64,000 nt of DNA from Chthonomonas calidirosea (GTDB lineage Bacteria; Armatimonadota; Fimbriimonadia; Fimbriimonadales; Fimbriimonadaceae), in NCBI GenBank assembly GCA_945882415.1, contig CAMCWC010000002.1:1-64000 (forward strand), read 5' to 3'. The notes under the pieces were generated by a model. It was not told where the DNA came from. It saw only the letters and a list, made by a program, of their open reading frames with translations, and ran no database searches. This document shows positions 1 through 64,000 of this stretch, piece after piece. How positions within the stretch are numbered: the stretch's first letter is position 1; the number at the start of each line of letters is the position of its first letter. The position numbers and the translations under genes were made by a program.

Positions 1-1
1 A

Positions 2-148
2 AACTATTCGCTTGTCCGGCGATTGCAGGCTCCGCCGATTGTGCGACTTTGGAACATGGGGATTCTCCAAGTCATTTCTGGCAGTTTACTGGGGGCCGGA
101 ATCCTCACCGGAATTGCCTATATCTTCAAGATCGACGTTCGACTATAG
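2..148 (+). CDS. C-terminal end of an unidentified membrane protein (5' end outside window)
   Basis: The frame is open from the first bases of the window and stops 16 bases before the proposed secG start. The 48 visible residues end in a hydrophobic stretch (roughly ILQVISGSLLGAGILTGIAYIF) followed by a short polar tail, as expected for a last transmembrane helix. An ATG at 56 could instead start a 30-residue membrane peptide. The family cannot be recognised from this fragment. It is called only because it is open to the edge, hydrophobic, and co-directional with secG. Confidence 0.35.
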   Translation, partial: NYSLVRRLQAPPIVRLWNMGILQVISGSLLGAGILTGIAYIFKIDVRL

Positions 149-149
149 G

Positions 150-155
150 TATTCT
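150..155 (+). promoter_or_regulatory. -10-like TATTCT 9 bases upstream of the secG GTG
   Basis: TATTCT lies 9 bases before the GTG at 165, the spacing seen at many starts in this window. It would give an essentially leaderless secG transcript. Part of it overlaps sequence just after the upstream stop codon. Confidence 0.35.
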
Positions 156-164
156 GTAGCCCTC

Positions 165-407
165 GTGTCGGTTACGTACCAAGTTTTACTCTGGCTGGGC
201 ATCCTTGTCGCCCTCGTTTTTAGCGTGCTCGTCATCTTGACCGGCAAAGGTGACGCCATGTCCGGCGGCGGAAGCATCCGCACCAGCTACAAAGGAAAGG
301 CTAGTTTCGACGACCAAGTGTCGAACTGGACGCTCTACCTCGGCGCGACCTTCATGGTCCTGATGCTCGCGATCGACTTCACGAGCCGATTCCTGCCAAA
401 GAAGTAA
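165..407 (+). CDS. secG: Preprotein translocase subunit SecG
   Basis: SecG is the small two-helix membrane subunit of the SecYEG protein-conducting channel. The 80-residue product has a first helix at about residues 5-25, then the Gly-rich cytoplasmic loop GKGDAMSGGG typical of SecG, and a second helix at about 54-72. The reading frame extends upstream to a TTG at 12, but that part is not SecG-like; the GTG at 165 places the start just before helix 1, which fits family length and topology. It is followed directly by a strong terminator. The C-terminus is short and basic (LPKK). Confidence 0.85.
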   Translation: MSVTYQVLLWLGILVALVFSVLVILTGKGDAMSGGGSIRTSYKGKASFDDQVSNWTLYLGATFMVLMLAIDFTSRFLPKK

Positions 408-419
408 TTAACAAAAAAT

Positions 420-453
420 AGCCCGCCCGAACGAGGTTCGGGCGGGCTTTTTC
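420..453. terminator. Bidirectional rho-independent terminator between secG and the YHS gene
   Basis: A perfect 12-bp GC-rich stem (421-432 with 436-447) closes a GAG loop, is followed by TTTTT and preceded by an A-run. It can terminate secG on the plus strand and the convergent YHS gene on the minus strand. Confidence 0.9.
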
Positions 454-462
454 GTGTCTGGA

Positions 463-750
463 TCAGACTTTCTTCTTTGGAGCCTTTGGCGTTGGGATGC
501 TTGGTCCCTTCGCAAACTTCGCTGGATCGGCCTTGAAAGCGCCTGGGCATCCGCCGCAACAGAAGAAGTATCGGCGTCCCTTGTAGTCCGCGAACATCTT
601 TTCCTTCGTTGCCTTCGCGATGTTAACGGATTCCGACGTCATGACCGCGCACTTGACCGACGTTGGAGCCTTTGGAGCCGGCTTCGCCTGGCCAAACGAC
701 ACGCTGACCGCAGCCACCGCGAGAACGGATACGAACATAAATTTCTTCAT
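463..750 (-). CDS. Secreted YHS-domain metal-binding protein
   Basis: A 95-residue protein with a signal peptide (about residues 1-22, Ala/Val-rich, ending FGQA) and a YHS-type domain. Seen: C34 in the segment KCAVM, then YKGRRYFFCCGGC (residues 56-68) with C64, C65 and C68, followed by the FKADPAKF element usual for YHS domains. YHS domains bind transition metals, often copper, in P-type ATPases and small periplasmic proteins. The tail is Lys/Pro-rich (TPKAPKKKV). The start was set at the MKKF methionine, because longer versions put non-signal sequence before a clear signal peptide and because GAAGG lies a few bases upstream. The metal and partner are not evident. Confidence 0.75.
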   Translation of the reverse strand: MKKFMFVSVLAVAAVSVSFGQAKPAPKAPTSVKCAVMTSESVNIAKATKEKMFADYKGRRYFFCCGGCPGAFKADPAKFAKGPSIPTPKAPKKKV

Positions 751-859
751 TGATTTGCCTTCGGACCGTCCAAATCGCGTAAAGAATGGATCGGCTACCC
801 TTAACTCTACGCGATTTTGCCACTGAACATACCGGCACAACAAAGGAGACCCGAACAAA

Positions 860-1567
860 ATGCCTCTGAAAATTTTGCACACGAACGATTTTCATGGTGC
901 CCTCGTCGGTCCTGCGTTAGAAAAGCTGACGGAGTTGCGGCAAGACGCCGACCTGTACTTCGATTCCGGTGACTGCATCAAAGCCGGCAACCTAGCGTTC
1001 GTCTTGCGGCCCGAAGCGATCTGGAAACACCTCGCAGACCTGAATTGCGATGCCAGCGTTACCGGAAATCGAGAATGCCACTTGTACGAATTCGCCGTGC
1101 GAATGAAGCTATCTGGGGCAACCCATCCCATACTTTGCGGAAATTTGAAGCGAAAGGGCGGCGACTATCTGCTCCCGCGCTCCCTTCTAATCCACCGCGA
1201 AGGCTACCGAGTCGGAATCGTCTCTGCGATGATCGCCATGGTTACGCCGAAGATGTCTTCCCAGTCCGCCGTTACCCTCACCTGGGAGCCCGCGAACGAC
1301 ACGATCATTCAACTTGCCGAAGAACTCCGACCTCAGGTAGATGTCCTCATCGCGCTGACCCACATCGGCCATCGGCAAGATCTGGACCTCGCGGCGAAGT
1401 GCCCGCAACTCGACATTATTTTTGGGGGTCATTCGCATACCGTCGTGCCCGAACCCGTAAAAGTAGGTTCAACGTTCGTATGCCAAGGCGGTTCGCTCGC
1501 CAAGTTTGCAGGCGTTTACCACTGGAATGACGGCGTCCTCACCGGCGGGCTAGTTCCGCTTAAGTAG
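860..1567 (+). CDS. Metallophosphoesterase of the 5'-nucleotidase/UshA N-terminal family
   Basis: A 235-residue calcineurin-like phosphoesterase. Metal-ligand motifs appear in order: HTNDFHG (7-13), DSGD (35-38), GNRE (69-72, variant of GNHE), THIGH (167-171) and GGHSHT (189-194). The arrangement matches the catalytic domain of UshA-like 5'-nucleotidases, but the C-terminal substrate-binding domain is absent and no signal peptide is visible, so it is probably cytoplasmic. Substrate unknown (nucleotide or other phosphomonoester). A good ribosome-binding site, AAAGGAG, precedes the ATG. Its last 8 bases overlap the end of the convergent acyltransferase gene. Confidence 0.8.
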   Translation: MPLKILHTNDFHGALVGPALEKLTELRQDADLYFDSGDCIKAGNLAFVLRPEAIWKHLADLNCDASVTGNRECHLYEFAVRMKLSGATHPILCGNLKRKGGDYLLPRSLLIHREGYRVGIVSAMIAMVTPKMSSQSAVTLTWEPANDTIIQLAEELRPQVDVLIALTHIGHRQDLDLAAKCPQLDIIFGGHSHTVVPEPVKVGSTFVCQGGSLAKFAGVYHWNDGVLTGGLVPLK

Positions 1568-2678
1568 AAGGCGTCGGAGCCGCTGGCTTGCGCGGGAACA
1601 GCTTTCGAGTGAGCTCAACTTCGATCCACTTAAACGTCAGTCCCGCAACCCAGATGGACAAACCTAGGCCAAGCACGATGAACGCATACGGCCCGACGGA
1701 GCTTGGCAATTTGCCAATCACCATTCGCAGGGGATGTAGAACAAACGGGTGGACCAAGTACAAGCTGTAACTAATCGCGCCAAGGTGCTGCAGCCAGCCC
1801 TGCTGCAAGAACGAAGACAGCCAGCCCTCTTCGTAAACCAAAGTCGCGAAGAAAATGAACGAGAGCGGAAGACAAGCGACCCATAGCGGCGCATCGCTAA
1901 CCGTGAAGCCCGTTCGCCCGGCGGCGGGGAGAAGGAGATAGGCCGCGATCATGGTCACCAAACCAAGCGGCGCAATCTTCAGCCAGCTCGGCGCGGTCTT
2001 CACCAAGCTGAACATCCAGTAAGTAAGCGTGCCGACGGCAAAGAACCAGAAGTACGGACGAAGCACAAGTAGCGCCACTGCCGCCGCGATTCCGACGACC
2101 GTTGCCAACACCCGCACGGCTCCATTCTTCGAAAGCCCAAGCCCCAGGAAAATCAGCGCGCTGGTTACATAGAACACGGCCTCATAACTCAGCGTCCAGG
2201 CGTTCTTCTGCGCCAACGGCCCCTCGAAAACGCCCGGAATGAAGAACAGGTTTGAGAAGAAGTGCCCGATCAACGCCGTCGGTTGCTTCTTATACGGCAT
2301 CAGATCACTTTCTAAAACCAGAGCAATCGGAAACGCAACCAGTTGCATCGCGATAAACAGCGGATAGATTCGCTTGACGCGATTGATCGCAAACTCTCCC
2401 AAGCTCTTGCTCTTCAGCAGGCTCTGCAGAATGAGAAAACCGGAGATGCAGAAGAACGCGCAAACGCCGAAAGTGCCGAGGTGGTTCAGCAGAACCGTGT
2501 CCACCCACTTCTGCCAGCCCGGAGCAAAGCCCCGATCGACCGCAATCCCGTTAACGTGCGAAATGACAACCAGCAGCGCTGCGAAGCCGCGCAAGCCCTC
2601 TATCGAAGCATTGCGGCTCGATTTCTTAGGCGTTTCTGGTTTCACGACGGTTGCTGGTTCTGTCGCCATCGCGCTCAT
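1560..2678 (-). CDS. Acyltransferase family 3 membrane protein (OafA/YrhL type)
   Basis: A 372-residue integral membrane acyltransferase. The N-terminus carries SIEGLRGFAALLVVISHV, the family-defining Arg and, about ten residues on, the His needed for acyl transfer. About ten hydrophobic segments follow. Family members O-acetylate cell-surface polysaccharides, lipids or antibiotics; the substrate here cannot be told. Its ATG overlaps the argB stop by one base (TAATG), implying translational coupling as the last gene of acs-argB-acyltransferase. A short Thr/Pro/Lys-rich cytoplasmic N-terminus precedes helix 1. Confidence 0.85.
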   Translation of the reverse strand: MSAMATEPATVVKPETPKKSSRNASIEGLRGFAALLVVISHVNGIAVDRGFAPGWQKWVDTVLLNHLGTFGVCAFFCISGFLILQSLLKSKSLGEFAINRVKRIYPLFIAMQLVAFPIALVLESDLMPYKKQPTALIGHFFSNLFFIPGVFEGPLAQKNAWTLSYEAVFYVTSALIFLGLGLSKNGAVRVLATVVGIAAAVALLVLRPYFWFFAVGTLTYWMFSLVKTAPSWLKIAPLGLVTMIAAYLLLPAAGRTGFTVSDAPLWVACLPLSFIFFATLVYEEGWLSSFLQQGWLQHLGAISYSLYLVHPFVLHPLRMVIGKLPSSVGPYAFIVLGLGLSIWVAGLTFKWIEVELTRKLFPRKPAAPTPST

Positions 2679-3526
2679 TATGGACGCATCATCGTGCCAA
2701 TTCCGGAATCGGTAAAGATCTCAATGAGCAATGAATGAGGTGACGATCCATTGATCAGGTGAACCGCATTCACACCGCCGCGCAAAGCGTCGACCGCCGA
2801 CTCCAGCTTCGGAATCATTCCCCGCGTCGCCTTTCCGTTCGAAATCAACGTCTCTGCGTCCGCGCAGGAGAGCTCGGAAATCGTCGACTGGCCATCATCC
2901 GCGTTCGACAGAACCCCGTTCGTGTCGGTCATCAGAATCAGCTTTCGGGCCGTCATCGCCTTCGCGACCGCGGCTGCCGCCATATCGGCATTGATGTTCA
3001 GCGGCTGAAACTCAGCGTCTCCCGCGATCGTGCAAACCACCGGAATCACGCCCGAATCCTGCGCATAAGTGAGCGGCGCCGTATTGATCGAGGTCACGCG
3101 ACCGGCTCTTCCCAAAGCCTCGCTAATCGGTTCGCCACGCATCAAGCCGCCGTCGCGCCCCGATAGGCCGACCGCGCTCCCGCCCTGACGAAGAATCTCC
3201 GCAACGAGCCCCTGGTTCGCCCGCAGAAGCGCCATCTCAACCGCCTCCATCGTGGCGTCGTCGGTCACGCGCAGGCCATCCAAGGTTCGCTTCTCAAGCC
3301 CAAGGCGACCGACCAAGGAATCAATCTCTGGCCCACCCCCGTGGACAAGGACGATGCGGATTCCAACCACGTGCAAAAGCAGCACGTTCCGCACCACGTT
3401 CGCCATCCGCTCTGGCTCGCGCATTGCGCTCCCGCCGTACTTAACGACAAACGTTTGGCCACGAAACTTCTGGATGTACGGCAGGGCCTGGTTGAGCACC
3501 TGCGCGACATCGGTCGGCGACATCAA
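2678..3526 (-). CDS. argB: Acetylglutamate kinase
   Basis: A 282-residue amino-acid kinase that phosphorylates N-acetyl-L-glutamate, the second step of arginine synthesis. Visible motifs are KYGGSAM near residue 29 (phosphate binding), VHGGGPEI in the glycine-rich substrate loop, and NINADMAAAAVAKA plus LILMTDTNGV in the nucleotide site. The length fits ArgB. No other arg gene is in the window. The start overlaps the acs stop by 4 bases and its stop overlaps the acyltransferase start by one base, so it is translated within an operon whose first gene makes acetyl-CoA. Confidence 0.95.
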   Translation of the reverse strand: MMSPTDVAQVLNQALPYIQKFRGQTFVVKYGGSAMREPERMANVVRNVLLLHVVGIRIVLVHGGGPEIDSLVGRLGLEKRTLDGLRVTDDATMEAVEMALLRANQGLVAEILRQGGSAVGLSGRDGGLMRGEPISEALGRAGRVTSINTAPLTYAQDSGVIPVVCTIAGDAEFQPLNINADMAAAAVAKAMTARKLILMTDTNGVLSNADDGQSTISELSCADAETLISNGKATRGMIPKLESAVDALRGGVNAVHLINGSSPHSLLIEIFTDSGIGTMMRP

Positions 3527-5487
3527 CCTTCTTTTTCCTCGTACTGAAGCTTCAAAGTAGCCACAACCGACGGATCAGCCAGCGTCGTCGTATCTCCGAG
3601 CGCTCTGCCTTCGGCTATATCTCGCAGCAAGCGACGCATGATCTTTCCGCTTCGGGTCTTCGGGAGTTCCCCGCAAAGGTACATGTCATCCGGCCGCGCG
3701 ATCGGGCCGATCTTCTCGGCGACATGACGCCGAATTTCATCGACCAACGCTGGCGTTTCCGTGACTTCTGATTTCAGAATGACGAACGCTGCAATCGCCT
3801 GCCCCTTCAAGTCGTGGGTGCGGCCGATAACGGCGGCTTCTGCAACCGCGTGGTGGTCCACCAGCGCGCTCTCAACCTCCATTGTGCTGATGTTATGACC
3901 CGCGACGAGCATAATGTCGTCAACGCGCCCCAAAAGCCACAGGAAGCCATCGTCGTCCACTGCAACCCCGTCTCCCGCGAAGTACTTGCCCGGGAATTTG
4001 CTCCAGTAAGTAGCCTGGAATCGCTCGGGATCGTTGTAGATACCGCGCGTCATGCTTGGCCAAGGTCGATCGATCACCAAGAAGCCTGAGGCCGTGGTTT
4101 CGCTTCCTGGTCCGGTGACGACTGGACCTTCCCCTTGCTCGTCCAAAATTGAAATCGCGATTCCGGGGAAAGGATGAGTGGCCGAGCCCGGCTTGTTCGC
4201 GGTGATTCCGGGAAGCGGCGTCACCATGTGCGCGCCGGTTTCGGTTTGCCACCAGGTGTCTACAATCGGGCACTTGCCGTGACCGATGTGCTCGTGGTAC
4301 CAGACCCAAGCCTCCGGATTGATCGGCTCGCCGACGCTTCCGAGCAAGCGAAGCGAACTCAAATCGCAATCCGCCGGGAAATGCTCACCCCACTTCATGA
4401 AGGTTCGAATGGCCGTTGGTGCCGTGTAAAGAATCGTTGCCTTGTGTCGCTCGATGAGCCGCCAGAATCGGTCCTTGTTCGGCGTATCTGGAGCGCCTTC
4501 GTACATCAACACCGTTCCGCCATTCGCGAGCGGTCCGTACGTGATGTAGCTGTGCCCGGTTACCCAGCCGCAGTCGGCGGTGCAGAAGAAAATGTCGTCC
4601 GGCTTCAGGTCAAACGTGAGTTTGGTGGTCGCGTAAGTCTGGGTCAGGTACCCGCCGGTGGTGTGAACAATCCCTTTTGGCTTGCCCGTTGAGCCGCTCG
4701 TATAGAGGATGAACAACATGTCTTCGCTGTCCATCGGTTCGCATGGGCAATCCGTGGCCTGCGACGCGACGAGTTCGCTCCAGGCGTGATAGAACGAACC
4801 GGTCGGGATCGGGTAATCACCGGCTCGATTCAGAACCACAACGCTCTGGACCGTTGGGCAGCCCTTCGAAACTGCCTCTTCCGTAATCTGCAGCAACGGG
4901 ACAACCTTTCCGCGACGCCAGCCGCCGTCGGCCGTGATGATCACTTTAGCTTCGGCGTCGTTCGTTCGCTCTTGCAAAGACTCCGCGCTAAATCCGCCAA
5001 AGACAACCGTATGCGCCGCGCCGATTCGAGCGCAGGCCAGCATGGCCATAGGCAGTTCTGGAACCATCGGAAGATAGATGCAGACGCGATCTCCCTTTTG
5101 AACCCCAAGCTGCTTCAGCGCGTTGCCCAACCGGCTGACTTCATCCTTCAGTTCGCCGTAGGTGACATGCCGGACGTCGCCTGGCTCGCCTTCCCAGATG
5201 ATTGCGACCTTGTCCGGATTCGCTTCAGCGTGGCGATCGATGCAGTTATACGCGGCGTTTAGCTTCCCGCCCAAGAACCACTTGGCATTCGGGGCTTCGA
5301 ATTCGCAAACCGCTCCAAATGGCTCAAACCAGTGCAGTTCCCTCGCCCACTTGGCCCACCACGCTTCATAGTCAGCGTCTGCCTCTGCATAAATGGCCGG
5401 ATCAGAAGCGTTTGCTTGCGCAACGAAGTCGGCCGCGGGCGGAAAATTCCGGTTTTCGTGAAGGAGGTTTTCGATCGGTTGCGACAT
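3523..5487 (-). CDS. acs: Acetyl-CoA synthetase (AMP-forming)
   Basis: A 654-residue enzyme converting acetate, ATP and CoA to acetyl-CoA via acetyl-AMP. The adenylate-forming P-loop is YTSGSTGKPKG. The C-terminal domain ends with KTRSGKIMRRLLR, whose Lys is the catalytic residue controlled by reversible acetylation in Acs proteins. WWQTETG and YFAGDG motifs are also present. Length is standard. It is the first gene of acs-argB-acyltransferase; a weak Shine-Dalgarno (AGGAAAG) lies about 8 bases upstream of the ATG. Confidence 0.96.
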   Translation of the reverse strand: MSQPIENLLHENRNFPPAADFVAQANASDPAIYAEADADYEAWWAKWARELHWFEPFGAVCEFEAPNAKWFLGGKLNAAYNCIDRHAEANPDKVAIIWEGEPGDVRHVTYGELKDEVSRLGNALKQLGVQKGDRVCIYLPMVPELPMAMLACARIGAAHTVVFGGFSAESLQERTNDAEAKVIITADGGWRRGKVVPLLQITEEAVSKGCPTVQSVVVLNRAGDYPIPTGSFYHAWSELVASQATDCPCEPMDSEDMLFILYTSGSTGKPKGIVHTTGGYLTQTYATTKLTFDLKPDDIFFCTADCGWVTGHSYITYGPLANGGTVLMYEGAPDTPNKDRFWRLIERHKATILYTAPTAIRTFMKWGEHFPADCDLSSLRLLGSVGEPINPEAWVWYHEHIGHGKCPIVDTWWQTETGAHMVTPLPGITANKPGSATHPFPGIAISILDEQGEGPVVTGPGSETTASGFLVIDRPWPSMTRGIYNDPERFQATYWSKFPGKYFAGDGVAVDDDGFLWLLGRVDDIMLVAGHNISTMEVESALVDHHAVAEAAVIGRTHDLKGQAIAAFVILKSEVTETPALVDEIRRHVAEKIGPIARPDDMYLCGELPKTRSGKIMRRLLRDIAEGRALGDTTTLADPSVVATLKLQYEEKEG

Positions 5488-5545
5488 CCTAGTCTTTCCT
5501 AGCCGAACTCAGAACAATCATGAGGGCCAACGGATTTTAGCGCGA

Positions 5546-5551
5546 TAGAAT
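5546..5551 (+). promoter_or_regulatory. -10-like TAGAAT, leaderless spacing to GTG 5558
   Basis: TAGAAT ends 6 bases before the GTG at 5558, with no Shine-Dalgarno between. Transcription from it should begin at or next to the start codon. Confidence 0.55.
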
Positions 5552-5557
5552 AGGCAC

Positions 5558-6064
5558 GTGACGCTTCAGGTTCCATTTATCGAATTTGCGCCGACCGTGA
5601 AACGCGTTCTGGGCATCGGCGACGCCTACATTTCGGCGCATCCTGGAGGCAGCTTGGTCACCGCCGCTTCGGCGGATAGCGCGACCGTGGTGGTCTCCGT
5701 GACCCGAGAATCGGTCGAGCAAGCTAGAACGCAACTGGAACGGCAGGGCCTCGCCATCTGGAATGGAGCTTGGGCTGTGGATGGCAGCATCGAAGACGAA
5801 CTTGCTCCGCCATTCCCCGCGCATGTAGCCGCGGTTGCCTATCGAACCTCGGAAGATCGACCCGGCCTATGGGTCGATGCGTTCGAGGGTGCCCCAAGCG
5901 AAGTCGCCGTTCTCGAAGCGATGTACGACGAGTTCGTGAAGTCCGGCCAAGTAGACCCACTCCCGTTCGAAGCGTTCATCGAAAAGGCGAAAGTCAATGT
6001 GGTGATCCTCTCGCCAGACGAGCAAGCGGCCTTCGTGACCCAAAAGAAGTCTGAACCTTGTTGA
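5558..6064 (+). CDS. Hypothetical protein
   Basis: A 168-residue soluble protein without signal peptide or membrane helix; family not recognised. It begins MTLQVPFIEFAPTVKR and is of mixed composition, with an acidic, helical-looking C-terminal half. The GTG start is supported by TAGAAT placed 6 bases upstream. It is divergent from acs and its stop is 1 base from the stop of the convergent membrane protein gene. No functional inference can be made. Confidence 0.7.
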   Translation: MTLQVPFIEFAPTVKRVLGIGDAYISAHPGGSLVTAASADSATVVVSVTRESVEQARTQLERQGLAIWNGAWAVDGSIEDELAPPFPAHVAAVAYRTSEDRPGLWVDAFEGAPSEVAVLEAMYDEFVKSGQVDPLPFEAFIEKAKVNVVILSPDEQAAFVTQKKSEPC

Positions 6065-6065
6065 A

Positions 6066-6503
6066 TTAGGCGGTGTCTTTTGGCCCGCCTAAGGCGCGCT
6101 CAACCGACTTGACCCAACACAATGCGGCAAAGCCAACGAACAGCGTCCCGAGCACGAACCAGGCGTAAGACGGAAGGCCAGGGGCACGAGGATTTTTGAA
6201 CGCCTGCACTCCGAGATAGCAAAGGAAAATGCCGATGCCGACGTTTGCGATCGCTACGACCTTTAGGTAATAGATGCCGAACTCTGAAGAGATGTAGCCC
6301 GGGATGGCGGGCTCGTGCTCGTCGCAGTACTCGTCCACCAAATCCATCGCTTCCTTCATCTGGATTCGCCGCTTTTCGGCCAAAGCGAGCGCGATCATGC
6401 GCCGCGAGATCGGCTTGTAAGCTTCTCTTGCTTTGGTCACTTCCCCCTGAATAATTTCTTCTACGGGCTGCAGTGAAGTTGAATCCTGAACGACAATCGA
6501 CAT
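6066..6503 (-). CDS. Hypothetical membrane protein with two C-terminal helices
   Basis: A 145-residue protein with a charged helical N-terminal half (residues 1-77) and two transmembrane segments (about 78-102 and 111-132), ending in a short cytoplasmic-looking tail. The start was set at MSIVVQDS because the upstream extension is unlike a protein N-terminus and because a TATACT hexamer (6519-6524) sits 15 bases before this ATG. Family not recognised. Two C-terminal helices behind a soluble region suggest a membrane-anchored accessory protein, but the role is unknown. Confidence 0.6.
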   Translation of the reverse strand: MSIVVQDSTSLQPVEEIIQGEVTKAREAYKPISRRMIALALAEKRRIQMKEAMDLVDEYCDEHEPAIPGYISSEFGIYYLKVVAIANVGIGIFLCYLGVQAFKNPRAPGLPSYAWFVLGTLFVGFAALCWVKSVERALGGPKDTA

Positions 6504-6518
6504 GGTTCCTGTGATGAA

Positions 6519-6524
6519 AGTATA
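6519..6524 (-). promoter_or_regulatory. -10-like TATACT upstream of the 6503 start
   Basis: Minus-strand TATACT 15 bases before the ATG at 6503; it would leave a leader of about 8 bases. Confidence 0.4.
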
Positions 6525-6690
6525 GTGAAACCCAGACAGGCGCAAGGTTAACCGCACCCTTGTAAACGTTTTATGCGAAAAACTCCGCAGTTTTGCTAAG
6601 GCAGTTGCCCTTAGTTTTGGCAACCGGTTTGGGTAGCTTGGTCTTCCGCTCTCGACCGCTCCGCTCGCGGTCCTGCCAGAGTGCAAGCCA

Positions 6691-7875
6691 ATGATGGTTA
6701 ACGAAATCGCCGCTCAGTTTGATCTTGGAGAAGTTATCCGGATCGAGTCCTTCGAGGAAAAAGGCAATATCAACTCCGACGCCTTTCGGGTGGTGGCAGA
6801 TGGCGATTGGCTGCTCCAACGAATCAACCCCGAAGTCTTCCGTTTTCCCGACCGCGTGATGACCGGCTACGTTCAATGGCTGGATGCCTCCAACGCGTTT
6901 GCCCTGGTTAACCCCGATCTCGGTTGGCGCGAGCTTGAGCTTGCCGAAACCGCCGACGAAACGCCGTGGCTCGAGTCGGAGCACGGCTGGTGGCGGGCTT
7001 CCCGGCTCCTGCCAAACGTACGTGGCTACCGGAAACTCGATGGTGCTCCAGCAAATGCCAGCTTCGAACTCGGCCGCGGCCTTGCCATTTCCCGCGCCAT
7101 TGGCTCGATGCTCGTTGCCGAAGAAATCGAACCGAGCCTGCCTGGCTACCGGGATGCCGAACAGTACTGGCGCCAGCACCAAGCGATATGGTCCGGCGAA
7201 CCAACGGCTTACCTTCCCGAAAGCCCAGAGCTTTTGCAATCCACAGGACGTCATTTCGAACGCCGCCTCGGCGAGCCTGAATTCGAAGCGCGCCGAGACA
7301 ACCCCGTAGCACAGCAGATCGCTCGCCTTCTTCAAGCGCACCTAACCGAAGGTCGTTACCTCAGCGCTGGACTGGCTTCCGGCGAGCTCGAAAAAACGGT
7401 CATCCACGGTGACACCAAGCTGGACAACTTCCTGTTCGATGCTTCTTCCGCCGAAATCTGCGCCCTCATCGATCTCGATACAGTGATGCCGCACACCTGG
7501 CTCGTGGACTTTGGCGACAGCATGCGATCCGTTGCAAACCTTGCCGGGGAGCACACTGAGAATCCCGCGCAGGTCTCGTTCCACCTTCCGACGTTCGAGT
7601 CCGCCGTAAACGGATTCCTGTCGCTTGCAGACGAGCTGACCGATGCCGAGGTCAAAGCCCTCAGCGTCGCCCCGCTAAGCCTCGCTTGGGAGCAGTGCCT
7701 GCGGTTCTTCACCGACTACTTGCGTGGAGACACTTACTACGTTCTCCAAGACCAGCCCGTAGACTTCAACCTGCATCGTGCCGCCGTTCAGGCCACGTTG
7801 CTTGAGTCTATGCTCGCTCAGCAGGAAGAAATGAATGCGATCGTCTTGAGATCGGTCGAAAGCACCGCGGACTAG
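6691..7875 (+). CDS. Phosphotransferase of the aminoglycoside/N-acetylhexosamine kinase (APH/NahK) family
   Basis: A 394-residue kinase-like protein. The catalytic loop VIHGDTKLDNFLFD (near residue 236) supplies the Brenner-type Asp and metal-binding Asn; IDLDTVMP (near 260) and DFGDSMR (near 272) follow. The sequence IDLDTVMP...DFGD is characteristic of N-acetylhexosamine 1-kinases (NahK), so a sugar 1-kinase role is more likely than drug resistance. This rests on motif resemblance, and the substrate is unproven. The gene ends inside its own terminator hairpin. The ATGATG start leaves one codon of ambiguity. Confidence 0.8.
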   Translation: MMVNEIAAQFDLGEVIRIESFEEKGNINSDAFRVVADGDWLLQRINPEVFRFPDRVMTGYVQWLDASNAFALVNPDLGWRELELAETADETPWLESEHGWWRASRLLPNVRGYRKLDGAPANASFELGRGLAISRAIGSMLVAEEIEPSLPGYRDAEQYWRQHQAIWSGEPTAYLPESPELLQSTGRHFERRLGEPEFEARRDNPVAQQIARLLQAHLTEGRYLSAGLASGELEKTVIHGDTKLDNFLFDASSAEICALIDLDTVMPHTWLVDFGDSMRSVANLAGEHTENPAQVSFHLPTFESAVNGFLSLADELTDAEVKALSVAPLSLAWEQCLRFFTDYLRGDTYYVLQDQPVDFNLHRAAVQATLLESMLAQQEEMNAIVLRSVESTAD

Positions 7876-7891
7876 AAGATCGCGGTGCTTT
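7859..7891 (+). terminator. Rho-independent terminator overlapping a stop codon
   Basis: Inverted repeat AGCACCGCG (7861-7869) / CGCGGTGCT (7881-7889), extended by A-T pairs and followed by TTTT. The left arm is coding sequence and the TAG (7873-7875) lies in the loop. Confidence 0.75.
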
Positions 7892-7907
7892 TGGCTACCC
7901 GAACGGG

Positions 7908-8510
7908 TTACTCCGGCTTTGGCTCCTCGGAATACTCGCATTCCGGCGTTGGCACACCTTTGTCGTAACCTTTCGAGTTAGGATAGAGAACGTGATAGAT
8001 CCCGTCTGTATCGGGTTCCGCGGGGAATCGTAACTCACACTCGGTGAACTTTCCGATTTCTCCGTCCCGGAAGAGGACAAGATGATAGCCACGAGGCTGG
8101 AACCGATTCATTCCTGGAGCCTTCGCCCTGCGATTGTAGTAGTGATACACCTCCGTTACCGCAAGAACCTCCGGCGTCTCCGCATACTTCGGGAACCCAA
8201 GGTTCGTTGACTTGTGGAACGTGACGTTCTCTGCAAGATCGGAAAACGGCATTCGCCGGTCACTCTTGGACAGCGCACGGATCGCTGCTTCCGAAAAGTC
8301 TTGCGCCTTAAGACGGGCATAAATTGAACGAAGGTGATTCACACCTGCTTCAACATGCTCGGGTCGAGGTGCTCTCACCTCTCCGACTGGTCGTGGTGCA
8401 GTAACACCACGCACTGCTTTCGGACCCGCCAAGGCTTTTCCAAGCCCGAAACCTGCCGAAACAACAACGATCCCTATTAAGATTTTGGTGCTTGAGTTTA
8501 AGGTGCCCAT
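7908..8510 (-). CDS. Hypothetical membrane-anchored or secreted protein
   Basis: A 200-residue protein with an N-terminal hydrophobic segment (residues 9-29, ILIGIVVVSAGFGLGKALAG) that acts as anchor or signal, a Pro/Arg-rich linker (30-52), then a soluble domain containing VYHYYNRR and YHLVLFRDGEIGKF. The C-terminus is acidic and Pro-rich. Family not recognised. Its start overlaps the 3' end of the Cys-rich secreted protein gene by 13 bases, which suggests co-translation of the two. Confidence 0.65.
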   Translation of the reverse strand: MGTLNSSTKILIGIVVVSAGFGLGKALAGPKAVRGVTAPRPVGEVRAPRPEHVEAGVNHLRSIYARLKAQDFSEAAIRALSKSDRRMPFSDLAENVTFHKSTNLGFPKYAETPEVLAVTEVYHYYNRRAKAPGMNRFQPRGYHLVLFRDGEIGKFTECELRFPAEPDTDGIYHVLYPNSKGYDKGVPTPECEYSEEPKPE

Positions 8511-8881
8511 GGGAAGTTACACTGAAGATAAGGTTGAATAGGTATTGCGCCAGAGCACTCGTACTTGTAACAGTCTCCTGTCGGTTCACCTTCAAGATTG
8601 ACCCAGCTGTACTCGTTTCGACGAGTTCTGCAACAGTGGCCAACACCATCACGATCGAAGTCGATACAAGTCTTAACCATTGAGTAACCGTTGTACGTTA
8701 GGTCTTCATCAAGTACCGGGCAGATAGTAGGAGCGCAGGTGACGCAAGCAGCCGGATTTGCCGATACGGGGCAGCCGCCATCCAGAGTCGCGTTCGTGGC
8801 CGGCGGGGGAGGGGAGCTTGCTGCCCCAACAACAGCCCCGAAAGCTGCAAGCAAGACATTAGCGCTTATAAGAAGCTTCAT
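8498..8881 (-). CDS. Small secreted cysteine-rich protein
   Basis: A 127-residue protein with a signal peptide (about 1-20) and ten Cys in the mature part, in clusters such as CVTCAPTIC and GHCC. The even number suggests disulfide bonding outside the cytoplasm. A short Pro run follows the predicted cleavage site. A calcium-loop-like DFDRDGVGHCC segment resembles a degenerate thrombospondin type-3 or dockerin-like loop (inference). The ATG is preceded by TAGGAT with a 7-base gap, supporting this start. It is translated just upstream of the 200-residue membrane-anchored protein. No known family was recognised. Confidence 0.65.
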   Translation of the reverse strand: MKLLISANVLLAAFGAVVGAASSPPPPATNATLDGGCPVSANPAACVTCAPTICPVLDEDLTYNGYSMVKTCIDFDRDGVGHCCRTRRNEYSWVNLEGEPTGDCYKYECSGAIPIQPYLQCNFPWAP

Positions 8882-8888
8882 CAGCTAT

Positions 8889-8894
8889 ATCCTA
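8889..8894 (-). promoter_or_regulatory. -10-like TAGGAT, leaderless spacing to ATG 8881
   Basis: Minus-strand TAGGAT, 7 bases before the ATG of the Cys-rich protein gene; no Shine-Dalgarno in the gap. Confidence 0.5.
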
Positions 8895-8931
8895 ACATGA
8901 ATCTTCTCCTTCTACAAACATTTTTTAAGCA

Positions 8932-9273
8932 TCAGCGGGAACCGGTCTCGACTGTGATCACGCTACTGATGCCGCCCCGAACGTTGAAGTGCCCTGTGAT
9001 GCGCATCCAGCGCGGGGAACAAGCCTCGGAAATCTCGGTTAGCAACCGGTTGGTTACCGCTTCGTAATAGATCCCCTCGTTTCGGAAAGAGTAGTAATAC
9101 AGCTTCAGCGACTTCAGCTCGACGCAAAGCTCGTTCGGAATGTATTCGAGCTCAATCGTGGCAAAGTCGGGCTGCCCGGTCTTGGGGCAAACGCTCGTGA
9201 ACTCAGGGCAGACGTGCTTGATCGTGTAATCGCGGCCAACCGCCGGGTTCGGAAAAGTCTCTAAAATGCTCAT
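8932..9273 (-). CDS. queF: NADPH-dependent 7-cyano-7-deazaguanine reductase (preQ0 reductase)
   Basis: A 113-residue type I (short) QueF that reduces the nitrile preQ0 to preQ1 in queuosine biosynthesis. The motif FTSVCPKTGQPD (25-36) contains the catalytic Cys29 that forms the thioimide and Asp36. The QueF NADPH-binding element appears as ELKSLKLYYYSFRN (52-65). No other que gene is nearby. Its ATG overlaps the stop of the upstream histidine-kinase gene by 4 bases, so it is translated in a two-gene unit with an apparently unrelated sensor. Confidence 0.94.
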   Translation of the reverse strand: MSILETFPNPAVGRDYTIKHVCPEFTSVCPKTGQPDFATIELEYIPNELCVELKSLKLYYYSFRNEGIYYEAVTNRLLTEISEACSPRWMRITGHFNVRGGISSVITVETGSR

Positions 9274-10322
9274 GCTTTGGGTTCCAGTTTACTTTCCGGC
9301 ACCGACGGCAGTTCCTGCTGAGGCAGCGTAAAGATCATCGTGGTGCCTTTGCCTACGGTGCTTTCCAGCCAAATGTGCCCACCGTGAGAGTTCACCGCGA
9401 GTCGGCAGAAGGTCAACCCGAGCCCCGTGCCTCCCTTCGTCCCCTTCACCTGACTGAACGGCTCGAAGATGGACTGCCGAAACTCCGGCGGAATGCCGGG
9501 GCCTTGGTCGGCAATGCTGATGCGCAACACGCTGTTCTGGCTTTCCGCCACCACCGTAATCTGCGATTGCGGCGGAGAAAACTTCAGCGCATTGCTCAGC
9601 AAGTTGACCATCACACGGCGAATAAGAGTGGGATCAAGCACCCACTCGCCAGCCCGAACCTCAACCTTCAGCGCGACATCGTTCGTTTGCGCCCAGAGCG
9701 CGACATCCTCGACCGCGCCGGCAACAACTTCTTCCACCCGAACGCACTGCCAGTCAGGTTCCATCTTGCCGTTCTGAAGCTTGGAAACATCAAGAATTCC
9801 GTTCACCAGGCCCAGCGTCCGTTGGCTTCCCACGAGGGCCAGCTCAACCATCTCTTTCTGAATATCGTCCATCCCGTCCGAGATCTGTTGCAAGGTCTCC
9901 AATCCAGAAATGGAAGATGTGAGCGGGGACCGGATATCGTGAACGATGAACTCGGTGAGCTGTTGCTGCAGCCGTTGAGCCTCTTTCAACTGCCCAACCA
10001 GTAGGGCCATCAACGCATACGATACGAGCCGGACAACAAATGTAATGACCGGCGGGAGCGGGTCTACGAAGCGACGTTCCAGGAACGAATCGGAAACGAG
10101 GATCGCAGTAGCGGCATAGATCGCGACGACGAACCCGTAACTCGCCCCCCCATACCAGCTCGCAAACGCGACCGGGAACAGATACAAAACGTACAGCTCG
10201 CCCGGAAGGAAATAGTCCACCCCACCGATCAAAAGGGCAAACAGAAACGCCCAGCCTAAGTTGACATTGGCGCTTTTTGGACGGAAAAAGGCATCGAGAT
10301 GCTCAACCCACTTGCGAATCAT
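9270..10322 (-). CDS. Membrane sensor histidine kinase (orphan)
   Basis: A 350-residue kinase. Residues 22-112 hold about four transmembrane helices with little periplasmic sequence, so it probably senses within the membrane. The dimerisation box IVHDIRSPL carries the phosphorylated His128. The ATPase domain shows NLLSNALKFS, DQGPGIPPEF and GGTGLGLTF. The start was set at MIRKW (10322), 41 bases after lpdA; a longer frame would run into lpdA. A 6-bp inverted repeat GTAACC/GGTTAC (10351-10367) spans the lpdA stop. No response regulator is adjacent. The stop overlaps queF. Confidence 0.85.
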   Translation of the reverse strand: MIRKWVEHLDAFFRPKSANVNLGWAFLFALLIGGVDYFLPGELYVLYLFPVAFASWYGGASYGFVVAIYAATAILVSDSFLERRFVDPLPPVITFVVRLVSYALMALLVGQLKEAQRLQQQLTEFIVHDIRSPLTSSISGLETLQQISDGMDDIQKEMVELALVGSQRTLGLVNGILDVSKLQNGKMEPDWQCVRVEEVVAGAVEDVALWAQTNDVALKVEVRAGEWVLDPTLIRRVMVNLLSNALKFSPPQSQITVVAESQNSVLRISIADQGPGIPPEFRQSIFEPFSQVKGTKGGTGLGLTFCRLAVNSHGGHIWLESTVGKGTTMIFTLPQQELPSVPESKLEPKA

Positions 10323-10363
10323 CTCGATGCCGTAGAAATTACCAGGTTTCGTAACCGTTTTGG

Positions 10364-11911
10364 TTACATCTTGTGAATAGCGTGACCTTGGGCGTCTTCG
10401 ATGGCCTCGAAGATCGCTTCGCTCATCGTCGGGTGAGCGTGAATACACTCAGCCATCGACTCAAGCGTCGCTTCGTGATTGAGCGCGACCACAAGCTCCT
10501 GAATCATGTCCGTGGTGTGCGCGCCAATCATGTGGACGCCAAGGATTTCGCCGTACTTCTTCTCCGCCACGACTTTAACAAAGCCGTCGGTTTCCTTGAT
10601 CGCCATGGCTTTGCCGAAGATCATGAACTTGCTTCGACCGACAACCACGTCGTAGCCCTTCTCCTTCGCTTCGCCTTCGGTAAGTCCGACGCTGGCAACC
10701 TCAGGGTTCGTGTAAACCGCATTCGGCACGGCCTTGTACTTGGCCTTCTTGCTCTCGCCTCGAACGATGTTCTGCGCCGCGATGGTGCCTTCGTGCATGG
10801 CGGTGTGCGCCAGCTGAATTCGGCCCGTAACGTCGCCAATGGCGTAGATGTGAGGAACGCTCGTGACCATCGAGTCATCCGCGACTTCGATTCCCTTTCG
10901 GTGAAGCTTGACGCCGATGCTCTCGAGGTTGAGACCGTCGATCGCGGCTTTTCGGCCAACGCCCAGGAGGACGACATCGACTTCGATTTCTTCGACGTCA
11001 GCACCCTTCTTAACCGTGCACTTCCAAGCATCGCCAACGCGCTCGACCTTCTCAAGCGCCGAGCCGACCTTCATCTTCACGCCCTGACGTCCCAGCAACT
11101 TGCCGAGTTCCACGCCAAGGTCGGTGTCCATCAGCGGAATCAGGTTTGGCATCATTTCGACGACCGTAACCTGGGTTCCGAGGGTGTTGAAAACGTACGA
11201 GAACTCGCAGCCAATCGCTCCGCCGCCGAGGATCAAGAGTCGCTTTGGAATGAATGGTGCCGTTACCGCATCGTCCGACAACCAGATTCCCTGATCTCGG
11301 CCCGCGTCGCCAAGGCCCGGAATGTTAGGCCGAATCGCGGTCGCGCCGGTAGCGATGATGAAGTTCTTGGCTCGAAGGGAGGTTTTGCCCCCGTCCTTGT
11401 CGACCGAAATCGTGTGGGCGTCGGTGAAGCTGGCAAACCCTTCAACGTGGCGAATCTTGTTCTTCTTGAACAACATCCCGATACCGCCGCGCTCAGTGAG
11501 AACAACCTTCTCCTTGTGCGCCATCAACTTTTCAAAGTTGACCGTGACATCGCCGTTGACCAAAACGCCAAAGTCCGAAGCGTGCTTGACGTGGTGGAGT
11601 CGCTCCGCCGCCGCGATCATCGCCTTACTGGGGATGCATCCCCAGTTCAGACAGGTTCCGCCGAGGTACTCGCGCTCAACGCAAATCACGCTTGCGCCAA
11701 GTTGCGCGGCCCGAATTGCGGCGTGGTATCCACCGGGTCCGGAACCAATAACGATTAGATCAGCATCAAATTGTTCGTTTGCCATGGGTTGGGTCGACTC
11801 TTCCGGAGTGGGAATCTTAGAGATTTCTTGGATAATCGAAGCCGCTGGCTCCGCTGCTAACGCTGCCGGACCGTTAGTTGGTTCATCGGGACGAGCCTGA
11901 TTGTTCGCCAT
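10364..11911 (-). CDS. lpdA: Dihydrolipoyl dehydrogenase (E3)
   Basis: This flavoprotein reoxidises dihydrolipoamide in 2-oxoacid dehydrogenase and glycine cleavage complexes. Seen: FAD motif VIGSGPGGYHAAI, redox disulfide GGTCLNWGCIPSK, NAD motif LILGGGAIGCEF, and the C-terminal HAHPTMSE catalytic His. With the ATG at 11911 there is an extra Pro/Ala-rich N-terminus of about 42 residues; a second ATG at 11785 gives the usual length (473). A TACACT hexamer at 11949-11954 favours transcription of the longer form. No E1 or E2 gene is nearby, so it may serve several complexes. Confidence 0.94.
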   Translation of the reverse strand: MANNQARPDEPTNGPAALAAEPAASIIQEISKIPTPEESTQPMANEQFDADLIVIGSGPGGYHAAIRAAQLGASVICVEREYLGGTCLNWGCIPSKAMIAAAERLHHVKHASDFGVLVNGDVTVNFEKLMAHKEKVVLTERGGIGMLFKKNKIRHVEGFASFTDAHTISVDKDGGKTSLRAKNFIIATGATAIRPNIPGLGDAGRDQGIWLSDDAVTAPFIPKRLLILGGGAIGCEFSYVFNTLGTQVTVVEMMPNLIPLMDTDLGVELGKLLGRQGVKMKVGSALEKVERVGDAWKCTVKKGADVEEIEVDVVLLGVGRKAAIDGLNLESIGVKLHRKGIEVADDSMVTSVPHIYAIGDVTGRIQLAHTAMHEGTIAAQNIVRGESKKAKYKAVPNAVYTNPEVASVGLTEGEAKEKGYDVVVGRSKFMIFGKAMAIKETDGFVKVVAEKKYGEILGVHMIGAHTTDMIQELVVALNHEATLESMAECIHAHPTMSEAIFEAIEDAQGHAIHKM

Positions 11912-11948
11912 CTTTTTACGCAGCAAAACCGCGCATCTCCGAAAAGGT

Positions 11949-11954
11949 AGTGTA
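11949..11954 (-). promoter_or_regulatory. Putative lpdA -10 element TACACT
   Basis: Minus-strand TACACT about 37 bases before the ATG at 11911, with a weak TTTGTG some 16 bases further upstream. It lies after the terminator of the upstream gene, as expected for an independent lpdA promoter. Confidence 0.35.
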
Positions 11955-12014
11955 CCTGCCGGGTACAGACCACAAACCTGCATAGCGGATCAGAACGCTC
12001 CGGACAAAACAAAA

Positions 12015-12043
12015 GGCGCGTGCTGCAATTTGCAGCACGCGCC
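12015..12043 (-). terminator. Rho-independent terminator of the dut/TPR/isomerase-like unit
   Basis: A perfect 13-bp stem (12015-12027 with 12031-12043), 3-base loop, followed on the minus strand by TTTTGTTTTG. It lies 20 bases beyond the stop of the gene at 12063 and separates that unit from lpdA. Confidence 0.92.
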
Positions 12044-12062
12044 AGTCAGCGTAAAAGTCCCC

Positions 12063-12791
12063 TTAGCTCAGGCCGAGGACTTTGAAGTAAGCAAAGCTCG
12101 CGGCGACGGCGTCGAGCGGATCTGCTGGCGACTCGTCAAGTTCGATGGCCAAGAACTGAGTTCCTCCCGCTTGCGCCGTCTTGACGACCTCTTCCATGGG
12201 CATCACGCCCGTACCAGCAGGAACCCAACGTGGTGTTGCGGAAGGATCGAAATCCTTTCCGTGGACCGCAATTGCCCGTGCGCCGAGACCGCGAATCACT
12301 TCAACGGGGTCGTGTCCGCCGATCTTCACCCAAGCGGCATCCACTTCTGCGTTCAAAGTCGGTGCGGCGGCATACAGCTCGGAGAATCCGTCACCATCGA
12401 TGTACTCAAAGTCGTGGTTGTGATAAGCGAGCTTGATTCCTTCCGTCGCGAGCTTCTGCGCGATGACTTCGAGCTGAGCCCCGAACGCCGCCCAGCCGTT
12501 TTCGTAGCGATCTTTGCCGATCCAAGGAACAATCACGAGCGAGAGCCCGAGAGCCTTCGCGAAAGCGACCGTACCGTCGTAGTTGTTCTCAAGCTGATCC
12601 ACACCAATGTGCGCGCCGCTTGCCTTGAGACCCAGCTCGTCGAGCATCGTTTTCCACTCTTCACCGGACTTGCCATAGTCGCCGGCTAGCTCCACATAGT
12701 CCAGACCGATCTCCTTGATCTTGGCAAGGGTTCCGGAAAGGTCGGCGGCCAGAGCGTCACGAACGGTGTAAAGCTGGATGGTAAGGCGCAT
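12063..12791 (-). CDS. Sugar phosphate isomerase/epimerase family protein (xylose isomerase-like TIM barrel)
   Basis: A 242-residue TIM-barrel protein of the IolE/IolI/xylose-isomerase-like family. Metal- and substrate-site segments typical of the family are AYHNHDFEY, EVDAAWVKIGG, VHGKDF and IELDE near the C-terminus. It starts MRLTIQLYTVRD, a common N-terminal strand (Q.YTVR) in these enzymes. No signal peptide. Substrate unknown; relatives act on inositol derivatives or keto-sugars. It lies 8 bases after the TPR gene and ends in a strong terminator. Confidence 0.85.
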   Translation of the reverse strand: MRLTIQLYTVRDALAADLSGTLAKIKEIGLDYVELAGDYGKSGEEWKTMLDELGLKASGAHIGVDQLENNYDGTVAFAKALGLSLVIVPWIGKDRYENGWAAFGAQLEVIAQKLATEGIKLAYHNHDFEYIDGDGFSELYAAAPTLNAEVDAAWVKIGGHDPVEVIRGLGARAIAVHGKDFDPSATPRWVPAGTGVMPMEEVVKTAQAGGTQFLAIELDESPADPLDAVAASFAYFKVLGLS

Positions 12792-12799
12792 CCTCTAAA

Positions 12800-13771
12800 T
12801 TATGACTGTCCGGCTGCCGGAGTCGCGTCATCACTTGGAGCATTTGCTGGTGCCACCGGAGCAGGAGAGTTCACCGACGAAGCTGCTGACCACTCTTCCG
12901 TCAAAATCGCATTCGCGACTGTTTCCGACGAAGCGGTTCCGTTCTGAAACTCCGGCGTCTCCAGCGATGCCAGTCGATCGCGAGAAACGGTCGCGACGTG
13001 CGCCAGTCGTCCGTACTTCACGAGGCGCATGATGACCCCAGGCGCGCTTGGGTACTGCACCAGCGCCGCGCGACCCAGCTCTGCCGCGATTCCGCGTTCG
13101 TTGTCCTCTGGCCGAATGCTCACCGTTAGCACGAGACCCTTATTTCGCGGGTCCTGCATCGCGTTCATCAAAATCGTCCCGTTCGGCAATATGGTCGCCA
13201 GAGCCTGCTGCACAAGGCGATCTTCCTCAATCGTGGAGGCCGACGTGATCGTCATCGGAGCTGCCGTGCCTCCTGTAGAAGCGTTCTCTGCCTGCAGCGG
13301 AGCCGAGATCGGAACCAACTTCTTGCCCGCTGGCGGCTTCATGGCCTGCTGGCCCAGCATGTATGAGCCAATCGCCACGACCAAAGCAATCGCCCCCATG
13401 ACGCCGATGTAGAGCCCAAGCGGCTGCTTCTCCGGCGGCAATCCGAGTTGCTGGGCCGCCGATGCAGCTTCTCGATCCTTAATCCGTTGCTGGAGCTGGA
13501 CGAGCTTTGCCCGGTCTGTTCCTGCGTTCGGGCTGATATCAATTGCGAGCTCGTACCACTGTGCTGCTTGCGACAAGTCGCCCTGCTCCGCATAAATGTC
13601 GGCGATCAAAACGTGAGCGTCGTGGTCTTCGGGATACCGCTTCAGAATCGACAAGCACTGGTCGATGGCGCCCTTATAATCGCCGCGAATGCGAAGCAAG
13701 TTCGCCTTCGCCAGTTCCGGATACAAACGATCTTTATCCGGCGCATCATCCGTGTCGTAGTTAGTCCCCAT
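12800..13771 (-). CDS. TPR-repeat membrane protein
   Basis: A 323-residue protein with two to three tetratricopeptide repeats at residues 17-83 (AKANLLRIRGDYKGAIDQCL and AHVLIADIYAEQGDLSQAAQWYELAI), a Gln/Arg-rich helix, one transmembrane segment at about 117-138, a Pro/Ala-rich linker, and an unrecognised domain around 185-280 (LVQQALATILPNGTILMNAM). The C-terminus is Ala/Pro/Ser-rich. The topology suggests cytoplasmic TPRs and an external C-terminal domain. It lies 3 bases after dut. Possibly scaffolding; the function is unknown. Confidence 0.7.
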   Translation of the reverse strand: MGTNYDTDDAPDKDRLYPELAKANLLRIRGDYKGAIDQCLSILKRYPEDHDAHVLIADIYAEQGDLSQAAQWYELAIDISPNAGTDRAKLVQLQQRIKDREAASAAQQLGLPPEKQPLGLYIGVMGAIALVVAIGSYMLGQQAMKPPAGKKLVPISAPLQAENASTGGTAAPMTITSASTIEEDRLVQQALATILPNGTILMNAMQDPRNKGLVLTVSIRPEDNERGIAAELGRAALVQYPSAPGVIMRLVKYGRLAHVATVSRDRLASLETPEFQNGTASSETVANAILTEEWSAASSVNSPAPVAPANAPSDDATPAAGQS

Positions 13772-13774
13772 GCC

Positions 13775-14224
13775 CTAAGTCCCCGTGCTACCGAAACCGC
13801 CCGCGCCGCGCTCGGTGGATGGCAGTTCTGCAACCTCGGTCCACACGATACGCGAGACAGGACTGAGCACTAACTGCCCAATTCGGTCCCCTTCTAAAAG
13901 TGTGACGACAGATTCACCAAAATTGATCAACAGAACTTTCAATTCTCCGCGATAATCTGCGTCAATCGTTCCGGGCGTATTCACCATGCTGATGCCGTGC
14001 TTCAGGGCAAGCCCACTTCGGGGGCGCACTTGCGCCTCATAACCCTCCGGAACGGCAATGGAGAGGCCAGTCGGCACCAAACGTCGCTCCATCGGAGCCA
14101 GCGAGAAGGTTTCAGTCGTGCACAAATCCACCCCCGCTGCCAGCCGAGTTTGATACTGCGGCAACTTGGCCCCCTCCCGGCAAACGACCGGAACCGGCAC
14201 TTCCTCAATCTCTCGCGACTGCAT
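13775..14224 (-). CDS. dut: dUTP diphosphatase
   Basis: A 149-residue trimeric-type dUTPase that hydrolyses dUTP to dUMP and PPi, limiting uracil in DNA and feeding dTMP synthesis. All five motifs are visible: AAGVDL (29-34), RPRSGLA (68-74), GTIDADYRGE (85-94), DRIGQLV (113-119) and the P-loop-like RGAGGFGSTG (139-148). The ATG at 14224 is preceded by TATACT with a 9-base gap; a longer in-frame version would run into the divergent pxpB gene. First gene of a three-gene unit. Confidence 0.95.
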   Translation of the reverse strand: MQSREIEEVPVPVVCREGAKLPQYQTRLAAGVDLCTTETFSLAPMERRLVPTGLSIAVPEGYEAQVRPRSGLALKHGISMVNTPGTIDADYRGELKVLLINFGESVVTLLEGDRIGQLVLSPVSRIVWTEVAELPSTERGAGGFGSTGT

Positions 14225-14233
14225 CTGCAGAGA

Positions 14234-14239
14234 AGTATA
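14234..14239 (-). promoter_or_regulatory. -10-like TATACT upstream of dut
   Basis: Minus-strand TATACT, 9 bases before the dut ATG, in the short region divergent to pxpB. Predicted 5' leader of zero to three bases. Confidence 0.5.
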
Positions 14240-14267
14240 GGGCCTAGATCGTATGCTAGAAGGCACG

Positions 14268-14909
14268 ATGCGGACCGAAGCCCTGAATGAATCCAGCATC
14301 CTGGTACGAGACATCCCGATTGCGCCTTGGAAATTTGCGGAGGCGGCACGTCGTCTCGGCGTTTCTGACGCAGTCGCGAGCTACGAAACCGTTGGGCTAT
14401 TTGACGTTCCGGCCGACTTCGATCTCGAACAGATTCTGCAGATTGCCGAAGCCTCTGACTTTGCCAGTCGAACCGTTCGGATTCTCGCGATCTACGATGG
14501 TCCCGATTTGGTATCCGCCGCAGAGTTGCTGAATCTAACCCCGGAAGCGTTGGCATTGGCGCATCAAGGCACTTCGTACCCTTGCCACGCCGTTGGTTTT
14601 CGACCCGGCTTTGCCTACCTTGGCCCGCTTTCTGCCACCATCTCGGGTTTGCCGCGACGTGCACAGCCGCGAACTCACGTTCCGCCGGGCAGTATCGCCA
14701 TCACCGGCCGACAGACCGCCATTTATCCCATCGCTTCGCCGGGCGGGTGGCAACTCATCGGCCGAACGCCACACGATCTCTCCGTCACGGAAGACCTCCA
14801 ACTCGCGATCCGGCCTGGAGATATCGTCCAGTTCGTGGCGTGTTCCGAGGACGAATTCCAATCCAACCTCGGCACGCGTCCGCAGGTCGTTATTGGGGAA
14901 GGCCAATGA
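14268..14909 (+). CDS. pxpB: 5-oxoprolinase subunit PxpB (KipI-like)
   Basis: A 213-residue subunit of the ATP-dependent prokaryotic 5-oxoprolinase PxpABC, which opens 5-oxoproline to glutamate. The C-terminal cyclophilin-like domain has the family signature: GFRPGFAYLG, LPRRAQPRTHVPPGSIAI and YPIASPGGWQLIGRT. The ATG at 14268 has AGAAGG 4 bases upstream; another in-frame ATG at 14253 is less well placed. The stop overlaps the pxpA ATG by 4 bases. Subunit order B-A-C in the operon. Confidence 0.92.
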   Translation: MRTEALNESSILVRDIPIAPWKFAEAARRLGVSDAVASYETVGLFDVPADFDLEQILQIAEASDFASRTVRILAIYDGPDLVSAAELLNLTPEALALAHQGTSYPCHAVGFRPGFAYLGPLSATISGLPRRAQPRTHVPPGSIAITGRQTAIYPIASPGGWQLIGRTPHDLSVTEDLQLAIRPGDIVQFVACSEDEFQSNLGTRPQVVIGEGQ

Positions 14910-15646
14910 AACGAATTGATTTAAACGTCGACGTCGCCGAAGGATTTCCGAACGATCGGGCGCTGATGAAGTTCGCATCGAGCCTGAACATCTGTTGCGG
15001 AGTCCATGCCGGTAGTCCGGACATCACGCAAGAAACCATTCAACTTGCCCTTGATTACGGCAAACGATGGGGTCTGCATCCGGGCTACCCCGATCCGGCA
15101 TCGATGGGCCGAACTCCGATCACCCTCGAAAACGCGCGCACTTACCTCGAGAGCATCTTTATCCAGGTTCGTCGGTGGGTGGATTTCGCTCAGCCTGCCT
15201 ATTTGAAGCCTCACGGCGCGTTTTACAACGACACCGCAGTGAAGATGCCCAGCGGCTGGGAACACCCGCCGAAACACGAAGAAACCGGTATCTATCTCAA
15301 CGCCTTTCCCGGTGTTCACTCTCTAGGGATGCTGCTTCGGCTACACCGGCTCCCTATCCTTGGCTTGCCCGGCACGGCGCATGTCATCGTCGCCGCGCGA
15401 AGCGGACAGGGCTGCTTCCTTGAAGGATTTGCCGATCGCGGCTACCGGTCGGACGGCACGCTGATGCCCCGCAGCCAGCCGGGCGCAATTCTGCAAGACC
15501 TGCGCACCATCCGCACTCAAGTCCGGATGCTCGCCACCCAAGTCGATAGCATCTGCCTACACGGCGACACCGAGAACTGCGTGGAAATCGCCGAGACCGT
15601 CTACGCCGCGTTGTCCGACGCCGGGTTCGAGGTTTCCGCTCGTTGA
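14906..15646 (+). CDS. pxpA: 5-oxoprolinase subunit PxpA (LamB/YcsF family)
   Basis: A 246-residue LamB/YcsF protein. Family motifs are present in slightly divergent form: DLNVDVAEGF (usually DLNxDxGEGFG), NICCGVHAGSP, LHPGYPD, YLKPHGAFYND, FADRGYRSDGTL and ICLHGDTE. These place the catalytic Asp/His residues of the enzyme. Several usually invariant residues are replaced, so the substrate could differ from 5-oxoproline, although the complete PxpABC set argues for the standard reaction. ATGA overlap with pxpB and TTGA overlap with pxpC. Confidence 0.9.
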   Translation: MKRIDLNVDVAEGFPNDRALMKFASSLNICCGVHAGSPDITQETIQLALDYGKRWGLHPGYPDPASMGRTPITLENARTYLESIFIQVRRWVDFAQPAYLKPHGAFYNDTAVKMPSGWEHPPKHEETGIYLNAFPGVHSLGMLLRLHRLPILGLPGTAHVIVAARSGQGCFLEGFADRGYRSDGTLMPRSQPGAILQDLRTIRTQVRMLATQVDSICLHGDTENCVEIAETVYAALSDAGFEVSAR

Positions 15647-16464
15647 GGGTTCGTCAAAGTTTCGGTTCCGTCACTGTGGTGAAGCGGCCCAAACCGGGGC
15701 TGCGTCATCTTGGCATTCCGCCTTCCGGTCCGTTCGATACCGAGTCGTTTCGAATTCTCGAAACTCTGCTTCGCCAAAGCAACGCAACCGACTTTGAGGC
15801 CATTGAGCTGGCCAATGCCTCCGTCGAATTAGAATTCCCAACGCTTGGCACCGTCGCCATTGTCGGCGCACCGGTAAGCGTCCAAAGCGATCTTCCCGAT
15901 GCCATTACAAATGCACGGTTCCCAGTGACCACCGGCAGTTCGGTGAAGATCATCGCCGGAACCAGCGGCCTCAGAACCTACGTCGCGTTCGCGCCGGTCT
16001 CGCTTCGGGCAACTCGCCTTTCCCGCGTGCCGGGCTCGGTTGCGTTGCATGCCATCCGCGTCATCCCCGGCCCACAGTTCAGCCATGGCACATGGCCGCT
16101 TGAGCCGCTCACCGTTTCTCCCATCCAAGACCGAGTCGGCATCCGGTATCAGCCAGTGGACACTTGGGAACACCAGTTGGAGCTACCGAGCGAACCGGCC
16201 GTCTTTGGCGCGATCCAAGTGACTCCAAACGGAACTCCCATCATCCTCGGACCAGACGGCCCGACCATCGGCGGCTATCCAAAACCGTACGTCGTTTGCC
16301 GCGCCGATTTGCCCAAACTCGCGCACCTTCGAACTGGCCAAACTGTGCCCTTGGAAATGATCCAACTAGAAACGGCCCGAATTGCCAATATTGAATCAGG
16401 CCAACAAATGGACAAATTCATTTCGGAACTCGAAATCGCGCTCACCGGAGACTGTCAGGCATGA
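15643..16464 (+). CDS. pxpC: 5-oxoprolinase subunit PxpC (biotin-dependent carboxyltransferase-like/KipA)
   Basis: A 273-residue PxpC subunit, which partners PxpB in the ATP-dependent oxoprolinase. The family signature is seen as PGLRHLGIPPSGPFD near the N-terminus and GTPIILGPDGPTIGGYPKPYVV near the C-terminus (PxpC usually reads G..PSGPMD and T..GGYPK). It starts with TTG overlapping the pxpA stop (TTGA), consistent with translational coupling. Slightly shorter than typical (about 300), with loops trimmed. Its stop overlaps mgsA by 4 bases. Confidence 0.9.
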   Translation: MRVRQSFGSVTVVKRPKPGLRHLGIPPSGPFDTESFRILETLLRQSNATDFEAIELANASVELEFPTLGTVAIVGAPVSVQSDLPDAITNARFPVTTGSSVKIIAGTSGLRTYVAFAPVSLRATRLSRVPGSVALHAIRVIPGPQFSHGTWPLEPLTVSPIQDRVGIRYQPVDTWEHQLELPSEPAVFGAIQVTPNGTPIILGPDGPTIGGYPKPYVVCRADLPKLAHLRTGQTVPLEMIQLETARIANIESGQQMDKFISELEIALTGDCQA

Positions 16465-16844
16465 AGTCGCTTGCACTCATCGCTCACGATGGCAAGAAAG
16501 ACGAGATGGTGCAGTTCGCCGTCCGCTTCCAGCGCGCGTTGGCCAACTGGAATCTTGTCGGCACCGGAACGACGGCAAGACTCGTGATCGCCAAGACCGG
16601 ACTGAACGTCACCGGCCTGAAGAGCGGCCCGCTCGGCGGCGACGTCCAGATCGCGAACCTCGTCCTCTCCGGCCAAGTTGACGCCGTCTTCTTCTTTGTC
16701 GAGCAAATGGACGTCCATCCGCACGATCCCGACATCCACACCCTGCAGCGCATCTGCAACATCACCGACACCCCAATCGCCACCAACCCCGCGACCGGTG
16801 CTCTCGTGATGCGCGGACTCGAACTCGCGAACGGACATTCCTAA
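16461..16844 (+). CDS. mgsA: Methylglyoxal synthase
   Basis: A 127-residue enzyme converting dihydroxyacetone phosphate to methylglyoxal and phosphate, a bypass of lower glycolysis. The catalytic set is visible: H9-D10 in AHDGKKD, GTGTT (34-38) for phosphate binding, SGPLGGD (55-61) with the catalytic Asp61, and VHPHDPDIHTL with the conserved His and Asp residues. Length and order fit MgsA. It overlaps pxpC by 4 bases, an unexpected pairing with 5-oxoprolinase. Confidence 0.95.
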   Translation: MKSLALIAHDGKKDEMVQFAVRFQRALANWNLVGTGTTARLVIAKTGLNVTGLKSGPLGGDVQIANLVLSGQVDAVFFFVEQMDVHPHDPDIHTLQRICNITDTPIATNPATGALVMRGLELANGHS

Positions 16845-16883
16845 ATCGCGGTGCTTCGGCCGCCCGATCAACGTTGAATCTGT

Positions 16884-17402
16884 ATGATTCTGGCGACCTG
16901 CTTCGTCCTTGTCGGGTTCTCAAACGCGCAACTTTCCGCCGCTGCCCAGGCGCAAGTTGGCGTCACCACAAGCTATCGTCCGGATTACGTGAAGCTGAAA
17001 TATCCCGGAGGAGACGTGCCGATCTCAACCGGCGTGTGCACCGATGTCATCGTCCGCGCGTTCCGCAAAGGTGGCGTTGACCTGCAAGTGCTTGTGCACA
17101 AGGATATGTCGCGAAACTTCCGTGCGTATCCGGCGAAATGGGGGCTTAAGAAGCCAGATCGAAACATCGACCACCGCCGCGTTCCGAACCTACAAACCTA
17201 CTTCCGGCGACAGGGTTTCGAACTTCGAAACCAGCCGTTCCAAGCGGGCGACGTCGTTAGTTGGCGATTGCCAAACGGCCGAGATCACATCGGCATCGTC
17301 TCCGCCAATCTGTGGGCCGTTCACAACATCGGCGCGGGAGCGAGAGATGAAAACGTCATCCACGAATGGCCGATCACTGGCCATTACCGCTGGAAGTGGT
17401 GA
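16884..17402 (+). CDS. Secreted DUF1287-family protein
   Basis: A 172-residue secreted protein of the DUF1287 family, which belongs to the NlpC/P60-like papain fold and is of unproven function. The mature part carries GVCTDVIVRAFRKGGVDLQ, with the candidate catalytic Cys, then VHKDM, IDHRRVPNLQTYF, the GDVVSWRL element and DHIGIVS with a candidate catalytic His. A short signal peptide (about 1-19) begins at the ATG. A cell-wall role is plausible by fold analogy. Its stop is one base from the stop of the convergent uvrA C-terminal half. Confidence 0.8.
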   Translation: MILATCFVLVGFSNAQLSAAAQAQVGVTTSYRPDYVKLKYPGGDVPISTGVCTDVIVRAFRKGGVDLQVLVHKDMSRNFRAYPAKWGLKKPDRNIDHRRVPNLQTYFRRQGFELRNQPFQAGDVVSWRLPNGRDHIGIVSANLWAVHNIGAGARDENVIHEWPITGHYRWKW

Positions 17403-17403
17403 C

Positions 17404-18432
17404 CTAAGCTGCCGCGAGCAGTTTCTTCAAGTACGTCCCGGTGTGCGATCCTTCGACGCTGGCGACGTGCTCTGGCGTACCCATCGCGACGACTTGGCCA
17501 CCCTTGTTGCCACCCTCTGGGCCCATGTCGATGATCCAGTCCGCCGTCTTGATCACGTCCAAGTTGTGCTCGATCACCAGAACCGTGTTCCCTTGATCGA
17601 CGAGCCGGTGGAGCACCATCAGAAGCCGCTTCACATCCTCAAAGTGCAAACCTGTTGTCGGCTCATCCAGGATGTAGAACGTTCGGCCGGTTGATCGTTT
17701 GCTGAGTTCCGAAGCCAACTTAACGCGCTGGGCTTCTCCCCCCGAAAGCGTTGTCGCCGGTTGACCGAGCCGAATGTAGCCGAGACCCACCTCGCCCAAA
17801 GTGTCGAGTTTGCGGAAGATCTTTGGGATGGGCCGGAAAAACTCGATCGCTTCCGTGATCGTCATCGCCAGCACGTCGGCAATCGACTTGCCCTTGTACT
17901 TCACCTCCAGCGTTTCGCGATTGTATCTCTTCCCTTTGCAAACTTCGCATGGCACGTATACGTCCGGCAAAAAGACCATCTCGATCTTCAGCACGCCATC
18001 GCCGCGACACGCTTCGCATCGGCCACCTTTGACATTGAAGCTAAATCGCCCTTGATTGAATCCGCGAATCTTCGCGTCCGGGGTCATCGCGAACAGATCC
18101 CGAATCATATCGAACGTGCCGGTGTATGTGGCAGAGTTTGACCGCGGCGTTCGGCCAATCGGAGACTGATCGATATCGATGACCTTGTCCAGCGCCGTTA
18201 GGCCTTCAATCGCGTCGTGCGGCTCCCAGACCGAACGCGTACCGTAGACCTCAAACAGCATCTTCGGATACAGCGTGTCCTGGACAAGGGTCGATTTTCC
18301 ACTCCCCGAAACGCCGGTGACGCAAACAAACAGCCCCAAGGGAATGGCGGCATCAACTCCCTTTAAGTTATTCCCCCGCGCATTGCGAATGACGACCCAG
18401 CCCTCTGAAGACACGATACGTATGTCTACCAT
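17404..18432 (-). CDS. uvrA: UvrA C-terminal half (ABC-II) encoded as a separate protein
   Basis: A 342-residue protein equal to the second ATPase module of the excision-repair damage sensor UvrA. It begins just before [13 protein letters not shown] and carries its own Walker A (GVSGSGKST), zinc module CEAC...CEVC, signature [12 protein letters not shown] and Walker [12 protein letters not shown]. It is full length for this half, without internal stops or frameshift scars. The upstream half is a separate gene 507 bases away with another gene between. In ordinary UvrA the two modules share ATP sites in one chain, so here the halves must associate. The ATG at 18432 has no clear Shine-Dalgarno. 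Confidence 0.92.
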
Positions 18433-18471
18433 ATTCGTGCGCGAAAAGTCGCCGATGAATTCGTACGATCG

Positions 18472-18903
18472 CTAGCGTTTGGGCTTTGCAAGCTTCCAGC
18501 CCACCGCCGAACCGATCGCCGTAAGCGCGGAGTTCACAAAAGTAGCCCAAGCTGGGGTGACCGCTTTCGCCATGGCTTCCATCGGTGGCACCGATGCACT
18601 CCGCTCGCCTGCGGGAGGCGCGCCTAGATTCATCACGCCCAATGCGATTCCGAGAAGAACGATGACAACGATCAGCCAGATTGAAGCGTCGTCCCCGCCC
18701 ATCTTGTTCGTCAAGATCCCCGCGATCAGCGCAGATAAAAACGACAACCCGAGGCTCACCGTCAGCCAAGGTGTCGAGACGGCATACGACTTCGCTATGA
18801 ACGCGCCCTCTTCTCCGAGTGCGGAATACAACACCGTGTAGCTAACGAAAACGAGCACGAAAAGCGTGATGTAGCCGAGCAAAACCGAGCCGAACGTTCT
18901 CAT
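18472..18903 (-). CDS. Hypothetical four-helix membrane protein between the uvrA halves
   Basis: A 143-residue protein with four hydrophobic segments (about residues 5-28, 46-66, 74-93 and 117-136), a Gly/Ser/Pro-rich loop (95-107) and a basic C-terminus (KLAKPKR). Family not recognised; nothing in it suggests DNA repair. It is complete, has its own ATG, and is preceded by TAGTAT with a 7-base gap inside the 36-base space after the uvrA N-terminal half. It lies 39 bases before the C-terminal half, so that half may be transcribed from this promoter. Confidence 0.75.
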   Translation of the reverse strand: MRTFGSVLLGYITLFVLVFVSYTVLYSALGEEGAFIAKSYAVSTPWLTVSLGLSFLSALIAGILTNKMGGDDASIWLIVVIVLLGIALGVMNLGAPPAGERSASVPPMEAMAKAVTPAWATFVNSALTAIGSAVGWKLAKPKR

Positions 18904-18910
18904 CGGTCAA

Positions 18911-18916
18911 ATACTA
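18911..18916 (-). promoter_or_regulatory. -10-like TAGTAT inside the split uvrA locus
   Basis: Minus-strand TAGTAT 7 bases before the ATG at 18903. If active, it transcribes the membrane gene and the uvrA C-terminal half independently of the N-terminal half. Confidence 0.5.
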
Positions 18917-18939
18917 ATCGGATTCGCCAACCTGCGCAA

Positions 18940-20946
18940 CTACGATGACTTTGCGGCACGGGTCTTTTTACGGGGTTTAGCTTCGACAACCGCAACCGCA
19001 GCGGCAAGCGGATTGCTCGCTCTCGGCTGGCGTCGCTGTTCGGGAATATCGATCTTTCGTTCCCCACGCAAGTACTGCGCAGTAACGGCATTCGATTTCA
19101 GGAACTCCTCGACCGTGCCTTGAGCCGTCACTTCACCGCCATGCTCACCCGCCGCCGGTCCAAGTTCCAATAGCCAGTCCGCCGCCAGCATCGTCTCTTC
19201 GTCGTGTTCAACCACCAACACCGTGTTTCCAAGGTCACGAAGCCGGGTGAGCGTTTCGATCAGCTTGCTGTTATCGCGCTGGTGCAGGCCGATACTCGGT
19301 TCATCGAGGATGTAAAGCACACCCATCAAGCCCGAACCAATCTGGGTCGCAAGCCGAATCCGCTGAGCCTCTCCGCCGGAAAGGGTTCGTGCGTTTCGAT
19401 CCAGCGTCAGGTAGCCAAGGCCAACGTTTTCGAGGAACCGCAGCCGCTCGGCGACTTCCTTCACCGCCCTCTCGGCAATCGTCATTTGCCGAACGCTCAG
19501 CTTTTCGGGAAGCGACGAGAAGAACGAGAGACCGTCCTCGATCGACATCCGCGTGACATCCGACATGTCGAGATCCGCAATCTTTACCGCCAGCGAGTCG
19601 GGCTTGAGTCGACGACCATTGCAGGTCGGACACGGCTTGGTGCTCATGTACTGCTCCAGGTCTTGCTTCACCCACTCGCTTTCGGTCTCGTCGTATCGCT
19701 TGCGCAACGATGCCAAAACCCCGCGCCACTCCGACTTGAAGGTGCGCTCCGACTTTCCGTACTTCATTACGACGGTAATCGGATCAGGAAGTCCGTGCCA
19801 AACCGCGTGTAACTTGTCCTCAGGAATCTGGCCAATCGGCAAGCTAGCATCAAACCCAACCGTCTTGCCCACCGCGTCCAGCATCTCGGGCCACCAATCT
19901 TTGACCTCACCGGACTTGTACACGAACGGCACAATCGCGCCGTTTCGCAGTTCCTTGGTGGTGTCGGGCGCAATCAATTGCGGGTCAAATTCAGTCTTGG
20001 TACCAAGCCCCGTACAGTCTGGACAAGCGCCGTACGGCGAGTTGAACGAGAACATGCGTGGCTCAAGTTCAGGAATCGAGAAGCCGCAGATTGGACAGGA
20101 ATACGATTCGGAAAAGAGAAGGTCGAACTCCTTTTGATCCGAGGCAAGCTGTCCATCGGCCTGCTGTGCCGCGAGAGCAGTGATCGCAGCCGGAATCTCG
20201 GCGTCGTCCGGAAAACCGACTAGCAACTGCAGCAGGCCTTTGCCCATCTTCAGCGCCGCTTCGATGGAATCGGCCATTCGTCGCTCGATTCCTTCCTTGA
20301 CCACGAGTCGGTCGACGACCACTTCGATGGTGTGCTGCTTGTACCGATCCATCGGAATGTCATCGGTGACCTCGAACATCTGCCCGTCCACCCGAACGCG
20401 AACGTAGCCCGCCTTCGCGATATCGACAAGTTCCTTTTTGTACTCACCCTTTCGTCCACGAATGACCGGAGAAAGAATCTGAAGGCGCGTCCCCTCGGGC
20501 AGTTGCCGGGCGACGTCGACAATCTGGTCCGTGCTTTGCCGCTGAATTGGCCCGTGCCCGTTCAGACAGAACGGCGTACCAATTCGGGCGAAGAGAATTC
20601 GCAGGTAGTCGTAAATCTCCGTAACCGTACCAACGGTAGATCGTGGGTTCTTGCTTGCTGTCTTTTGGTCGATCGAAACCGCTGGAGAAAGGCCATCGAT
20701 GTGATCCACATCGGGCTTGTCCATCTGACCTAAGAACTGCCGGGCATAAGCACTGAGCGACTCGACGTATCGCCGCTGACCCTCGGCATAAATGGTGTCA
20801 AACGCAAGCGACGACTTGCCGCTCCCGGAAAGCCCGGTGATCACCACCAACTGGTCGCGGGGGATCTCCACCGTGATGTTCTTGAGATTGTTCTCACGGG
20901 CACCGACCACCACGATTCGATCATTAAGGACGCGCTTTCCGCTCAT
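18940..20946 (-). CDS. uvrA: UvrA N-terminal half (ABC-I) encoded as a separate protein
   Basis: A 668-residue protein corresponding to UvrA up to the end of its first ATPase module. It holds Walker A (GLSGSGKSS) near residue 42, the UvrB-binding and insertion domains, a zinc module CPIC...[15 protein letters not shown], signature [12 protein letters not shown] and Walker [15 protein letters not shown]. After [15 protein letters not shown], where normal UvrA runs into the second module, it carries a Lys/Ala-rich tail (about 40 residues ending KKTRAAKSS) and stops. The ATG at 20946 gives the usual N-terminus [15 protein letters not shown]. The second half is at 17404-18432. Confidence 0.95.
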
Positions 20947-21077
20947 AAAAACCTGTAGACACCGTTCTACCATAACCAGCGGTCAAACGTTGAGACGCGG
21001 CGGGCAGATAAAGATTCTGACGGAACTTTCGCCGAATCGCACTAGACGAACCCGCTTGCGGGTGAAATGATATCGCC

Positions 21078-21458
21078 ATGGCGAAACAACGCGTGCTTCA
21101 GTACCAAATTGAGTGGGACCTAAAAGGCGGAAAGGGCGAGGCCTTCTTCGTTTGCCAAGTTGACGATGAAAGTGACGACACTGCTATTCACCGCGTGAAG
21201 GACATCGACGACGACAGTTTCGAAGTCCTTCAGCACCTCACTCGCAGCGGCGATTCTCTCTTCTTCGATGCAGACACCCAAGTCATCGGCACCGCGCTCG
21301 TAAGTCTTGACGACGAAGAGTGGGAAGAGGACGAGGAAGAATTCGACGACATCTTCGAGATTGAAGAAGAAGATGAGGACGAAGAGGAATCTGAAGACGA
21401 GGAGTCCGAGGACGAGTCTGAAGAAACCGAAGAAGACAAGCCAACCCCCGCCGCCTAA
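21078..21458 (+). CDS. Hypothetical protein with a long acidic tail
   Basis: A 126-residue protein. Residues 1-75 look like a small folded domain (MAKQRVLQYQIEWDL, then strands around FFVCQVDD and FFDADTQVIGTALV). Residues 79-121 are almost entirely Glu and Asp with Ser, ending KPTPAA. Such tails occur in proteins that contact basic partners or nucleic-acid-binding proteins, but no family was recognised. It is divergent from uvrA. The acidic tail makes low-complexity matches unreliable. Confidence 0.65.
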   Translation: MAKQRVLQYQIEWDLKGGKGEAFFVCQVDDESDDTAIHRVKDIDDDSFEVLQHLTRSGDSLFFDADTQVIGTALVSLDDEEWEEDEEEFDDIFEIEEEDEDEEESEDEESEDESEETEEDKPTPAA

Positions 21459-21497
21459 TCTGAATCACGTCCCGGTTCCGGTCGATCACCATCGCCG

Positions 21498-21525
21498 GGA
21501 CCGGGAGCTTTGAAATTCCCGGTCC
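21498..21525 (+). terminator. Possible terminator hairpin after the acidic-tail gene
   Basis: Perfect 9-bp inverted repeat GGACCGGGA (498-506) / TCCCGGTCC (517-525, both +21000) with a 10-base loop. There is no T-run, so it could be a rho-dependent or regulatory hairpin. A related TCCCGGTTCC element lies 25 bases upstream. Confidence 0.35.
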
Positions 21526-21552
21526 ATTGAACGCGTAACTGTACGGCATGGG

Positions 21553-24255
21553 TTGCGCAAGCCTACGCGGCTGCGGTCGGGGAATAATGCATTGTTGGAC
21601 AAGGTGACGAGCGGATCAGAAATCAGCCTGTCCGTGCTCGGCAAGTTCCATCTCCAGATTGGCGACAAGTCCGTTGATCGACTCCGCACTCGAAAAACCG
21701 AAGGACTGCTGGCCTGGCTAGCCGTTCACGAGGAAAAGTCGTTCTCACGCCAGTACCTTGCCGATCTGTTTTGGCCAGAAGACGATCCTTCCACAAGCCG
21801 AAACAAACTGCGCCTCGCCCTTCACTCCATCCGGACGAGCGTCGGCGACAACCTCGACTCTGACGCCCAATCAGTTCGCCTCCGCAAGATCTTCTGCGAT
21901 GCCAACGTGCAGACCGACGCGGACTCGCAGCTCATTCTGCTGGGCTACGACGGCGCGTGGGTGGATGAGCTGCGGCAGAGCCATGAGCTCCGGAAGTTTG
22001 AATCCACGATTCAAACCATGGGCCGGGCCGCGACCCAATCCGATGGCTTGGCAAGCACCGAAATTTTCGCCCTCATCGCCGCCGACCCGCAACAACCCGA
22101 ATGGTACGTCACCCTTTGGCGCACGCTGATCCGCGAAGGAAAAGTCGCCGTGGCGCGCAGCCTCGCCTTGCTAGCCGGATCGCTCTTTGGCGAAGCCCTT
22201 CCAGAAGAAATGCGATCGACGGGCACACGCTGGCAACGCAAGCCTTCGTTCGTCGGGCGCTCGCTTGAGTTGGCCCAGATCGCGAACGAGCTGTTCGGCG
22301 AGCAAGAGCCCAAGCGGCTGCTCCTCGTGGGCTCCGGCGGAATCGGCAAAACTCGACTCGCGCAGGAAGCGTTACGCCTTGCTTCGGCCAGCGACCTCGA
22401 CATCGCGATCGCCCGTTGCCTTGGCGTTGTGGAGCAGGGCGACCTTCGGATCAAAGTCGTTTCCGCCCTCGCCGCCGTCTCACCTGGATTAACTGCAGAG
22501 GGGTTCGATGCTCGAGAACTGCCGCCGACCGTTCTCCTGCTTGACAACGTTGAGGACCTGAATTCCGAGGCTGAAGCGTGGATTAGCACGCTCCTCGTTG
22601 ATGGTTCTAGCCTACGGATACTCGCCACCTCGCAGAGACGCATCCCCGGCTGGGAACGCGAAACGCTGAACCTCTCCCCGCTACGTTGGCGAATGAAAAA
22701 CGCGGCTGATGTCCGGAAATCTGAATCCGCTCAACTGCTCGCTCGACAGGCCGACCTCGATCTAGACGACATTCCGGTGCACGAACTTGCGGAAGCGGTG
22801 CGCCTGCTAGGGGGAGTTCCGTTGGCCATTCAACTTTTTGCCGCGCAATTGCGCAAGGAACCTCTGGCGAGCGCGATTGCAGCTTTGGCCGCCAATCAAA
22901 ACGATGCCATCGGAGTTTTCGGTAATCCCGAGCATAGGCACCAGAATTTCGCCGCCTGTGTGAACTGGAGCCTAAGCGTCGCCGGGCCGGTGGTGGAGAG
23001 CAATCTCGTCGCGTTGTGCTGCTTCCCAAATGGATTCACCCGTGAAACCGCCGGTGCCTTGGGGATCTCGGGGTCTGCCATCGACGAGCTGATGACCGGT
23101 GGATGGGTTTTCAAGCGCGAAGATTCGACCGCCCTCGAAATTCTCCCTCCCGTTCAGCGGCACCTCGCTCATCGAATCACTCCCGAGCATCGCTCGCGAG
23201 CTGAGCAAGCGATCGTTGACTACTTCACTTCACCGCATATGCGTACCTTCAATCCGCAATACTATGCCCTCGTCGAGCCGGTTCACACCCACGCGGTAGA
23301 GGTTCGAGCCGCGATTGAAAACGCGCTGCGAACGGGAGAGTTCACCGGCGCTGCGCAAATGTGGGTTTGCCTTTACCAAACCTCACTTGCAAACGGCACT
23401 CTATCGGAAGATTTGCCGCTGCTTGAGCGAATACTTGGCTCACTTCCGACGGTCCACGCGTTGCCAGAGATCTTTAACACCGGCGGTGGTGCCTACTTTT
23501 ATGCTGGGGATTACCAGCGCGCGACCGAGTCGTTTTGGAAAGCGCTTGAAGTCTGCGACGAAGGCGCAATCGGTGTCACTTACTCAAACATCGGCATCAC
23601 CGCCCTTCACGGCGATCAGTTTGCGCAGGCCGAAGAATGGCTCCGGACCTCGATGCAATACACCGAAGAGCTTCCCAGAAGGCGACTTCTTAAGCTGATG
23701 AACATTGCAGAAGTTCTGATCCAAAACCAGCAATTCGAGGAAGGCCAAGCCGTGATCGACGAAGCGCTGACCGTTCACAGCCCTTCGCGCGATGTTCAAG
23801 TGCATCGGGCAATGGCATACGGCTGCTTAGCCGACCTTGAAATTGAAAAGGGGAACTTGGACGCGGCGATCGCCGCTTGCATCATGGCAAAGGACATTTA
23901 CTCCGAGTTCGATGAGAAGGTCCGCTGGCAACAGACCGTTGGTAAACAGGCCTATCTAGCGGCCCGCCGAGGCGCTAGACCGGAATGTCTGGCTCGACTT
24001 GAGGAAATGATGAGTGCCAGCCCACCGCCTCGAGTTTGGCTCGACTCCCTGACCGTCAGCCTTTGGCTCCTCGGAAACGAAACTGACGCCCGGTTCTTTG
24101 CGGGCAACGCCGAATACCGATTTATTGACCTCTGGGCTCGCCGAGCATGGGCCAGGCACGGCATTCCTCTGCCCCCAAACACCGTGGTCAGCGAGCGGAA
24201 AGTGACCTCCTACGAGCTCCGCCTCTCCGCCCGTGCCTCGCTCAAGCGCACTTGA
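21553..24255 (+). CDS. SARP-type transcriptional regulator with NB-ARC-like ATPase and TPR domains
   Basis: A 900-residue AfsR/SARP-like regulator. Residues about 25-95 form an OmpR-like winged helix (LSVLGKFHLQIGDKSV ... RKTEGLLAWLAV ... LADLFWPEDDPSTSRNKLRLALHSIR). The P-loop GSGGIGKTRLA lies near 260 and the Walker B-like VLLLDNV near 332, then helical and TPR-like repeats (about 620-790) for ligand or partner sensing. It lacks the full bacterial transcriptional-activation domain seen in classical SARPs. The start is uncertain: TTG 21553, TTG 21592 or GTG 21604; GGGGAA upstream favours 21592. Target genes unknown. Confidence 0.8.
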   Translation: MRKPTRLRSGNNALLDKVTSGSEISLSVLGKFHLQIGDKSVDRLRTRKTEGLLAWLAVHEEKSFSRQYLADLFWPEDDPSTSRNKLRLALHSIRTSVGDNLDSDAQSVRLRKIFCDANVQTDADSQLILLGYDGAWVDELRQSHELRKFESTIQTMGRAATQSDGLASTEIFALIAADPQQPEWYVTLWRTLIREGKVAVARSLALLAGSLFGEALPEEMRSTGTRWQRKPSFVGRSLELAQIANELFGEQEPKRLLLVGSGGIGKTRLAQEALRLASASDLDIAIARCLGVVEQGDLRIKVVSALAAVSPGLTAEGFDARELPPTVLLLDNVEDLNSEAEAWISTLLVDGSSLRILATSQRRIPGWERETLNLSPLRWRMKNAADVRKSESAQLLARQADLDLDDIPVHELAEAVRLLGGVPLAIQLFAAQLRKEPLASAIAALAANQNDAIGVFGNPEHRHQNFAACVNWSLSVAGPVVESNLVALCCFPNGFTRETAGALGISGSAIDELMTGGWVFKREDSTALEILPPVQRHLAHRITPEHRSRAEQAIVDYFTSPHMRTFNPQYYALVEPVHTHAVEVRAAIENALRTGEFTGAAQMWVCLYQTSLANGTLSEDLPLLERILGSLPTVHALPEIFNTGGGAYFYAGDYQRATESFWKALEVCDEGAIGVTYSNIGITALHGDQFAQAEEWLRTSMQYTEELPRRRLLKLMNIAEVLIQNQQFEEGQAVIDEALTVHSPSRDVQVHRAMAYGCLADLEIEKGNLDAAIAACIMAKDIYSEFDEKVRWQQTVGKQAYLAARRGARPECLARLEEMMSASPPPRVWLDSLTVSLWLLGNETDARFFAGNAEYRFIDLWARRAWARHGIPLPPNTVVSERKVTSYELRLSARASLKRT

Positions 24256-24272
24256 AACGCGGTTGAAACGCG
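24252..24272 (+). repeat. Tandem direct repeat TTGAAACGCG with 11-bp period
   Basis: Two identical 10-base copies (24252-24261 and 24263-24272) separated by one G, spanning the stop codon of the regulator. SARP proteins bind direct repeats with one-turn (11-bp) periodicity, so this could be a binding site; it could equally be a chance coding repeat. Confidence 0.4.
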
Positions 24273-24741
24273 CGCCGCGAATACTCTCCCTGGCCGCGGA
24301 AATCAATTGGCGTCGCATAGGCACCGAGGAACGCGGCTTAAGGTCAAAATCCGCGCACTTCCCGCTCTTCCCCGAGCAACGGTTAGATCGTTCCAAAGCT
24401 ACCCATCACATCGAGAAATCCACAATTTGCATAACAAGTAAGCAAATCATACGCATTATTCACACTTTCGGATCAAAATCGCGTACAATCAAGAGGAATT
24501 ATCCGTCTTTGGCACTACAGGGCAATGGTTTTTAAGCCAATACCTGAATCAGTAATCGATCAAGCCGCTCGAGCCAAGGAAGGAAGAAAGGCGTGCGTGC
24601 AAAACGCGATCATGGCAAGGTCGCGTTGGCAACCGGTCCGGTTCAGCCTAAAAGGCAGCACACCTCTCGTAAATCGTCCCTTGGCAGCGACCTGTCGACT
24701 GCATAGGGCTCAGTTATCCCTTGATAACTTGGGAGAATTCG
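24256..24741. other. 486-bp non-coding region between the SARP-type regulator and the antitoxin gene
   Basis: The longest gap in the window. No convincing gene is seen. It contains the direct repeat at its left edge, an AT-rich stretch (24405-24500) unlike its surroundings with inverted repeat ATTTGC (24425-24430) / GCAAAT (24442-24447), a -10-like TACAAT (24484-24489) followed by AGAGGAAT, and the palindrome at 24712-24729. A small RNA or lost gene is possible but unproven. Confidence 0.5.
24712..24729. promoter_or_regulatory. Palindrome AGTTATC-N4-GATAACT upstream of the antitoxin
   Basis: Perfect 7-bp inverted repeats with a 4-base spacer, ending 12 bases before the antitoxin ATG and overlapping a -10-like TAACTT. 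Ribbon-helix-helix antitoxins autoregulate by binding such palindromes over their promoter. Confidence 0.55.
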
Positions 24742-25005
24742 ATGTCGAGAACAACAACAGAAAAAATCGAGCGAGTAACGGTTTCTCTGCCGGGCCGAAT
24801 GGTCGGCCTCGTCGAGCACCGCATGCAGTCTGATGGCTATGCAAGCGTTTCCGAATGGATTCGGCATGCCATCCGTGAACAGTTAAAGCGGGAAATGTCG
24901 CCGAGCGATCCTTCGCCCGACGATGACCCCCGAGTTGAGAAAAGCCTCTCGCAGTTCCGAGCTGGAGATGTCCGGGAGATTGACCTCAGCAAATTTCGAA
25001 CGTGA
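24742..25005 (+). CDS. Ribbon-helix-helix (ParD/CopG-like) antitoxin candidate
   Basis: An 87-residue protein. Residues 11-49 fit a ribbon-helix-helix domain: strand RVTVSL (11-16), helix A (18-30), the G-Y turn and helix B ASVSEWIRHAIREQL (34-48). The tail (55-87) is acidic then mixed, as in antitoxins that wrap a toxin. GGGAG lies 6 bases before the ATG. The palindrome just upstream is a likely self-operator. The next gene, 32 bases on, is the toxin candidate. The antitoxin role is inferred from fold, size and context. Confidence 0.7.
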   Translation: MSRTTTEKIERVTVSLPGRMVGLVEHRMQSDGYASVSEWIRHAIREQLKREMSPSDPSPDDDPRVEKSLSQFRAGDVREIDLSKFRT

Positions 25006-25037
25006 GGGAATGGTTTCGTTAGTGAGAGGGATGACGA

Positions 25038-25331
25038 ATGAAGTGGACTGGAGAGGCAGAGGCGCGATTCGAAGAATTCCATGCTGAAGTTGCGGCGACT
25101 GGTGATGGGGCGGACTTTGTGTTCTCCTTTGAAGCCACCGTACATAGAAGCATAAACGAACCGGCTACTGCCCATTCCGCCACCGTTTTCGGCGGTGAAG
25201 CGTGTTGGCAAGTCGAGTTCTACAAAAGGTCCATCGTTGGCGGCATTCAAACGTTTTGCTTCGACTACGCGATTATTCCGGCCGGGGAGCGCCAAATCGT
25301 TTGGTTCACCCGCAACACCAGTTGGTTCTAG
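25038..25331 (+). CDS. Toxin candidate, distant RelE/ParE-like
   Basis: A 97-residue protein directly downstream of the ribbon-helix-helix gene. It starts MKWTGEAEARFEEFHAEVA, like the first strand and helix of ParE/RelE toxins (xWtxeAExdLeeI), has a strand-rich middle (CWQVEFYKRSIVGG and TFCFDYAII) and ends VWFTRNTSWF. The middle is not obviously homologous to known toxins, so this may be a divergent or new family. A GAGAGGGA sequence precedes the ATG. Its stop overlaps the end of the convergent tspO by 4 bases. Confidence 0.5.
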   Translation: MKWTGEAEARFEEFHAEVAATGDGADFVFSFEATVHRSINEPATAHSATVFGGEACWQVEFYKRSIVGGIQTFCFDYAIIPAGERQIVWFTRNTSWF

Positions 25332-25801
25332 GCGTTCAGGCGCCAAATCACGAAGTTGAGCACGCTCGCGAATGTCACCCAGGCCAGGTATGGCACGAGA
25401 ATCCAAGCCGCCCGGGCTTGGATTCGGGCGAAGAGCAGGATCGTGACGAGGATCGCCACCCACATCATTATTATTTCCGCGAACGCCGGGCCAAGCTGCC
25501 GACCGGCGAAGAATAGCCAGGACCAAGCGACGTTCAGCACCAGTTGAAGACCAAAAGCCACGTACGCTGCGGTCTTCTTTTCGCTGTCCGACTGCACGAT
25601 CCAGAACAGCGAGAGCCCCATCAAAAAGAAAAGAACCGTCCAAACCGGGGCAAAAACCAGATTCGGCGGATTCCAGCTCGGCTTGTTGATCTGCTCATAC
25701 CAAGGCCCAAGTCCGCGAATCGAACCCTGCGCGCCGACGAAGCTTGCCGAAAACACGAGGGTCTGGCACAAAAGGAAACGGATGACCGGAGTGCCAAACA
25801 T
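25328..25801 (-). CDS. TspO/MBR family tryptophan-rich sensory protein
   Basis: A 157-residue five-helix membrane protein of the TspO (translocator protein) family, which binds porphyrins and related ligands. The signature is clear: GPWYEQINKPSWNPPNLVFAPVWTVLFFLMG (about residues 32-62) and NVAWSWLFFAGRQLGPAFAEI. Length matches bacterial TspO. Its ATG is divergent from the secreted protein gene at 25904. Bacterial roles include stress-linked tetrapyrrole handling; the ligand here is unknown. Confidence 0.92.
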   Translation of the reverse strand: MFGTPVIRFLLCQTLVFSASFVGAQGSIRGLGPWYEQINKPSWNPPNLVFAPVWTVLFFLMGLSLFWIVQSDSEKKTAAYVAFGLQLVLNVAWSWLFFAGRQLGPAFAEIIMMWVAILVTILLFARIQARAAWILVPYLAWVTFASVLNFVIWRLNA

Positions 25802-25867
25802 TAACCCAGTTTAGTCCTCCAAGGATTTTCCGGCAAACCCATCACAAGGCAGCGCGTAGTTTTCAAA

Positions 25868-25897
25868 TTGCCCGTTATCGGAAAAAAGACATACACT
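25868..25897 (+). promoter_or_regulatory. Promoter TTGCCC-N18-TACACT, leaderless spacing to ATG 25904
   Basis: -35-like TTGCCC (25868-25873) and -10-like TACACT (25892-25897) with an 18-base spacer; the ATG is 6 bases after the -10 element. Confidence 0.6.
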
Positions 25898-25903
25898 GAC
25901 GCC

Positions 25904-27001
25904 ATGAAATTTAAATCGCTGATGGTCTTCGGCCTTATCGTGACCGCCAATGTCGGATCGGCGATCACTTGGTGCCACGACTACACCCTCTATCGGGCCA
26001 GTCAGTTCGCGACCGGGAAAGGCAAGGACTTCAACAATATGGACCCTATGGGCCTCAAGAGTCGGTTGACCGCTCTTGGCTACTCCCTCGCATTCATGGC
26101 ACGTCCTGGGGATTCGCAGGCACTCCAAGCGGGTGACGTCATCATCATCGGAAACGCTAGTGAGGGCCAGCCAGAAGACCACTCGGGGTTTGTCACCGAC
26201 AACGAGGGCCACATTGACCACCTTATTCAGATGTTTGGAAGCTCTGGAATGCCGCGCGACGTGAGCCAAATTGCGAACGTTATGGACCCGGCGTTCGGAG
26301 AGCCACTGCTGCGACGCGGCTGGACAATCAATGATTTGCGCAACCGTAAGCGCACGGTAAACGGCGTGAGCAGCGACAGCATTTATAAAAACAAGACCTT
26401 CCAAATCTTCCGACGAGCTCGGCTCATGACCGACGAGGTGAACGTTTGGACATCCACCTCCGCCAACCCAGAACCGGCCGGCACCCTTCCAAAGATTTCG
26501 CCCACCGTCAACTGGAAGCTCGGCACCATCCAGTACGTGAACGCAACCAACAATAGAATCCAGATCGAGTTCACCCTCCCACCAAATATCATCCTCGACG
26601 GTGAAGAGGTTCAATTGAAGGCTGAAATTCGGCACCAGGCCAGCAACGCTTACGCTCCTGACCAATTCAAATTGGACATCGGCGGCAATGTAAAAAAGCC
26701 CCGACCGTTGCACGGAGGAATCTTCGCAGACCCGACCCAGTACAGCGTCGCCGTGAGCCTCAATGACCCAGAAGCAGCTCTCGTCACTTTCTCAACGCCC
26801 GACGGCCGAAAGATCAAAGATGCTGCTCCTGCGAAAGGTGAAGTTCGCTTCCCCTGGCCAAAGTTCGTGCCAAACGAGGTCATTGAGTACCGAGACCTGA
26901 GCCTGCGACTGAGCGGAGTCGGGACGTACCGACTTCGATACCAGCGGCAAAGCATGAAACTTCGCGACGCCCTCGCCCTGAAGTTCCCTGACATGAAGTA
27001 A
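25904..27001 (+). CDS. Secreted hypothetical protein
   Basis: A 365-residue protein with a signal peptide (MKFKSLMVFGLIVTANVGSA, about 1-20). The N-terminal mature part (C-H-D-Y near 24, then ALQAGDVIIIG and EDHSGFVTDNEG) is reminiscent of CHAP/NlpC-type amidase folds, with a possible Cys and the His of DHSGFV, but the match is too weak to name. The C-terminal half looks like a beta-rich Ig-like domain (VTFSTPDGRKIKD, YRDLSLRLSGVGTYRLRYQ). The start was chosen by the signal peptide and by the well-placed TACACT element. Confidence 0.65.
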   Translation: MKFKSLMVFGLIVTANVGSAITWCHDYTLYRASQFATGKGKDFNNMDPMGLKSRLTALGYSLAFMARPGDSQALQAGDVIIIGNASEGQPEDHSGFVTDNEGHIDHLIQMFGSSGMPRDVSQIANVMDPAFGEPLLRRGWTINDLRNRKRTVNGVSSDSIYKNKTFQIFRRARLMTDEVNVWTSTSANPEPAGTLPKISPTVNWKLGTIQYVNATNNRIQIEFTLPPNIILDGEEVQLKAEIRHQASNAYAPDQFKLDIGGNVKKPRPLHGGIFADPTQYSVAVSLNDPEAALVTFSTPDGRKIKDAAPAKGEVRFPWPKFVPNEVIEYRDLSLRLSGVGTYRLRYQRQSMKLRDALALKFPDMK

Positions 27002-27003
27002 GC

Positions 27004-27810
27004 CTAGCTACGGCCGATCTTCAAGAACTGCAGCAGCGTCTGGTTGAACATTTCCGGACGCTGCCACGGCGCAAAGTGGCTCACGTGCGGCAGGATGATC
27101 AGTTCGCTGCTCGGCAACTCCCGGTGGAGATATTCCATGTGCTCACGCTTGATGAACTCGTCATGCTCGCCAAGCACTAGCGTCACCCGCGTTGGAATCG
27201 CGTTCAGTTCGGCTGCGCTGAAGTTCGGCTCCGTCTTTTGCATGAGCCCGGTCGCCGCGTTTAGCGCTTCCCAACCTTGAGGATTTGGAGAAAGCGCCGC
27301 GAAGTCCGATTGATGCCGCGCAAAGCACCGCTGTAACGCCAGTCCGAATTCGGTCAATTCGATCGTTCCGCTCGGATCCATATTGCACGCAAAGAAGAAA
27401 ACCCCTTGGACTCGCTCCGGCAGCATCTGCGCGAGCACCATTGCCGTACAAGCACCGTCACTCCAACCCACTAGAGCAGCGCGATCAACGTTCAACTCGT
27501 CGAGAACGGCGAGGAGGTCCTTTGCAAGCAAGTGATAGGTTAACGGTCGCTCATCCATCGTGCTACGACCGTGGCCTCGCGTATCGATTGTGATGACCCG
27601 ATACCCCGACTCAAGTAAAGAAGCAACCTGATATCCCCAGTTCCCGCTGTGCCCGAGCCCTCCGTGAAGTAAAACCACGGCCGGCCCTTCACCCCAAGAA
27701 GCAGCCCAAACATTTGCCGCGGCCGACTCCACCATGCGAACTGATGCCCCAGCGGGGAGAGATGGAACGCCCATCGATTCAAACTGCTCAAGCTGGTCGT
27801 CAACGAACAC
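27004..27810 (-). CDS. Alpha/beta-hydrolase fold protein
   Basis: A 268-residue cytoplasmic hydrolase. The oxyanion-hole segment LLHGGLGHSGNW (48-59), nucleophile elbow VGWSDGAC with Ser117, acid segment LVLGEHDEF and His in LPHVSHFAPWQRP form a complete catalytic triad. DTRGHGRS (76-83) is typical of this family. The substrate cannot be told; relatives include esterases, lactonases and haloperoxidase-like enzymes. The GTG start is supported by TAGAAT with a 7-base gap; an ATG 36 bases further in is an alternative. Confidence 0.85.
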   Translation of the reverse strand: MFVDDQLEQFESMGVPSLPAGASVRMVESAAANVWAASWGEGPAVVLLHGGLGHSGNWGYQVASLLESGYRVITIDTRGHGRSTMDERPLTYHLLAKDLLAVLDELNVDRAALVGWSDGACTAMVLAQMLPERVQGVFFFACNMDPSGTIELTEFGLALQRCFARHQSDFAALSPNPQGWEALNAATGLMQKTEPNFSAAELNAIPTRVTLVLGEHDEFIKREHMEYLHRELPSSELIILPHVSHFAPWQRPEMFNQTLLQFLKIGRS

Positions 27811-27817
27811 AGCTCCG

Positions 27818-27823
27818 ATTCTA
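27818..27823 (-). promoter_or_regulatory. -10-like TAGAAT, leaderless spacing to GTG 27810
   Basis: Minus-strand TAGAAT 7 bases before the hydrolase GTG. It lies in the 40-base gap after the upstream metallopeptidase gene, pointing to separate transcription. Confidence 0.5.
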
Positions 27824-27850
27824 TTCCTAACGAATGCAAGCGCCGCTTAC

Positions 27851-29410
27851 TCAGTTCAGTCGGATGACCACACGCTTACCTTCGATGGAAACTTCCCCCT
27901 TGACGTCATTGAGGGTCACTCCCGGCAGTCGAACTTCCTGCTCCTGAATCGGGCCAGGTTTTAAAGATTCCGGACTGCCGGTCAATTGCAAATGAATCCG
28001 CCGGTTCAAGGTGTCGAGCAAAATCGGTCGGGCAGAATCTTCGCTAAATTTCAACGCACCAATCGCTCCTTGGATTGGGATGAGTCGATACAGCGTCCGG
28101 TTTGCATCGATGCTCAACACTCCGAATGGCGTGTAAGTCAAACCGGGCATTACCGACGGAAGAGCAGAGTAGTCGAGAATCAGTTCTCCTGGTGCCTCTG
28201 TAAATCGACTCAGCTCCAAATCAATGTGCCGTCGTCCGTCTGCTTGCAGTTGCTCTTTTTCCCGAAGCAGCGCGGCATAGCGCTCAGTTTTTTCGAGTGC
28301 TGCTTGCGCCTCGGCAAGTTCGCGATCCGATGGCCGAAGAGCAGCGGCGGCCAGCGTCGTCAGCGACTCTTCCGAGGTCAAGAGTTTCGAGTGCCACTTC
28401 GCGCCAAGCCGATCCAACAGCGCACCGATGGCCATGCCGGAGTAATACATTCGGAACCGCACCGGCGATGCGCCGTACAAGTCGCCGTTCACCCCGATCG
28501 AGCCACTCATAAACCCCCTCATTTTGCGGATAAGCGAGTTTCGAGCAGCCTCAGCTTGAGATCCATACCCCTGAAACCCTTGGATCAGCCACATTTCTGC
28601 TGATGGGCTATGGGAAACCATCTGCTGCAAGAGTCGGTATTCGACGTACTTCGCCGTTCCTTCGCTGAACTCAACCGCGTCTTCGTACTGACGTTGCTCA
28701 CTCGGGAGCTGTGATCTTCGGGCCTGTCGTGCGGCGAGCCATCGAATTCCGCTCTCGCGCGCTTTCGCCGCGGAACTTGCATTCAGTGCTTCTGCAAGTT
28801 CGTCGGCTTCAATTCCCAACCAAACGTTGTTTGGCACCGATAGGCTGGGATATCGCACGAGCGCACCTTCATTCGCGGACTTCTTTGGAGCGAGCCGCTC
28901 TTGATACACGTGGAATGCCTCATGAGCGAACACCGTCATCGAGTTAATCGGACTTCCAAACAAGTTGTCCGCGATGAGTTTTGGCGCCTTCGCGGGCTGT
29001 GCGACCACTTCGGCAGCGACGCTCTCAATCATCTGTCGGCGCGTGCTCATCGTGTCGGCAACCACGAGCGTGCGAATCCCGCCAATCTTCGTGGTCGTGT
29101 TTTGTCCGTCGAGGCTAAAAGTCGTCTTTCCGTTCCGAAGGTAGATCTTTCCGATTGGGGATCTCACCTTGCCGGTATAGGGCAAGAACCCCTCGGGCGG
29201 TTTGGGGTGGTTAATCAGCACCTCCTGCTTATCGGGGAAATAGATCAGGATCGGCGTCTTCCGAGGGTCCCACCCGGGCCAAACCGAGTTGGCGTCCCGA
29301 CCAAGCACGCTCCAGACCTCGGCCGCCTGCACCAACAACAGGGGGTCAATTTCCAGAACCGAAGTTGACTGGGTTACAAGCAGCGCAGTGACGGCAGCAA
29401 TGCTGATCAT
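27851..29410 (-). CDS. Secreted HExxH zinc metallopeptidase-like protein
   Basis: A 519-residue protein with an N-terminal signal-like segment (MISIAAVTALLVTQSTS). The zinc motif HEAFH is at residues 163-167, and EGTAKYVEY at 250-258 provides a downstream Glu about 85 residues on, an arrangement compatible with gluzincin-like peptidases. A coiled-coil-like stretch around 365-400 (EAQAALEKTERYAALLREKEQL) separates the catalytic part from a beta-rich C-terminal domain. No named peptidase family was recognised. It is divergent from a padR gene; a 17-bp palindrome covers its start codon and -10 element, which suggests control by that regulator. Confidence 0.7.
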   Translation of the reverse strand: MISIAAVTALLVTQSTSVLEIDPLLLVQAAEVWSVLGRDANSVWPGWDPRKTPILIYFPDKQEVLINHPKPPEGFLPYTGKVRSPIGKIYLRNGKTTFSLDGQNTTTKIGGIRTLVVADTMSTRRQMIESVAAEVVAQPAKAPKLIADNLFGSPINSMTVFAHEAFHVYQERLAPKKSANEGALVRYPSLSVPNNVWLGIEADELAEALNASSAAKARESGIRWLAARQARRSQLPSEQRQYEDAVEFSEGTAKYVEYRLLQQMVSHSPSAEMWLIQGFQGYGSQAEAARNSLIRKMRGFMSGSIGVNGDLYGASPVRFRMYYSGMAIGALLDRLGAKWHSKLLTSEESLTTLAAAALRPSDRELAEAQAALEKTERYAALLREKEQLQADGRRHIDLELSRFTEAPGELILDYSALPSVMPGLTYTPFGVLSIDANRTLYRLIPIQGAIGALKFSEDSARPILLDTLNRRIHLQLTGSPESLKPGPIQEQEVRLPGVTLNDVKGEVSIEGKRVVIRLN

Positions 29411-29425
29411 TTACGAATCGTAAAT
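29409..29425. promoter_or_regulatory. Palindromic operator candidate ATTTACGAATCGTAAAT between metallopeptidase and padR
   Basis: An 8-bp-arm palindrome with a single central base. On the minus strand it contains TACGAT (29417-29422), 6 bases before the metallopeptidase ATG, and it covers part of that ATG. On the plus strand it abuts a -10-like TACCCT (29425-29430) for padR. A protein bound here would block both promoters. Confidence 0.6.
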
Positions 29426-29465
29426 ACCCTTTTGAAGGAAAGAAAGTTCCGGGCAAAATGCAAGG

Positions 29466-29993
29466 GTGCTTGATCGCGCTTTGTCGACGCTTGAACTCAC
29501 TGCGCTGGGAGTCATCTACAAGCGAGGACCATGCTTGGCCCATGCGGTGGTAACCGAATTCTCGGCATCGCAGACTTCCGCTTACCGATCAGGCGCTGGT
29601 TCGATTTACCCCTTGTTGCGACGCCTCACCGAAGCCGGGCTGCTCAGTTGCGAGGACAAGCGCTACACAATCTCCGCGGCGGGGCTCGAGGCGCTTAGGA
29701 CCTGGGTGCTGCCACCTCTGGCCGACTCCGCTGGGGCGACCACCTTAGATTCCCTCCGATCACGGACTTACTTCCTCAAGCTCCTCGACAAAAAAGACCA
29801 AGTCGAGTTTTGCCGAGATGCGATCGAGAAGTTATCCGAAACGCTCACCAGCTGCGTGACCGATGTGCAGCGATACAGGCAGGCGGGAGATCGGTACAGC
29901 GAGCTCGCCATGCTCGGGGCGGTTAGAGAAACCGAAAGTCGAATCGCTTGGCTAAAGGAAGTGCTCGCTGCGATCGAAACTGATCAAAACTGA
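29466..29993 (+). CDS. PadR-family transcriptional regulator
   Basis: A 175-residue PadR-type repressor. Residues 8-75 form the winged helix (STLELTALGVIYKRGPCLAHAVV ... SAYRSGAGSIYPLLRRLTEAGLL), with the family G.IYPLL recognition segment and a short wing (CEDKRYTISAAG). Residues 95-170 are the helical dimerisation domain, like the Vir-type C-terminus. It starts with GTG; AAGGAAAG lies well upstream at about 29436, so the start has some uncertainty. A palindrome lies next to its -10-like element. Likely regulates itself and the divergent metallopeptidase gene (inference). Confidence 0.88.
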   Translation: MLDRALSTLELTALGVIYKRGPCLAHAVVTEFSASQTSAYRSGAGSIYPLLRRLTEAGLLSCEDKRYTISAAGLEALRTWVLPPLADSAGATTLDSLRSRTYFLKLLDKKDQVEFCRDAIEKLSETLTSCVTDVQRYRQAGDRYSELAMLGAVRETESRIAWLKEVLAAIETDQN

Positions 29994-30757
29994 TCGGTCA
30001 AAAACATCTGCGGTACGCCCGGAACGTTGTGCCCCATCAGATACAACTCGACCGTCGCCTTCTCAAACACGAAACCGAGTTGGTCGGCCATGAGGGTCGT
30101 TCCGAACCACTCGGTTCCATCTTTGAATGGTAGCGGCTGATCTCCTGGAGTCCAGATTCCTTCTCGCAATCCGTTCGGCTCGGCGCAGAGATACCCATCA
30201 CCAAACCCTTCACAGATTCGATAGTGCCAGTTCCAATAGCGCCATCGCGCGTCGTTCCGGCGCAGGCGGTCTGGGTGTTCGTTGGACCACGCGTCGTACT
30301 TTGCGCGGATTTCTTCAAATCCAAGCACCGGTCGATTCTCCGTCCAAGCGGTTCGTGGCAACGGAGCGCGAATCACTCGATCAAGCGGCACAAACCCCAT
30401 CCGTTCGTAGAGCGCCAGATCGCGCGCGAAAAGCAACGCAGCCCCCTCTCCGTTACGCTCACTCTCGCGCAATACGCGCTCGAGCAATCGACCCGCAAGG
30501 CCCTCTCTTCGGCGGGAAGGCACGGTACAAACTCCCGCAATTCCGATGGCATTTCCCCAACCAAAGGCTAGAGGCACTGTCTGAAGTGCAGAAACAATCT
30601 GTGGCCCTTCGAACATCGCCCACTTCCGGCGCAGGTCAAACAACGGCTCGCCAAAGAACGCATCGTAGGCGCGGTTGAAATCAATTTGGAACGTTTCGCA
30701 CAGGAGCCTCAGGAACGGTTCCGCCTCGTGTTCCCGGATCGGCCGTATTTCCGTCAT
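29984..30757 (-). CDS. GNAT/Eis-like N-acetyltransferase
   Basis: A 257-residue acetyltransferase. The acetyl-CoA binding motif is GIAGVCTVPSRRREGLAGRLLERVL (R-x-x-G-x-A/G near residues 84-90), and ALYERMGF (about 115-122) is the usual C-terminal GNAT element. The size and the extra C-terminal domain resemble the Eis-type enhanced-survival family, cut short. Substrate unknown. The ATG at 30757 lies inside the preceding ybbR frame, overlapping it by 77 bases; the 3' end overlaps padR by 10 bases. Confidence 0.8.
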   Translation of the reverse strand: MTEIRPIREHEAEPFLRLLCETFQIDFNRAYDAFFGEPLFDLRRKWAMFEGPQIVSALQTVPLAFGWGNAIGIAGVCTVPSRRREGLAGRLLERVLRESERNGEGAALLFARDLALYERMGFVPLDRVIRAPLPRTAWTENRPVLGFEEIRAKYDAWSNEHPDRLRRNDARWRYWNWHYRICEGFGDGYLCAEPNGLREGIWTPGDQPLPFKDGTEWFGTTLMADQLGFVFEKATVELYLMGHNVPGVPQMFLTDQF

Positions 30758-31712
30758 TACTTACCGGAGGTTGTACCGGGGGAACGCCAAAGGCTGCTTT
30801 GGGCCGAACCTCAATTGTCACGCGGACAGTTCGTGGCCGTACGCTAACTCCCCTCGGCGTCACAAGAGGAACCTCGATGGTCTGCGTCTCGCGAATCTGC
30901 GAGGCCAAGATCGGTGCCGTTCGTACCGTTCCGACCCGGGCGACGTTCAGGCTCGTTCCGTAAACCGTCACCTGCTCGGGCTGAGTCGTGTAACCAACAA
31001 TCTCAAATCCATCCGCCGCCTTAACGCTCTTCAAATCGAGCGAAACGAACGCCGGAAACTCAATGGGAGCCGGGGCAAAGGTTGGGGTGATGGAAACCGT
31101 GCTCGGCGTTGCGAGGGCGTACTCAATGTTCGCGCCCGCTGCATTCTGAATCTGCACATTCACCGTGTACGGAATAGCCCGGTTCGGTTCAACGGAAGTC
31201 AAATCGATCACCGCCATGACCCGAGTGGCATCTTTAATCTGAGATTTCGGACCCCGGACCTCGACTTTGCTCGGGGTCGAAAGGATGTCTTCAAGCACGT
31301 ACCGGTTGTCAGAAAGCTTTCCGCTCGTCTCAACCGAAACGGTTACTTCTCGCGTTTCGATCGGCTCGAGCTCAATCGAAACCGTCGGGTTCTGGTCAAC
31401 CAAAAGTTGCCGAAGGCGGTCCGGGACGACCCTGACCGAGTAGCTAGAAACACCCATTTTCGCTTGGTCCAGTTGAACCACCGCGCGAGCATTGTCATCC
31501 ACCAAACCTCGAATGCCCGCGGGATTGCCGCGCACCATCACGCTGATACTTCGAGGCTTGTCCTTCACGTACACCAAATCTTGATCGAGGCCGTCAATTT
31601 GGACCTCAAGCTGAACGTAGTTGATGCTGCGGTTCTGCGCCGAAACGACAAACCAAAGCGTGAACGACAGCGCAATCGAGGCGATGAGAACCGGCCAATT
31701 GATGCTTCTCAA
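30681..31712 (-). CDS. CdaR/YbbR-domain protein
   Basis: A 343-residue protein with an N-terminal membrane anchor (about 7-25) and three or more YbbR repeats (segments around ELEPIETREVTVSVETSG and VTVYGTSLNVARVGTV). In Gram-positives the YbbR protein CdaR modulates the diadenylate cyclase CdaA, and the gene overlaps cdaA here by 4 bases. The C-terminus is Pro/Gly/Asn-rich and disordered-looking; it overlaps the start of the acetyltransferase gene by 77 bases. The glmM gene often found third in this cluster is absent. Confidence 0.85.
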   Translation of the reverse strand: MRSINWPVLIASIALSFTLWFVVSAQNRSINYVQLEVQIDGLDQDLVYVKDKPRSISVMVRGNPAGIRGLVDDNARAVVQLDQAKMGVSSYSVRVVPDRLRQLLVDQNPTVSIELEPIETREVTVSVETSGKLSDNRYVLEDILSTPSKVEVRGPKSQIKDATRVMAVIDLTSVEPNRAIPYTVNVQIQNAAGANIEYALATPSTVSITPTFAPAPIEFPAFVSLDLKSVKAADGFEIVGYTTQPEQVTVYGTSLNVARVGTVRTAPILASQIRETQTIEVPLVTPRGVSVRPRTVRVTIEVRPKAAFGVPPVQPPVSNDGNTADPGTRGGTVPEAPVRNVPN

Positions 31713-32602
31713 TCCTTCACCTCGGCTGGTGCTTTAACCGCTTCCAGCTCCTGTAGATCCTTGGCCGCTCGACGTCCTTTTCGCACGTGTGGAGTCGAGG
31801 CGGGCATTTGCCGAAGTTCACGATTTAACAATTCGCGGAGCTCGTTCGAACTGCCGAGTCGCATTAAGGCGCCTTCCTGCGCGACGCTGATGGTTCCCCG
31901 TTCTTCCGAAACGACCACGACGACAACGTCGGTCGCCTCGCTAATACCGACTGCCGCACGGTGCCGCATATGAACGTGCGTATCAAGGTGGGTCGAGTCG
32001 CTGAGCGGCAAGCGACATGCCGCCGCCACAACCCGATCACCACGAATGATCACGGCACCATCATGAAGCGGATTTTCGCCATAGAAAATAGACCCCAACA
32101 GTGACCCGCTCACTTCGGCGTTGAGCATCACACCATTTGAAGCAATTTCGTCCAGCTTCGCCGCTTTCTCAATCACGATCAGCGCGCCAACGCTCTCTTC
32201 CTGCAATTCCGAAATTGCGCTGACGATCTCTTCAATCGTCTTCGCTTGCAGGTGATCTTCGTGTGCTCCGAGTTCAAGGATGCCAAGCGGACTGATCTTG
32301 CCAAATCCTTCAATGGCTTGGCGAAGTTCCGGCAAGAACAGAATGACCAAGGCGACGGGGCCGAGAATGGTGGCTTTGTCGAGAATCCAGTGAAGCGTGT
32401 GCAACTCCAGACGATCGGCAACGAAGAGCACGATGAGGAACGCAAAGACTCCGATCAGAATTCGCCAAGCCCGGGTGCCTCGAACTAGGAGCAGGAGACG
32501 ATACAGTAGAAAGGCAACCAGCCCGATATCGACGAGCTGAATCAGAATCTCGTACACGGAAAGGTTGCGTATGGACGAAATCTGCCGTATTGCGTCTTCC
32601 AA
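31709..32602 (-). CDS. cdaA: Diadenylate cyclase CdaA
   Basis: A 297-residue membrane enzyme making c-di-AMP from two ATP. Three N-terminal helices (about 17-85) precede the DAC domain, which has the catalytic DGA motif in LHDGAVIIRGDRVVAA and the RHR motif in MRHRAAVGISE. An extended basic tail follows. The start appears to be TTG at 32602, with AAGGAA 6 bases upstream and a TACAAT promoter element at 32619-32624; a GTG 45 bases in is an alternative. Operon with ybbR. Confidence 0.93.
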   Translation of the reverse strand: MEDAIRQISSIRNLSVYEILIQLVDIGLVAFLLYRLLLLVRGTRAWRILIGVFAFLIVLFVADRLELHTLHWILDKATILGPVALVILFLPELRQAIEGFGKISPLGILELGAHEDHLQAKTIEEIVSAISELQEESVGALIVIEKAAKLDEIASNGVMLNAEVSGSLLGSIFYGENPLHDGAVIIRGDRVVAAACRLPLSDSTHLDTHVHMRHRAAVGISEATDVVVVVVSEERGTISVAQEGALMRLGSSNELRELLNRELRQMPASTPHVRKGRRAAKDLQELEAVKAPAEVKD

Positions 32603-32618
32603 TGCCGTTCCTTACATC

Positions 32619-32624
32619 ATTGTA
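32619..32624 (-). promoter_or_regulatory. cdaA -10 element TACAAT
   Basis: Minus-strand TACAAT 16 bases before the TTG start; leaves a short leader containing AAGGAA. Divergent to pheA, which begins 55 bases away. Confidence 0.55.
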
Positions 32625-32678
32625 TCCGCGAAGCCGAAAGCGACCGTTGCCAAAAGGACTCATAATCCATGCTTGGCC

Positions 32679-33773
32679 ATGCCGGAAGTCCCTAATCGCA
32701 CCCTTGATGAGATCCGCATCGATATCGACGCCGTTGACCGCGAGCTTGTTCGGCTCCTGAATTACCGCGTCGGCCTTGCCCAAGAAGTCGGGCTGATCAA
32801 AGGGCGAGATGGGAAGCCGTTCTTCACCCCCGAACGCGAGCGGGCGATTTACGAGAAGCTGACCGACATCAATTCGGGCCCCATGTCTGGGCGACAACTC
32901 GCCAGCGTTTTCCGCGAGATCATCAGCGCCGCCCGGGCTGCCGAAAAGCCGCTGAGCGTCGCGTACTGGGGACCGGCGGGCACATTCACCCACCTGGCAT
33001 CGATCCAGACCTTCGGCAACAGCAGCGAGTTCGTTCCTCAGGAGAACATCCCTGACGTGTTCCAAGCCGTTGAACATGGAACAGCGGACTACGGTGTCGT
33101 ACCGATCGAAAACGCCGTCGCAGGCATCGTCCCCGAAACCCTAGACCAATTCCCGCAAACCAACGTCAAAATTTGCGCGGAAATGTACATTCCGATCCAC
33201 CACCATTTGGTCTCAACGGCCACGAGTTTGGGCGAGATCGAACGCGTTTACGCTTTCGGCCAGCCGTTTATGCAGTGCAAACGATGGCTCAAAGGAAACA
33301 TTCCAAACGCGGAAATCATCGAGACTGCCCCCACCGCCCGAGCAGCCCAGAAAGCGCTTGAGGATCCGAAAGGCGCCGCCATCTGCAATGCACTCGCCGC
33401 CGAAACCATCGGCATTCCCATCTTGGTCGAGCACATTGAGGACAATCCCGCCAATCGAACGCGCTTCATCGTGCTGGGCTACAACGAACCCGCCCGTACG
33501 GGTCGCGATAAAACGAGCGTGATGTTCAACATCCGCAACCGCCCGGGTGAACTGGTGAAAGCGCTCTCCGTCCTGGAATCGCACGGGGTCAACCTGACCA
33601 TGATCGAGAGCCGCCCCGCCCAGCGCGCGACTTTCGAGTACATGTTCTATGTCGACTGCGATGGCCATCGAAACGACGAAACCTTGAAGACCGGCCTGGA
33701 GCAACTTCGGGAGTTCACCCTCGAAACCACCGTCCTAGGCAGCTACCCGCGCCGCGACCCGCTCGATGTGTGA
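32679..33773 (+). CDS. pheA: Bifunctional chorismate mutase/prephenate dehydratase (P-protein)
   Basis: A 364-residue enzyme catalysing chorismate to prephenate and prephenate to phenylpyruvate. Residues about 8-90 are an AroQ-type mutase (RIDIDAVDRELVRLLNYRVGLAQEVG). The dehydratase follows (VAYWGPAGTFTHLAS, PIENAVAGIV and the TRFIVLG motif), then a regulatory ACT domain (VMFNIRNRPGELVKALSVL, ending near residue 350) for phenylalanine feedback. The start at MPEVPNRTLDEI fits the family; the 38 upstream in-frame residues are not protein-like. No leader peptide or attenuator was recognised. Confidence 0.94.
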   Translation: MPEVPNRTLDEIRIDIDAVDRELVRLLNYRVGLAQEVGLIKGRDGKPFFTPERERAIYEKLTDINSGPMSGRQLASVFREIISAARAAEKPLSVAYWGPAGTFTHLASIQTFGNSSEFVPQENIPDVFQAVEHGTADYGVVPIENAVAGIVPETLDQFPQTNVKICAEMYIPIHHHLVSTATSLGEIERVYAFGQPFMQCKRWLKGNIPNAEIIETAPTARAAQKALEDPKGAAICNALAAETIGIPILVEHIEDNPANRTRFIVLGYNEPARTGRDKTSVMFNIRNRPGELVKALSVLESHGVNLTMIESRPAQRATFEYMFYVDCDGHRNDETLKTGLEQLREFTLETTVLGSYPRRDPLDV

Positions 33774-33787
33774 GCGATTCTTCGGGC

Positions 33788-33826
33788 AGTTATCGCTCAA
33801 AAATCGGCGTTTTTTGAGCGATAACT
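33788..33826. terminator. 16-bp perfect hairpin after pheA
   Basis: Arms 33788-33803 and 33811-33826, loop TCGGCGT. The stem ends in an A-run/T-run and is followed by TCTTTA rather than a clean U tract. Most likely the pheA terminator. Its outer half (AGTTATC/GATAACT) is identical to the antitoxin palindrome at 24712-24729. Confidence 0.7.
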
Positions 33827-33856
33827 TCTTTAGCCGGCCAAAGTGCCCTTAAATCC

Positions 33857-34312
33857 ATGACCATCCGACCCGCCACACGTCAAGACCTGCCTCGAATTTG
33901 GGAGCTCATCCTTGAACTCGCCGACTACGAAAAGCTCCTTCACAAAGTCGATGGCTCTCTGGAACAACTCAACCGAGACTTTGAACAAGCGTTCCAAAGC
34001 ACCGTCGCAGTGGACGGCGACGCAATCATCGGCTACACCTTGTGGTTCACCAACTACAGCACCTTCCGCACCAAACCCGGCATCTATCTGGAAGACCTGT
34101 ACGTGTCCCCAAGTCATCGCGGAAACGGCATCGGCAAGGCGCTCCTGCACGATCTATTTCAACGTGCCGAGCAGAAAAACTACGGTCGAGTGGAGTGGTC
34201 GGTGCTCGATTGGAACCAATCCGCGATCGATTTCTATCGTTCCCAAGGTGCCGAAGTGCTCGAAGACTGGCGAATTTGCCGGGTAACCATCGATTCGAAG
34301 ACAAAGTTTTAA
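33857..34312 (+). CDS. GNAT-family N-acetyltransferase (diamine/SAT-like)
   Basis: A 151-residue acetyltransferase close to the spermidine/thialysine SSAT-like group. The acetyl-CoA loop lies in IYLEDLYVSPSHRGNGIGKALL (76-97), preceded by GYTLWFTNYSTFRTKPG and followed by VEWSVLDWNQSAIDFYRSQGAE, a characteristic C-terminal half of SAT proteins. This suggests a polyamine or amino-acid amine substrate. Single-domain and cytoplasmic. It lies between the pheA hairpin and the amt promoter. Confidence 0.88.
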   Translation: MTIRPATRQDLPRIWELILELADYEKLLHKVDGSLEQLNRDFEQAFQSTVAVDGDAIIGYTLWFTNYSTFRTKPGIYLEDLYVSPSHRGNGIGKALLHDLFQRAEQKNYGRVEWSVLDWNQSAIDFYRSQGAEVLEDWRICRVTIDSKTKF

Positions 34313-34337
34313 CAATTCGAAACTTTCGTCGTATAAT
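34309..34337 (+). promoter_or_regulatory. amt promoter TTAACA-N17-TATAAT
   Basis: -35 TTAACA (34309-34314) and consensus -10 TATAAT (34332-34337), 17-base spacer. It starts within the stop of the upstream gene. Predicted leader of about 32 bases carries AGGAGG (34365-34370), 5 bases before the amt ATG. It is the best classical promoter in the window. Confidence 0.8.
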
Positions 34338-34375
34338 CCCGCATTCCCCAAAGGCGTGGAAATCAGGAGGATTCA

Positions 34376-35704
34376 ATGCGGGCTTTCAAACCTGCCTTAA
34401 TTAGCTTACTTTCTATCGCGTCAACCCTCGCATTCGCCCAGGATGCTGCTGCAGCAGCACCTCCCGCCATCGACAAGGCAGATAGCGCCTTCATGATCAT
34501 CAGCACGGCGCTGGTGCTTCTCATGACTCCCGCGCTCGCTTTGTTCTACGGTGGATTGGTCCACAAAAAGAACGTGTTGAACACGATGCTCATGAGTTTC
34601 CTCATGATGGGTGTCGTCAGCATCATCTGGGTCGTCATCGGCTACTCACTTGCCTTTGGCAAAGCCCCGAACGGATTCATCGGCGGATTCGACTATGTGA
34701 TGGGACAAAACGTGTCCGTCACCACACCGTACGGCACGCAGACCATTCCTGCTGCCCTCTTCATGCTGTTCCAGATGAAGTTCGCCATCATCACCCCGGC
34801 CCTCATTTCGGGAGCCATCGCCGAGCGCGCTCGGTTCCGCGGCTATCTGGTGTTCATGATCCTTTGGAGCATCTTCGTTTACTCGCCCATCGCATGTTGG
34901 GTTTGGAATGCTGACGGCTGGCTCTTCAAGATGGGCGCCCTCGACTTTGCAGGTGGAACGGTCGTTCACCTCGCAAGCGGAGTTTCGGCTCTCGCCCTCG
35001 TTCTGATCATCGGTCAGCGAAAGTCGCTGACTCCACCGCCAAACAACATCACCCTGACGCTGCTTGGAGCGGGACTCTTGTGGTTCGGTTGGTTCGGCTT
35101 CAACGCTGGATCTGCCCTCGCGATGAACGACATCGCCGTTCAGGCGTTCCTGGTCACTCACCTGGCCGCAGCCGCTGGAATGGTCGCTTGGCTAGTCGCC
35201 GAGCGAATGAAGACCGGAAAGAGCACCGCGATCGGTGGCGCTTCAGGTCTCGTCGCTGGCCTCGTTGTTATCACGCCTGCCGCAGGATTCGTTGACGTCA
35301 CTTCATCCATCATCATGGGTGTTCTTGCCGGCGTTGTTTGCTTCTTCGGCATTCAGCTCAAGCACAAGCTCGGCTACGATGATGCGCTTGACGTTGTGGG
35401 AATCCACGGCATCGGTGGTCTGCTCGGTGCAGTCCTTACGGGCGTCTTTGCATCGCCCGTGGTTAACAAGGCCATGGTCGAGCCGTTGCTCGAAACCGGC
35501 CGAATGAGCCTCATCATGAAGCAGCTCGCTGCCGTTGGTGGCGTCGGTCTCTTCGTGTTCGTCGCCTCGCTCATCCTCGGGAAACTCGTGGATGCAACCA
35601 TCGGTCTCCGCGTTTCGGAAGCCAGTGAAAACGACGGTCTCGACTCCCGAATCCACGGCGAAAGTGGATACGGCTTCGACGACGCGCTTACGCCGACGTC
35701 GTAG
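34376..35704 (+). CDS. amt: Ammonium transporter Amt/MEP/Rh family
   Basis: A 442-residue transporter with a cleavable-looking signal segment (1-22) and eleven transmembrane helices. Family features are LFYGGLVHKKNVLNTM, the first pore His in DFAGGTVVHLASG and the second in VVGIHGIGGLLGAVLTGVFA. Conducts ammonium at low nitrogen. Strong consensus promoter and Shine-Dalgarno. No glnB/glnK partner lies beside it. Its last 17 bases overlap the end of convergent lspA, and its terminator is inside lspA. Confidence 0.95.
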   Translation: MRAFKPALISLLSIASTLAFAQDAAAAAPPAIDKADSAFMIISTALVLLMTPALALFYGGLVHKKNVLNTMLMSFLMMGVVSIIWVVIGYSLAFGKAPNGFIGGFDYVMGQNVSVTTPYGTQTIPAALFMLFQMKFAIITPALISGAIAERARFRGYLVFMILWSIFVYSPIACWVWNADGWLFKMGALDFAGGTVVHLASGVSALALVLIIGQRKSLTPPPNNITLTLLGAGLLWFGWFGFNAGSALAMNDIAVQAFLVTHLAAAAGMVAWLVAERMKTGKSTAIGGASGLVAGLVVITPAAGFVDVTSSIIMGVLAGVVCFFGIQLKHKLGYDDALDVVGIHGIGGLLGAVLTGVFASPVVNKAMVEPLLETGRMSLIMKQLAAVGGVGLFVFVASLILGKLVDATIGLRVSEASENDGLDSRIHGESGYGFDDALTPTS

Positions 35705-36215
35705 TCTCGTTCGAATCCTGCTCCCGTCCCGGCTCTGCCGGGACGGGCTTTTTTGCGTCTGTGGGACTCAAAAACGCGGTCAGGATCAACAAGAATGTGC
35801 CAACCGTAATCAACGAATCCGCGACGTTAAACACCGGGAAATTGATCAGTCGGAACCAGAACATATCGGTTACTTTCCCGAATGCCAGCCGATCGATCAG
35901 ATTTCCAATCGCCCCGGCCGCAAACAATCCCATCGTCCAGTGCAGCAACTTCGGCTCGCTCGCGTGACGGTGACTGTGAACCGCCGCCATACCTGCAATG
36001 ATCAGCGCAACGGGCGACATAAAGACGCCCGCGCCTTGGAACATGCCGAAGGCGATCCCTTCGTTGTAGGTCAAGGTGATCTCAAAAATGCCCGGCCAGG
36101 GTTTGCCGCCGATACTGCCCTGCTGCGGAATCGCATCGCGAACCCACGCCTTAACGCCCTGATCTGCGAGCACGCCGGTTACAAACACCGTCCAAAAGAG
36201 CGTTGGCCCCTTCAA
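35688..36215 (-). CDS. lspA: Lipoprotein signal peptidase (signal peptidase II)
   Basis: A 175-residue aspartyl peptidase of the inner membrane that removes signal peptides from lipidated prolipoproteins. Four helices; the family boxes are ADQGVKAWVR, TYNEGIAFGMF, GAIGNLIDRLAFGKVTDMFWF (first catalytic Asp) and FPVFNVADSLI (second Asp). The C-terminal tail (KKPVPAEPGREQDSNETTTSA) is non-conserved and encoded across the amt terminator. Its start overlaps the ileS stop by 4 bases, the classical ileS-lspA order. Confidence 0.95.
   Translation of the reverse strand: MKGPTLFWTVFVTGVLADQGVKAWVRDAIPQQGSIGGKPWPGIFEITLTYNEGIAFGMFQGAGVFMSPVALIIAGMAAVHSHRHASEPKLLHWTMGLFAAGAIGNLIDRLAFGKVTDMFWFRLINFPVFNVADSLITVGTFLLILTAFLSPTDAKKPVPAEPGREQDSNETTTSA
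35723..35755 (+). terminator. amt rho-independent terminator inside the lspA 3' end
   Basis: Perfect 11-bp GC-rich stem (35723-35733 with 35737-35747), TCT loop, then CTTTTTTG. The same bases encode part of the LspA tail on the other strand. Confidence 0.9.
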
Positions 36216-39010
36216 ACGCCGAGCACCTGGCGATCCCGATCGGAAAGCAGAAACTCCTCCCGCTCAATGGAAATGCTCGTGACGTCCGGACGGCGCAAAC
36301 GACTTCTGGCACACTCGGGATAGCTTGATGGCGCAAACGAAATCGCTGGCTCGCCAAGCGTCAGCTCTACCCAACTCACGCGGAAGTAGTTCGCCAAATC
36401 GGAGATGGAGAACGAACTCATCACGCCGAAAGTGTCGGCTGGCAAGACAAGCCGAACGATGGCGTCCTGGCTGTTCTTGATGCCATCCGTACCCTTGTAC
36501 TGCTCAAACGCAGAATTGACGGTGTCGCGCAGACCGCGCAAACTCTCGAACCGAGCCTGCAACGGCGAACCTTCAATCTCCTGAAGCCGTTCAACAGTTG
36601 GCGTTCGGAAGCGTTCCGTGTGGATCGACTGCTCGGATGCGTTCAGACCAAGCTCTCGCATCTTCATCCAGGTCTCTTCTGCCGTGAAGGCGAGAATCGG
36701 TGCCACAAGGGTGAGCAACTGGTTCAGAATATACAGGCAAGTTGCCTGACCCGAGCGTCGGCTCGGCCAGTTCACGCCATCGCAGTACATTCGGTCCTTG
36801 ATTGCATCCAGATAGAACTTCGAGAGCTCTTCGCGACAGAAGTTGTGGATCGCGTTGATCACCCCACCGAAGTCGAAAGCTTCGTACTTCTGGGCGCAAT
36901 CGGCGGCGAGCAAATCGGCTTGTTCGCGAATCCATTCATCCAACTCGGCCCAGGACCCTTCGGTCGTCGGCCCCTCGCTGGTGGCGTCGTATCCCGCCGC
37001 GCTGCTCAACAAGAACCGGAGCGTGTTGCGCACGTTTCGGTAGCTGTCTCCGATCTGCTTCAGAAGGGCGTCCGAACACGGAACATCCGACTGGTAGTCC
37101 ACGCTTGCAACCCAGTAGCGCAGAATGTCGGCGCCGTACTGGTTGGCCGCCGCCATCGGCTCGATGACGTTGCCCAGGCTCTTCGACATCTTTCGGCCTT
37201 CGCTGTCGGTGACAAATCCGTGGGTGACTACCGTTCGATACGGCGCGGCACCCTTGATGGCGGTGCCGAGGATCAAGGAGGTGTTGAACCAACCTCGATG
37301 CTGGTCCGATCCTTCGAAGTACACGTCAGCTGGCCAGTGGAGACCTTGTGTCTTCCACTGTGGGGTCACCTGTGAGTCGAGCGTCACCAACGACGATGAA
37401 CCAGAGTCGAACCACACATCCAGCGTGTCGGTTTCTTTCTCGAACTCCGTCTCACCGGTTTCCGGGTGCACGTAACCGTCCGGAAGAATCTGGCTGGCTT
37501 CAACTTCAAACCAAGCGTCTGATCCCCGCTCTTCGACCAACCGCGCCACCGCTTCGATCGCCTCTGGGTCCAGTACAGGCACCCGCGATTCCTTGCCGTA
37601 GAACACCGGAATGCCAACGCCCCAGGGCCTCTGGCGTGAGATGCACCAGTCGGGACGATTTCGAACCATCGCCTCGATTCGGTTTTGACCCACCGGCGGA
37701 ACCCACTGGACGCCCTGGATTTCTTCCAGCATCTGCTCCCGAATCGGATCGATACTCAGGAACCACTGCTCGGTCGCTCGGAAGATCACCGGCTTGCCAT
37801 CGCGCTCCGCGTACGGATAAGTGTGGTGGTACGGCTCGCTCTTCAGTAGCGCGCCGACTTCTTTCAGCCGATCAACTACGACGGTGTCGCAGTCCTTGTA
37901 GTAAGTTCCCGCGAATTCGCCCGCTTCGGCGGTGAGGACGCCCCTACCGTCCACGGTGTTTGGCACGGGTAGGCCGTACTTCTGACCGGTGTAGAAGTCG
38001 TCCCGCCCGTGGGACGGTGCGGTGTGAACCACGCCGGTACCGTCTTCGGTAGTCACGTACTCCGCCATCACCACAACGGACGGGCGATCAAAAATCGGAT
38101 GCGAGAACGTGGCGTGATCGAAGTTGATTCCTTCGCGGTTGGCAACGATCTCAAACTCTGTCCATCCGAGCTTTACCGCAACGCGCTCAACCAGGGCCGA
38201 AACGATCAGATAATGATCCTCGCCAACCTTAACGATCGCGTAGTCAAGTTGAGGATGGAAGGCAACGGCAAGGTTCGCCGGAATGGTCCAAGGCGTTGTC
38301 GTCCAGATGATTGTGTAGAGATTCTTGAACTCAGAAAAAATCTGGTTCGGATCGTCCCGCAGGGCAAATCGAACGTAGATGGAGGTCGATACGTGGTCGT
38401 GGTAGACGATTTCGGTATCAGCAAGAGCGGTTTGCGAAGTAGGACTCCAAAGCGTCGGGCGAAGGCCCTTGTAGATGTGACCACCTTCAACCAGCTTCTT
38501 GAAAGTTCGGACCAGTTCCGCTTCGTAGGAGTAATCCAGGGTGGCGTATGGATGCTTCCACAATCCAAGCACGCCGAGCCTTTCAAACTGTTCGGATTGG
38601 ATCTTGATGTACTCGTAAGCGTGCTCGCGGCATGCGGTACGCAGGGCAGAACCGGTAACGGTTTCCTTTTTCGCCGCAAGCTTTTTGGTTACCGCAAGTT
38701 CAATCGGCAACCCGTGGCTATCGAATCCGGGCACGTAAGGCGCTCGGTAGCCCATCATCGTTCGGCTCTTGACCGTAAAGTCTTTGAGAATCTTGTTCAG
38801 AGCCGTGCCCAGGTGGATGGGACTGTTGGTGTAAGGCGGGCCGTCGTGCAGGACGTAGCTCGGTGCGCCGTCTCGGCTGGCCAGAATCTGAGCGTAGAGG
38901 TCCCGCTCCTCCCAAATCGCCAAAATCGACGGCTCCAGGGCCGGCAAATTGGCCTTCATCGGAATCGTAGATTCAGCGTCGGGTAGTTGGAGAGTGCTCC
39001 GCAAATCCAT
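36212..39010 (-). CDS. ileS: Isoleucyl-tRNA synthetase
   Basis: A 932-residue class I synthetase. HIGH appears as HLGT in SPIHLGTALNKILKDF, KMSKS as KMSKSLGNV, and the CP1 editing domain is complete (TIIWTTTPWTIPANLAVAF, with GTGVVHTAPSHGRDDF). The N-terminus LQLPDAESTIPMKANLPALEPSILAIWEE is typical. The C-terminal zinc knuckle usual for this type (CxxCW ... CxRC) is degenerate: PECARSRLRRPDV keeps a single Cys and the downstream Cys pair is missing. TACAAT lies 9 bases before the ATG. Operon with lspA. Confidence 0.96.
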   Translation of the reverse strand: MDLRSTLQLPDAESTIPMKANLPALEPSILAIWEERDLYAQILASRDGAPSYVLHDGPPYTNSPIHLGTALNKILKDFTVKSRTMMGYRAPYVPGFDSHGLPIELAVTKKLAAKKETVTGSALRTACREHAYEYIKIQSEQFERLGVLGLWKHPYATLDYSYEAELVRTFKKLVEGGHIYKGLRPTLWSPTSQTALADTEIVYHDHVSTSIYVRFALRDDPNQIFSEFKNLYTIIWTTTPWTIPANLAVAFHPQLDYAIVKVGEDHYLIVSALVERVAVKLGWTEFEIVANREGINFDHATFSHPIFDRPSVVVMAEYVTTEDGTGVVHTAPSHGRDDFYTGQKYGLPVPNTVDGRGVLTAEAGEFAGTYYKDCDTVVVDRLKEVGALLKSEPYHHTYPYAERDGKPVIFRATEQWFLSIDPIREQMLEEIQGVQWVPPVGQNRIEAMVRNRPDWCISRQRPWGVGIPVFYGKESRVPVLDPEAIEAVARLVEERGSDAWFEVEASQILPDGYVHPETGETEFEKETDTLDVWFDSGSSSLVTLDSQVTPQWKTQGLHWPADVYFEGSDQHRGWFNTSLILGTAIKGAAPYRTVVTHGFVTDSEGRKMSKSLGNVIEPMAAANQYGADILRYWVASVDYQSDVPCSDALLKQIGDSYRNVRNTLRFLLSSAAGYDATSEGPTTEGSWAELDEWIREQADLLAADCAQKYEAFDFGGVINAIHNFCREELSKFYLDAIKDRMYCDGVNWPSRRSGQATCLYILNQLLTLVAPILAFTAEETWMKMRELGLNASEQSIHTERFRTPTVERLQEIEGSPLQARFESLRGLRDTVNSAFEQYKGTDGIKNSQDAIVRLVLPADTFGVMSSFSISDLANYFRVSWVELTLGEPAISFAPSSYPECARSRLRRPDVTSISIEREEFLLSDRDRQVLGV

Positions 39011-39019
39011 GGACTTAGG

Positions 39020-39025
39020 ATTGTA
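39020..39025 (-). promoter_or_regulatory. -10 element TACAAT directly upstream of ileS
   Basis: Minus-strand TACAAT with a 9-base gap to the ileS ATG. It leaves no room for a T-box riboswitch or Shine-Dalgarno leader on this transcript. Confidence 0.55.
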
Positions 39026-39105
39026 CCGGCGAGGCCGAAATGTCCCGGACTTTCATCGAGTAAAGGCGAAGCGCGGATGTTCGCCCGCTGCGTTGCGAGT
39101 CGAAT

Positions 39106-39309
39106 TTAGGCCGCGTATAGTTTCGGCTCACGACGAACGAATCCGATCAATCGGATTGCGCCTGCCTGCAGCATTTCTTGTGTGTCAAACGAAAGGTCAG
39201 ATTCCCGCCGAACGTCGCCGACTTTTACCGGGAACGCAAACAGCGGACTGCTTGCATCGGCGACCTCATAAACCCCTTCGTACGATTCGTGACGGTGGGG
39301 GGAGCTCAC
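39106..39309 (-). CDS. Small hypothetical protein
   Basis: A 67-residue protein, unrecognised. It is mixed alpha/beta in character (FPVKVGDVRRESDLSF, MLQAGAIRLIGFVRREPKL), without signal or helix. The GTG start is supported by TAGTAT with a 6-base gap, the same layout as at other starts in the window. It lies between the pilin operon and ileS on the same strand, separated from ileS by 95 bases that contain the ileS promoter. Confidence 0.5.
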   Translation of the reverse strand: MSSPHRHESYEGVYEVADASSPLFAFPVKVGDVRRESDLSFDTQEMLQAGAIRLIGFVRREPKLYAA

Positions 39310-39315
39310 ACATAG

Positions 39316-39321
39316 ATACTA
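39316..39321 (-). promoter_or_regulatory. -10-like TAGTAT, leaderless spacing to GTG 39309
   Basis: Minus-strand TAGTAT, 6 bases before the GTG of the 67-residue gene. Confidence 0.45.
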
Positions 39322-39396
39322 GTCTCTAGAAGGGCAATCCTCGCGTGACCGTTTTTGGTGTCACACCTTTTCGCCAAAAACCAGTAACAGTTTTCG

Positions 39397-40173
39397 CTAT
39401 CCCCGAACTCGACGCAACCGCCAAACGAGCTTTGCCGCTCCAGAAGACAGCTGCTTAGATGTAAACGCCTTCGCGCTGCCGTCCAAAAGACCTATCACTG
39501 CTCGTCCGTCGTCTTGGCCGGTACTGCCGTATCGAGCGTAAACCGGACGAAGGGCCGTGCAGGGAAGCATTGGCAAGACCTTGACCAGGTCCTTATCGGA
39601 GACTAGCGGCGGGGACATTGCAACGTCTTCTAGAAGTCGAGTTCCGTTGTTCGGCTCAAACTCGTGGCCGCAGTATCGCTGCTCGGGATCTCCGCCCGGG
39701 GTCGTGGCAAACAAGGCCGAGTTGCTCGGGATGGAGTCGAAGCTCAGTGACTTGCGGTAACCCTCACACGGAACGCCGTCTGGAGATGTGCCCGCACAAC
39801 CGGAGCCGTTCGTGGCGGTATCTGCGTTCAGCCCCCAGCTCAAAAAACCACGATCGCTATACCGACGGCTTGGCGGTGGAGTCGCGCCCGGCGCGGTGAG
39901 CAAGGCATCCGACTTCAAATACTCTTTCAGGATCTCTGGCCAAACCTTTCGAAGGGCCTCCTTTTTGTTGTATGCCGTGGACGGCGGAGAATTACCATCG
40001 ACGTCGACCGAATACAACAAAGCCGCTTCCGTGAGTTGCTTCGCATTTGACAGGGCAGCGGTCACTTGTCCACCGACCTTTGCGCCGTTGATCACCGGAA
40101 AGAGGATTGCCGCAAGAAGGGCAATGATGCCGATGGCCAGCAAGATTTCCAAAAGGGTAAATCCGCGTCTCAC
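39397..40173 (-). CDS. Prepilin-type N-terminal cleavage/methylation (pseudopilin-like) protein
   Basis: A 258-residue type IV pilin-like protein. The class III signal MRRG|FTLLEILLAIGIIALLAAILFPV is cut by prepilin peptidase after Gly4, and Glu at mature position 5 is conserved. The hydrophobic helix is followed by a globular domain with four Cys (CAGTSPDGVPC, RYC and LPC) and a C-terminal LLDGSAKAFTSKQL, similar to the H-X9-DG region of DUF1559-type pseudopilins. No pilus assembly genes are in the window. ATGA overlap with the upstream zinc-ribbon protein. Confidence 0.85.
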   Translation of the reverse strand: MRRGFTLLEILLAIGIIALLAAILFPVINGAKVGGQVTAALSNAKQLTEAALLYSVDVDGNSPPSTAYNKKEALRKVWPEILKEYLKSDALLTAPGATPPPSRRYSDRGFLSWGLNADTATNGSGCAGTSPDGVPCEGYRKSLSFDSIPSNSALFATTPGGDPEQRYCGHEFEPNNGTRLLEDVAMSPPLVSDKDLVKVLPMLPCTALRPVYARYGSTGQDDGRAVIGLLDGSAKAFTSKQLSSGAAKLVWRLRRVRG

Positions 40174-40850
40174 TCTTCATCCTCCGGAACGCGTTTCATT
40201 GCTTCGCCCGAAATCTTGTAGCCCATAACCTTGGCCGCATTTTCGATTCCTCGCGTGCGGTTCATAAACAGCGCGGTGGAGTTCGGGAACGTCGCCACAA
40301 CTTGATCTTCGGTAACGAAGTTCACCGTGCAGTCAACATCCACGGGAAAACTGTTTGATGGCATGGCGGAAACCGACCGCACGGCGAGTTTCCCGGCCAG
40401 CAGCTTGTACTTTCCTTCTGCCTTCACCGGCGAAGGGCGAACCAGAATGTTTGCCTTGAAAGTTTCGTTCTTCGCAAAGCTAAAGAGACCCTTGATGGTT
40501 TCCTCGCGAATCCCCATTGTGCTTTCAGGCGTTGGCGGATAGATGATTCGGTTCACTTCCCACTCGCCAACGATGCCTGGCTCCGATGCGATTCCAAGTT
40601 GGGCTTTGAGCTTAGTAAAGCCATCTTTCCAAGGCTGCGCATAGGCTGAATAGGCGAGAGCTAAAAAACCAAAAGTGAAAGCCAAGAACGGCGTCCACGC
40701 TCCGGGCTCTTCGTACTTTGGCGCGGGAATGCGCTTGCGCTTTGGCAGCTTCGCCAGCCCAGCACCAATGGCCGTATAGCCACACTTTCGGCATTTCTCA
40801 GCGCCTCGCGCCCATGAATCACCGCACTTCGGACACCGACCAAGATCCAC
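40170..40850 (-). CDS. Zinc-ribbon membrane-anchored hypothetical protein
   Basis: A 226-residue protein. The N-terminus is a zinc ribbon (CPKC at 6-9, CRKC at 20-23), then a basic linker and one transmembrane helix (about 53-71, TPFLAFTFGFLALAYSAYA), followed by an external domain of about 150 residues (IVGEWEVNRIIYPPTPES ... FSFAKNETFKANILV) resembling lipocalin-like or DUF-type strands. Zinc ribbon inside and beta domain outside is a recurrent but uncharacterised layout. It starts with GTG. Its stop overlaps the pilin-like gene by 4 bases, so the two are probably co-translated. Confidence 0.65.
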   Translation of the reverse strand: MDLGRCPKCGDSWARGAEKCRKCGYTAIGAGLAKLPKRKRIPAPKYEEPGAWTPFLAFTFGFLALAYSAYAQPWKDGFTKLKAQLGIASEPGIVGEWEVNRIIYPPTPESTMGIREETIKGLFSFAKNETFKANILVRPSPVKAEGKYKLLAGKLAVRSVSAMPSNSFPVDVDCTVNFVTEDQVVATFPNSTALFMNRTRGIENAAKVMGYKISGEAMKRVPEDEE

Positions 40851-40902
40851 GGAGAATAGTCTGCACCAATTGTGATAAGTTCGCTACCCCGCAAACTCTG
40901 AG

Positions 40903-41970
40903 CTAACCCGTCCGTGAACTCTGGACCGCTCCAGCAAGTTCCGCCAGAAGCGTTTTAGTCTCTGAAAGGCCAATGCAAGCGTCCGTAATGCTTTGTCCAT
41001 AGACCAACGGTTCGCCTGGCTTGGCATCTTGCCGGCTTTCAACCAGGTGGCTTTCGATCATAACGCCCAAAATGGCTTTCGAGCCAGAGCGGATCTGACC
41101 TGCGACGTCGCGTAGCACCGCCCCCTGTTTTCGATAGTCCTTACTCGAATTTCCGTGGCTGCAGTCGATCATCACGCGCTGCGGCAGACCGTTCTTCGCC
41201 AGCAACTCACAAGCCGCCGCAACGCTCTCTGCGTCGAAGTTCGGGCCAGATCGTGAGCCGCCACGCAGAATCACATGGCCATCCGTGTTTCCGGTGGTCT
41301 GAAAAATAGCTCCCACCGAGTCCTTGGTAACGCTAGGGAACCAGTGCGATCTCCTCGCCGCCATGACGGCATCAACCGCGGCCTGCAAGTTTCCATCCGT
41401 TGAGTTCTTAAATCCAACCGGCATGCTCACGCCCGATGCCAACTCACGATGGACTTGACTTTCCGTCGTTCGCGCGCCGATCGCAATCCAACTGGTGAGG
41501 TCCGAAATGTGCTGAGGAATTTGTAAATCCAAAAACTCGGATGCCGTTGGCAATCCAAGTTCGTTCAGCTTCACCAACAGCCCGCGCGCTCCGCGAAGGC
41601 CTTTGTTGATGTGGAAGCTCTCGTCCAAGTCCGGGTCGTTGATGTACCCCTTCCAACCAACCGTACTGCGAGGTTTCTCGAAGTAGGCGCGCATCACGAT
41701 CAACAGCTCGTCGGCATACGTATCGGACATCGCCTTCAGCCGGTGCCCGTACTCTTCTGCCGATTCCAAGTCATGAATGCTGCATGGCCCAACCACTACC
41801 ACCTGACGAGAATCCTCACCGGAGATGATTTGGCTGATCGCCTTTCGCGTTGAACTAATCAGATCGCTCATTGCATCGGTGAGCGGAAGCTCTTCGATGA
41901 GAATTGCGGGCGGGATCAGCGGGCGTGTCGCGCTAATGCGAAGGTCGTCGGTAGGTTGGCGCGTTGGCAT
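40903..41970 (-). CDS. aroG: 3-deoxy-7-phosphoheptulonate (DAHP) synthase, AroG-type
   Basis: A 355-residue type I DAHP synthase, first step of the shikimate pathway, condensing PEP and erythrose-4-phosphate. Family segments: DDLRISATRPLIPPAILIEELP at the N-terminus (regulatory extension), VVVGPCSIHD, MRAYFEKPRSTVGWKGYINDP, ARTTESQVHRELASG and VMIDCSHGNSSKDY. Metal ligands Cys, His, Glu and Asp are in these motifs. The start was set at MPTRQPTDDL by analogy with E. coli AroG; an upstream in-frame ATG (42051) adds 27 unusual residues and shares its CATG with the divergent peptidase start. Confidence 0.94.
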   Translation of the reverse strand: MPTRQPTDDLRISATRPLIPPAILIEELPLTDAMSDLISSTRKAISQIISGEDSRQVVVVGPCSIHDLESAEEYGHRLKAMSDTYADELLIVMRAYFEKPRSTVGWKGYINDPDLDESFHINKGLRGARGLLVKLNELGLPTASEFLDLQIPQHISDLTSWIAIGARTTESQVHRELASGVSMPVGFKNSTDGNLQAAVDAVMAARRSHWFPSVTKDSVGAIFQTTGNTDGHVILRGGSRSGPNFDAESVAAACELLAKNGLPQRVMIDCSHGNSSKDYRKQGAVLRDVAGQIRSGSKAILGVMIESHLVESRQDAKPGEPLVYGQSITDACIGLSETKTLLAELAGAVQSSRTG

Positions 41971-42037
41971 GAGAGATTTGGACGCCTCATATTCTGGCCG
42001 GAATCCAACATTCGAAACGACGCGAACCACACAGAGG

Positions 42038-42043
42038 TAATTT
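42038..42043 (+). promoter_or_regulatory. -10-like TAATTT, leaderless spacing to ATG 42050
   Basis: TAATTT 6 bases before the M16 peptidase ATG; no Shine-Dalgarno. Confidence 0.45.
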
Positions 42044-42049
42044 GTATCC

Positions 42050-44731
42050 ATGTTGCGTTCCCGTCTCATGTGGGCCGGCCTCCTTGCCGCGCTAACCGTT
42101 CCTGCCGCCGCGCAAGACGTCAAGGTTGAAAAGTACAAGTTGCCTAACGGGATGACTGTGATCCTCCACCAAGACAAAACCCTCCCCGTCGCGACCATCA
42201 ACACTTGGTTCAAAGTCGGGTCCAAAGATGAGCCAGATCGCCGATCCGGATTCGCCCACCTCTTCGAGCACCTCATGTTCATGGGCACCAAGCGGGTCCC
42301 GCAGGGTCAGTTCGACGTCATCATGGAGACCGCCGGCGGCTCGAACAACGCCTCGACCAGCCAGGACCGCACCAACTACTTCTCGTTCGGCCCAAGCAAC
42401 CTACTCCAAAAACTCATTTGGCTAGACGCGGAACGACTCGAAGCTCTGGGCGAAAACATCGACCAAAAGAAACTCGACCTTCAGCGCGATGTCGTCAAGA
42501 ACGAACGCCGACAGTCGGTCGAAAATGCCCCTTATGGCAAAGCCTACGATGCGATCAATCGGCTCATGTATCCGGCGGGCCACCCGTACAGTTGGTCCGT
42601 CATTGGATCCATGGAAGACCTGACCGCCGCATCGGTCCCGGACGTGCAGCAGTTCTTCAGCACGTATTACGTTCCGAACAACGCATCAATCGTGGTCGCG
42701 GGCGATTTCGACCCGGCCCTCATCAAGCCCGTTATTGCCCAGCAGTTCGGCACCATCGCCCGCGGTAACGACGCGCCACGCCGCAGCGTGCCTGACGCCA
42801 GCTTCAAAGGCGTTCGACGCCAAACGATGGTCGACACCGTAGATGCCGCCAAAACGATCATGGTCTGGCACAGCCCGGCTGCCTATCGACCCGGAGATGC
42901 GGAACTTAACCTCGCTGCCGGAATCCTTGCCGATGGCGTATCGAGCCGACTCTATCAAAAGCTCGTGGTGAAGGACAAAGTCGCCACGGAGGTCGCCGCC
43001 TTCCAACAATCTGGCCAGCTTGGTTCACTCTTCATCGTCGAGGGGACGGTTTCTGACGGCGTTTCTTTGGAACGCCTTGAAAGCGCGATTGATGCCACGC
43101 TTGCCGAGTTCAATGAAAACGGTCCGACCGCGCTTGAACTCAAGCAAGAAGCCGCGAAGATTGAGAAGCGGACTCTCGAGAGTCTTCAATCCATCGACAA
43201 CAAAGCCGACAAGTTGAACGAATACGAGTTCTATTTCGGCGAGCCTAACTCGTTCAAGCGGGTTCTCGACATGTACCGCGGCGCAACCGTGGAGCAGGTC
43301 AAGGCCGTTTCTGCCGAAACCGTGAATCCGTGGAACCGACTCATCCTCCGCGTAATCTCGCAAGAACCGGCACCGAAAACCAACCCGCGCGACAGCGCAC
43401 CTGCGGCCGGAAGCCAAGCACCCTTCAGCCCGAAGGGTCCGGTTGAACTTGTCCTCGACAACGGGATCAAGGTCTTCTACTGGCGACGCGAGGACTTGCC
43501 GATGATGAACGTATCGACCGTCTTCAAGGGCGGAACGGACTCAGACACCCAAACCCAAGTTGGCCTGTCTGCGCTTACGGCCTCGATGCTGACCCAAGGC
43601 GCAGGTACACGCACTTCGGCAGATTTTGCGGCTAGCCTGAATCTGTTGGGAGCCGAAATTGAGACCAGCGTCAGCCACACCACCACGGCGGTAAACCTCT
43701 CGACCCTCACGCCAAACTTCGGCCGCGCTCTTGCGCTCTACGCTGATGCCATCGCTCGCCCGACCTTTGCGCCGAGCGAGTGGGAGCGCGTGAAGCGCGT
43801 GGAACTGGCTGATCTTGAGCAACAGAAATCAGACCCTTCATCCCTTGCCATCCGTGTCGGGACGAGAGAATTCTTCGGCCCAAGCCATCCATTCGGACAA
43901 GTTTCGACCGAAGGAACCGTTGGAGCGTTGAGCGTTGCCGATCTCCGGTTCCGCCACGGGCTGACCTACCAGCCTTCGAATGCCGTCATCTTCGTTTCCG
44001 GCAACTTGCCCGGGCCAGCTGTGAAGTTCGAGCTCAACAAAGCATTCCGAAACTGGGCCGGCTCCGGCCGACAGGCCTCCGCGGTGACGTACCCGCCGCT
44101 CGTCAAGCAAGCCTTGCGCGTGATCATCGTCGACAAGCCTGGCGCGGTGCAGTCGGTTGTCCGATTCTGGATGCCCGGCGTTCCGTACTCGAGCCCAGAG
44201 CGACTCCCACTCCAGGCTCTCGGATCAATCCTCGGTGGTTCGTTCACCAGCCGCTTGAACCAGAATCTCCGCGAAGACAAGGGTTACACCTACGGCGCCA
44301 ATGCGCGCTTTACGTTCGAGCCAACCCTCGGCTACTTGTCAAGCGGTGCCTCCGTTCGCACCGATGTCACCGGAGCTTCGATCAAGGAATTCCTGGCCGA
44401 ATTCAACCGATTCCGAAAGGAAGGGGTAACCGTCGATGAAACCGGCAAAGCGGTCGCGCTGCTTCAAACCAGCACGATTGAGTCTCTGTCCACGATGACC
44501 GGCCTCCTGAGCACCGCACGTCGGCTTTACGAGAATAACCGCGCCTTCGGCACGCTCGGTGAAGACATGACGGCGATTCGCGCTCTCACGGAGTCCGTCC
44601 TCGATGGACTGACCGAGCAGTCGGTCTTGCTAGAAAACGGAATCCTCGTGATCGTCGGCGATAAACAGCAGATCCTGCCCCAACTTGAGGGCTTGGGCCT
44701 ACCGAAGCCCATCGAAATCGCGCCATTCTAA
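42050..44731 (+). CDS. Secreted M16-family zinc peptidase (two-domain fusion)
   Basis: An 893-residue insulinase-like peptidase with a signal peptide (1-21, ending PAAAQ). The inverted zinc motif HLFEH is at residues 70-74, with the distal Glu region at about 145-150 (ENAPYGKAYDAI). A second M16 half (from about residue 460, VELVLDNGIKVFYWRREDLP) lacks HxxEH and is the usual inactive partner. A single polypeptide carrying both halves resembles pitrilysin-like or PqqL-like enzymes. TAATTT lies 6 bases before the ATG. Confidence 0.9.
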   Translation: MLRSRLMWAGLLAALTVPAAAQDVKVEKYKLPNGMTVILHQDKTLPVATINTWFKVGSKDEPDRRSGFAHLFEHLMFMGTKRVPQGQFDVIMETAGGSNNASTSQDRTNYFSFGPSNLLQKLIWLDAERLEALGENIDQKKLDLQRDVVKNERRQSVENAPYGKAYDAINRLMYPAGHPYSWSVIGSMEDLTAASVPDVQQFFSTYYVPNNASIVVAGDFDPALIKPVIAQQFGTIARGNDAPRRSVPDASFKGVRRQTMVDTVDAAKTIMVWHSPAAYRPGDAELNLAAGILADGVSSRLYQKLVVKDKVATEVAAFQQSGQLGSLFIVEGTVSDGVSLERLESAIDATLAEFNENGPTALELKQEAAKIEKRTLESLQSIDNKADKLNEYEFYFGEPNSFKRVLDMYRGATVEQVKAVSAETVNPWNRLILRVISQEPAPKTNPRDSAPAAGSQAPFSPKGPVELVLDNGIKVFYWRREDLPMMNVSTVFKGGTDSDTQTQVGLSALTASMLTQGAGTRTSADFAASLNLLGAEIETSVSHTTTAVNLSTLTPNFGRALALYADAIARPTFAPSEWERVKRVELADLEQQKSDPSSLAIRVGTREFFGPSHPFGQVSTEGTVGALSVADLRFRHGLTYQPSNAVIFVSGNLPGPAVKFELNKAFRNWAGSGRQASAVTYPPLVKQALRVIIVDKPGAVQSVVRFWMPGVPYSSPERLPLQALGSILGGSFTSRLNQNLREDKGYTYGANARFTFEPTLGYLSSGASVRTDVTGASIKEFLAEFNRFRKEGVTVDETGKAVALLQTSTIESLSTMTGLLSTARRLYENNRAFGTLGEDMTAIRALTESVLDGLTEQSVLLENGILVIVGDKQQILPQLEGLGLPKPIEIAPF

Positions 44732-44735
44732 GCAC

Positions 44736-45425
44736 GTGATCATCCCGAACTATGTCCCGGAACCCATCGAGGTTCCGGGCAATGTTCACGACCTTCCATA
44801 CCGGCACCGGGTCGAATTCAATCGGCAGGTGATTTTTAGATTTGCGGCGAGCCTGACTCTGGCCCAGGTGGCCTCCGGTGTTGTTCCCGAGTTCGACCCT
44901 GTTTGGATGGCCGCAATTTATCTCGGCTGGACGATCATTCTAGGTCTCTTCCGCATCCTCTTTCGATCGCAGACCATCGAATCGAGAGTGACCGGGGCTA
45001 GCCTCGTCGTCACCGTAGGTCTGCTGTCGCTGCTTCTGGCGACGATCCCTTTCGACGCCCGCCCGCTTGTCTTCGCGTCGGTTGGACTGGCAATTTACGC
45101 GGAGTTCTCAAGACGCGACTTCAGCTATCCGCAGGCTTGGGTCTGGGGTGCGCTGGTACTCGTGCTCGCGGATTGGCTACTTGGTGGAACAACTGGAAGA
45201 CTGGCGCTCGCCCACGTATGCCTTTGGTATTACGTCATCTACGACATTTGGTGCATTCAGTATCGCCGTCGCTACCACGAGAGTTGGGCAGGGGCAAACG
45301 ACGTCTTTCGCGACTTCATGAACATTTGGGGTTGGCTGGCACGAGTTGCCGCGCACTGGAAAAAGTACGGACTGTGGCGTGATGTCCAAGAGGACATCAC
45401 GCGCCGGCTCAATCCGGAGTCATAA
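44736..45425 (+). CDS. Hypothetical multi-helix membrane protein
   Basis: A 229-residue membrane protein with about five hydrophobic segments (first near residue 35, last near 170) and a hydrophilic C-terminal tail of about 50 residues (FRDFMNIWGWLARVAAHWKKYG). The N-terminal part (YRHRVEFNRQVIFRFAASLTLAQVA) is weakly reminiscent of Bax-inhibitor-like membrane proteins, too weak to assign. The GTG at 44736 is favoured by CATTCT 7 bases upstream; a longer frame runs back into the M16 gene. It lies 4 bases after M16 and may be cotranscribed. Confidence 0.6.
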   Translation: MIIPNYVPEPIEVPGNVHDLPYRHRVEFNRQVIFRFAASLTLAQVASGVVPEFDPVWMAAIYLGWTIILGLFRILFRSQTIESRVTGASLVVTVGLLSLLLATIPFDARPLVFASVGLAIYAEFSRRDFSYPQAWVWGALVLVLADWLLGGTTGRLALAHVCLWYYVIYDIWCIQYRRRYHESWAGANDVFRDFMNIWGWLARVAAHWKKYGLWRDVQEDITRRLNPES

Positions 45426-45428
45426 ACG

Positions 45429-46712
45429 CTACTTACTTTGGGGCGAGAATCGAGGGAAGGCGAATTCGCCATCTCCACTTACCTGCCGCTCGCCGGAACC
45501 ATCCACATTGATCGCGAAGACCGTTCGGTTACTGTCCTTGCGACGGATGAAAGCGAGCGACTGTCCGTTTGGATGCCATGACGGCTCGAACACTTCCCCA
45601 TCGACAAGCTTCGCTGCAGCGCGAACGCCTCCCGAAGAAACCGGCATCAGCGTCATCTCGCGTGGGCTCAAGTTTCCATCAGCATAGGATCCGACCGTGA
45701 GGGCCACTCGGTCGCCACTCGGGCTTACCGCCGGAGCGCCGAAGCATGCCGTGTCGTCGTTGCTGGCGGCAATCACTTCGAAGCTAGGCTCCCCCGGGGT
45801 CGCGATGCATATCGCATGCTTAAACGGAATCGTGATCTTGTTGCCTTGCTTAAACTGCGGAGGAATCTGATCTGGCGAAAGCCAGCGGAAGTTCGTCACC
45901 GAGAAAACAACTTTTCCGGACTTCGGATCAATCGAAATCTCGATCTTTTCGCCCGCCATCACCGGGCGCGGAGGGGAAATTTGCCCCTTGTCGGTAAGTT
46001 CGGTGTCCTGAATAACCAGGACCTCACCCTCTTCGCTGCGCATGATCGCCGCGATGTATCGCTTTCCACCGGCCCACTTTGCCAGTCGGAAACTGCTTCC
46101 GAGCTGACCATAGAGCCCGCCGAACTGACCAGAACTTCCAGCCCCTTCCTCTTCGCTGACGCTAACTTCGTTGCCAAGCGGCGGAAGGACCTGCCGAGTA
46201 GCGCGATCCTTGCTATCGAACTCGAGAACAAACCCGCCAGACGCGATCAGGGCAGTGCGGTTTTCTTCATCGCCAGGTTGATCAGCAAAGTTCGGATTGC
46301 TTCGCCCTCGGGTACCCACGGTTCGCTGGCTTGGAGCGCTCGCCCGGGCGGCGTCCCAACGGACTATATTGAATGCCTTGACGTTTGAGCCCGGAACCTT
46401 AGCGCGGTCGCTGACAAAGAAGAGTCGGTTGCCGTCAGGTTGCCACACGAGGTCGCGGTCAATGACGCCGGCTTCCCAGCCGGAATTTTCGATCTTCGTT
46501 CCGTCTGGCTTAAACGCAACAACTTGCTGGCCTTCGTCTTTGTATTCGATGGCGGCAATCATGCCAGCCGTGTCGGATGGCGCAAGGTCAAAGTCACCTT
46601 TCTGCTGCTGCGCCCATTGATAAACGCCGAGCACGATGGCGAGAACGAACATAAGCACGAGCGTTCGCACGACAAGGCGCTGGCTGACTTTTGGAACGAT
46701 GGGGGATGACAT
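45429..46712 (-). CDS. Membrane-anchored TolB-like beta-propeller protein
   Basis: A 427-residue protein with an N-terminal helix (about 12-30, VVRTLVLMFVLAIVLGVYQW) and an external region built of beta-propeller blades of the TolB/WD40-like type (repeated x-W-x-PDG-x-L-xF segments, for example LVWQPDGNRLFFVSD, FEPSWHPNGQSLAFIRR and PAVSPSGDRVALTVGS). Such proteins usually scaffold periplasmic interactions; the partner is unknown. It begins 13 bases after the fmt stop, at the end of the hflX-prmC-def-fmt unit. Confidence 0.78.
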   Translation of the reverse strand: MSSPIVPKVSQRLVVRTLVLMFVLAIVLGVYQWAQQQKGDFDLAPSDTAGMIAAIEYKDEGQQVVAFKPDGTKIENSGWEAGVIDRDLVWQPDGNRLFFVSDRAKVPGSNVKAFNIVRWDAARASAPSQRTVGTRGRSNPNFADQPGDEENRTALIASGGFVLEFDSKDRATRQVLPPLGNEVSVSEEEGAGSSGQFGGLYGQLGSSFRLAKWAGGKRYIAAIMRSEEGEVLVIQDTELTDKGQISPPRPVMAGEKIEISIDPKSGKVVFSVTNFRWLSPDQIPPQFKQGNKITIPFKHAICIATPGEPSFEVIAASNDDTACFGAPAVSPSGDRVALTVGSYADGNLSPREMTLMPVSSGGVRAAAKLVDGEVFEPSWHPNGQSLAFIRRKDSNRTVFAINVDGSGERQVSGDGEFAFPRFSPQSK

Positions 46713-46725
46713 GGTAGTGTTGCGG

Positions 46726-47643
46726 CTAACTTTGACTTAAACGCGTTCCGACCGTGATCCGTGCCCCGTTGGCCCAATCTCGTCCGGACATGCGTTTTTT
46801 ACCTTCCGGTTGAACTTCATGAAACTCTAAACTGCCCTCCGCGAAGGCAATCGTGAGCGGATTAAGCTTCAAAACCTCGCCCGGAGCGCCGCTCTCGGGG
46901 CAAAATCGCAGCTTCGAAAGCTTGATGCGGCCACGATCCGTTTGCAGGCCAGCACCTGGATTCGACGTCACCCCGCGGAACCGGTTGTATTCGGCTTGGG
47001 CCGTTCGGTCAAACCTTAACTCGGCATCCTCTCGTTCGATTTTAGCCGCGTGGGTGGCCGCGTCGTGGTCCTGTTCCGTTCGAGGATAGTCGCCCGCCGC
47101 AAGTCGCTCAACCCAGGTCGCTGCCTGGGTTGCCGCGATCTCAGACAACCGGATTTGAAGTTCGTCGTACGTCTCATCCGGTCCGATCGGGGTCTCGACG
47201 ATCTCAATAACGTCGCCCGTGTCCATCCCTTTCGCCATCTGCATGAGGGAGTTTCCGGTGACCGGGTCGCCGCTCATGATCGCCCGCTGAATCGGAGCAG
47301 CACCTCGGTAGCGTGGCAAGATCGATCCGTGCAGATTGATTCCTCCGTGCTTCGCCGCCTGAAGCAGCTTAACGGAGAGGATTTGCCCGTAGCTAGCAAC
47401 GAGCAAAAAGTCGGCTTCCAGCGACCGCACGAACTCAACAAACTCAGGGTCTCGCGCTTTCTCAGGCGTTTGCACGGGCAGCCCAAGTTCAACCGCTTTG
47501 ACCTTTACCGGGGAAGATCGAAGACTCAGTCCGCGCCCCTGCGGCCGGTCTGGCTGGCTAACGACGAGCACCACGTGGTCGCGAACCGCCACCAAAGGCG
47601 CGACGGCGAATTCACCGGTTCCAAAGTAAACGATTCTGGCCAT
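46726..47643 (-). CDS. fmt: Methionyl-tRNA formyltransferase
   Basis: A 305-residue enzyme that formylates Met-tRNAi using 10-formyl-tetrahydrofolate. The catalytic segment INLHGSILPRYRGAAPIQRAI (SLLPRYRGAAPI in most members) with the Asn-His-Asp triad context is present, as is the N-terminal FGTGEFAVAPL and the C-terminal OB-like domain (GEVLKLNPLTIAFAEGSLEF). Normal length. It lies next to def, so formylation and deformylation are encoded together. Confidence 0.95.
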   Translation of the reverse strand: MARIVYFGTGEFAVAPLVAVRDHVVLVVSQPDRPQGRGLSLRSSPVKVKAVELGLPVQTPEKARDPEFVEFVRSLEADFLLVASYGQILSVKLLQAAKHGGINLHGSILPRYRGAAPIQRAIMSGDPVTGNSLMQMAKGMDTGDVIEIVETPIGPDETYDELQIRLSEIAATQAATWVERLAAGDYPRTEQDHDAATHAAKIEREDAELRFDRTAQAEYNRFRGVTSNPGAGLQTDRGRIKLSKLRFCPESGAPGEVLKLNPLTIAFAEGSLEFHEVQPEGKKRMSGRDWANGARITVGTRLSQS

Positions 47644-47658
47644 GGGTTGCCTGCGGCA

Positions 47659-48186
47659 TCAATCGTCGGGACCGTCGGGATCTCGCCAATTCAGCGTCTT
47701 CGGATCGACTTTGTCGGTGAACAAAACTCCATCCAAGTGATCCACCTCGTGCAGCACCACCCGCGCTGGCAGGCCCTCAAGTTCCAGGGTGATGAGATTG
47801 CCGCGTCGATCAATCGCCTCAACTTCGATGTAAGCCGCTCGAATGACATCGCCGTAGAGCCCCGGAATACTGAGACAACCTTCCTGCCCGATCTGCTCGC
47901 CTTCCTCGCGGATCACCCGTGGGTTGATCAGGGCCATCGGCTTCATGTCGTCCGGCGCAATCACGATCAGTCGGCTACTCACGCCAACCTGAGGCGCGGC
48001 AAGACCGATCCCGCTCGCCTTTTTCATGATCCGGACCATATCGTCGATCAAGAACTGGGTTTTCTTCGTGATCTTCCGCACGGGTGCCGCAACTGCCCGA
48101 AGGACATCCGCCGGGATTTTGACTACCGGACGCTCGTCATTCTGGACGTACAAGTACTGAAACTCGTCCGGAACAACTACCAACAT
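47659..48186 (-). CDS. def: Peptide deformylase
   Basis: A 175-residue metal enzyme removing N-formyl groups from nascent proteins. All three motifs are visible: GIGLAAPQVG (motif I), EGCLSIPG (motif II, metal-binding Cys) and VVLHEVDHLDGVLF (motif III, HExxH). A CACAAT hexamer 9 bases upstream of the ATG could provide independent transcription within the operon. It lies between prmC and fmt. Confidence 0.96.
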   Translation of the reverse strand: MLVVVPDEFQYLYVQNDERPVVKIPADVLRAVAAPVRKITKKTQFLIDDMVRIMKKASGIGLAAPQVGVSSRLIVIAPDDMKPMALINPRVIREEGEQIGQEGCLSIPGLYGDVIRAAYIEVEAIDRRGNLITLELEGLPARVVLHEVDHLDGVLFTDKVDPKTLNWRDPDGPDD

Positions 48187-48211
48187 ATGCCGCTAATTGT
48201 GACACGTACGG

Positions 48212-49030
48212 TCACGATGCTCTGGCCACAAGAATCCGGTCCCGCCCACCAAGGTCCTTCCGCACTTCCACCGCGGCCCAGCCAGCTTCTAGAAAAATGT
48301 CCGCGACGGGTTCGCCTTGTTCGTGCCCCACCTCCATCACCAGCCAGCCGCCAGGTTTCAATTTCGACTTGGCCTGCGCCAGTCGTCGAATGATGGCCAG
48401 GCCCTGATCTTCGGCAAACAAAGCCAGCGCCGGCTCGTAATCCGCGACCTGGGACTCGAGAACTTCCTGCCGGCCAATGTAGGGGGGATTCGAGATCACG
48501 AGATCAAACATTTCATCCGTCATCGGATCAAGCAAGTCGGCCGTGAAAAACTGAACCGAGGCCCCAAGTGCATCCGAATTCCGGCTCGCAACCTGAATCG
48601 CCCTCGCCGAGATGTCGGTGGCAAAAACCTGCCACCGTGGCCGCTTCAGCGCGCATATGACCGCGATACAGCCTGAGCCGGTCCCGACATCCACAACGAC
48701 GGCATCCGAAGCTAGCGGCAAGCCCAAAGCAGCTTCCACGACCTCCTCCGTTTCGTGTCGAGGAATCAGCACGTCGGGATTGACCGAAAATCGGCGACCG
48801 TAAAACTCCCGAAACCCGAGCAGATACGAAAGCGGCTCGCCATTTAAACGTCGCCCGAGCAGCGCATTCGCGGGCAACTCGGCAATGTCCTCGTCTGGAT
48901 GCGAGAGCAAGAAGGACCGCTCTAGTCCGAGAGAGTGACCAAGCAATATTTCCGACTCCAGCTTTGCGGAAGGAACGCCCGCGAGTTCAAGTTGCTCGCG
49001 GGCCATCGTGAGCCAAGATCGAACCGTCAT
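48212..49030 (-). CDS. prmC: Release factor glutamine methyltransferase
   Basis: A 272-residue SAM-dependent methyltransferase that modifies Gln in the GGQ motif of RF1 and RF2. SAM motif I is [13 protein letters not shown] and the substrate motif is ISNPPYIG. The N-terminal helical domain ([25 protein letters not shown]) is typical. The ATG overlaps the hflX stop by 4 bases. prfA is not adjacent. Confidence 0.94.
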
Positions 49031-50304
49031 GCGGGCATCGGAGCGACTTCGTATGGCGCTAGCTTCTGGCGAAGCTGGGAAACGAGCTCGCCTTCCAGGT
49101 AGATGCCGTTTTCTTTGTATTCGACCCGATGCACACGGCCGTAGTCGTAGCATTCCTGCACCCAGTGCTGGTGGCTGTACGGAATCAGCACGTACGCAAT
49201 CCCGAGCAACTCCTGAACTTGGTTCAGCACCGCCGCAAACAAGTCGTCCATCCCGATTCCCGGCATCGCCGCAATCGCAACCGAGTTCGGCCACTCCGCC
49301 ACCAATCGACGTGGAATCGTCTGGTCTTCCAAGCGGTCGATCTTGTTGAAGAGCGTGATCATCGGCTTATCCGCTGCGCCAAGCTTCTCCAGCGTTTCCA
49401 TGACCGCATCGCGCTGGATGTCCCAGTTCGGGGCAGAAACATCGACCACGTGGACCAAGAAGTCGGCGAAAGTAGCCTCTTCAAGCGTGGACTGGAACGC
49501 CGCGACCAAGTGAGTCGGAAGGTTTCGAATGAAACCAACCGTGTCGGTAAGGAAGACCGAATAGCCATCTGGCAAATCGATCTTTCGCGTCGTAGGGTCA
49601 AGCGTTGCGAATGGCATCGCGTCTACCAGAACATCCGTTCCGGCAAGGCGATTCATCAGGGTCGATTTGCCAGCCGACGTGTAACCGACGATACAAGCAA
49701 ACGGGAACGGGTGCTTTCTGCGGCTCGTGCGCTGTTGGCCGCGCACACGGGTGACCTCATCGATTTCGCCATTTAAGCGCGAGATGCGATCCCGCACCAT
49801 TCGCTTGTCAGTTTCGAGCTTGGTTTCACCCGGACCGCGCATACCAATACCGCCCTTCTGCCGTTCGAACTTGGTGTAAACCGACATGAGCTTTGGCATC
49901 ATGTAGGTCAGCTGGGCGAGTTCAACTTGCAGCATGCCCTCCTTGGTTCGAGCACGGCGGGCAAAGATGTCGAGAATAAGCTGGGTCCGGTCGACGACCT
50001 TGACCTTGCACTTCTCTTCAAGGTTACGGCTTTGAATCCCGGAAAGCTCGCCGTCGAAAATGACGACTTCCGCTTCGGATTCGTTGACCAGCATGGCAAT
50101 TTCTTGCACTTTGCCGGTGCCAACGTAGTTGCCCTTGTACGGACGGCTCAGGCGTTGGCGGATGGTCGCGACGGGCTCAACTTGGGCAGCTTCGCAAAGG
50201 CCAATGAGCTCTTCTTCAACGACAAGGTCTTCCGCTTCATCTTCGTTGACGAAGACAAGTACGGCACGTTCGAGAATGGGGGGTTGTTCGGATTTCTTAG
50301 ACAT
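49027..50304 (-). CDS. hflX: GTPase HflX
   Basis: A 425-residue ribosome-associated GTPase that can split stalled or stressed ribosomes. The N-terminal HflX domain has the diagnostic [18 protein letters not shown] stretch. The G domain shows G1 [10 protein letters not shown]3 [10 protein letters not shown] and G4 NKID. The C-terminus is a short CTD ([15 protein letters not shown]). First gene of hflX-prmC-def-fmt, all linked to translation. Confidence 0.95.
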
Positions 50305-50397
50305 AGGGACGCAATAGGAGATGGGAGCAGAAACAGAATCGAGGTTCGATTACGTTGCTATATCCACATCTCCGTTGCACCAACCTGATCGTCGTCT

Positions 50398-50937
50398 TTA
50401 GAAGTTCAGCAAGCTGTAGGAAACGCCTACCGTCACACCGCTGAAATCGAATCCGCCGCGCTGCTGGAAGTACTGGTACTTACCGTACAAATTCCAACGC
50501 TGAGCAAACACTACCCCGAGTTCGGCGCTGCTGGTGAGGCCAACGGTCTTCGCGGCGTTTCGTCCGGAAGTCGTGGTGATCGCGTAGTCGTAGTAAGCCG
50601 CGCCGACGCCAAGTCGAGCGTATGGCTGGAAACCGCCTCGATTCTCGTCCTGGGTCAAACGGAATTCGGTCTGAAGAGTGAATGGGAGAATCAGCAACTT
50701 GTTGCCGTTCTTCTGCGCGGTCAGCACGCCGAAGTCGGTTCGAAGGCTAGGCTTTCCGGCGACGCTCGTTCGAGTTCGACCGAAGCCAAAGTCAGGAATC
50801 GTATCGCCAAACGCGTCTCGAACGGCCCGACTGGTTGGGAAGAAGACGCCGAAGTCTGGACCGATTTGAGCGGTCTGAGCAAATGCCGAAGATGCCGCAA
50901 GCGCGGAGAGACCAACGAGGGTGAGACGTGCGTTCAT
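50398..50937 (-). CDS. Secreted outer-membrane beta-barrel-like protein
   Basis: A 179-residue protein with a signal peptide (MNARLTLVGLSALAASSAFA) and a mature part of alternating hydrophobic/polar strands with aromatic girdles (FGVFFPTS, ILPFTLQTEFRLTQDE, FQPYARLGVGAAYYDYAI, RWNLYGKYQYFQQRGGFDFSGVTVGVSYSLLNF), ending in a C-terminal Phe, a common signal for barrel insertion by BamA. Family not recognised; OmpW/OmpA-like small barrel is the best guess. AAGG lies 8 bases before the ATG. It follows the creatininase gene by 4 bases. Confidence 0.7.
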   Translation of the reverse strand: MNARLTLVGLSALAASSAFAQTAQIGPDFGVFFPTSRAVRDAFGDTIPDFGFGRTRTSVAGKPSLRTDFGVLTAQKNGNKLLILPFTLQTEFRLTQDENRGGFQPYARLGVGAAYYDYAITTTSGRNAAKTVGLTSSAELGVVFAQRWNLYGKYQYFQQRGGFDFSGVTVGVSYSLLNF

Positions 50938-50941
50938 TTTT

Positions 50942-51691
50942 TTAGCCTTGATACGGTTGACCGAGAAGCGTGATGGTACCGGCAAATCGCGAAACTTCTT
51001 GAACCATCCGTCCCACCACCGCCTCATATAACTTTTCGCCCAACTCAACCGACGCTTGAGTGGCGTTACCCGCAACGCCATGAAGCGATCTTTCATTAAA
51101 ATTTGTGATTAGGCCGCTCACGTAAGGCACCGGCTCAAGTCCGTCGTCCACAAGTTTGTGCGTTTGAACTAACTCGGGTCGGCAATGAAGCATCAAACTC
51201 GTTTCGACTTCGTCCGCGTGGCCCATCCCAACGCCTCCCGCGAGCTGCGAAATGTCAGAGTTCGCAACTTGGTAGTAGTCCGCATGCGCCAACCAGCAGT
51301 TGGGATGGCTTTGCTTAACCATCCGCAATGCCAACTCATTCGCAGGCGTGTTCCCTCCGTGGCCGTTCAAAATATAGAAGCGCCGGAATCCGTGCGCAAC
51401 AAGCGATCCGATCATTTCCTGGATGGCTTGGATGTAAACCGTTGGACTCAAACTCAGCGTTCCCGCGAAAGCCATATGGTGCGGGCTGACGCCGCAAGCC
51501 AAGGTGGGGACTAAAAGTACTTGCTCCGGCAGGTTCGCTTCCACCGCCTTTCCAAACGCTTCCGCCAGCATCCAATCCGTTCCAATCGGCAAGTGCGGGC
51601 CGTGTTGCTCCGTGGCCCCGGTCGGGATCAGGCACACAATCTCTCGCGACAGCACTTCAACTTGTGGCGATGTCAGTTCGCTGAGAATCAC
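50942..51691 (-). CDS. Creatininase/creatinine amidohydrolase-family metalloenzyme
   Basis: A 249-residue member of the creatininase fold, which hydrolyses amides such as creatinine and various formamides, including steps in mycofactocin (MftE-like) and riboflavin-type metabolism. Metal-site motifs are PTGATEQHGPHLPIGTD, YILNGHGGNTPAN and GHADEVETSL. Substrate uncertain; no mycofactocin or other cofactor gene is near. The GTG start is supported by TATGCT with a 6-base gap. It is upstream of the barrel protein. Confidence 0.88.
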   Translation of the reverse strand: MILSELTSPQVEVLSREIVCLIPTGATEQHGPHLPIGTDWMLAEAFGKAVEANLPEQVLLVPTLACGVSPHHMAFAGTLSLSPTVYIQAIQEMIGSLVAHGFRRFYILNGHGGNTPANELALRMVKQSHPNCWLAHADYYQVANSDISQLAGGVGMGHADEVETSLMLHCRPELVQTHKLVDDGLEPVPYVSGLITNFNERSLHGVAGNATQASVELGEKLYEAVVGRMVQEVSRFAGTITLLGQPYQG

Positions 51692-51697
51692 CCAGAA

Positions 51698-51703
51698 AGC
51701 ATA
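51698..51703 (-). promoter_or_regulatory. -10-like TATGCT, leaderless spacing to GTG 51691
   Basis: Minus-strand TATGCT 6 bases before the creatininase-family GTG, in the 14-base gap after the DinB-like gene. Confidence 0.5.
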
Positions 51704-51705
51704 GC

Positions 51706-52236
51706 CTACGATGTGGCGAGCGCTTCAATCTGGCGCGTATGCCGCTCGCCATGTTGGGCAAGCACTTCGAACATATCGGGCAACCGCATCACGATGATCC
51801 CAACAATTGGGTTTTTGAACTTTACGACCGAGAGGTTCTTGCCAAGTGCCAAGTCGCAAGCAGTCACGATCTTCTCGTTGAGGGCAAAGAACTCCGTCTC
51901 GATTCCACGCGGAATTTCTCCCGGACGAGGCGCAACCGAACTCGGCATCGGCGCATTGCTATCTGGCCCCGCGGCATTAATCAGGAGTTTTCCAGCAATG
52001 GAGTAACGCGCAGGCAGTTCACCGCCATTTTCCGGCGCCTGCCGAACGAGTCCTTCAAGTTCCTGGACGTACGCACGATTCACGATCACCAGATGCTCGA
52101 TGATCTGACCAACGGAAAGCGGGTTGCCAGGGCGATTCCACTTCTCATCCGGCATGTTCGCGAGAACCGTGCGAAGACGAACGGTCTGATCTTCGAGCCT
52201 TTGCTTCGCCGATCTCACCAACTCGTCGTGGGTCAT
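51706..52236 (-). CDS. DinB-like four-helix protein
   Basis: A 176-residue protein of the DinB/YfiT four-helix family. The N-terminal helix (AKQRLEDQTVRLRTVLANMPDEKWNRPGNPLSVGQIIEHLVIVNRAYV) contains the first family His (the IIEHL His), and the C-terminal helix VLAQHGERHTRQIEAL supplies two further His, giving the usual three-His metal site. Many are thiol transferases, but function here is unknown. It is directly downstream of dnaA on the same strand, 3 bases after its stop. Confidence 0.82.
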   Translation of the reverse strand: MTHDELVRSAKQRLEDQTVRLRTVLANMPDEKWNRPGNPLSVGQIIEHLVIVNRAYVQELEGLVRQAPENGGELPARYSIAGKLLINAAGPDSNAPMPSSVAPRPGEIPRGIETEFFALNEKIVTACDLALGKNLSVVKFKNPIVGIIVMRLPDMFEVLAQHGERHTRQIEALATS

Positions 52237-52239
52237 GAC

Positions 52240-53613
52240 TTATCCCTCTGGATACACGTTTCGAATGAGCATCGTGATGGTGGCGCGGAAGTCCTTATCC
52301 TTCTGCATCAACTCGTCAATCTTCTGGTAGCCATGCATCATCGACGTGTGGTCACGATCGCCGAATAGCGAACCGATGTGGTTCCACGAGTCGCCGGTGA
52401 TCCGCCGCGTCATGTACACCGCAACGTGGCGAGCCAAAGCGATTGGAGCCTTCCGAGACGTGCCCTTGATGTCCGGGCTCGGTATGCCGTAGTGCTTGCT
52501 CACCGCTTCTAGAATCTGCGTAAAGCCGGGCTTGGTGAGGCTGGCCTGGTAGTACTTGTCCACCATATCCGAAGCCAGATCAATGTCCAGCGGGATGTTT
52601 TCTAAGCTGGCGAAAGCCGCAATCCGCGTTAGGGCACCTTCCAACACTCGGATGTTGCCGGGCACCGTCTGGGCCAAGAACATCGCAACCTCGTGAGAAA
52701 TCGCGATCTGATCCTGATCTGCTTTTGACTGGATGATCGCGCACCGCGTTTCGGTATCTGGCATCTGGACGTCGGCCACCAATCCGGCCTCAAATCGTGA
52801 CCGAAGTCGGTCGTCCATCGAATACAAGTCGCGCGGTGGTCGGTCAGCGGTGAGCACAATCTGCTTTCCGAACTGCTGCAGGGTGTTGAAGGTATGGAAC
52901 ACCTCTTCCTGCGTTTTGTCCTTGCCCGCGATGAACTGGATATCGTCCACCAGCCACACGCCAGCGGTGCGCTGCGAACGGCGGAACTGCTCGATGCGGT
53001 TGCCTTGCAGGGCATTGACGAAATCTTCCGCAAACTGCTGCGCGCTGATGTACTCGACCAAAAGGTCGGGCCTATTGCGCTTGAGCTCAATCGCAATTGC
53101 GTGGAGCATATGGGTCTTGCCCAAGCCGCTTGGTCCGTAAATGAACAGCGGGTTGTATTTGTCCCCCGGGCTGCTGCCTACGGCTTTCGCACCGGCGACG
53201 GCGAGTCGGTTGCTCTGACCTACAACGAGTCGGTCAAAGGAAAAGCGTGGATTCGGCTCGAAACGCGCCTTTGGCGGCGCTGCAGCGGTGACGGTTGCCA
53301 CGCCAAGCTCAGCGGTCGCCGGGTTCTGGCGACTCATCGGCACCAACTCCAGCCGAACCTCTTCTCCTAACTCGTCTTCAAATGCAATTTTTATATCAGC
53401 GATGTGTCGCTCTCGCACCCACTCATAAACGAACTTCCCGGGAGCGCCGATTTTGAGCACACCCTCGGCAAATTCTAATGGCTGCAGGGGACGGATGAAT
53501 CGGTCCATCCAGGCGGTATTGATCTCTTCAGCGAGTCGATCTTGTACGCGTGACCAGGCTGCCAACAGTGTTTCTGGCGCGTTCCCGGCGGCGTCACTAA
53601 ACAGGTCCTTCAT
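52240..53613 (-). CDS. dnaA: Chromosomal replication initiator protein DnaA
   Basis: A 457-residue initiator. Domain I spans about residues 13-90 and the linker domain II is Ala/Pro-rich. The AAA+ domain has Walker A GPSGLGKTHML, Walker B VWLVDDIQFI, and FEAGLVADVQMPD with the Arg finger region. Domain IV ends with the DNA-binding signature ALARHVAVYMTRRITGDSWNHIGSLFGDRDHTSMMHG (the DHTTV-like DHTSM). dnaN and recF are not adjacent. The upstream intergenic region has repeated TTAAACGG elements but no good DnaA boxes. Confidence 0.97.
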   Translation of the reverse strand: MKDLFSDAAGNAPETLLAAWSRVQDRLAEEINTAWMDRFIRPLQPLEFAEGVLKIGAPGKFVYEWVRERHIADIKIAFEDELGEEVRLELVPMSRQNPATAELGVATVTAAAPPKARFEPNPRFSFDRLVVGQSNRLAVAGAKAVGSSPGDKYNPLFIYGPSGLGKTHMLHAIAIELKRNRPDLLVEYISAQQFAEDFVNALQGNRIEQFRRSQRTAGVWLVDDIQFIAGKDKTQEEVFHTFNTLQQFGKQIVLTADRPPRDLYSMDDRLRSRFEAGLVADVQMPDTETRCAIIQSKADQDQIAISHEVAMFLAQTVPGNIRVLEGALTRIAAFASLENIPLDIDLASDMVDKYYQASLTKPGFTQILEAVSKHYGIPSPDIKGTSRKAPIALARHVAVYMTRRITGDSWNHIGSLFGDRDHTSMMHGYQKIDELMQKDKDFRATITMLIRNVYPEG

Positions 53614-53691
53614 TAGAAAATACGAATGCTGAAAAACTCAGCGAGCGGTCAGTATACACAGCGCTTCCCAACTTCGCAGACTCAAGATTTC

Positions 53692-53824
53692 CCGTTTAAA
53701 GCCGCTGAATTCCGAGCTAAGCTGCCCTCTGTCATTGAGGGCTTCTATGCTGAATTTTTGAATGAATTCCTGCCAGATTCGCTCATTTTCGCAAATCCGT
53801 TTAACACCTGTCTACGTTAAACGG
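53692..53824. repeat. Three TTAAACGG elements in the dnaA-thiN intergenic region
   Basis: CCGTTTAA at 53692-53699 and 53797-53804, and its inverse TTAAACGG at 53817-53824. The last two form an inverted repeat with a 12-base spacer, directly abutting the thiN -10-like element. Candidate regulator binding sites for the divergent dnaA and thiN genes. Confidence 0.5.
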
Positions 53825-53830
53825 TAGAGT
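53825..53830 (+). promoter_or_regulatory. -10-like TAGAGT, leaderless spacing to ATG 53838
   Basis: TAGAGT 7 bases before the thiN ATG, immediately after the inverted repeat at 53797-53824. Confidence 0.5.
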
Positions 53831-53837
53831 CCCTCAG

Positions 53838-54467
53838 ATGCCTTTTTTTCCGCAAGATGGTTGGCCGATAGGTGTCCTTGCCGGGGGTGACCACCCGACT
53901 GAAGCGATGCGCGAGTGGCTGACTCATGCCCCAATCGTGCTTGCAGCCGACGGTGGAGCCAACCGTTGCCACTTGGCCGGCATTGCTCCCGATTGGGTGA
54001 TTGGAGACTTTGATTCCGTGGCACCAGCCGCCCTGGAATTTGCCAAAAACCGACGGCACGTGACCGACCAATCGACAACGGATTGCGACAAATTACTACA
54101 GCTGGCCGGCGAGTTGGGGCTCACCCGAATCGCCTTGATGTGCAGTGAGGGTGACCGACCAGACCACACATTGGCAACCTTCCACTCCGCTCTGCGAGCC
54201 CCGATCCAAACCCGATTCATCCTCCGATCGGGCTGGGCAGAAACGCTCACCGCAGGTCCTTGGAGTGCCAAAATCCCGATCGGAGCTCGATTCAGCATTT
54301 TGCCCCTGACCGCAGCCCGAGTATCCGCAACCGGATTGGAGTGGTCATTCGACATGCAAGCCGTCGATGCCATGGGATTTAGCAGCGTCTCAAACCGGAC
54401 CACATCCGAAACCGTCGAGGTCACAGTCGAATCAGGTGCAGTCATCGTGTTCGTCGGACTAGACTAA
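53838..54467 (+). CDS. thiN: Thiamine diphosphokinase
   Basis: A 209-residue enzyme phosphorylating thiamine to thiamine diphosphate with ATP. Catalytic segments: LAADGGANRC, PDWVIGDFDSV with the catalytic Asps, and DQSTTDCDKLLQLA. The C-terminal beta domain (GARFSILPLTAAR ... TVEVTVESGAVIVFV) forms the thiamine site. Length is normal. It is divergent from dnaA and lies 4 bases before the Rieske oxygenase gene. Confidence 0.9.
   Translation: MPFFPQDGWPIGVLAGGDHPTEAMREWLTHAPIVLAADGGANRCHLAGIAPDWVIGDFDSVAPAALEFAKNRRHVTDQSTTDCDKLLQLAGELGLTRIALMCSEGDRPDHTLATFHSALRAPIQTRFILRSGWAETLTAGPWSAKIPIGARFSILPLTAARVSATGLEWSFDMQAVDAMGFSSVSNRTTSETVEVTVESGAVIVFVGLD
54460..54465 (+). promoter_or_regulatory. 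-10-like TAGACT, leaderless spacing to GTG 54472
   Basis: TAGACT overlaps the thiN stop codon and ends 6 bases before the GTG of the oxygenase gene. Confidence 0.45.
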
Positions 54468-54471
54468 CGCC

Positions 54472-55551
54472 GTGTCAGACGTGATCCACCCACGCATCGA
54501 GGCCGCCCACACGATCCCATCCCGGTTCTTTACCGACCCTGCGGTCCTTGAGCAGGCGAAAGAGAATATCTTTGCGCCGGCGTGGCACTTCATCGGCGAT
54601 GACGAAAAGATCCAGGTCCCTGGCTCGGTTTGGCCGACGACCATCCTCGATGGTTTTCTCGACGAACCAATCGTTCTCACGCGGGACATGAACGACACCG
54701 TCCATTGCCTCTCCAACGTTTGCACTCATCGCGGCATGCTCGTCGCGGAAAATCCGGGCAACGCGCGCTTTCTGCGCTGCCGCTACCACGGACGCCGCTT
54801 TGGACTAGGTGGCGACTTCCAGCATATGCCAGAGTTCGATCAGGTCGAAGGCTTCCCAAGCCCCGCGGACTGCTTACCGAAAGTGCCGTTCGCGAATTGG
54901 GGTCCGTGGCTCTTTGCATCGGTGCAGCCGGCGCTTAGCTTCGAAGCGACCTTCGGCAAAATGATTGAGCGACTGAGTTGGCTACCGGTCAACCAGTTCA
55001 TTTCTGCCCCAGAACGCGGTCGTGACTACCTAATCCAATCGAACTGGGCCCTGTACGTGGACAACTACCTCGAAGGGTTTCATATCCCGTTTGTTCACTC
55101 TGGCCTCAACGACGTGCTGGATTACGAAAGCTACGAAACGGAGACCTTTGAAGGTGGGAATCTCCAAATCGCCGTCGCCAACGATGACGAATTCTGCTTC
55201 GACATCCCCGCCCATGCTGCCGATCATGGGCGACGGATCGCTGCGTACTACTACTGGTTCTTCCCGAACCTGATGCTGAACTTCTACCCGTGGGGGCTGA
55301 GCATCAACGTCGTGAAGCCACTGTCCGTTGACCGCACGAAGGTGAGCTTCATCCCGTACGTTTGGGACGCAAGCAAACTCGGCAGCGGCGCCGGTGCGGC
55401 CCTGGATCGGGTCGAGCGAGAAGATGAGGTCGTTGTGGAAGCCGTGCAGCGAGGGGTTCGGTCTCGCCTCTACGATCGCGGACGCTATTCACCACGCCGC
55501 GAAGCAAACGTTCACCACTTCCACCGCTTGCTAGCGGATCGACTCCAGTAA
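54472..55551 (+). CDS. Rieske-type aromatic-ring-hydroxylating oxygenase, alpha-subunit-like
   Basis: A 359-residue non-heme iron oxygenase. The Rieske [2Fe-2S] ligands are CTHRG (C-x-H) and, 18 residues on, CRYHG (C-x-x-H). The mononuclear iron site is DNYLEGFHIPFVHSGL (2-His) with a downstream Asp. The fold matches choline monooxygenase and phenylpropionate-type alpha subunits; the substrate is unknown. No beta subunit or reductase partner is adjacent. The GTG start is backed by TAGACT. It overlaps the convergent HAD gene by 21 bases. Confidence 0.88.
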   Translation: MSDVIHPRIEAAHTIPSRFFTDPAVLEQAKENIFAPAWHFIGDDEKIQVPGSVWPTTILDGFLDEPIVLTRDMNDTVHCLSNVCTHRGMLVAENPGNARFLRCRYHGRRFGLGGDFQHMPEFDQVEGFPSPADCLPKVPFANWGPWLFASVQPALSFEATFGKMIERLSWLPVNQFISAPERGRDYLIQSNWALYVDNYLEGFHIPFVHSGLNDVLDYESYETETFEGGNLQIAVANDDEFCFDIPAHAADHGRRIAAYYYWFFPNLMLNFYPWGLSINVVKPLSVDRTKVSFIPYVWDASKLGSGAGAALDRVEREDEVVVEAVQRGVRSRLYDRGRYSPRREANVHHFHRLLADRLQ

Positions 55552-56202
55552 AGTCTGGATATCCGACAAACTAGGCGCGCGGTCGCTCTCCCACTCCTTT
55601 GTGGCGTGCGAGAGGTCGAGGTGCTTCGTGAGGTCGTTGGGAAAGGCAATGACGTTCAGTCCCGCATCTCGCGCGGCGGTAATGCCGTTTGCCGAGTCTT
55701 CGAGAGCAAAGGTGCCTTGCGCGCTGACCCCAAGTCTTCGGATCGCCTCCAGATACAGGTCTGGAAACGGCTTTGCGCGAGGAACGTCATCTGCGCAGAC
55801 GACGGTTTCAAAATAGTTCCACAGCCCGAGCCGGCCGAGATGCGTGTCGACCCACCCGTGCTTACTGCTGCTGGCCACCGCGAGCGGAACGACTCCGTGG
55901 GCCTCGGTGATGAGCTCGACAATGCCCGGTCGCGCGATGCGCTGATCAATGATGTCCAGGCGACGACGGTTGGCCCTCCGCTCGATTTCGGCGATGTTGG
56001 ACAACTCGGGTACCGCTTCTTGAAGGAGATCGATCGTGCGTTTGGTGATCTGCTCCGCGCCGCGCCCGACCGCCCAGAGGAAGTACTCCTCTGGAAATGG
56101 GACGCCGTGGGCTTCAAACTCCGGCCGCCAAGCCTCAACTTCGGCGGTCTCGGTATCAAGAATCAGTCCATCGAAGTCGAAAATGAGAGCGGCGAGCGGC
56201 AC
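55531..56202 (-). CDS. HAD-superfamily phosphatase (beta-phosphoglucomutase-like)
   Basis: A 223-residue HAD hydrolase. Motif I is FDFDGLILDTE (nucleophile Asp10 and acid/base Asp12), motif II VASSSK, motif III around KPFPDLY, and motif IV EDSANGITAARDAG. A small helical cap (about 15-85) puts it with the subfamily I phosphatases (phosphoglycolate phosphatase or beta-PGM-like). Substrate unknown. It starts with GTG preceded by TACTTT (6-base gap), back-to-back with the PhyH gene. Confidence 0.88.
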   Translation of the reverse strand: MPLAALIFDFDGLILDTETAEVEAWRPEFEAHGVPFPEEYFLWAVGRGAEQITKRTIDLLQEAVPELSNIAEIERRANRRRLDIIDQRIARPGIVELITEAHGVVPLAVASSSKHGWVDTHLGRLGLWNYFETVVCADDVPRAKPFPDLYLEAIRRLGVSAQGTFALEDSANGITAARDAGLNVIAFPNDLTKHLDLSHATKEWESDRAPSLSDIQTLLESIR

Positions 56203-56208
56203 GGTTAG

Positions 56209-56227
56209 AAAGTACCTGCGCTATCCT
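56209..56227. promoter_or_regulatory. Back-to-back leaderless promoters for the HAD and PhyH genes
   Basis: Minus-strand TACTTT (56209-56214) is 6 bases before the HAD GTG, and plus-strand TATCCT (56222-56227) is 7 bases before the PhyH ATG. The two -10 elements are 7 bases apart, so polymerases cannot occupy both at once. Confidence 0.55.
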
Positions 56228-56234
56228 TGAACAC

Positions 56235-57143
56235 ATGAAGACCGCTCCGACAAAGCTGTTGGCAGGTGGCAACGAAATCGATCAATCGCCGGAGCGATTT
56301 GGCTGGCTGCGAGAAAGCAACGACGCCGTTGGCGACTTCGAAGAGTTACAACGAAGGATGGATGCGGATGGCTATCTGTTCATTCGCGATTTCCACCCAC
56401 GGGTGGAAATCGAAGCCGTCCGAACTGAGATCATGGTCGCCTTCGCTGCCGAGGGACTTCTTGATCCGACTTTCCCAATTGCGGACGGGCGTCACATCCC
56501 AGACCAGAATCCGTACTTCCGCCCGGATCTGGCAAAGAAGAATGAGAAGCTCCTTCAGGTCGTCTACGGCCCGCGAATGATGGCTTTCTATTCCGGCCTC
56601 TTAGGTGCGGAGGCCATGCACTACGACTTCACTTGGTTCCGTGCGATCGGGAAGGGTGGTGGCACGATGCCGCACTGCGACGTGGTTTACATGGGTCGGG
56701 GGACGCACCAGCTCTATACGGCTTGGGTGCCTTATGGCGACATTCCACTTGAAGTCGGCGGCTTGGTCGTTGTCGAGGGGTCTCATCGCTGGTCAGAACT
56801 CGATGCGTATCGCTCGATGGATGTGGATACGGCTTGCAAGAATGTTCCGGGCAAAAGTCAGACCGAAGCAAGCGGCCACGGATTTGGCGTTTATGAACCG
56901 AAAGTCACCGACGTTCTGGAGAAGTTTGACGCTCGGCTTTTAACCTGCGAGGAATATCGGATGGGCGACTTGCTCACCTTCAACGTGCACTTGCTGCACG
57001 GATCTCTCGATAATCAGCAGAACGCGATTCGGATTTCGTCCGACACCCGCTATCAGTTGGCGAGCGAGCCGGTAGATGAACGTTGGATCGGTGAGGAGCC
57101 ACCGGCGCACGGCGGCTCCTCGATCCGAGAATTGATCTGCTGA
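56235..57143 (+). CDS. Phytanoyl-CoA dioxygenase (PhyH)-family 2-oxoglutarate oxygenase
   Basis: A 302-residue Fe(II)/2-oxoglutarate-dependent dioxygenase. The iron facial triad is HCD in GTMPHCDVVYM and the distal His in NVHLLHGSLDNQQ; the 2-oxoglutarate Arg lies in IRISSDTRYQ. The N-terminal DGYLFIRDFHP is typical of PhyH. Such enzymes hydroxylate fatty acyls or modify secondary metabolites and ectoine; the substrate is unknown. It is divergent from the HAD gene and two genes away from a Rieske oxygenase. Confidence 0.88.
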   Translation: MKTAPTKLLAGGNEIDQSPERFGWLRESNDAVGDFEELQRRMDADGYLFIRDFHPRVEIEAVRTEIMVAFAAEGLLDPTFPIADGRHIPDQNPYFRPDLAKKNEKLLQVVYGPRMMAFYSGLLGAEAMHYDFTWFRAIGKGGGTMPHCDVVYMGRGTHQLYTAWVPYGDIPLEVGGLVVVEGSHRWSELDAYRSMDVDTACKNVPGKSQTEASGHGFGVYEPKVTDVLEKFDARLLTCEEYRMGDLLTFNVHLLHGSLDNQQNAIRISSDTRYQLASEPVDERWIGEEPPAHGGSSIRELIC

Positions 57144-57146
57144 TCC

Positions 57147-57704
57147 TTACTTAGGAAGCAAAACGGTGTCGATGACGTGGATCACGCCGTTCGACTGCAT
57201 AACATCGTAGGTCGAGATCGAAGCGGTGTTGCCGCTCTCGTCCGTGATCACAACGTTTGCTGGGCCGTTCATGCTGAGGGTGAGTTCGTTTCCGGCGAGA
57301 GTCTTAACCTTCGCGGAGCCGTTGTTCTTCTTGATGAGGCCCATAACGTCCTTGCTCGTGAAGTTGCCGGCGACGACGTGGTAGGTGAGAACCTTGGTCA
57401 AGGTCGCCTTATTCTCTGGCTTCAGCAACGTGTCGACCGTTCCGGCTGGAAGAGCAGCGAAAGCATTGTTGGTTGGAGCGAAGACCGTGAAAGGTCCCTT
57501 GCTGGCGAGGGCATCAACCAGACCAGCGGCCTTAACGGCAGCAACGAGCGTCGTGTGCTGCTTGGAGTTGACTGCGTTTTCAACGATGTTCTTTGACTTC
57601 GACATCGGTGCTCCACCAACCATTGGATTGGCGTCCATGGTTTGGGCGAAAACGAGTGCCGAAATGGCGAGGGCAGGAATGGCGAGGAGGATTTTCTTGT
57701 TCAT
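57147..57704 (-). CDS. Secreted fasciclin-domain protein
   Basis: A 185-residue protein with a signal peptide (MNKKILLAIPALAISALVFAQ, 1-21) and one FAS1 domain. Its conserved boxes are HTTLVAAVKAAGLVDAL, GPFTVFAPTNNAFAALP (H1), YHVVAGNFTSKDV, and the C-terminal VMQSNGVIHVIDTVLLPK (H2). FAS1 proteins act in adhesion or as extracellular structural modules. The start was set by the signal peptide. It converges on the PhyH gene. Confidence 0.93.
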   Translation of the reverse strand: MNKKILLAIPALAISALVFAQTMDANPMVGGAPMSKSKNIVENAVNSKQHTTLVAAVKAAGLVDALASKGPFTVFAPTNNAFAALPAGTVDTLLKPENKATLTKVLTYHVVAGNFTSKDVMGLIKKNNGSAKVKTLAGNELTLSMNGPANVVITDESGNTASISTYDVMQSNGVIHVIDTVLLPK

Positions 57705-57855
57705 GGTGACCTGTATCGCAATTATTGCGATCTCTACAGCAATATGAACGCCTTCTGTCAAAAATTCGTTCGCAATCTTTTCTAACTTTTCTTTGTTACG
57801 AGCCTTCTAGCTCTTTCCGCAGCATCGAAAATCCGGACATCGGTAAGTCTGCAGG

Positions 57856-57861
57856 TACCCT
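57856..57861 (+). promoter_or_regulatory. -10-like TACCCT, leaderless spacing to ATG 57870
   Basis: TACCCT 8 bases before the RNase J ATG. Confidence 0.5.
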
Positions 57862-57869
57862 GTAGCTCA

Positions 57870-59516
57870 ATGTCCTTAGTTCAAGTCATCCCCCTTGGTG
57901 GAGTCGGCGAGATCGGCAAAAACTGCACCGTCGTTCGCCAAGGAGATGACATCGTTGTCATCGATTGCGGTCTCAGCTTCCCAGATGAAGAGATGTTCGG
58001 TGTTAACATCGTCATCCCCGATTTCACTTATCTCTTCGAAAACTCCTCAAAGATTCGCGGCGTTTTCCTTACCCACGCTCACGAAGACCACGTTGGTAGC
58101 CTCACCTGGCTCCTCGAAAAGGTGAAGGTTCCGGTCTACTGCACCGAATTCACCGCCGCACTCATTCGCTCCAAGCTCGAAGAAAAGCTCGACAAGTCCC
58201 GCATCGACGTTCGAATCTTTAAGCCCGGCGACGTGATTAAAGCGGGCGATATCGAAGTCGAGCCCGTTCGCATCACCCACTCCATTCCCGAAAACTGCGG
58301 AATGGCGGTTCGAACGATCCACGGCATCGTCTTCTTCACCGGCGACTTCAAGTTCGATTTCACTCCGGTTGACGGCAAGCACACCAACATGGCTCGCCTA
58401 TCCGAGATGGGCGCAGAAGGCGTCCTTGCCCTCTTTAGCGACTCCACGAACGTCGATCGTCCAGGCTGGGGACCGAGCGAAAGCACGGTGACCGAAGGTC
58501 TTCGCGCCGTCTTCCAGGAAGCCAAAGGTCGCGTTCTCCTGACTACGTTCGCCAGCAACATTCACCGAATGCAACAGGTGTTCGATGTCGCCGGAGAAAC
58601 CGGCCGCAAGGTCGCCGTCGTCGGTCGCCGGATGGAGCAAAACCTCGAAACTTGCGAGCGACTTGGCTACGTCAAGATTCCGCGCGGAACGAAGATCAAG
58701 CTAGAAGAAATGAGCTTGTATCCAGACGAGCAGCTTGCGGTGCTTACCACCGGAAGCCAAGGCGAGCCGATGAGCGCGCTGGTTCAGATGAGCAAAGGCT
58801 CCTACGGTCGAATGCAGATTCGACCGGGCGACACTCTGATCTACTCCGCCCGACCGATTCCTGGCAACGAAGCATCGATCTGGCGCACGATCAACCGACT
58901 GTTTGACCAAGGATGCAAGGTCGTTTACGAGGCTTCCCTCCCGGTTCACGTTTCTGGTCACGCCTATCAGGAAGAGCTGAAAATGATGCTGAGCCTGACC
59001 CGGCCGTTCTACGTCGCCCCGGTCCACGGCGAAGCCCGCCACCAGTTCGCATACAACAACATTGCGAAAGGCATGGGGATTCCGGAACACCGAATCTTCA
59101 CCATGAAGCCCGGCGTTCCCTTGGAGTTCACCGAAACCAGCGCTCAACTCGGCGACGAAGTCACCCACGGAGAAGTGCTGATTGACAATGCAGGAAACAC
59201 CGGCATCACCGAATCGGTATTGAAGGACCGATACACCATCGCCAACGACGGTGTTGTCATCGTGACTGTCCCGATGGACGTGAAAAAAGGCACGCTCGCT
59301 GCCCCGCCGATGGTCCAAGCCCGCGCGTTTAGCGGAGACGAGAAAGCCCTCGCTCTAGCGCAAGAGGCAGTCCACGATGCAATCAACCAACTCAAGCGCG
59401 AAGACGCCCAGGACATGTTCCGAGTCAAGGCTGACGCGACGGATGTGACGAAGCGCATCCTGGTTAAGCGAGCCGGTGTTCGGCCACTCGTGATCTCGGT
59501 AGTCGTCGAAGTCTAA
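57870..59516 (+). CDS. rnj: Ribonuclease J
   Basis: A 548-residue metallo-beta-lactamase/beta-CASP nuclease with 5'-exo and endonuclease activity in mRNA turnover. Metal motifs: FLTHAHEDHVGSL, SIPENCGMAV, FFTGDFKFDF; beta-CASP motifs TTFASNIHRMQ and VSGHAYQEELKMML; C-terminal domain from about 450. The N-terminus VIPLGGVGEIGKN is diagnostic. RNase J is present where many bacteria rely on RNase E. A TACCCT element is 8 bases upstream. Its end overlaps mntR by 4 bases. Confidence 0.96.
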   Translation: MSLVQVIPLGGVGEIGKNCTVVRQGDDIVVIDCGLSFPDEEMFGVNIVIPDFTYLFENSSKIRGVFLTHAHEDHVGSLTWLLEKVKVPVYCTEFTAALIRSKLEEKLDKSRIDVRIFKPGDVIKAGDIEVEPVRITHSIPENCGMAVRTIHGIVFFTGDFKFDFTPVDGKHTNMARLSEMGAEGVLALFSDSTNVDRPGWGPSESTVTEGLRAVFQEAKGRVLLTTFASNIHRMQQVFDVAGETGRKVAVVGRRMEQNLETCERLGYVKIPRGTKIKLEEMSLYPDEQLAVLTTGSQGEPMSALVQMSKGSYGRMQIRPGDTLIYSARPIPGNEASIWRTINRLFDQGCKVVYEASLPVHVSGHAYQEELKMMLSLTRPFYVAPVHGEARHQFAYNNIAKGMGIPEHRIFTMKPGVPLEFTETSAQLGDEVTHGEVLIDNAGNTGITESVLKDRYTIANDGVVIVTVPMDVKKGTLAAPPMVQARAFSGDEKALALAQEAVHDAINQLKREDAQDMFRVKADATDVTKRILVKRAGVRPLVISVVVEV

Positions 59517-59908
59517 CGACCCAAGAACGCCTGCATCCGGTCCAAAGTCTCCGCGCTGACGTGGTGTTCGATGCCTTCGGCATCGACCTCCGCCGTCGTC
59601 GGAGACACTCCGATGGCAAGCAGAAATGCCAACACCAGCTCGTGCCGGACCTTTGCCTGATCGGCAAGGGTCTGGCCGGCATCGGTAAGGAAGATCGATC
59701 GGTACGGTAACGCGGTCACAAGGCCGTCGCGCTGAAGGCGGCGCACGGTCTTCGAAACCGTAACATGGCTGATGCCGAGACGTCCGGCTAAATCAGTGGC
59801 TCGCGCCTCGCCGGTTTCCCGAATCAGGAGGTCGATGAGTTCAACGTAGTCCTCCGCGCGTTCTCGGCTGTGGTCATCACGCGTGCGCTGAAAGGGATTC
59901 GTCTCCAT
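59513..59908 (-). CDS. mntR: MntR-type (DtxR family) metal-dependent transcriptional regulator
   Basis: A 131-residue repressor with an N-terminal winged helix (YVELIDLLIRETGEARATDLAGRLGISHVTVSKTVRRLQRDGLV) and a DtxR-type metal/dimerisation domain (RHELVLAFLLAIGVSPTTAEVDAEGIEHHVS, with the EGIEHHVS metal ligands). The SH3-like third domain is absent, as in MntR. It would control Mn or Fe uptake; no transporter is in the window. The ATG shares its CATG with an alternative start of ftsE on the other strand. Confidence 0.92.
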   Translation of the reverse strand: METNPFQRTRDDHSRERAEDYVELIDLLIRETGEARATDLAGRLGISHVTVSKTVRRLQRDGLVTALPYRSIFLTDAGQTLADQAKVRHELVLAFLLAIGVSPTTAEVDAEGIEHHVSAETLDRMQAFLGR

Positions 59909-59934
59909 GTTCAATCCGTTCGACAATTATTCGG

Positions 59935-59940
59935 TACCCT
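59935..59940 (+). promoter_or_regulatory. -10-like TACCCT, leaderless spacing to GTG 59949
   Basis: TACCCT 8 bases before the GTG used here as the ftsE start. Confidence 0.45.
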
Positions 59941-59948
59941 ACCCCTTA

Positions 59949-60638
59949 GTGACGGACAGGCCGTACGTTGAGTTCCGGGACGTACACGTAAGCTACCCCG
60001 GTCAAGTCCAAGGATTGGACGGCGTAACTCTGCAAATTGGACGTGGAGAGTTCGTCTTTATCGTCGGTCGTACTGGCGCGGGTAAGAGCACCCTCATCAA
60101 AGTTCTCACCCGAGAGGTGCGACACACCTCGGGCGAGGTCCGGATCGATGGCCAAGAAGTCGGCGATTATAACGATCGGACGGTATTCCGCCTTCGTCGC
60201 CAAATGGGCATCGTCCCGCAAGATTTTGCGTTGCTTCCCAACAAGCGAGTTTGGGAAAACGTCGCCTACGCCATGCGCGCCGTCGGGCACACGAAGCGCG
60301 AAGTGCGGCGAGAAGTGCCCGCAATCCTCGAACAAGTTCAGATCGCGCATCGTGCTGACGCCCTTCCGCACCAACTTTCGGGCGGCGAACAACAGCGCGT
60401 TGCCATCGGTCGCGCGCTGATCAACAAGCCCCCGCTGCTCATTGCCGACGAGCCCACCGGCAATCTCGATCCAGACCACTCAGCCGAAGTTATGGATCTA
60501 CTCGTGAAACTAAACCTGGAGGGCATGACCATTCTCATTGCCAGCCACGACATGCCGGTTGTGGAGCGCTACGGACGGCGCGTCATTCGTCTGGATCACG
60601 GAAAGATCGTGGAGGATTCGCTTGCTCGACCGGATTAG
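59949..60638 (+). CDS. ftsE: Cell division ATP-binding protein FtsE
   Basis: A 229-residue ABC ATPase that pairs with FtsX to control septal murein hydrolases. Walker A GRTGAGKST, Q-loop MGIVPQDF, signature LSGGEQQR, Walker B LLIADEPTGNLD and H-loop SHDM are all present. The GTG at 59949 follows TACCCT at 8 bases and places the start just before PYVEFRDVHVSY, the normal FtsE beginning; an ATG at 59907 would add 14 residues. Its end overlaps ftsX by 17 bases. Confidence 0.93.
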   Translation: MTDRPYVEFRDVHVSYPGQVQGLDGVTLQIGRGEFVFIVGRTGAGKSTLIKVLTREVRHTSGEVRIDGQEVGDYNDRTVFRLRRQMGIVPQDFALLPNKRVWENVAYAMRAVGHTKREVRREVPAILEQVQIAHRADALPHQLSGGEQQRVAIGRALINKPPLLIADEPTGNLDPDHSAEVMDLLVKLNLEGMTILIASHDMPVVERYGRRVIRLDHGKIVEDSLARPD

Positions 60639-61497
60639 CTTCATTCTCGGCGAAGCCTTCGAGGCGATTCGTCGAAATCTAACGATGACCTACGCGGCCA
60701 TCGCAACCGTGGCCCTCACCCTCTTCCTTTTCGGCGGCGTCGGCTACTCGTACTTCCATCTCAACAAGCTGTCCGAATCGCTGACCGGCAAGTTCGAAAT
60801 GCGCGCCTACATGGTGGATGGGGCGAAGATTCCGCAGGTTCAAGCCACCGCGAAAGCGATCCGCGAAATTCCCGGCGTGGCCGTCGTGAACTGGATTCCC
60901 AAAGACCGTGCGTGGGAACGGGAGAAGGCGAAGTACAAACCAGAAGTTACCGATGGGATCGAGAATCCGCTTCCAGAGGCCTTTAAGATCATCCTTTCGG
61001 ACCTCAAGAAAGCTGACTCCGTTGCGGCAAGTGTTCGGGCCCTGCCAAATCTGGACCCAGAACGTGGAGTTGAATATCTCCGCGATGAGCAGCGCCTGCT
61101 TGAACAAACTCGCTCGTTCCTCAACTGGCTCGCAACCGGTCTTGGTGGGCTGCTACTGCTCACCAGCGGCATTTTGATCTACAACGCGATTCGTTTGGCC
61201 GTCTTTTCTCGACGCCGCGAGGCTCGCGTGATGATGCTGGTTGGCGCGTCCCGATTCAGCGTCCGCGTTCCGTATCTCATCGAGGGCTTCATTTACGGAA
61301 CCGTCGGAGGAGTCCTAGCGACCGGAATGTTGTACGCCGCGCAGCGGGCTATTGAAAGTCGCCTGCTCGACCAAACCGCATTTGCCGGCCTGCCGCCGTT
61401 CCCGATCCTCCCTGGCTTGGGACTGCTATCCATCGTCGGCGCGGTCTACGGACTTGTCTGCTCCTACATCGCCATCCTGGTGCCGATGAAGCCATGA
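60622..61497 (+). CDS. ftsX: Cell division protein FtsX
   Basis: A 291-residue permease-like protein: helix 1 (about 23-45), a large extracellular domain (about 46-170, the region that engages EnvC), then three helices (175-195, 225-250, 262-287) with the RRREARVMMLVGAS intracellular loop that contacts FtsE. The TTG start at 60622 gives LLDRISFILGEAFEAIRRN, a typical FtsX N-terminus, and overlaps ftsE in another frame by 17 bases. Its stop overlaps envC by 4 bases. Confidence 0.9.
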   Translation: MLDRISFILGEAFEAIRRNLTMTYAAIATVALTLFLFGGVGYSYFHLNKLSESLTGKFEMRAYMVDGAKIPQVQATAKAIREIPGVAVVNWIPKDRAWEREKAKYKPEVTDGIENPLPEAFKIILSDLKKADSVAASVRALPNLDPERGVEYLRDEQRLLEQTRSFLNWLATGLGGLLLLTSGILIYNAIRLAVFSRRREARVMMLVGASRFSVRVPYLIEGFIYGTVGGVLATGMLYAAQRAIESRLLDQTAFAGLPPFPILPGLGLLSIVGAVYGLVCSYIAILVPMKP

Positions 61498-62648
61498 GAA
61501 CTCGGTTCCTTGCTCTGGCAATCGTGTCTCTTGCGCTCGTTTCCAGCGAAGCCATCGCCCAATCCAAATCCGGCACGGCAAAAAATCCCAAATCGCTCAG
61601 CCGAAAACTCAATCAAGTTAAATCGCAAAAGAGCCGCGTCGCCGCCGAGCTTCGAGCGACCACTCAAAAAGCCCGCGTGGTCACGACTGACCTTCGCACG
61701 TTGGAAGCCCGCCTGGAATCGCTCGGCGAACAGGTCGAGGAAACCCGCGCAAACCTTCATTCAAACCGCGCTGAGCAGGTCAAGCTCGCGGAAAACCTTA
61801 AGCAAATGGAAGTGCTAGTCGCAGAGACTCGCGCCAAAGTCCGCTCGCGGCTCCGCGCGATGTACATGCAAACCAACGGCAGCTACATCAGCATCGTATC
61901 CGGAGCGCAAACCGTCGGCGATTTCGTCAGCCGTTCCGGAATGCTCCAAACGATTGCCGAAAAGGATCGCGAGCTGTTCGACCGGTACGAATCGCTCACC
62001 CGAAACGTGAGCGAAAAGAAGCGGCAGCAAGACTCGGTCGTGCGGCAATACGAGAAGCTTCGGGCGTTCGAAGACAGAAAGGAAGCTGAGCTAAGCGACG
62101 TCCGCGAAGAGAAGAGTATTGCGCTGAAGCAGCTGCGGAGCCGACAAGCCGAGCTCAAAAAGCTCCTGCAGCAGTTCCAAGCGGACGAGCGAAACATCGC
62201 CGCGGAAATTGCCGCTTATAACCGCCGGATCAAGAAGAACCCGAAAACCGCTCGAAAGCCGTTCAAAGGACGATTCATGCGCCCGGTGAACGCGCCGGTG
62301 ACCAGCGGGTTCGGCAACCGATTCCATCCGATCCTGCGTATCAGTCGGCTCCACGCAGGAACGGATTTTGGTGCGCGAAGCGGCTCCCCCATCTTCGCCG
62401 TTGCGGATGGAACGGTGATCTCCGCCTCGTACAGCGGCGGTTATGGCAACCGAATCATCCTTGACCACGGCGGTGGGCTCACGACGGTCTATGCCCACTG
62501 CAGCAGCCTCGCCGTCCGCGCCGGGCAAACCGTCCGCCAGGGCCAACGCATCGGTGCCGTCGGTTCAACCGGCCTCAGCACCGGTCCGCACCTGCACTTC
62601 GAGATGAGAATCAACGGTCGTCCGGTGAACCCAATGTCCCGACTGTAA
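61494..62648 (+). CDS. envC: EnvC-like murein hydrolase activator (coiled coil plus M23 domain)
   Basis: A 384-residue secreted protein with a signal peptide (1-23), a long coiled coil (about 30-250, Glu/Lys/Gln/Arg-rich) and a C-terminal M23/LytM domain with SRLHAGTDFGARSGSPIFA (H-x3-D) and GPHLHFEM. The usual zinc ligands (HxxxD and HxH) are all present, so unlike E. coli EnvC it may be an active endopeptidase. ATGA overlap with ftsX makes a compact ftsE-ftsX-envC unit, and FtsX should regulate it through the coiled coil. Confidence 0.9.
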   Translation: MRTRFLALAIVSLALVSSEAIAQSKSGTAKNPKSLSRKLNQVKSQKSRVAAELRATTQKARVVTTDLRTLEARLESLGEQVEETRANLHSNRAEQVKLAENLKQMEVLVAETRAKVRSRLRAMYMQTNGSYISIVSGAQTVGDFVSRSGMLQTIAEKDRELFDRYESLTRNVSEKKRQQDSVVRQYEKLRAFEDRKEAELSDVREEKSIALKQLRSRQAELKKLLQQFQADERNIAAEIAAYNRRIKKNPKTARKPFKGRFMRPVNAPVTSGFGNRFHPILRISRLHAGTDFGARSGSPIFAVADGTVISASYSGGYGNRIILDHGGGLTTVYAHCSSLAVRAGQTVRQGQRIGAVGSTGLSTGPHLHFEMRINGRPVNPMSRL

Positions 62649-62660
62649 ATGTGTGGCGTG

Positions 62661-62666
62661 TAACAT
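62661..62666 (+). promoter_or_regulatory. -10-like TAACAT, leaderless spacing to ATG 62673
   Basis: TAACAT 6 bases before the ATG of the cNMP-domain flavoprotein gene. Confidence 0.45.
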
Positions 62667-62672
62667 GGCGTC

Positions 62673-64000
62673 ATGTCTGACATGCGCGACTCAGTTGCAT
62701 TTCCGGTTCTTACAGAAACCCAGATAGACCTTCTCCGGCCACGAGCGAAGCAGATTGAACTACAGCCCGGCGAGTGGCTCTGGAAGACTGGGGACACCGA
62801 CTTTTGCTGCTTCGTCGTGCTTGAAGGAACCGTTGAAATCCGGGACGAAGCAGGAAGCGGACAATTGATTGCCACCCACGAGGCAGGTGCCTTTACCGGC
62901 GATATCGACCTCCTATCCGGACGAAGCGCGCCCGTCGGCGGAGTTGCCGCAGCCCCGGTCACGCTCCTTCAACTGGGCGCCGAAGACATTCGGGAACTCG
63001 TGCGCGTCGATCAAGACTTAGGCGCAACGTTCATCCTCGCCTTCATGCGCCGCCGAGAGTTGTTGCTCCAAGAGAACACGTACGGCATGCTTCTGATCGG
63101 CAGCCGATTTGATCCGGATACACAAGCCATCCGCACCTTCCTAGCCCGAAATCGGATTTTGCACCGCTGGCAAACACTGGAAGACGGCGAGTCCGCACAG
63201 ATTCTTCGCACTCTTGGCCTTGGTCCAGAGTCAACGCCGCTTCTATCATCTGCATCCGACGTGTATGTTCGACCATCGGTCGAAGACATCGCAAACTGCC
63301 TCGGCATTCGCCGGTCAGTCGACAAGAATCAGTACGACCTCGTCATCATCGGCGCTGGCCCGGCCGGGCTCGCTGCTGCGGTTTACGGTGCCAGTGAAGG
63401 ACTCAGAACGCTCATGGTCGACCGAGCGGCTCCAGGTGGCCAGGCAAGCTGGTCAAGCCGGATCGAGAACTACATGGGCTTTCCTGAGGGCCTCACCGGA
63501 AGCGAACTCGCTGCGCGCGGCTACCTGCAAGCCCAAAAGTTCGGCGCAGAGATCAGCATTCCGGCCGACGTTGTTGCGATGACGTGCAGCGACACGGGGC
63601 ATGAACTGACCCTACGCAGCGGCGAGGTCTTCAACGCCCGCGCCGTCCTCATTGCCACCGGAGCGACGTACCAAAAATTGAACGTCCCGGGCTTCTCTGA
63701 CTTTGAAACGCGTGGAATTTACTACAGCGCCACGCGAATGGAAGCGGACTTCTGCCGGGACCAAGAAGTCGTTGTGGTCGGAGCCGGAAACTCCGCCGGT
63801 CAAGCCGCGGTCTACCTTTCGACCCAATGCAAAACCGTTCGTCTGATTGTCCGAGGAGATCGGCTGAACAAAGCCATGAGCGACTACCTCAGCTATCGAA
63901 TCGAACAGATTCCAAACGTTGAGGTGCATCTTGAAACCAACGTGACTGCCTGCGAAGGCACCGATTCAATCGAGCGGGTCTATCTCGATGGGAAAACGAA
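62673..64000 (+). CDS. Cyclic-nucleotide-domain/FAD-dependent oxidoreductase (thioredoxin-reductase-like), 3' end outside window
   Basis: At least 442 residues are visible and the gene runs off the window. Order: an N-terminal cNMP-binding domain (VVLEGTVEIRDEAG, about 48-60), a short thioredoxin-like linker (YGMLLIGSRFDPDTQAIRTFLARN), then an FAD-binding fold (DLVIIGAGPAGLAAAVYGA near 222) and an NAD(P) fold (VVVVGAGNSAGQAAVYLS). Where thioredoxin reductase has its CxxC, this protein has YYSATRMEADFC, so the redox Cys pair is absent. This resembles a known fused family of unproven role. TAACAT lies 6 bases before the ATG. Confidence 0.82.
   Translation, partial: MSDMRDSVAFPVLTETQIDLLRPRAKQIELQPGEWLWKTGDTDFCCFVVLEGTVEIRDEAGSGQLIATHEAGAFTGDIDLLSGRSAPVGGVAAAPVTLLQLGAEDIRELVRVDQDLGATFILAFMRRRELLLQENTYGMLLIGSRFDPDTQAIRTFLARNRILHRWQTLEDGESAQILRTLGLGPESTPLLSSASDVYVRPSVEDIANCLGIRRSVDKNQYDLVIIGAGPAGLAAAVYGASEGLRTLMVDRAAPGGQASWSSRIENYMGFPEGLTGSELAARGYLQAQKFGAEISIPADVVAMTCSDTGHELTLRSGEVFNARAVLIATGATYQKLNVPGFSDFETRGIYYSATRMEADFCRDQEVVVVGAGNSAGQAAVYLSTQCKTVRLIVRGDRLNKAMSDYLSYRIEQIPNVEVHLETNVTACEGTDSIERVYLDGKT

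Follow-up and report, generated by a model that had tools for sequence, protein, structure and literature searches.

Do two small genes in the 64,000-nucleotide stretch of Chthonomonas calidirosea DNA analysed here (the window), the first encoding a ribbon-helix-helix (RHH) protein and the second a protein of no recognised family, form a toxin–antitoxin pair, and if so, of what kind? The original prediction proposed a new pair with a palindromic operator of its own, a second product that starts like ParE/RelE toxins and an accessory-like setting beside a large regulator.

Layout of the locus

The two genes, of 87 and 97 residues, lie exactly where they had been placed, 32 bases apart, and the large regulator beside them is present (Table 1). 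Each gene is preceded by a purine-rich, Shine-Dalgarno-like stretch. Downstream, the stop codon of the 97-residue gene overlaps that of a convergent TspO-like gene (25328-25331); upstream, a non-coding gap of 486 bases adjoins the pair, and beyond it stands the regulator, whose matches to DNA-binding, AAA/NB-ARC and TPR models are mostly under cut-off. Proteins like this regulator are numerous in the genus, one genome having as many as 24 stretches that match.

Table 1. Features of the locus, in window coordinates
Feature	Positions	Strand	Remarks
Large regulator, 900 aa	21553-24255		neighbour of the pair; partial Trans_reg_C, AAA/NB-ARC and TPR matches
Inserted segment, 990 bases	24338-25327	.	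from comparison with congener G009; G+C 0.517 against 0.571 for the window
Non-coding stretch ahead of the candidate operator	24338-24711	.	no match in an Rfam search
Second inverted repeat, ATTTGC-N11-GCAAAT	24425-24447	.	within the non-coding stretch of the row above
Perfect palindrome, AGTTATC-CCTT-GATAACT (7+4+7)	24712-24729	.	candidate operator, inside the insert
GGGAG, ribosome-binding-site-like	24731-24735	+	6 bases before the RHH start; from the sequence
RHH gene, 87 aa	24742-25005	+	presumed antitoxin and autorepressor
GAGAGG, Shine-Dalgarno-like	25024-25029		ahead of the 97-residue gene
Second gene, 97 aa, ATG start	25038-25331	+	unclassified protein, presumed toxin
TspO-like gene	25328-25801	-	convergent with the 97-residue gene

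The RHH domain passes its Pfam cut-off (PF01402, RHH_1; 21.3 bits against 20.5), and a single-sequence model, of poor quality, contains the two expected helices at residues 18-31 and 36-52; the C-terminal tail that follows (about residues 53-87) is presumed to be the candidate toxin-binding part. Two narrower assignments were rejected, namely ParD (TIGR02606; 17.7 bits against a curated cut-off of 46.2) and NikR (30.9 bits against 119), the protein ending at 87 residues and covering only the N-terminal part of the 148-position NikR model. Both genes score low in per-codon coding statistics (0.010 and 0.057, against 0.157 with a standard deviation of 0.094 for trained genes), and the reality of the 97-residue gene thus rests on its homologues rather than on its composition.

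Both genes occur together in five genomes

A phylum-wide search with the RHH protein retrieved four full-length homologues (49, 38, 38 and 33% identical), all within the family but outside the genus of the window, at loci L099 (genome G065), L100 (G044), L101 (G054) and L102 (G064). This RHH family is well separated, its five members matching at E 3e-39 or better and the next RHH protein at 5.7e-7. Every homologue is followed by a same-strand gene of 86-103 residues, after 41, 43, 1 and 10 bases at L099, L100, L101 and L102, respectively. The partner gene at L101 ends after a run of nine C (reverse complement, about 2010-2040) and is maybe shortened by a frameshift, either real or from sequencing.

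Across 291 genomes of the phylum, profiles of the RHH half and of the partner half retrieve the same five genomes (5 of the 85 in the family), the next partner-profile match standing at E 0.016, and neither half occurs without the other. These five matches are self-matches of family members, and the informative part is that there is no sixth genome and no solitary half. A search for related loci with the RHH alignment or with the L099 partner returned none. Co-occurrence elsewhere was one of the points on which the original prediction had staked itself, and the two genes stand together in all five genomes found.

The pair lies in an insertion

The proposed accessory-like setting is borne out by an insertion with an empty site in a congener for two of the copies. 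First, the close congener G009 flanks the site with the same neighbours, the 900-residue regulator, 97% identical as a protein, and the TspO-like gene, at 95%, and carries 34 unrelated bases in place of the 990 of the window; the left flank is about 92% identical in DNA up to position 24337, and similarity begins again at 25328. The lower G+C of the insert and the atypical codon use of its genes, together with the fact that no other genome of the genus carries the pair, favour gain of the pair at this locus rather than loss in G009. Second, the G044 copy is flanked by lpxC and a convergent gene; congener G043 has both neighbours and no pair, which is an independent empty site at a different locus. 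The neighbours differ among the five loci, and the two empty sites mark the limits of the mobile unit. At the ends of the window insert, no target-site duplication and no terminal inverted repeat of at least 8 bases were found. Both in the window and in G044, where it directly abuts, the partner stop touches or overlaps that of the convergent neighbour, as though gene ends were where the unit inserts. The second inverted repeat of the insert sits about 300 bases before the RHH gene.

A very divergent partner family

As judged from alignments, the four partners and the window protein are one very divergent family. The partner at L099 is related to those at L100, L101 and L102 (0-1 of 500 shuffles as good), and the L100 and L102 partners are 39% identical. 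In global alignments of the window protein, 1 of 500 shuffles did as well as L099 and 0 of 500 as well as L102, and directly against L100 or L101 the window protein does no better than chance; it joins the family by chaining, a link that its position beside the RHH gene makes firm. The same family was found again by automatic family assembly. Identities to the window protein are 13-24% for the partners and 33-49% for the RHH proteins, and the window protein has Trp-Gln where its aligned homologues have Tyr/Phe-Arg.

Searches of Pfam, NCBIfam, PADLOC and PHROGs gave no match for the 97-residue protein, PDB sequences offered none that was credible, and no member of the family rises above any Pfam or NCBIfam cut-off. 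Direct searches of the genus, the family, the phylum, 84,980 species genomes, viral contigs, plasmids and phages found no homologue; weak tblastn hits at L003, L005, L027 and L028 were rejected because they read real genes in another frame or in antisense, or cover short stretches only, and the remaining weak hits score no better. A partner that diverges much faster than its RHH protein gives a small collection in which to study how a toxin can change while the antitoxin stays, and there is a practical point in that a toxin missed by all profile libraries can be reached via its antitoxin.

Affinity to RelE/ParE toxins

The likeness to the start of ParE/RelE toxins holds as a weak profile signal of the whole family and fails for the single protein, whose comparisons with RelE/ParE (HMMER, hhalign) are not significant and resemble those of shuffled sequences. 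Aligned by hhalign with a RelE/ParE profile of 31 toxins (28 from the phylum and 3 plasmid-borne), the five-member partner profile scores 23.7 at a probability of 30%, a score that none of 200 column permutations reaches (maximum 16.6); without the L101 member, the probability is 52%. A deeper RelE/ParE profile, drawn from the same phylum and from haloarchaea, gives 26.3 and 51%, with none of 100 permutations as high, and the haloarchaeal toxins by themselves have no match to the partner profile. hhalign probabilities of 30-51% are no proof of RelE/ParE membership. Among families assembled automatically from the same loci and compared with the 31-toxin profile, true ParE families score at least 73 and the partner family 22, and the highest score of some 26 unrelated families is 16.9. 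Furthermore, the alignment of the partner and RelE/ParE profiles is in register from the N terminus of both, and in library searches the L102 partner comes closest to ParE_toxin (E 0.17) and RelE_StbE (E 0.18), with either hit far under its cut-off. Taken together, these comparisons point to a likely origin of the partner family in RelE/ParE.

A type II module whose toxin has a separate fold, and resembles RelE/ParE only in a shared helix-then-sheet layout, would accommodate the negative single-protein test and the failure of the family to pass any cut-off. It would also suit the single-sequence model of the 97-residue protein, of low confidence (pLDDT 58.6), which has one helix and a four-stranded sheet; Foldseek and VIA-align listed no RelE/ParE chain and no convincing solved-structure match for this model, which is too poor to judge by whether the protein has the BECR fold of the RelE/ParE superfamily. 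We nevertheless consider a separate fold unlikely, since the family profile, correctly aligned from the N terminus, outscores every permutation and every unrelated family, and the kin of the RHH protein pair mainly with RelE/ParE toxins. It is similarly doubtful that the family constitutes a separate toxin class, with fold and target outside RelE/ParE and other known type II toxins; if true, such a class would be evolving unusually fast against a conserved RHH antitoxin.

Kin of the RHH protein

The RHH genes of the phylum that come next in similarity include about 13 distinct ones of antitoxin size (under about 135 codons), which precede seven ParE genes (one truncated, L127), two PIN-like, two MazF-like and two unrecognised ones, ParE being called by profile except for L127, and PIN and MazF by eye from the sequence; the larger RHH proteins look like ordinary regulators. 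Plasmid relatives of the window RHH protein that were opened (weak matches, E 0.04-0.09) are antitoxins followed by RelE/ParE toxins. On haloarchaeal plasmids, the best homologues of the L101 RHH protein are 30-33% identical over 91%, with an annotated RelE/ParE toxin next in five cases and, in two more, a member of that toxin family whose end is frameshifted; no toxin follows a longer archaeal RHH protein or a Chloroflexota one. Two Halobacterium salinarum "hypothetical proteins" (L155:1739-2008 and L159:1239-1508) correspond to the neighbouring RelE/ParE toxins except for a frameshift that alters the C terminus, and are apparently inactivated toxin copies. In the relative G069 (L109:1453-2107, with the same pair in L125), a 102-residue RHH gene is overlapped by a 121-residue gene that had no match in a comparison made with RelE/ParE only, a possible second unclassified toxin–antitoxin pair.

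The main alternative to a toxin–antitoxin module is a harmless mobile regulatory pair, that is, a small operon that joins an ordinary RHH transcription factor with a non-toxic co-regulator or effector. The window RHH protein matches NikR, CdrS and other regulators about as well as it matches ParD, the codon statistics are near background, and the toxicity of the partner is deduced rather than observed; however, the unit is sporadic within the family, sits at unrelated loci with empty sites, has the two-gene size of a toxin–antitoxin module and has kin that adjoin toxins, and a regulatory pair is thus quite unlikely. That the 97-residue frame is a chance or decaying one beside a lone RHH gene is highly improbable, for although its coding statistics are weak and it is an orphan in direct searches, homologous genes occupy the same place in all four homologous loci, and its start, spacing and stop are intact.

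The upstream palindrome

Of the proposed palindromic operator, the palindrome itself is perfect and exactly where it was said to be, ending 12 bases ahead of the RHH ATG; its role as an operator is not borne out by chance frequency or by conservation of sequence. A count of perfect inverted repeats (arms of 7 or more, spacer of up to 8) gave 45 for the window and 35-56 for simulated sequence, which makes them neither rarer nor commoner than chance, and simulations place such a repeat within 60 bases upstream of a start about 1.6% of the time. The sequence is not conserved in the four homologous loci. L100 has a different perfect N4 palindrome, TGGCGG-TTCG-CCGCCA, at -32 to -17, which is nearly the same distance, L102 has a perfect palindrome at -67, and L099 has no upstream palindrome with arms of at least 6. 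Palindromes that are not shared would agree with RHH operators that change along with their protein, yet they are not evidence of an operator.

A type II module and its relation to known systems

In established type II systems with an RHH antitoxin, dimers of the antitoxin shut down transcription of the operon that encodes it, and its tail keeps the toxin bound; the antitoxin is labile, and once it has gone the toxin can act. The locus shares with such systems two small, co-oriented, adjacent genes, together at all five loci, an RHH_1 domain and a patchy distribution. In our view, the pair is most probably a horizontally acquired, mobile type II toxin–antitoxin module with a RelE/ParE-type toxin, a reading to which we give a probability of about two in three; that it is a toxin–antitoxin module at all, whatever the type of toxin, appears highly probable. 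The proposal of a new pair is well supported by co-occurrence, by the empty sites and by RHH kin that are mostly antitoxin-like.

By analogy with type II systems, the RHH protein would dimerise and bind DNA near its own promoter, and its C-terminal tail would cap the product of the second gene, which is probably a small toxin of a lineage-restricted, fast-diverging family, most likely from the RelE/ParE superfamily. Loss of the labile RHH protein would then free the partner to act. It is from this analogy that we infer the toxicity, neutralisation, complex formation, autorepression and fold of the pair. According to a recent survey, 13 Pfam families share the RelE/ParE fold, and members that are RNases are not simply distinguishable by fold from those that inhibit gyrase (PMC11980606). 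Whether the putative toxin would act on ribosome-bound mRNA, gyrase or another target cannot be told from its sequence.

A literature search for such systems in Armatimonadetes gave nothing specific, and we compare the pair here with three known ones. First of all, ParD/ParE (RHH with PF05016) likewise consists of two genes, with the RHH gene first and a small partner second; RHH kin of the window family precede ParE, and the partner profile is weakly similar to RelE/ParE. The window partner family, on the other hand, lies under the family cut-off and is far more divergent than its antitoxin, and the two window genes are separated by 32 bases, whereas the related ParE pairs in the phylum mostly overlap or nearly do so. 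Second, RelB/RelE has an RHH antitoxin and a partner of similar size, and the best NCBIfam hit of the L102 partner is RelE_StbE; it differs in that the window partner is under cut-off and its catalytic residues are unrecognisable, with Arg replaced by Gln in the window protein. Third, in the CopG/RelE-ParE pairs of haloarchaeal plasmids (for example NZ_CP064790.1), the RHH protein is 31-33% identical to the L101 homologue over 91% and an annotated RelE/ParE toxin is next; the genes, however, overlap by 8 bases, and the toxin has no match to the partner profile. The arrangement is of a known kind, and the toxin family is one unlisted in the libraries searched. The locus adds an unlisted toxin-like family to the type II toxin–antitoxin modules, a modest addition to well-known systems.
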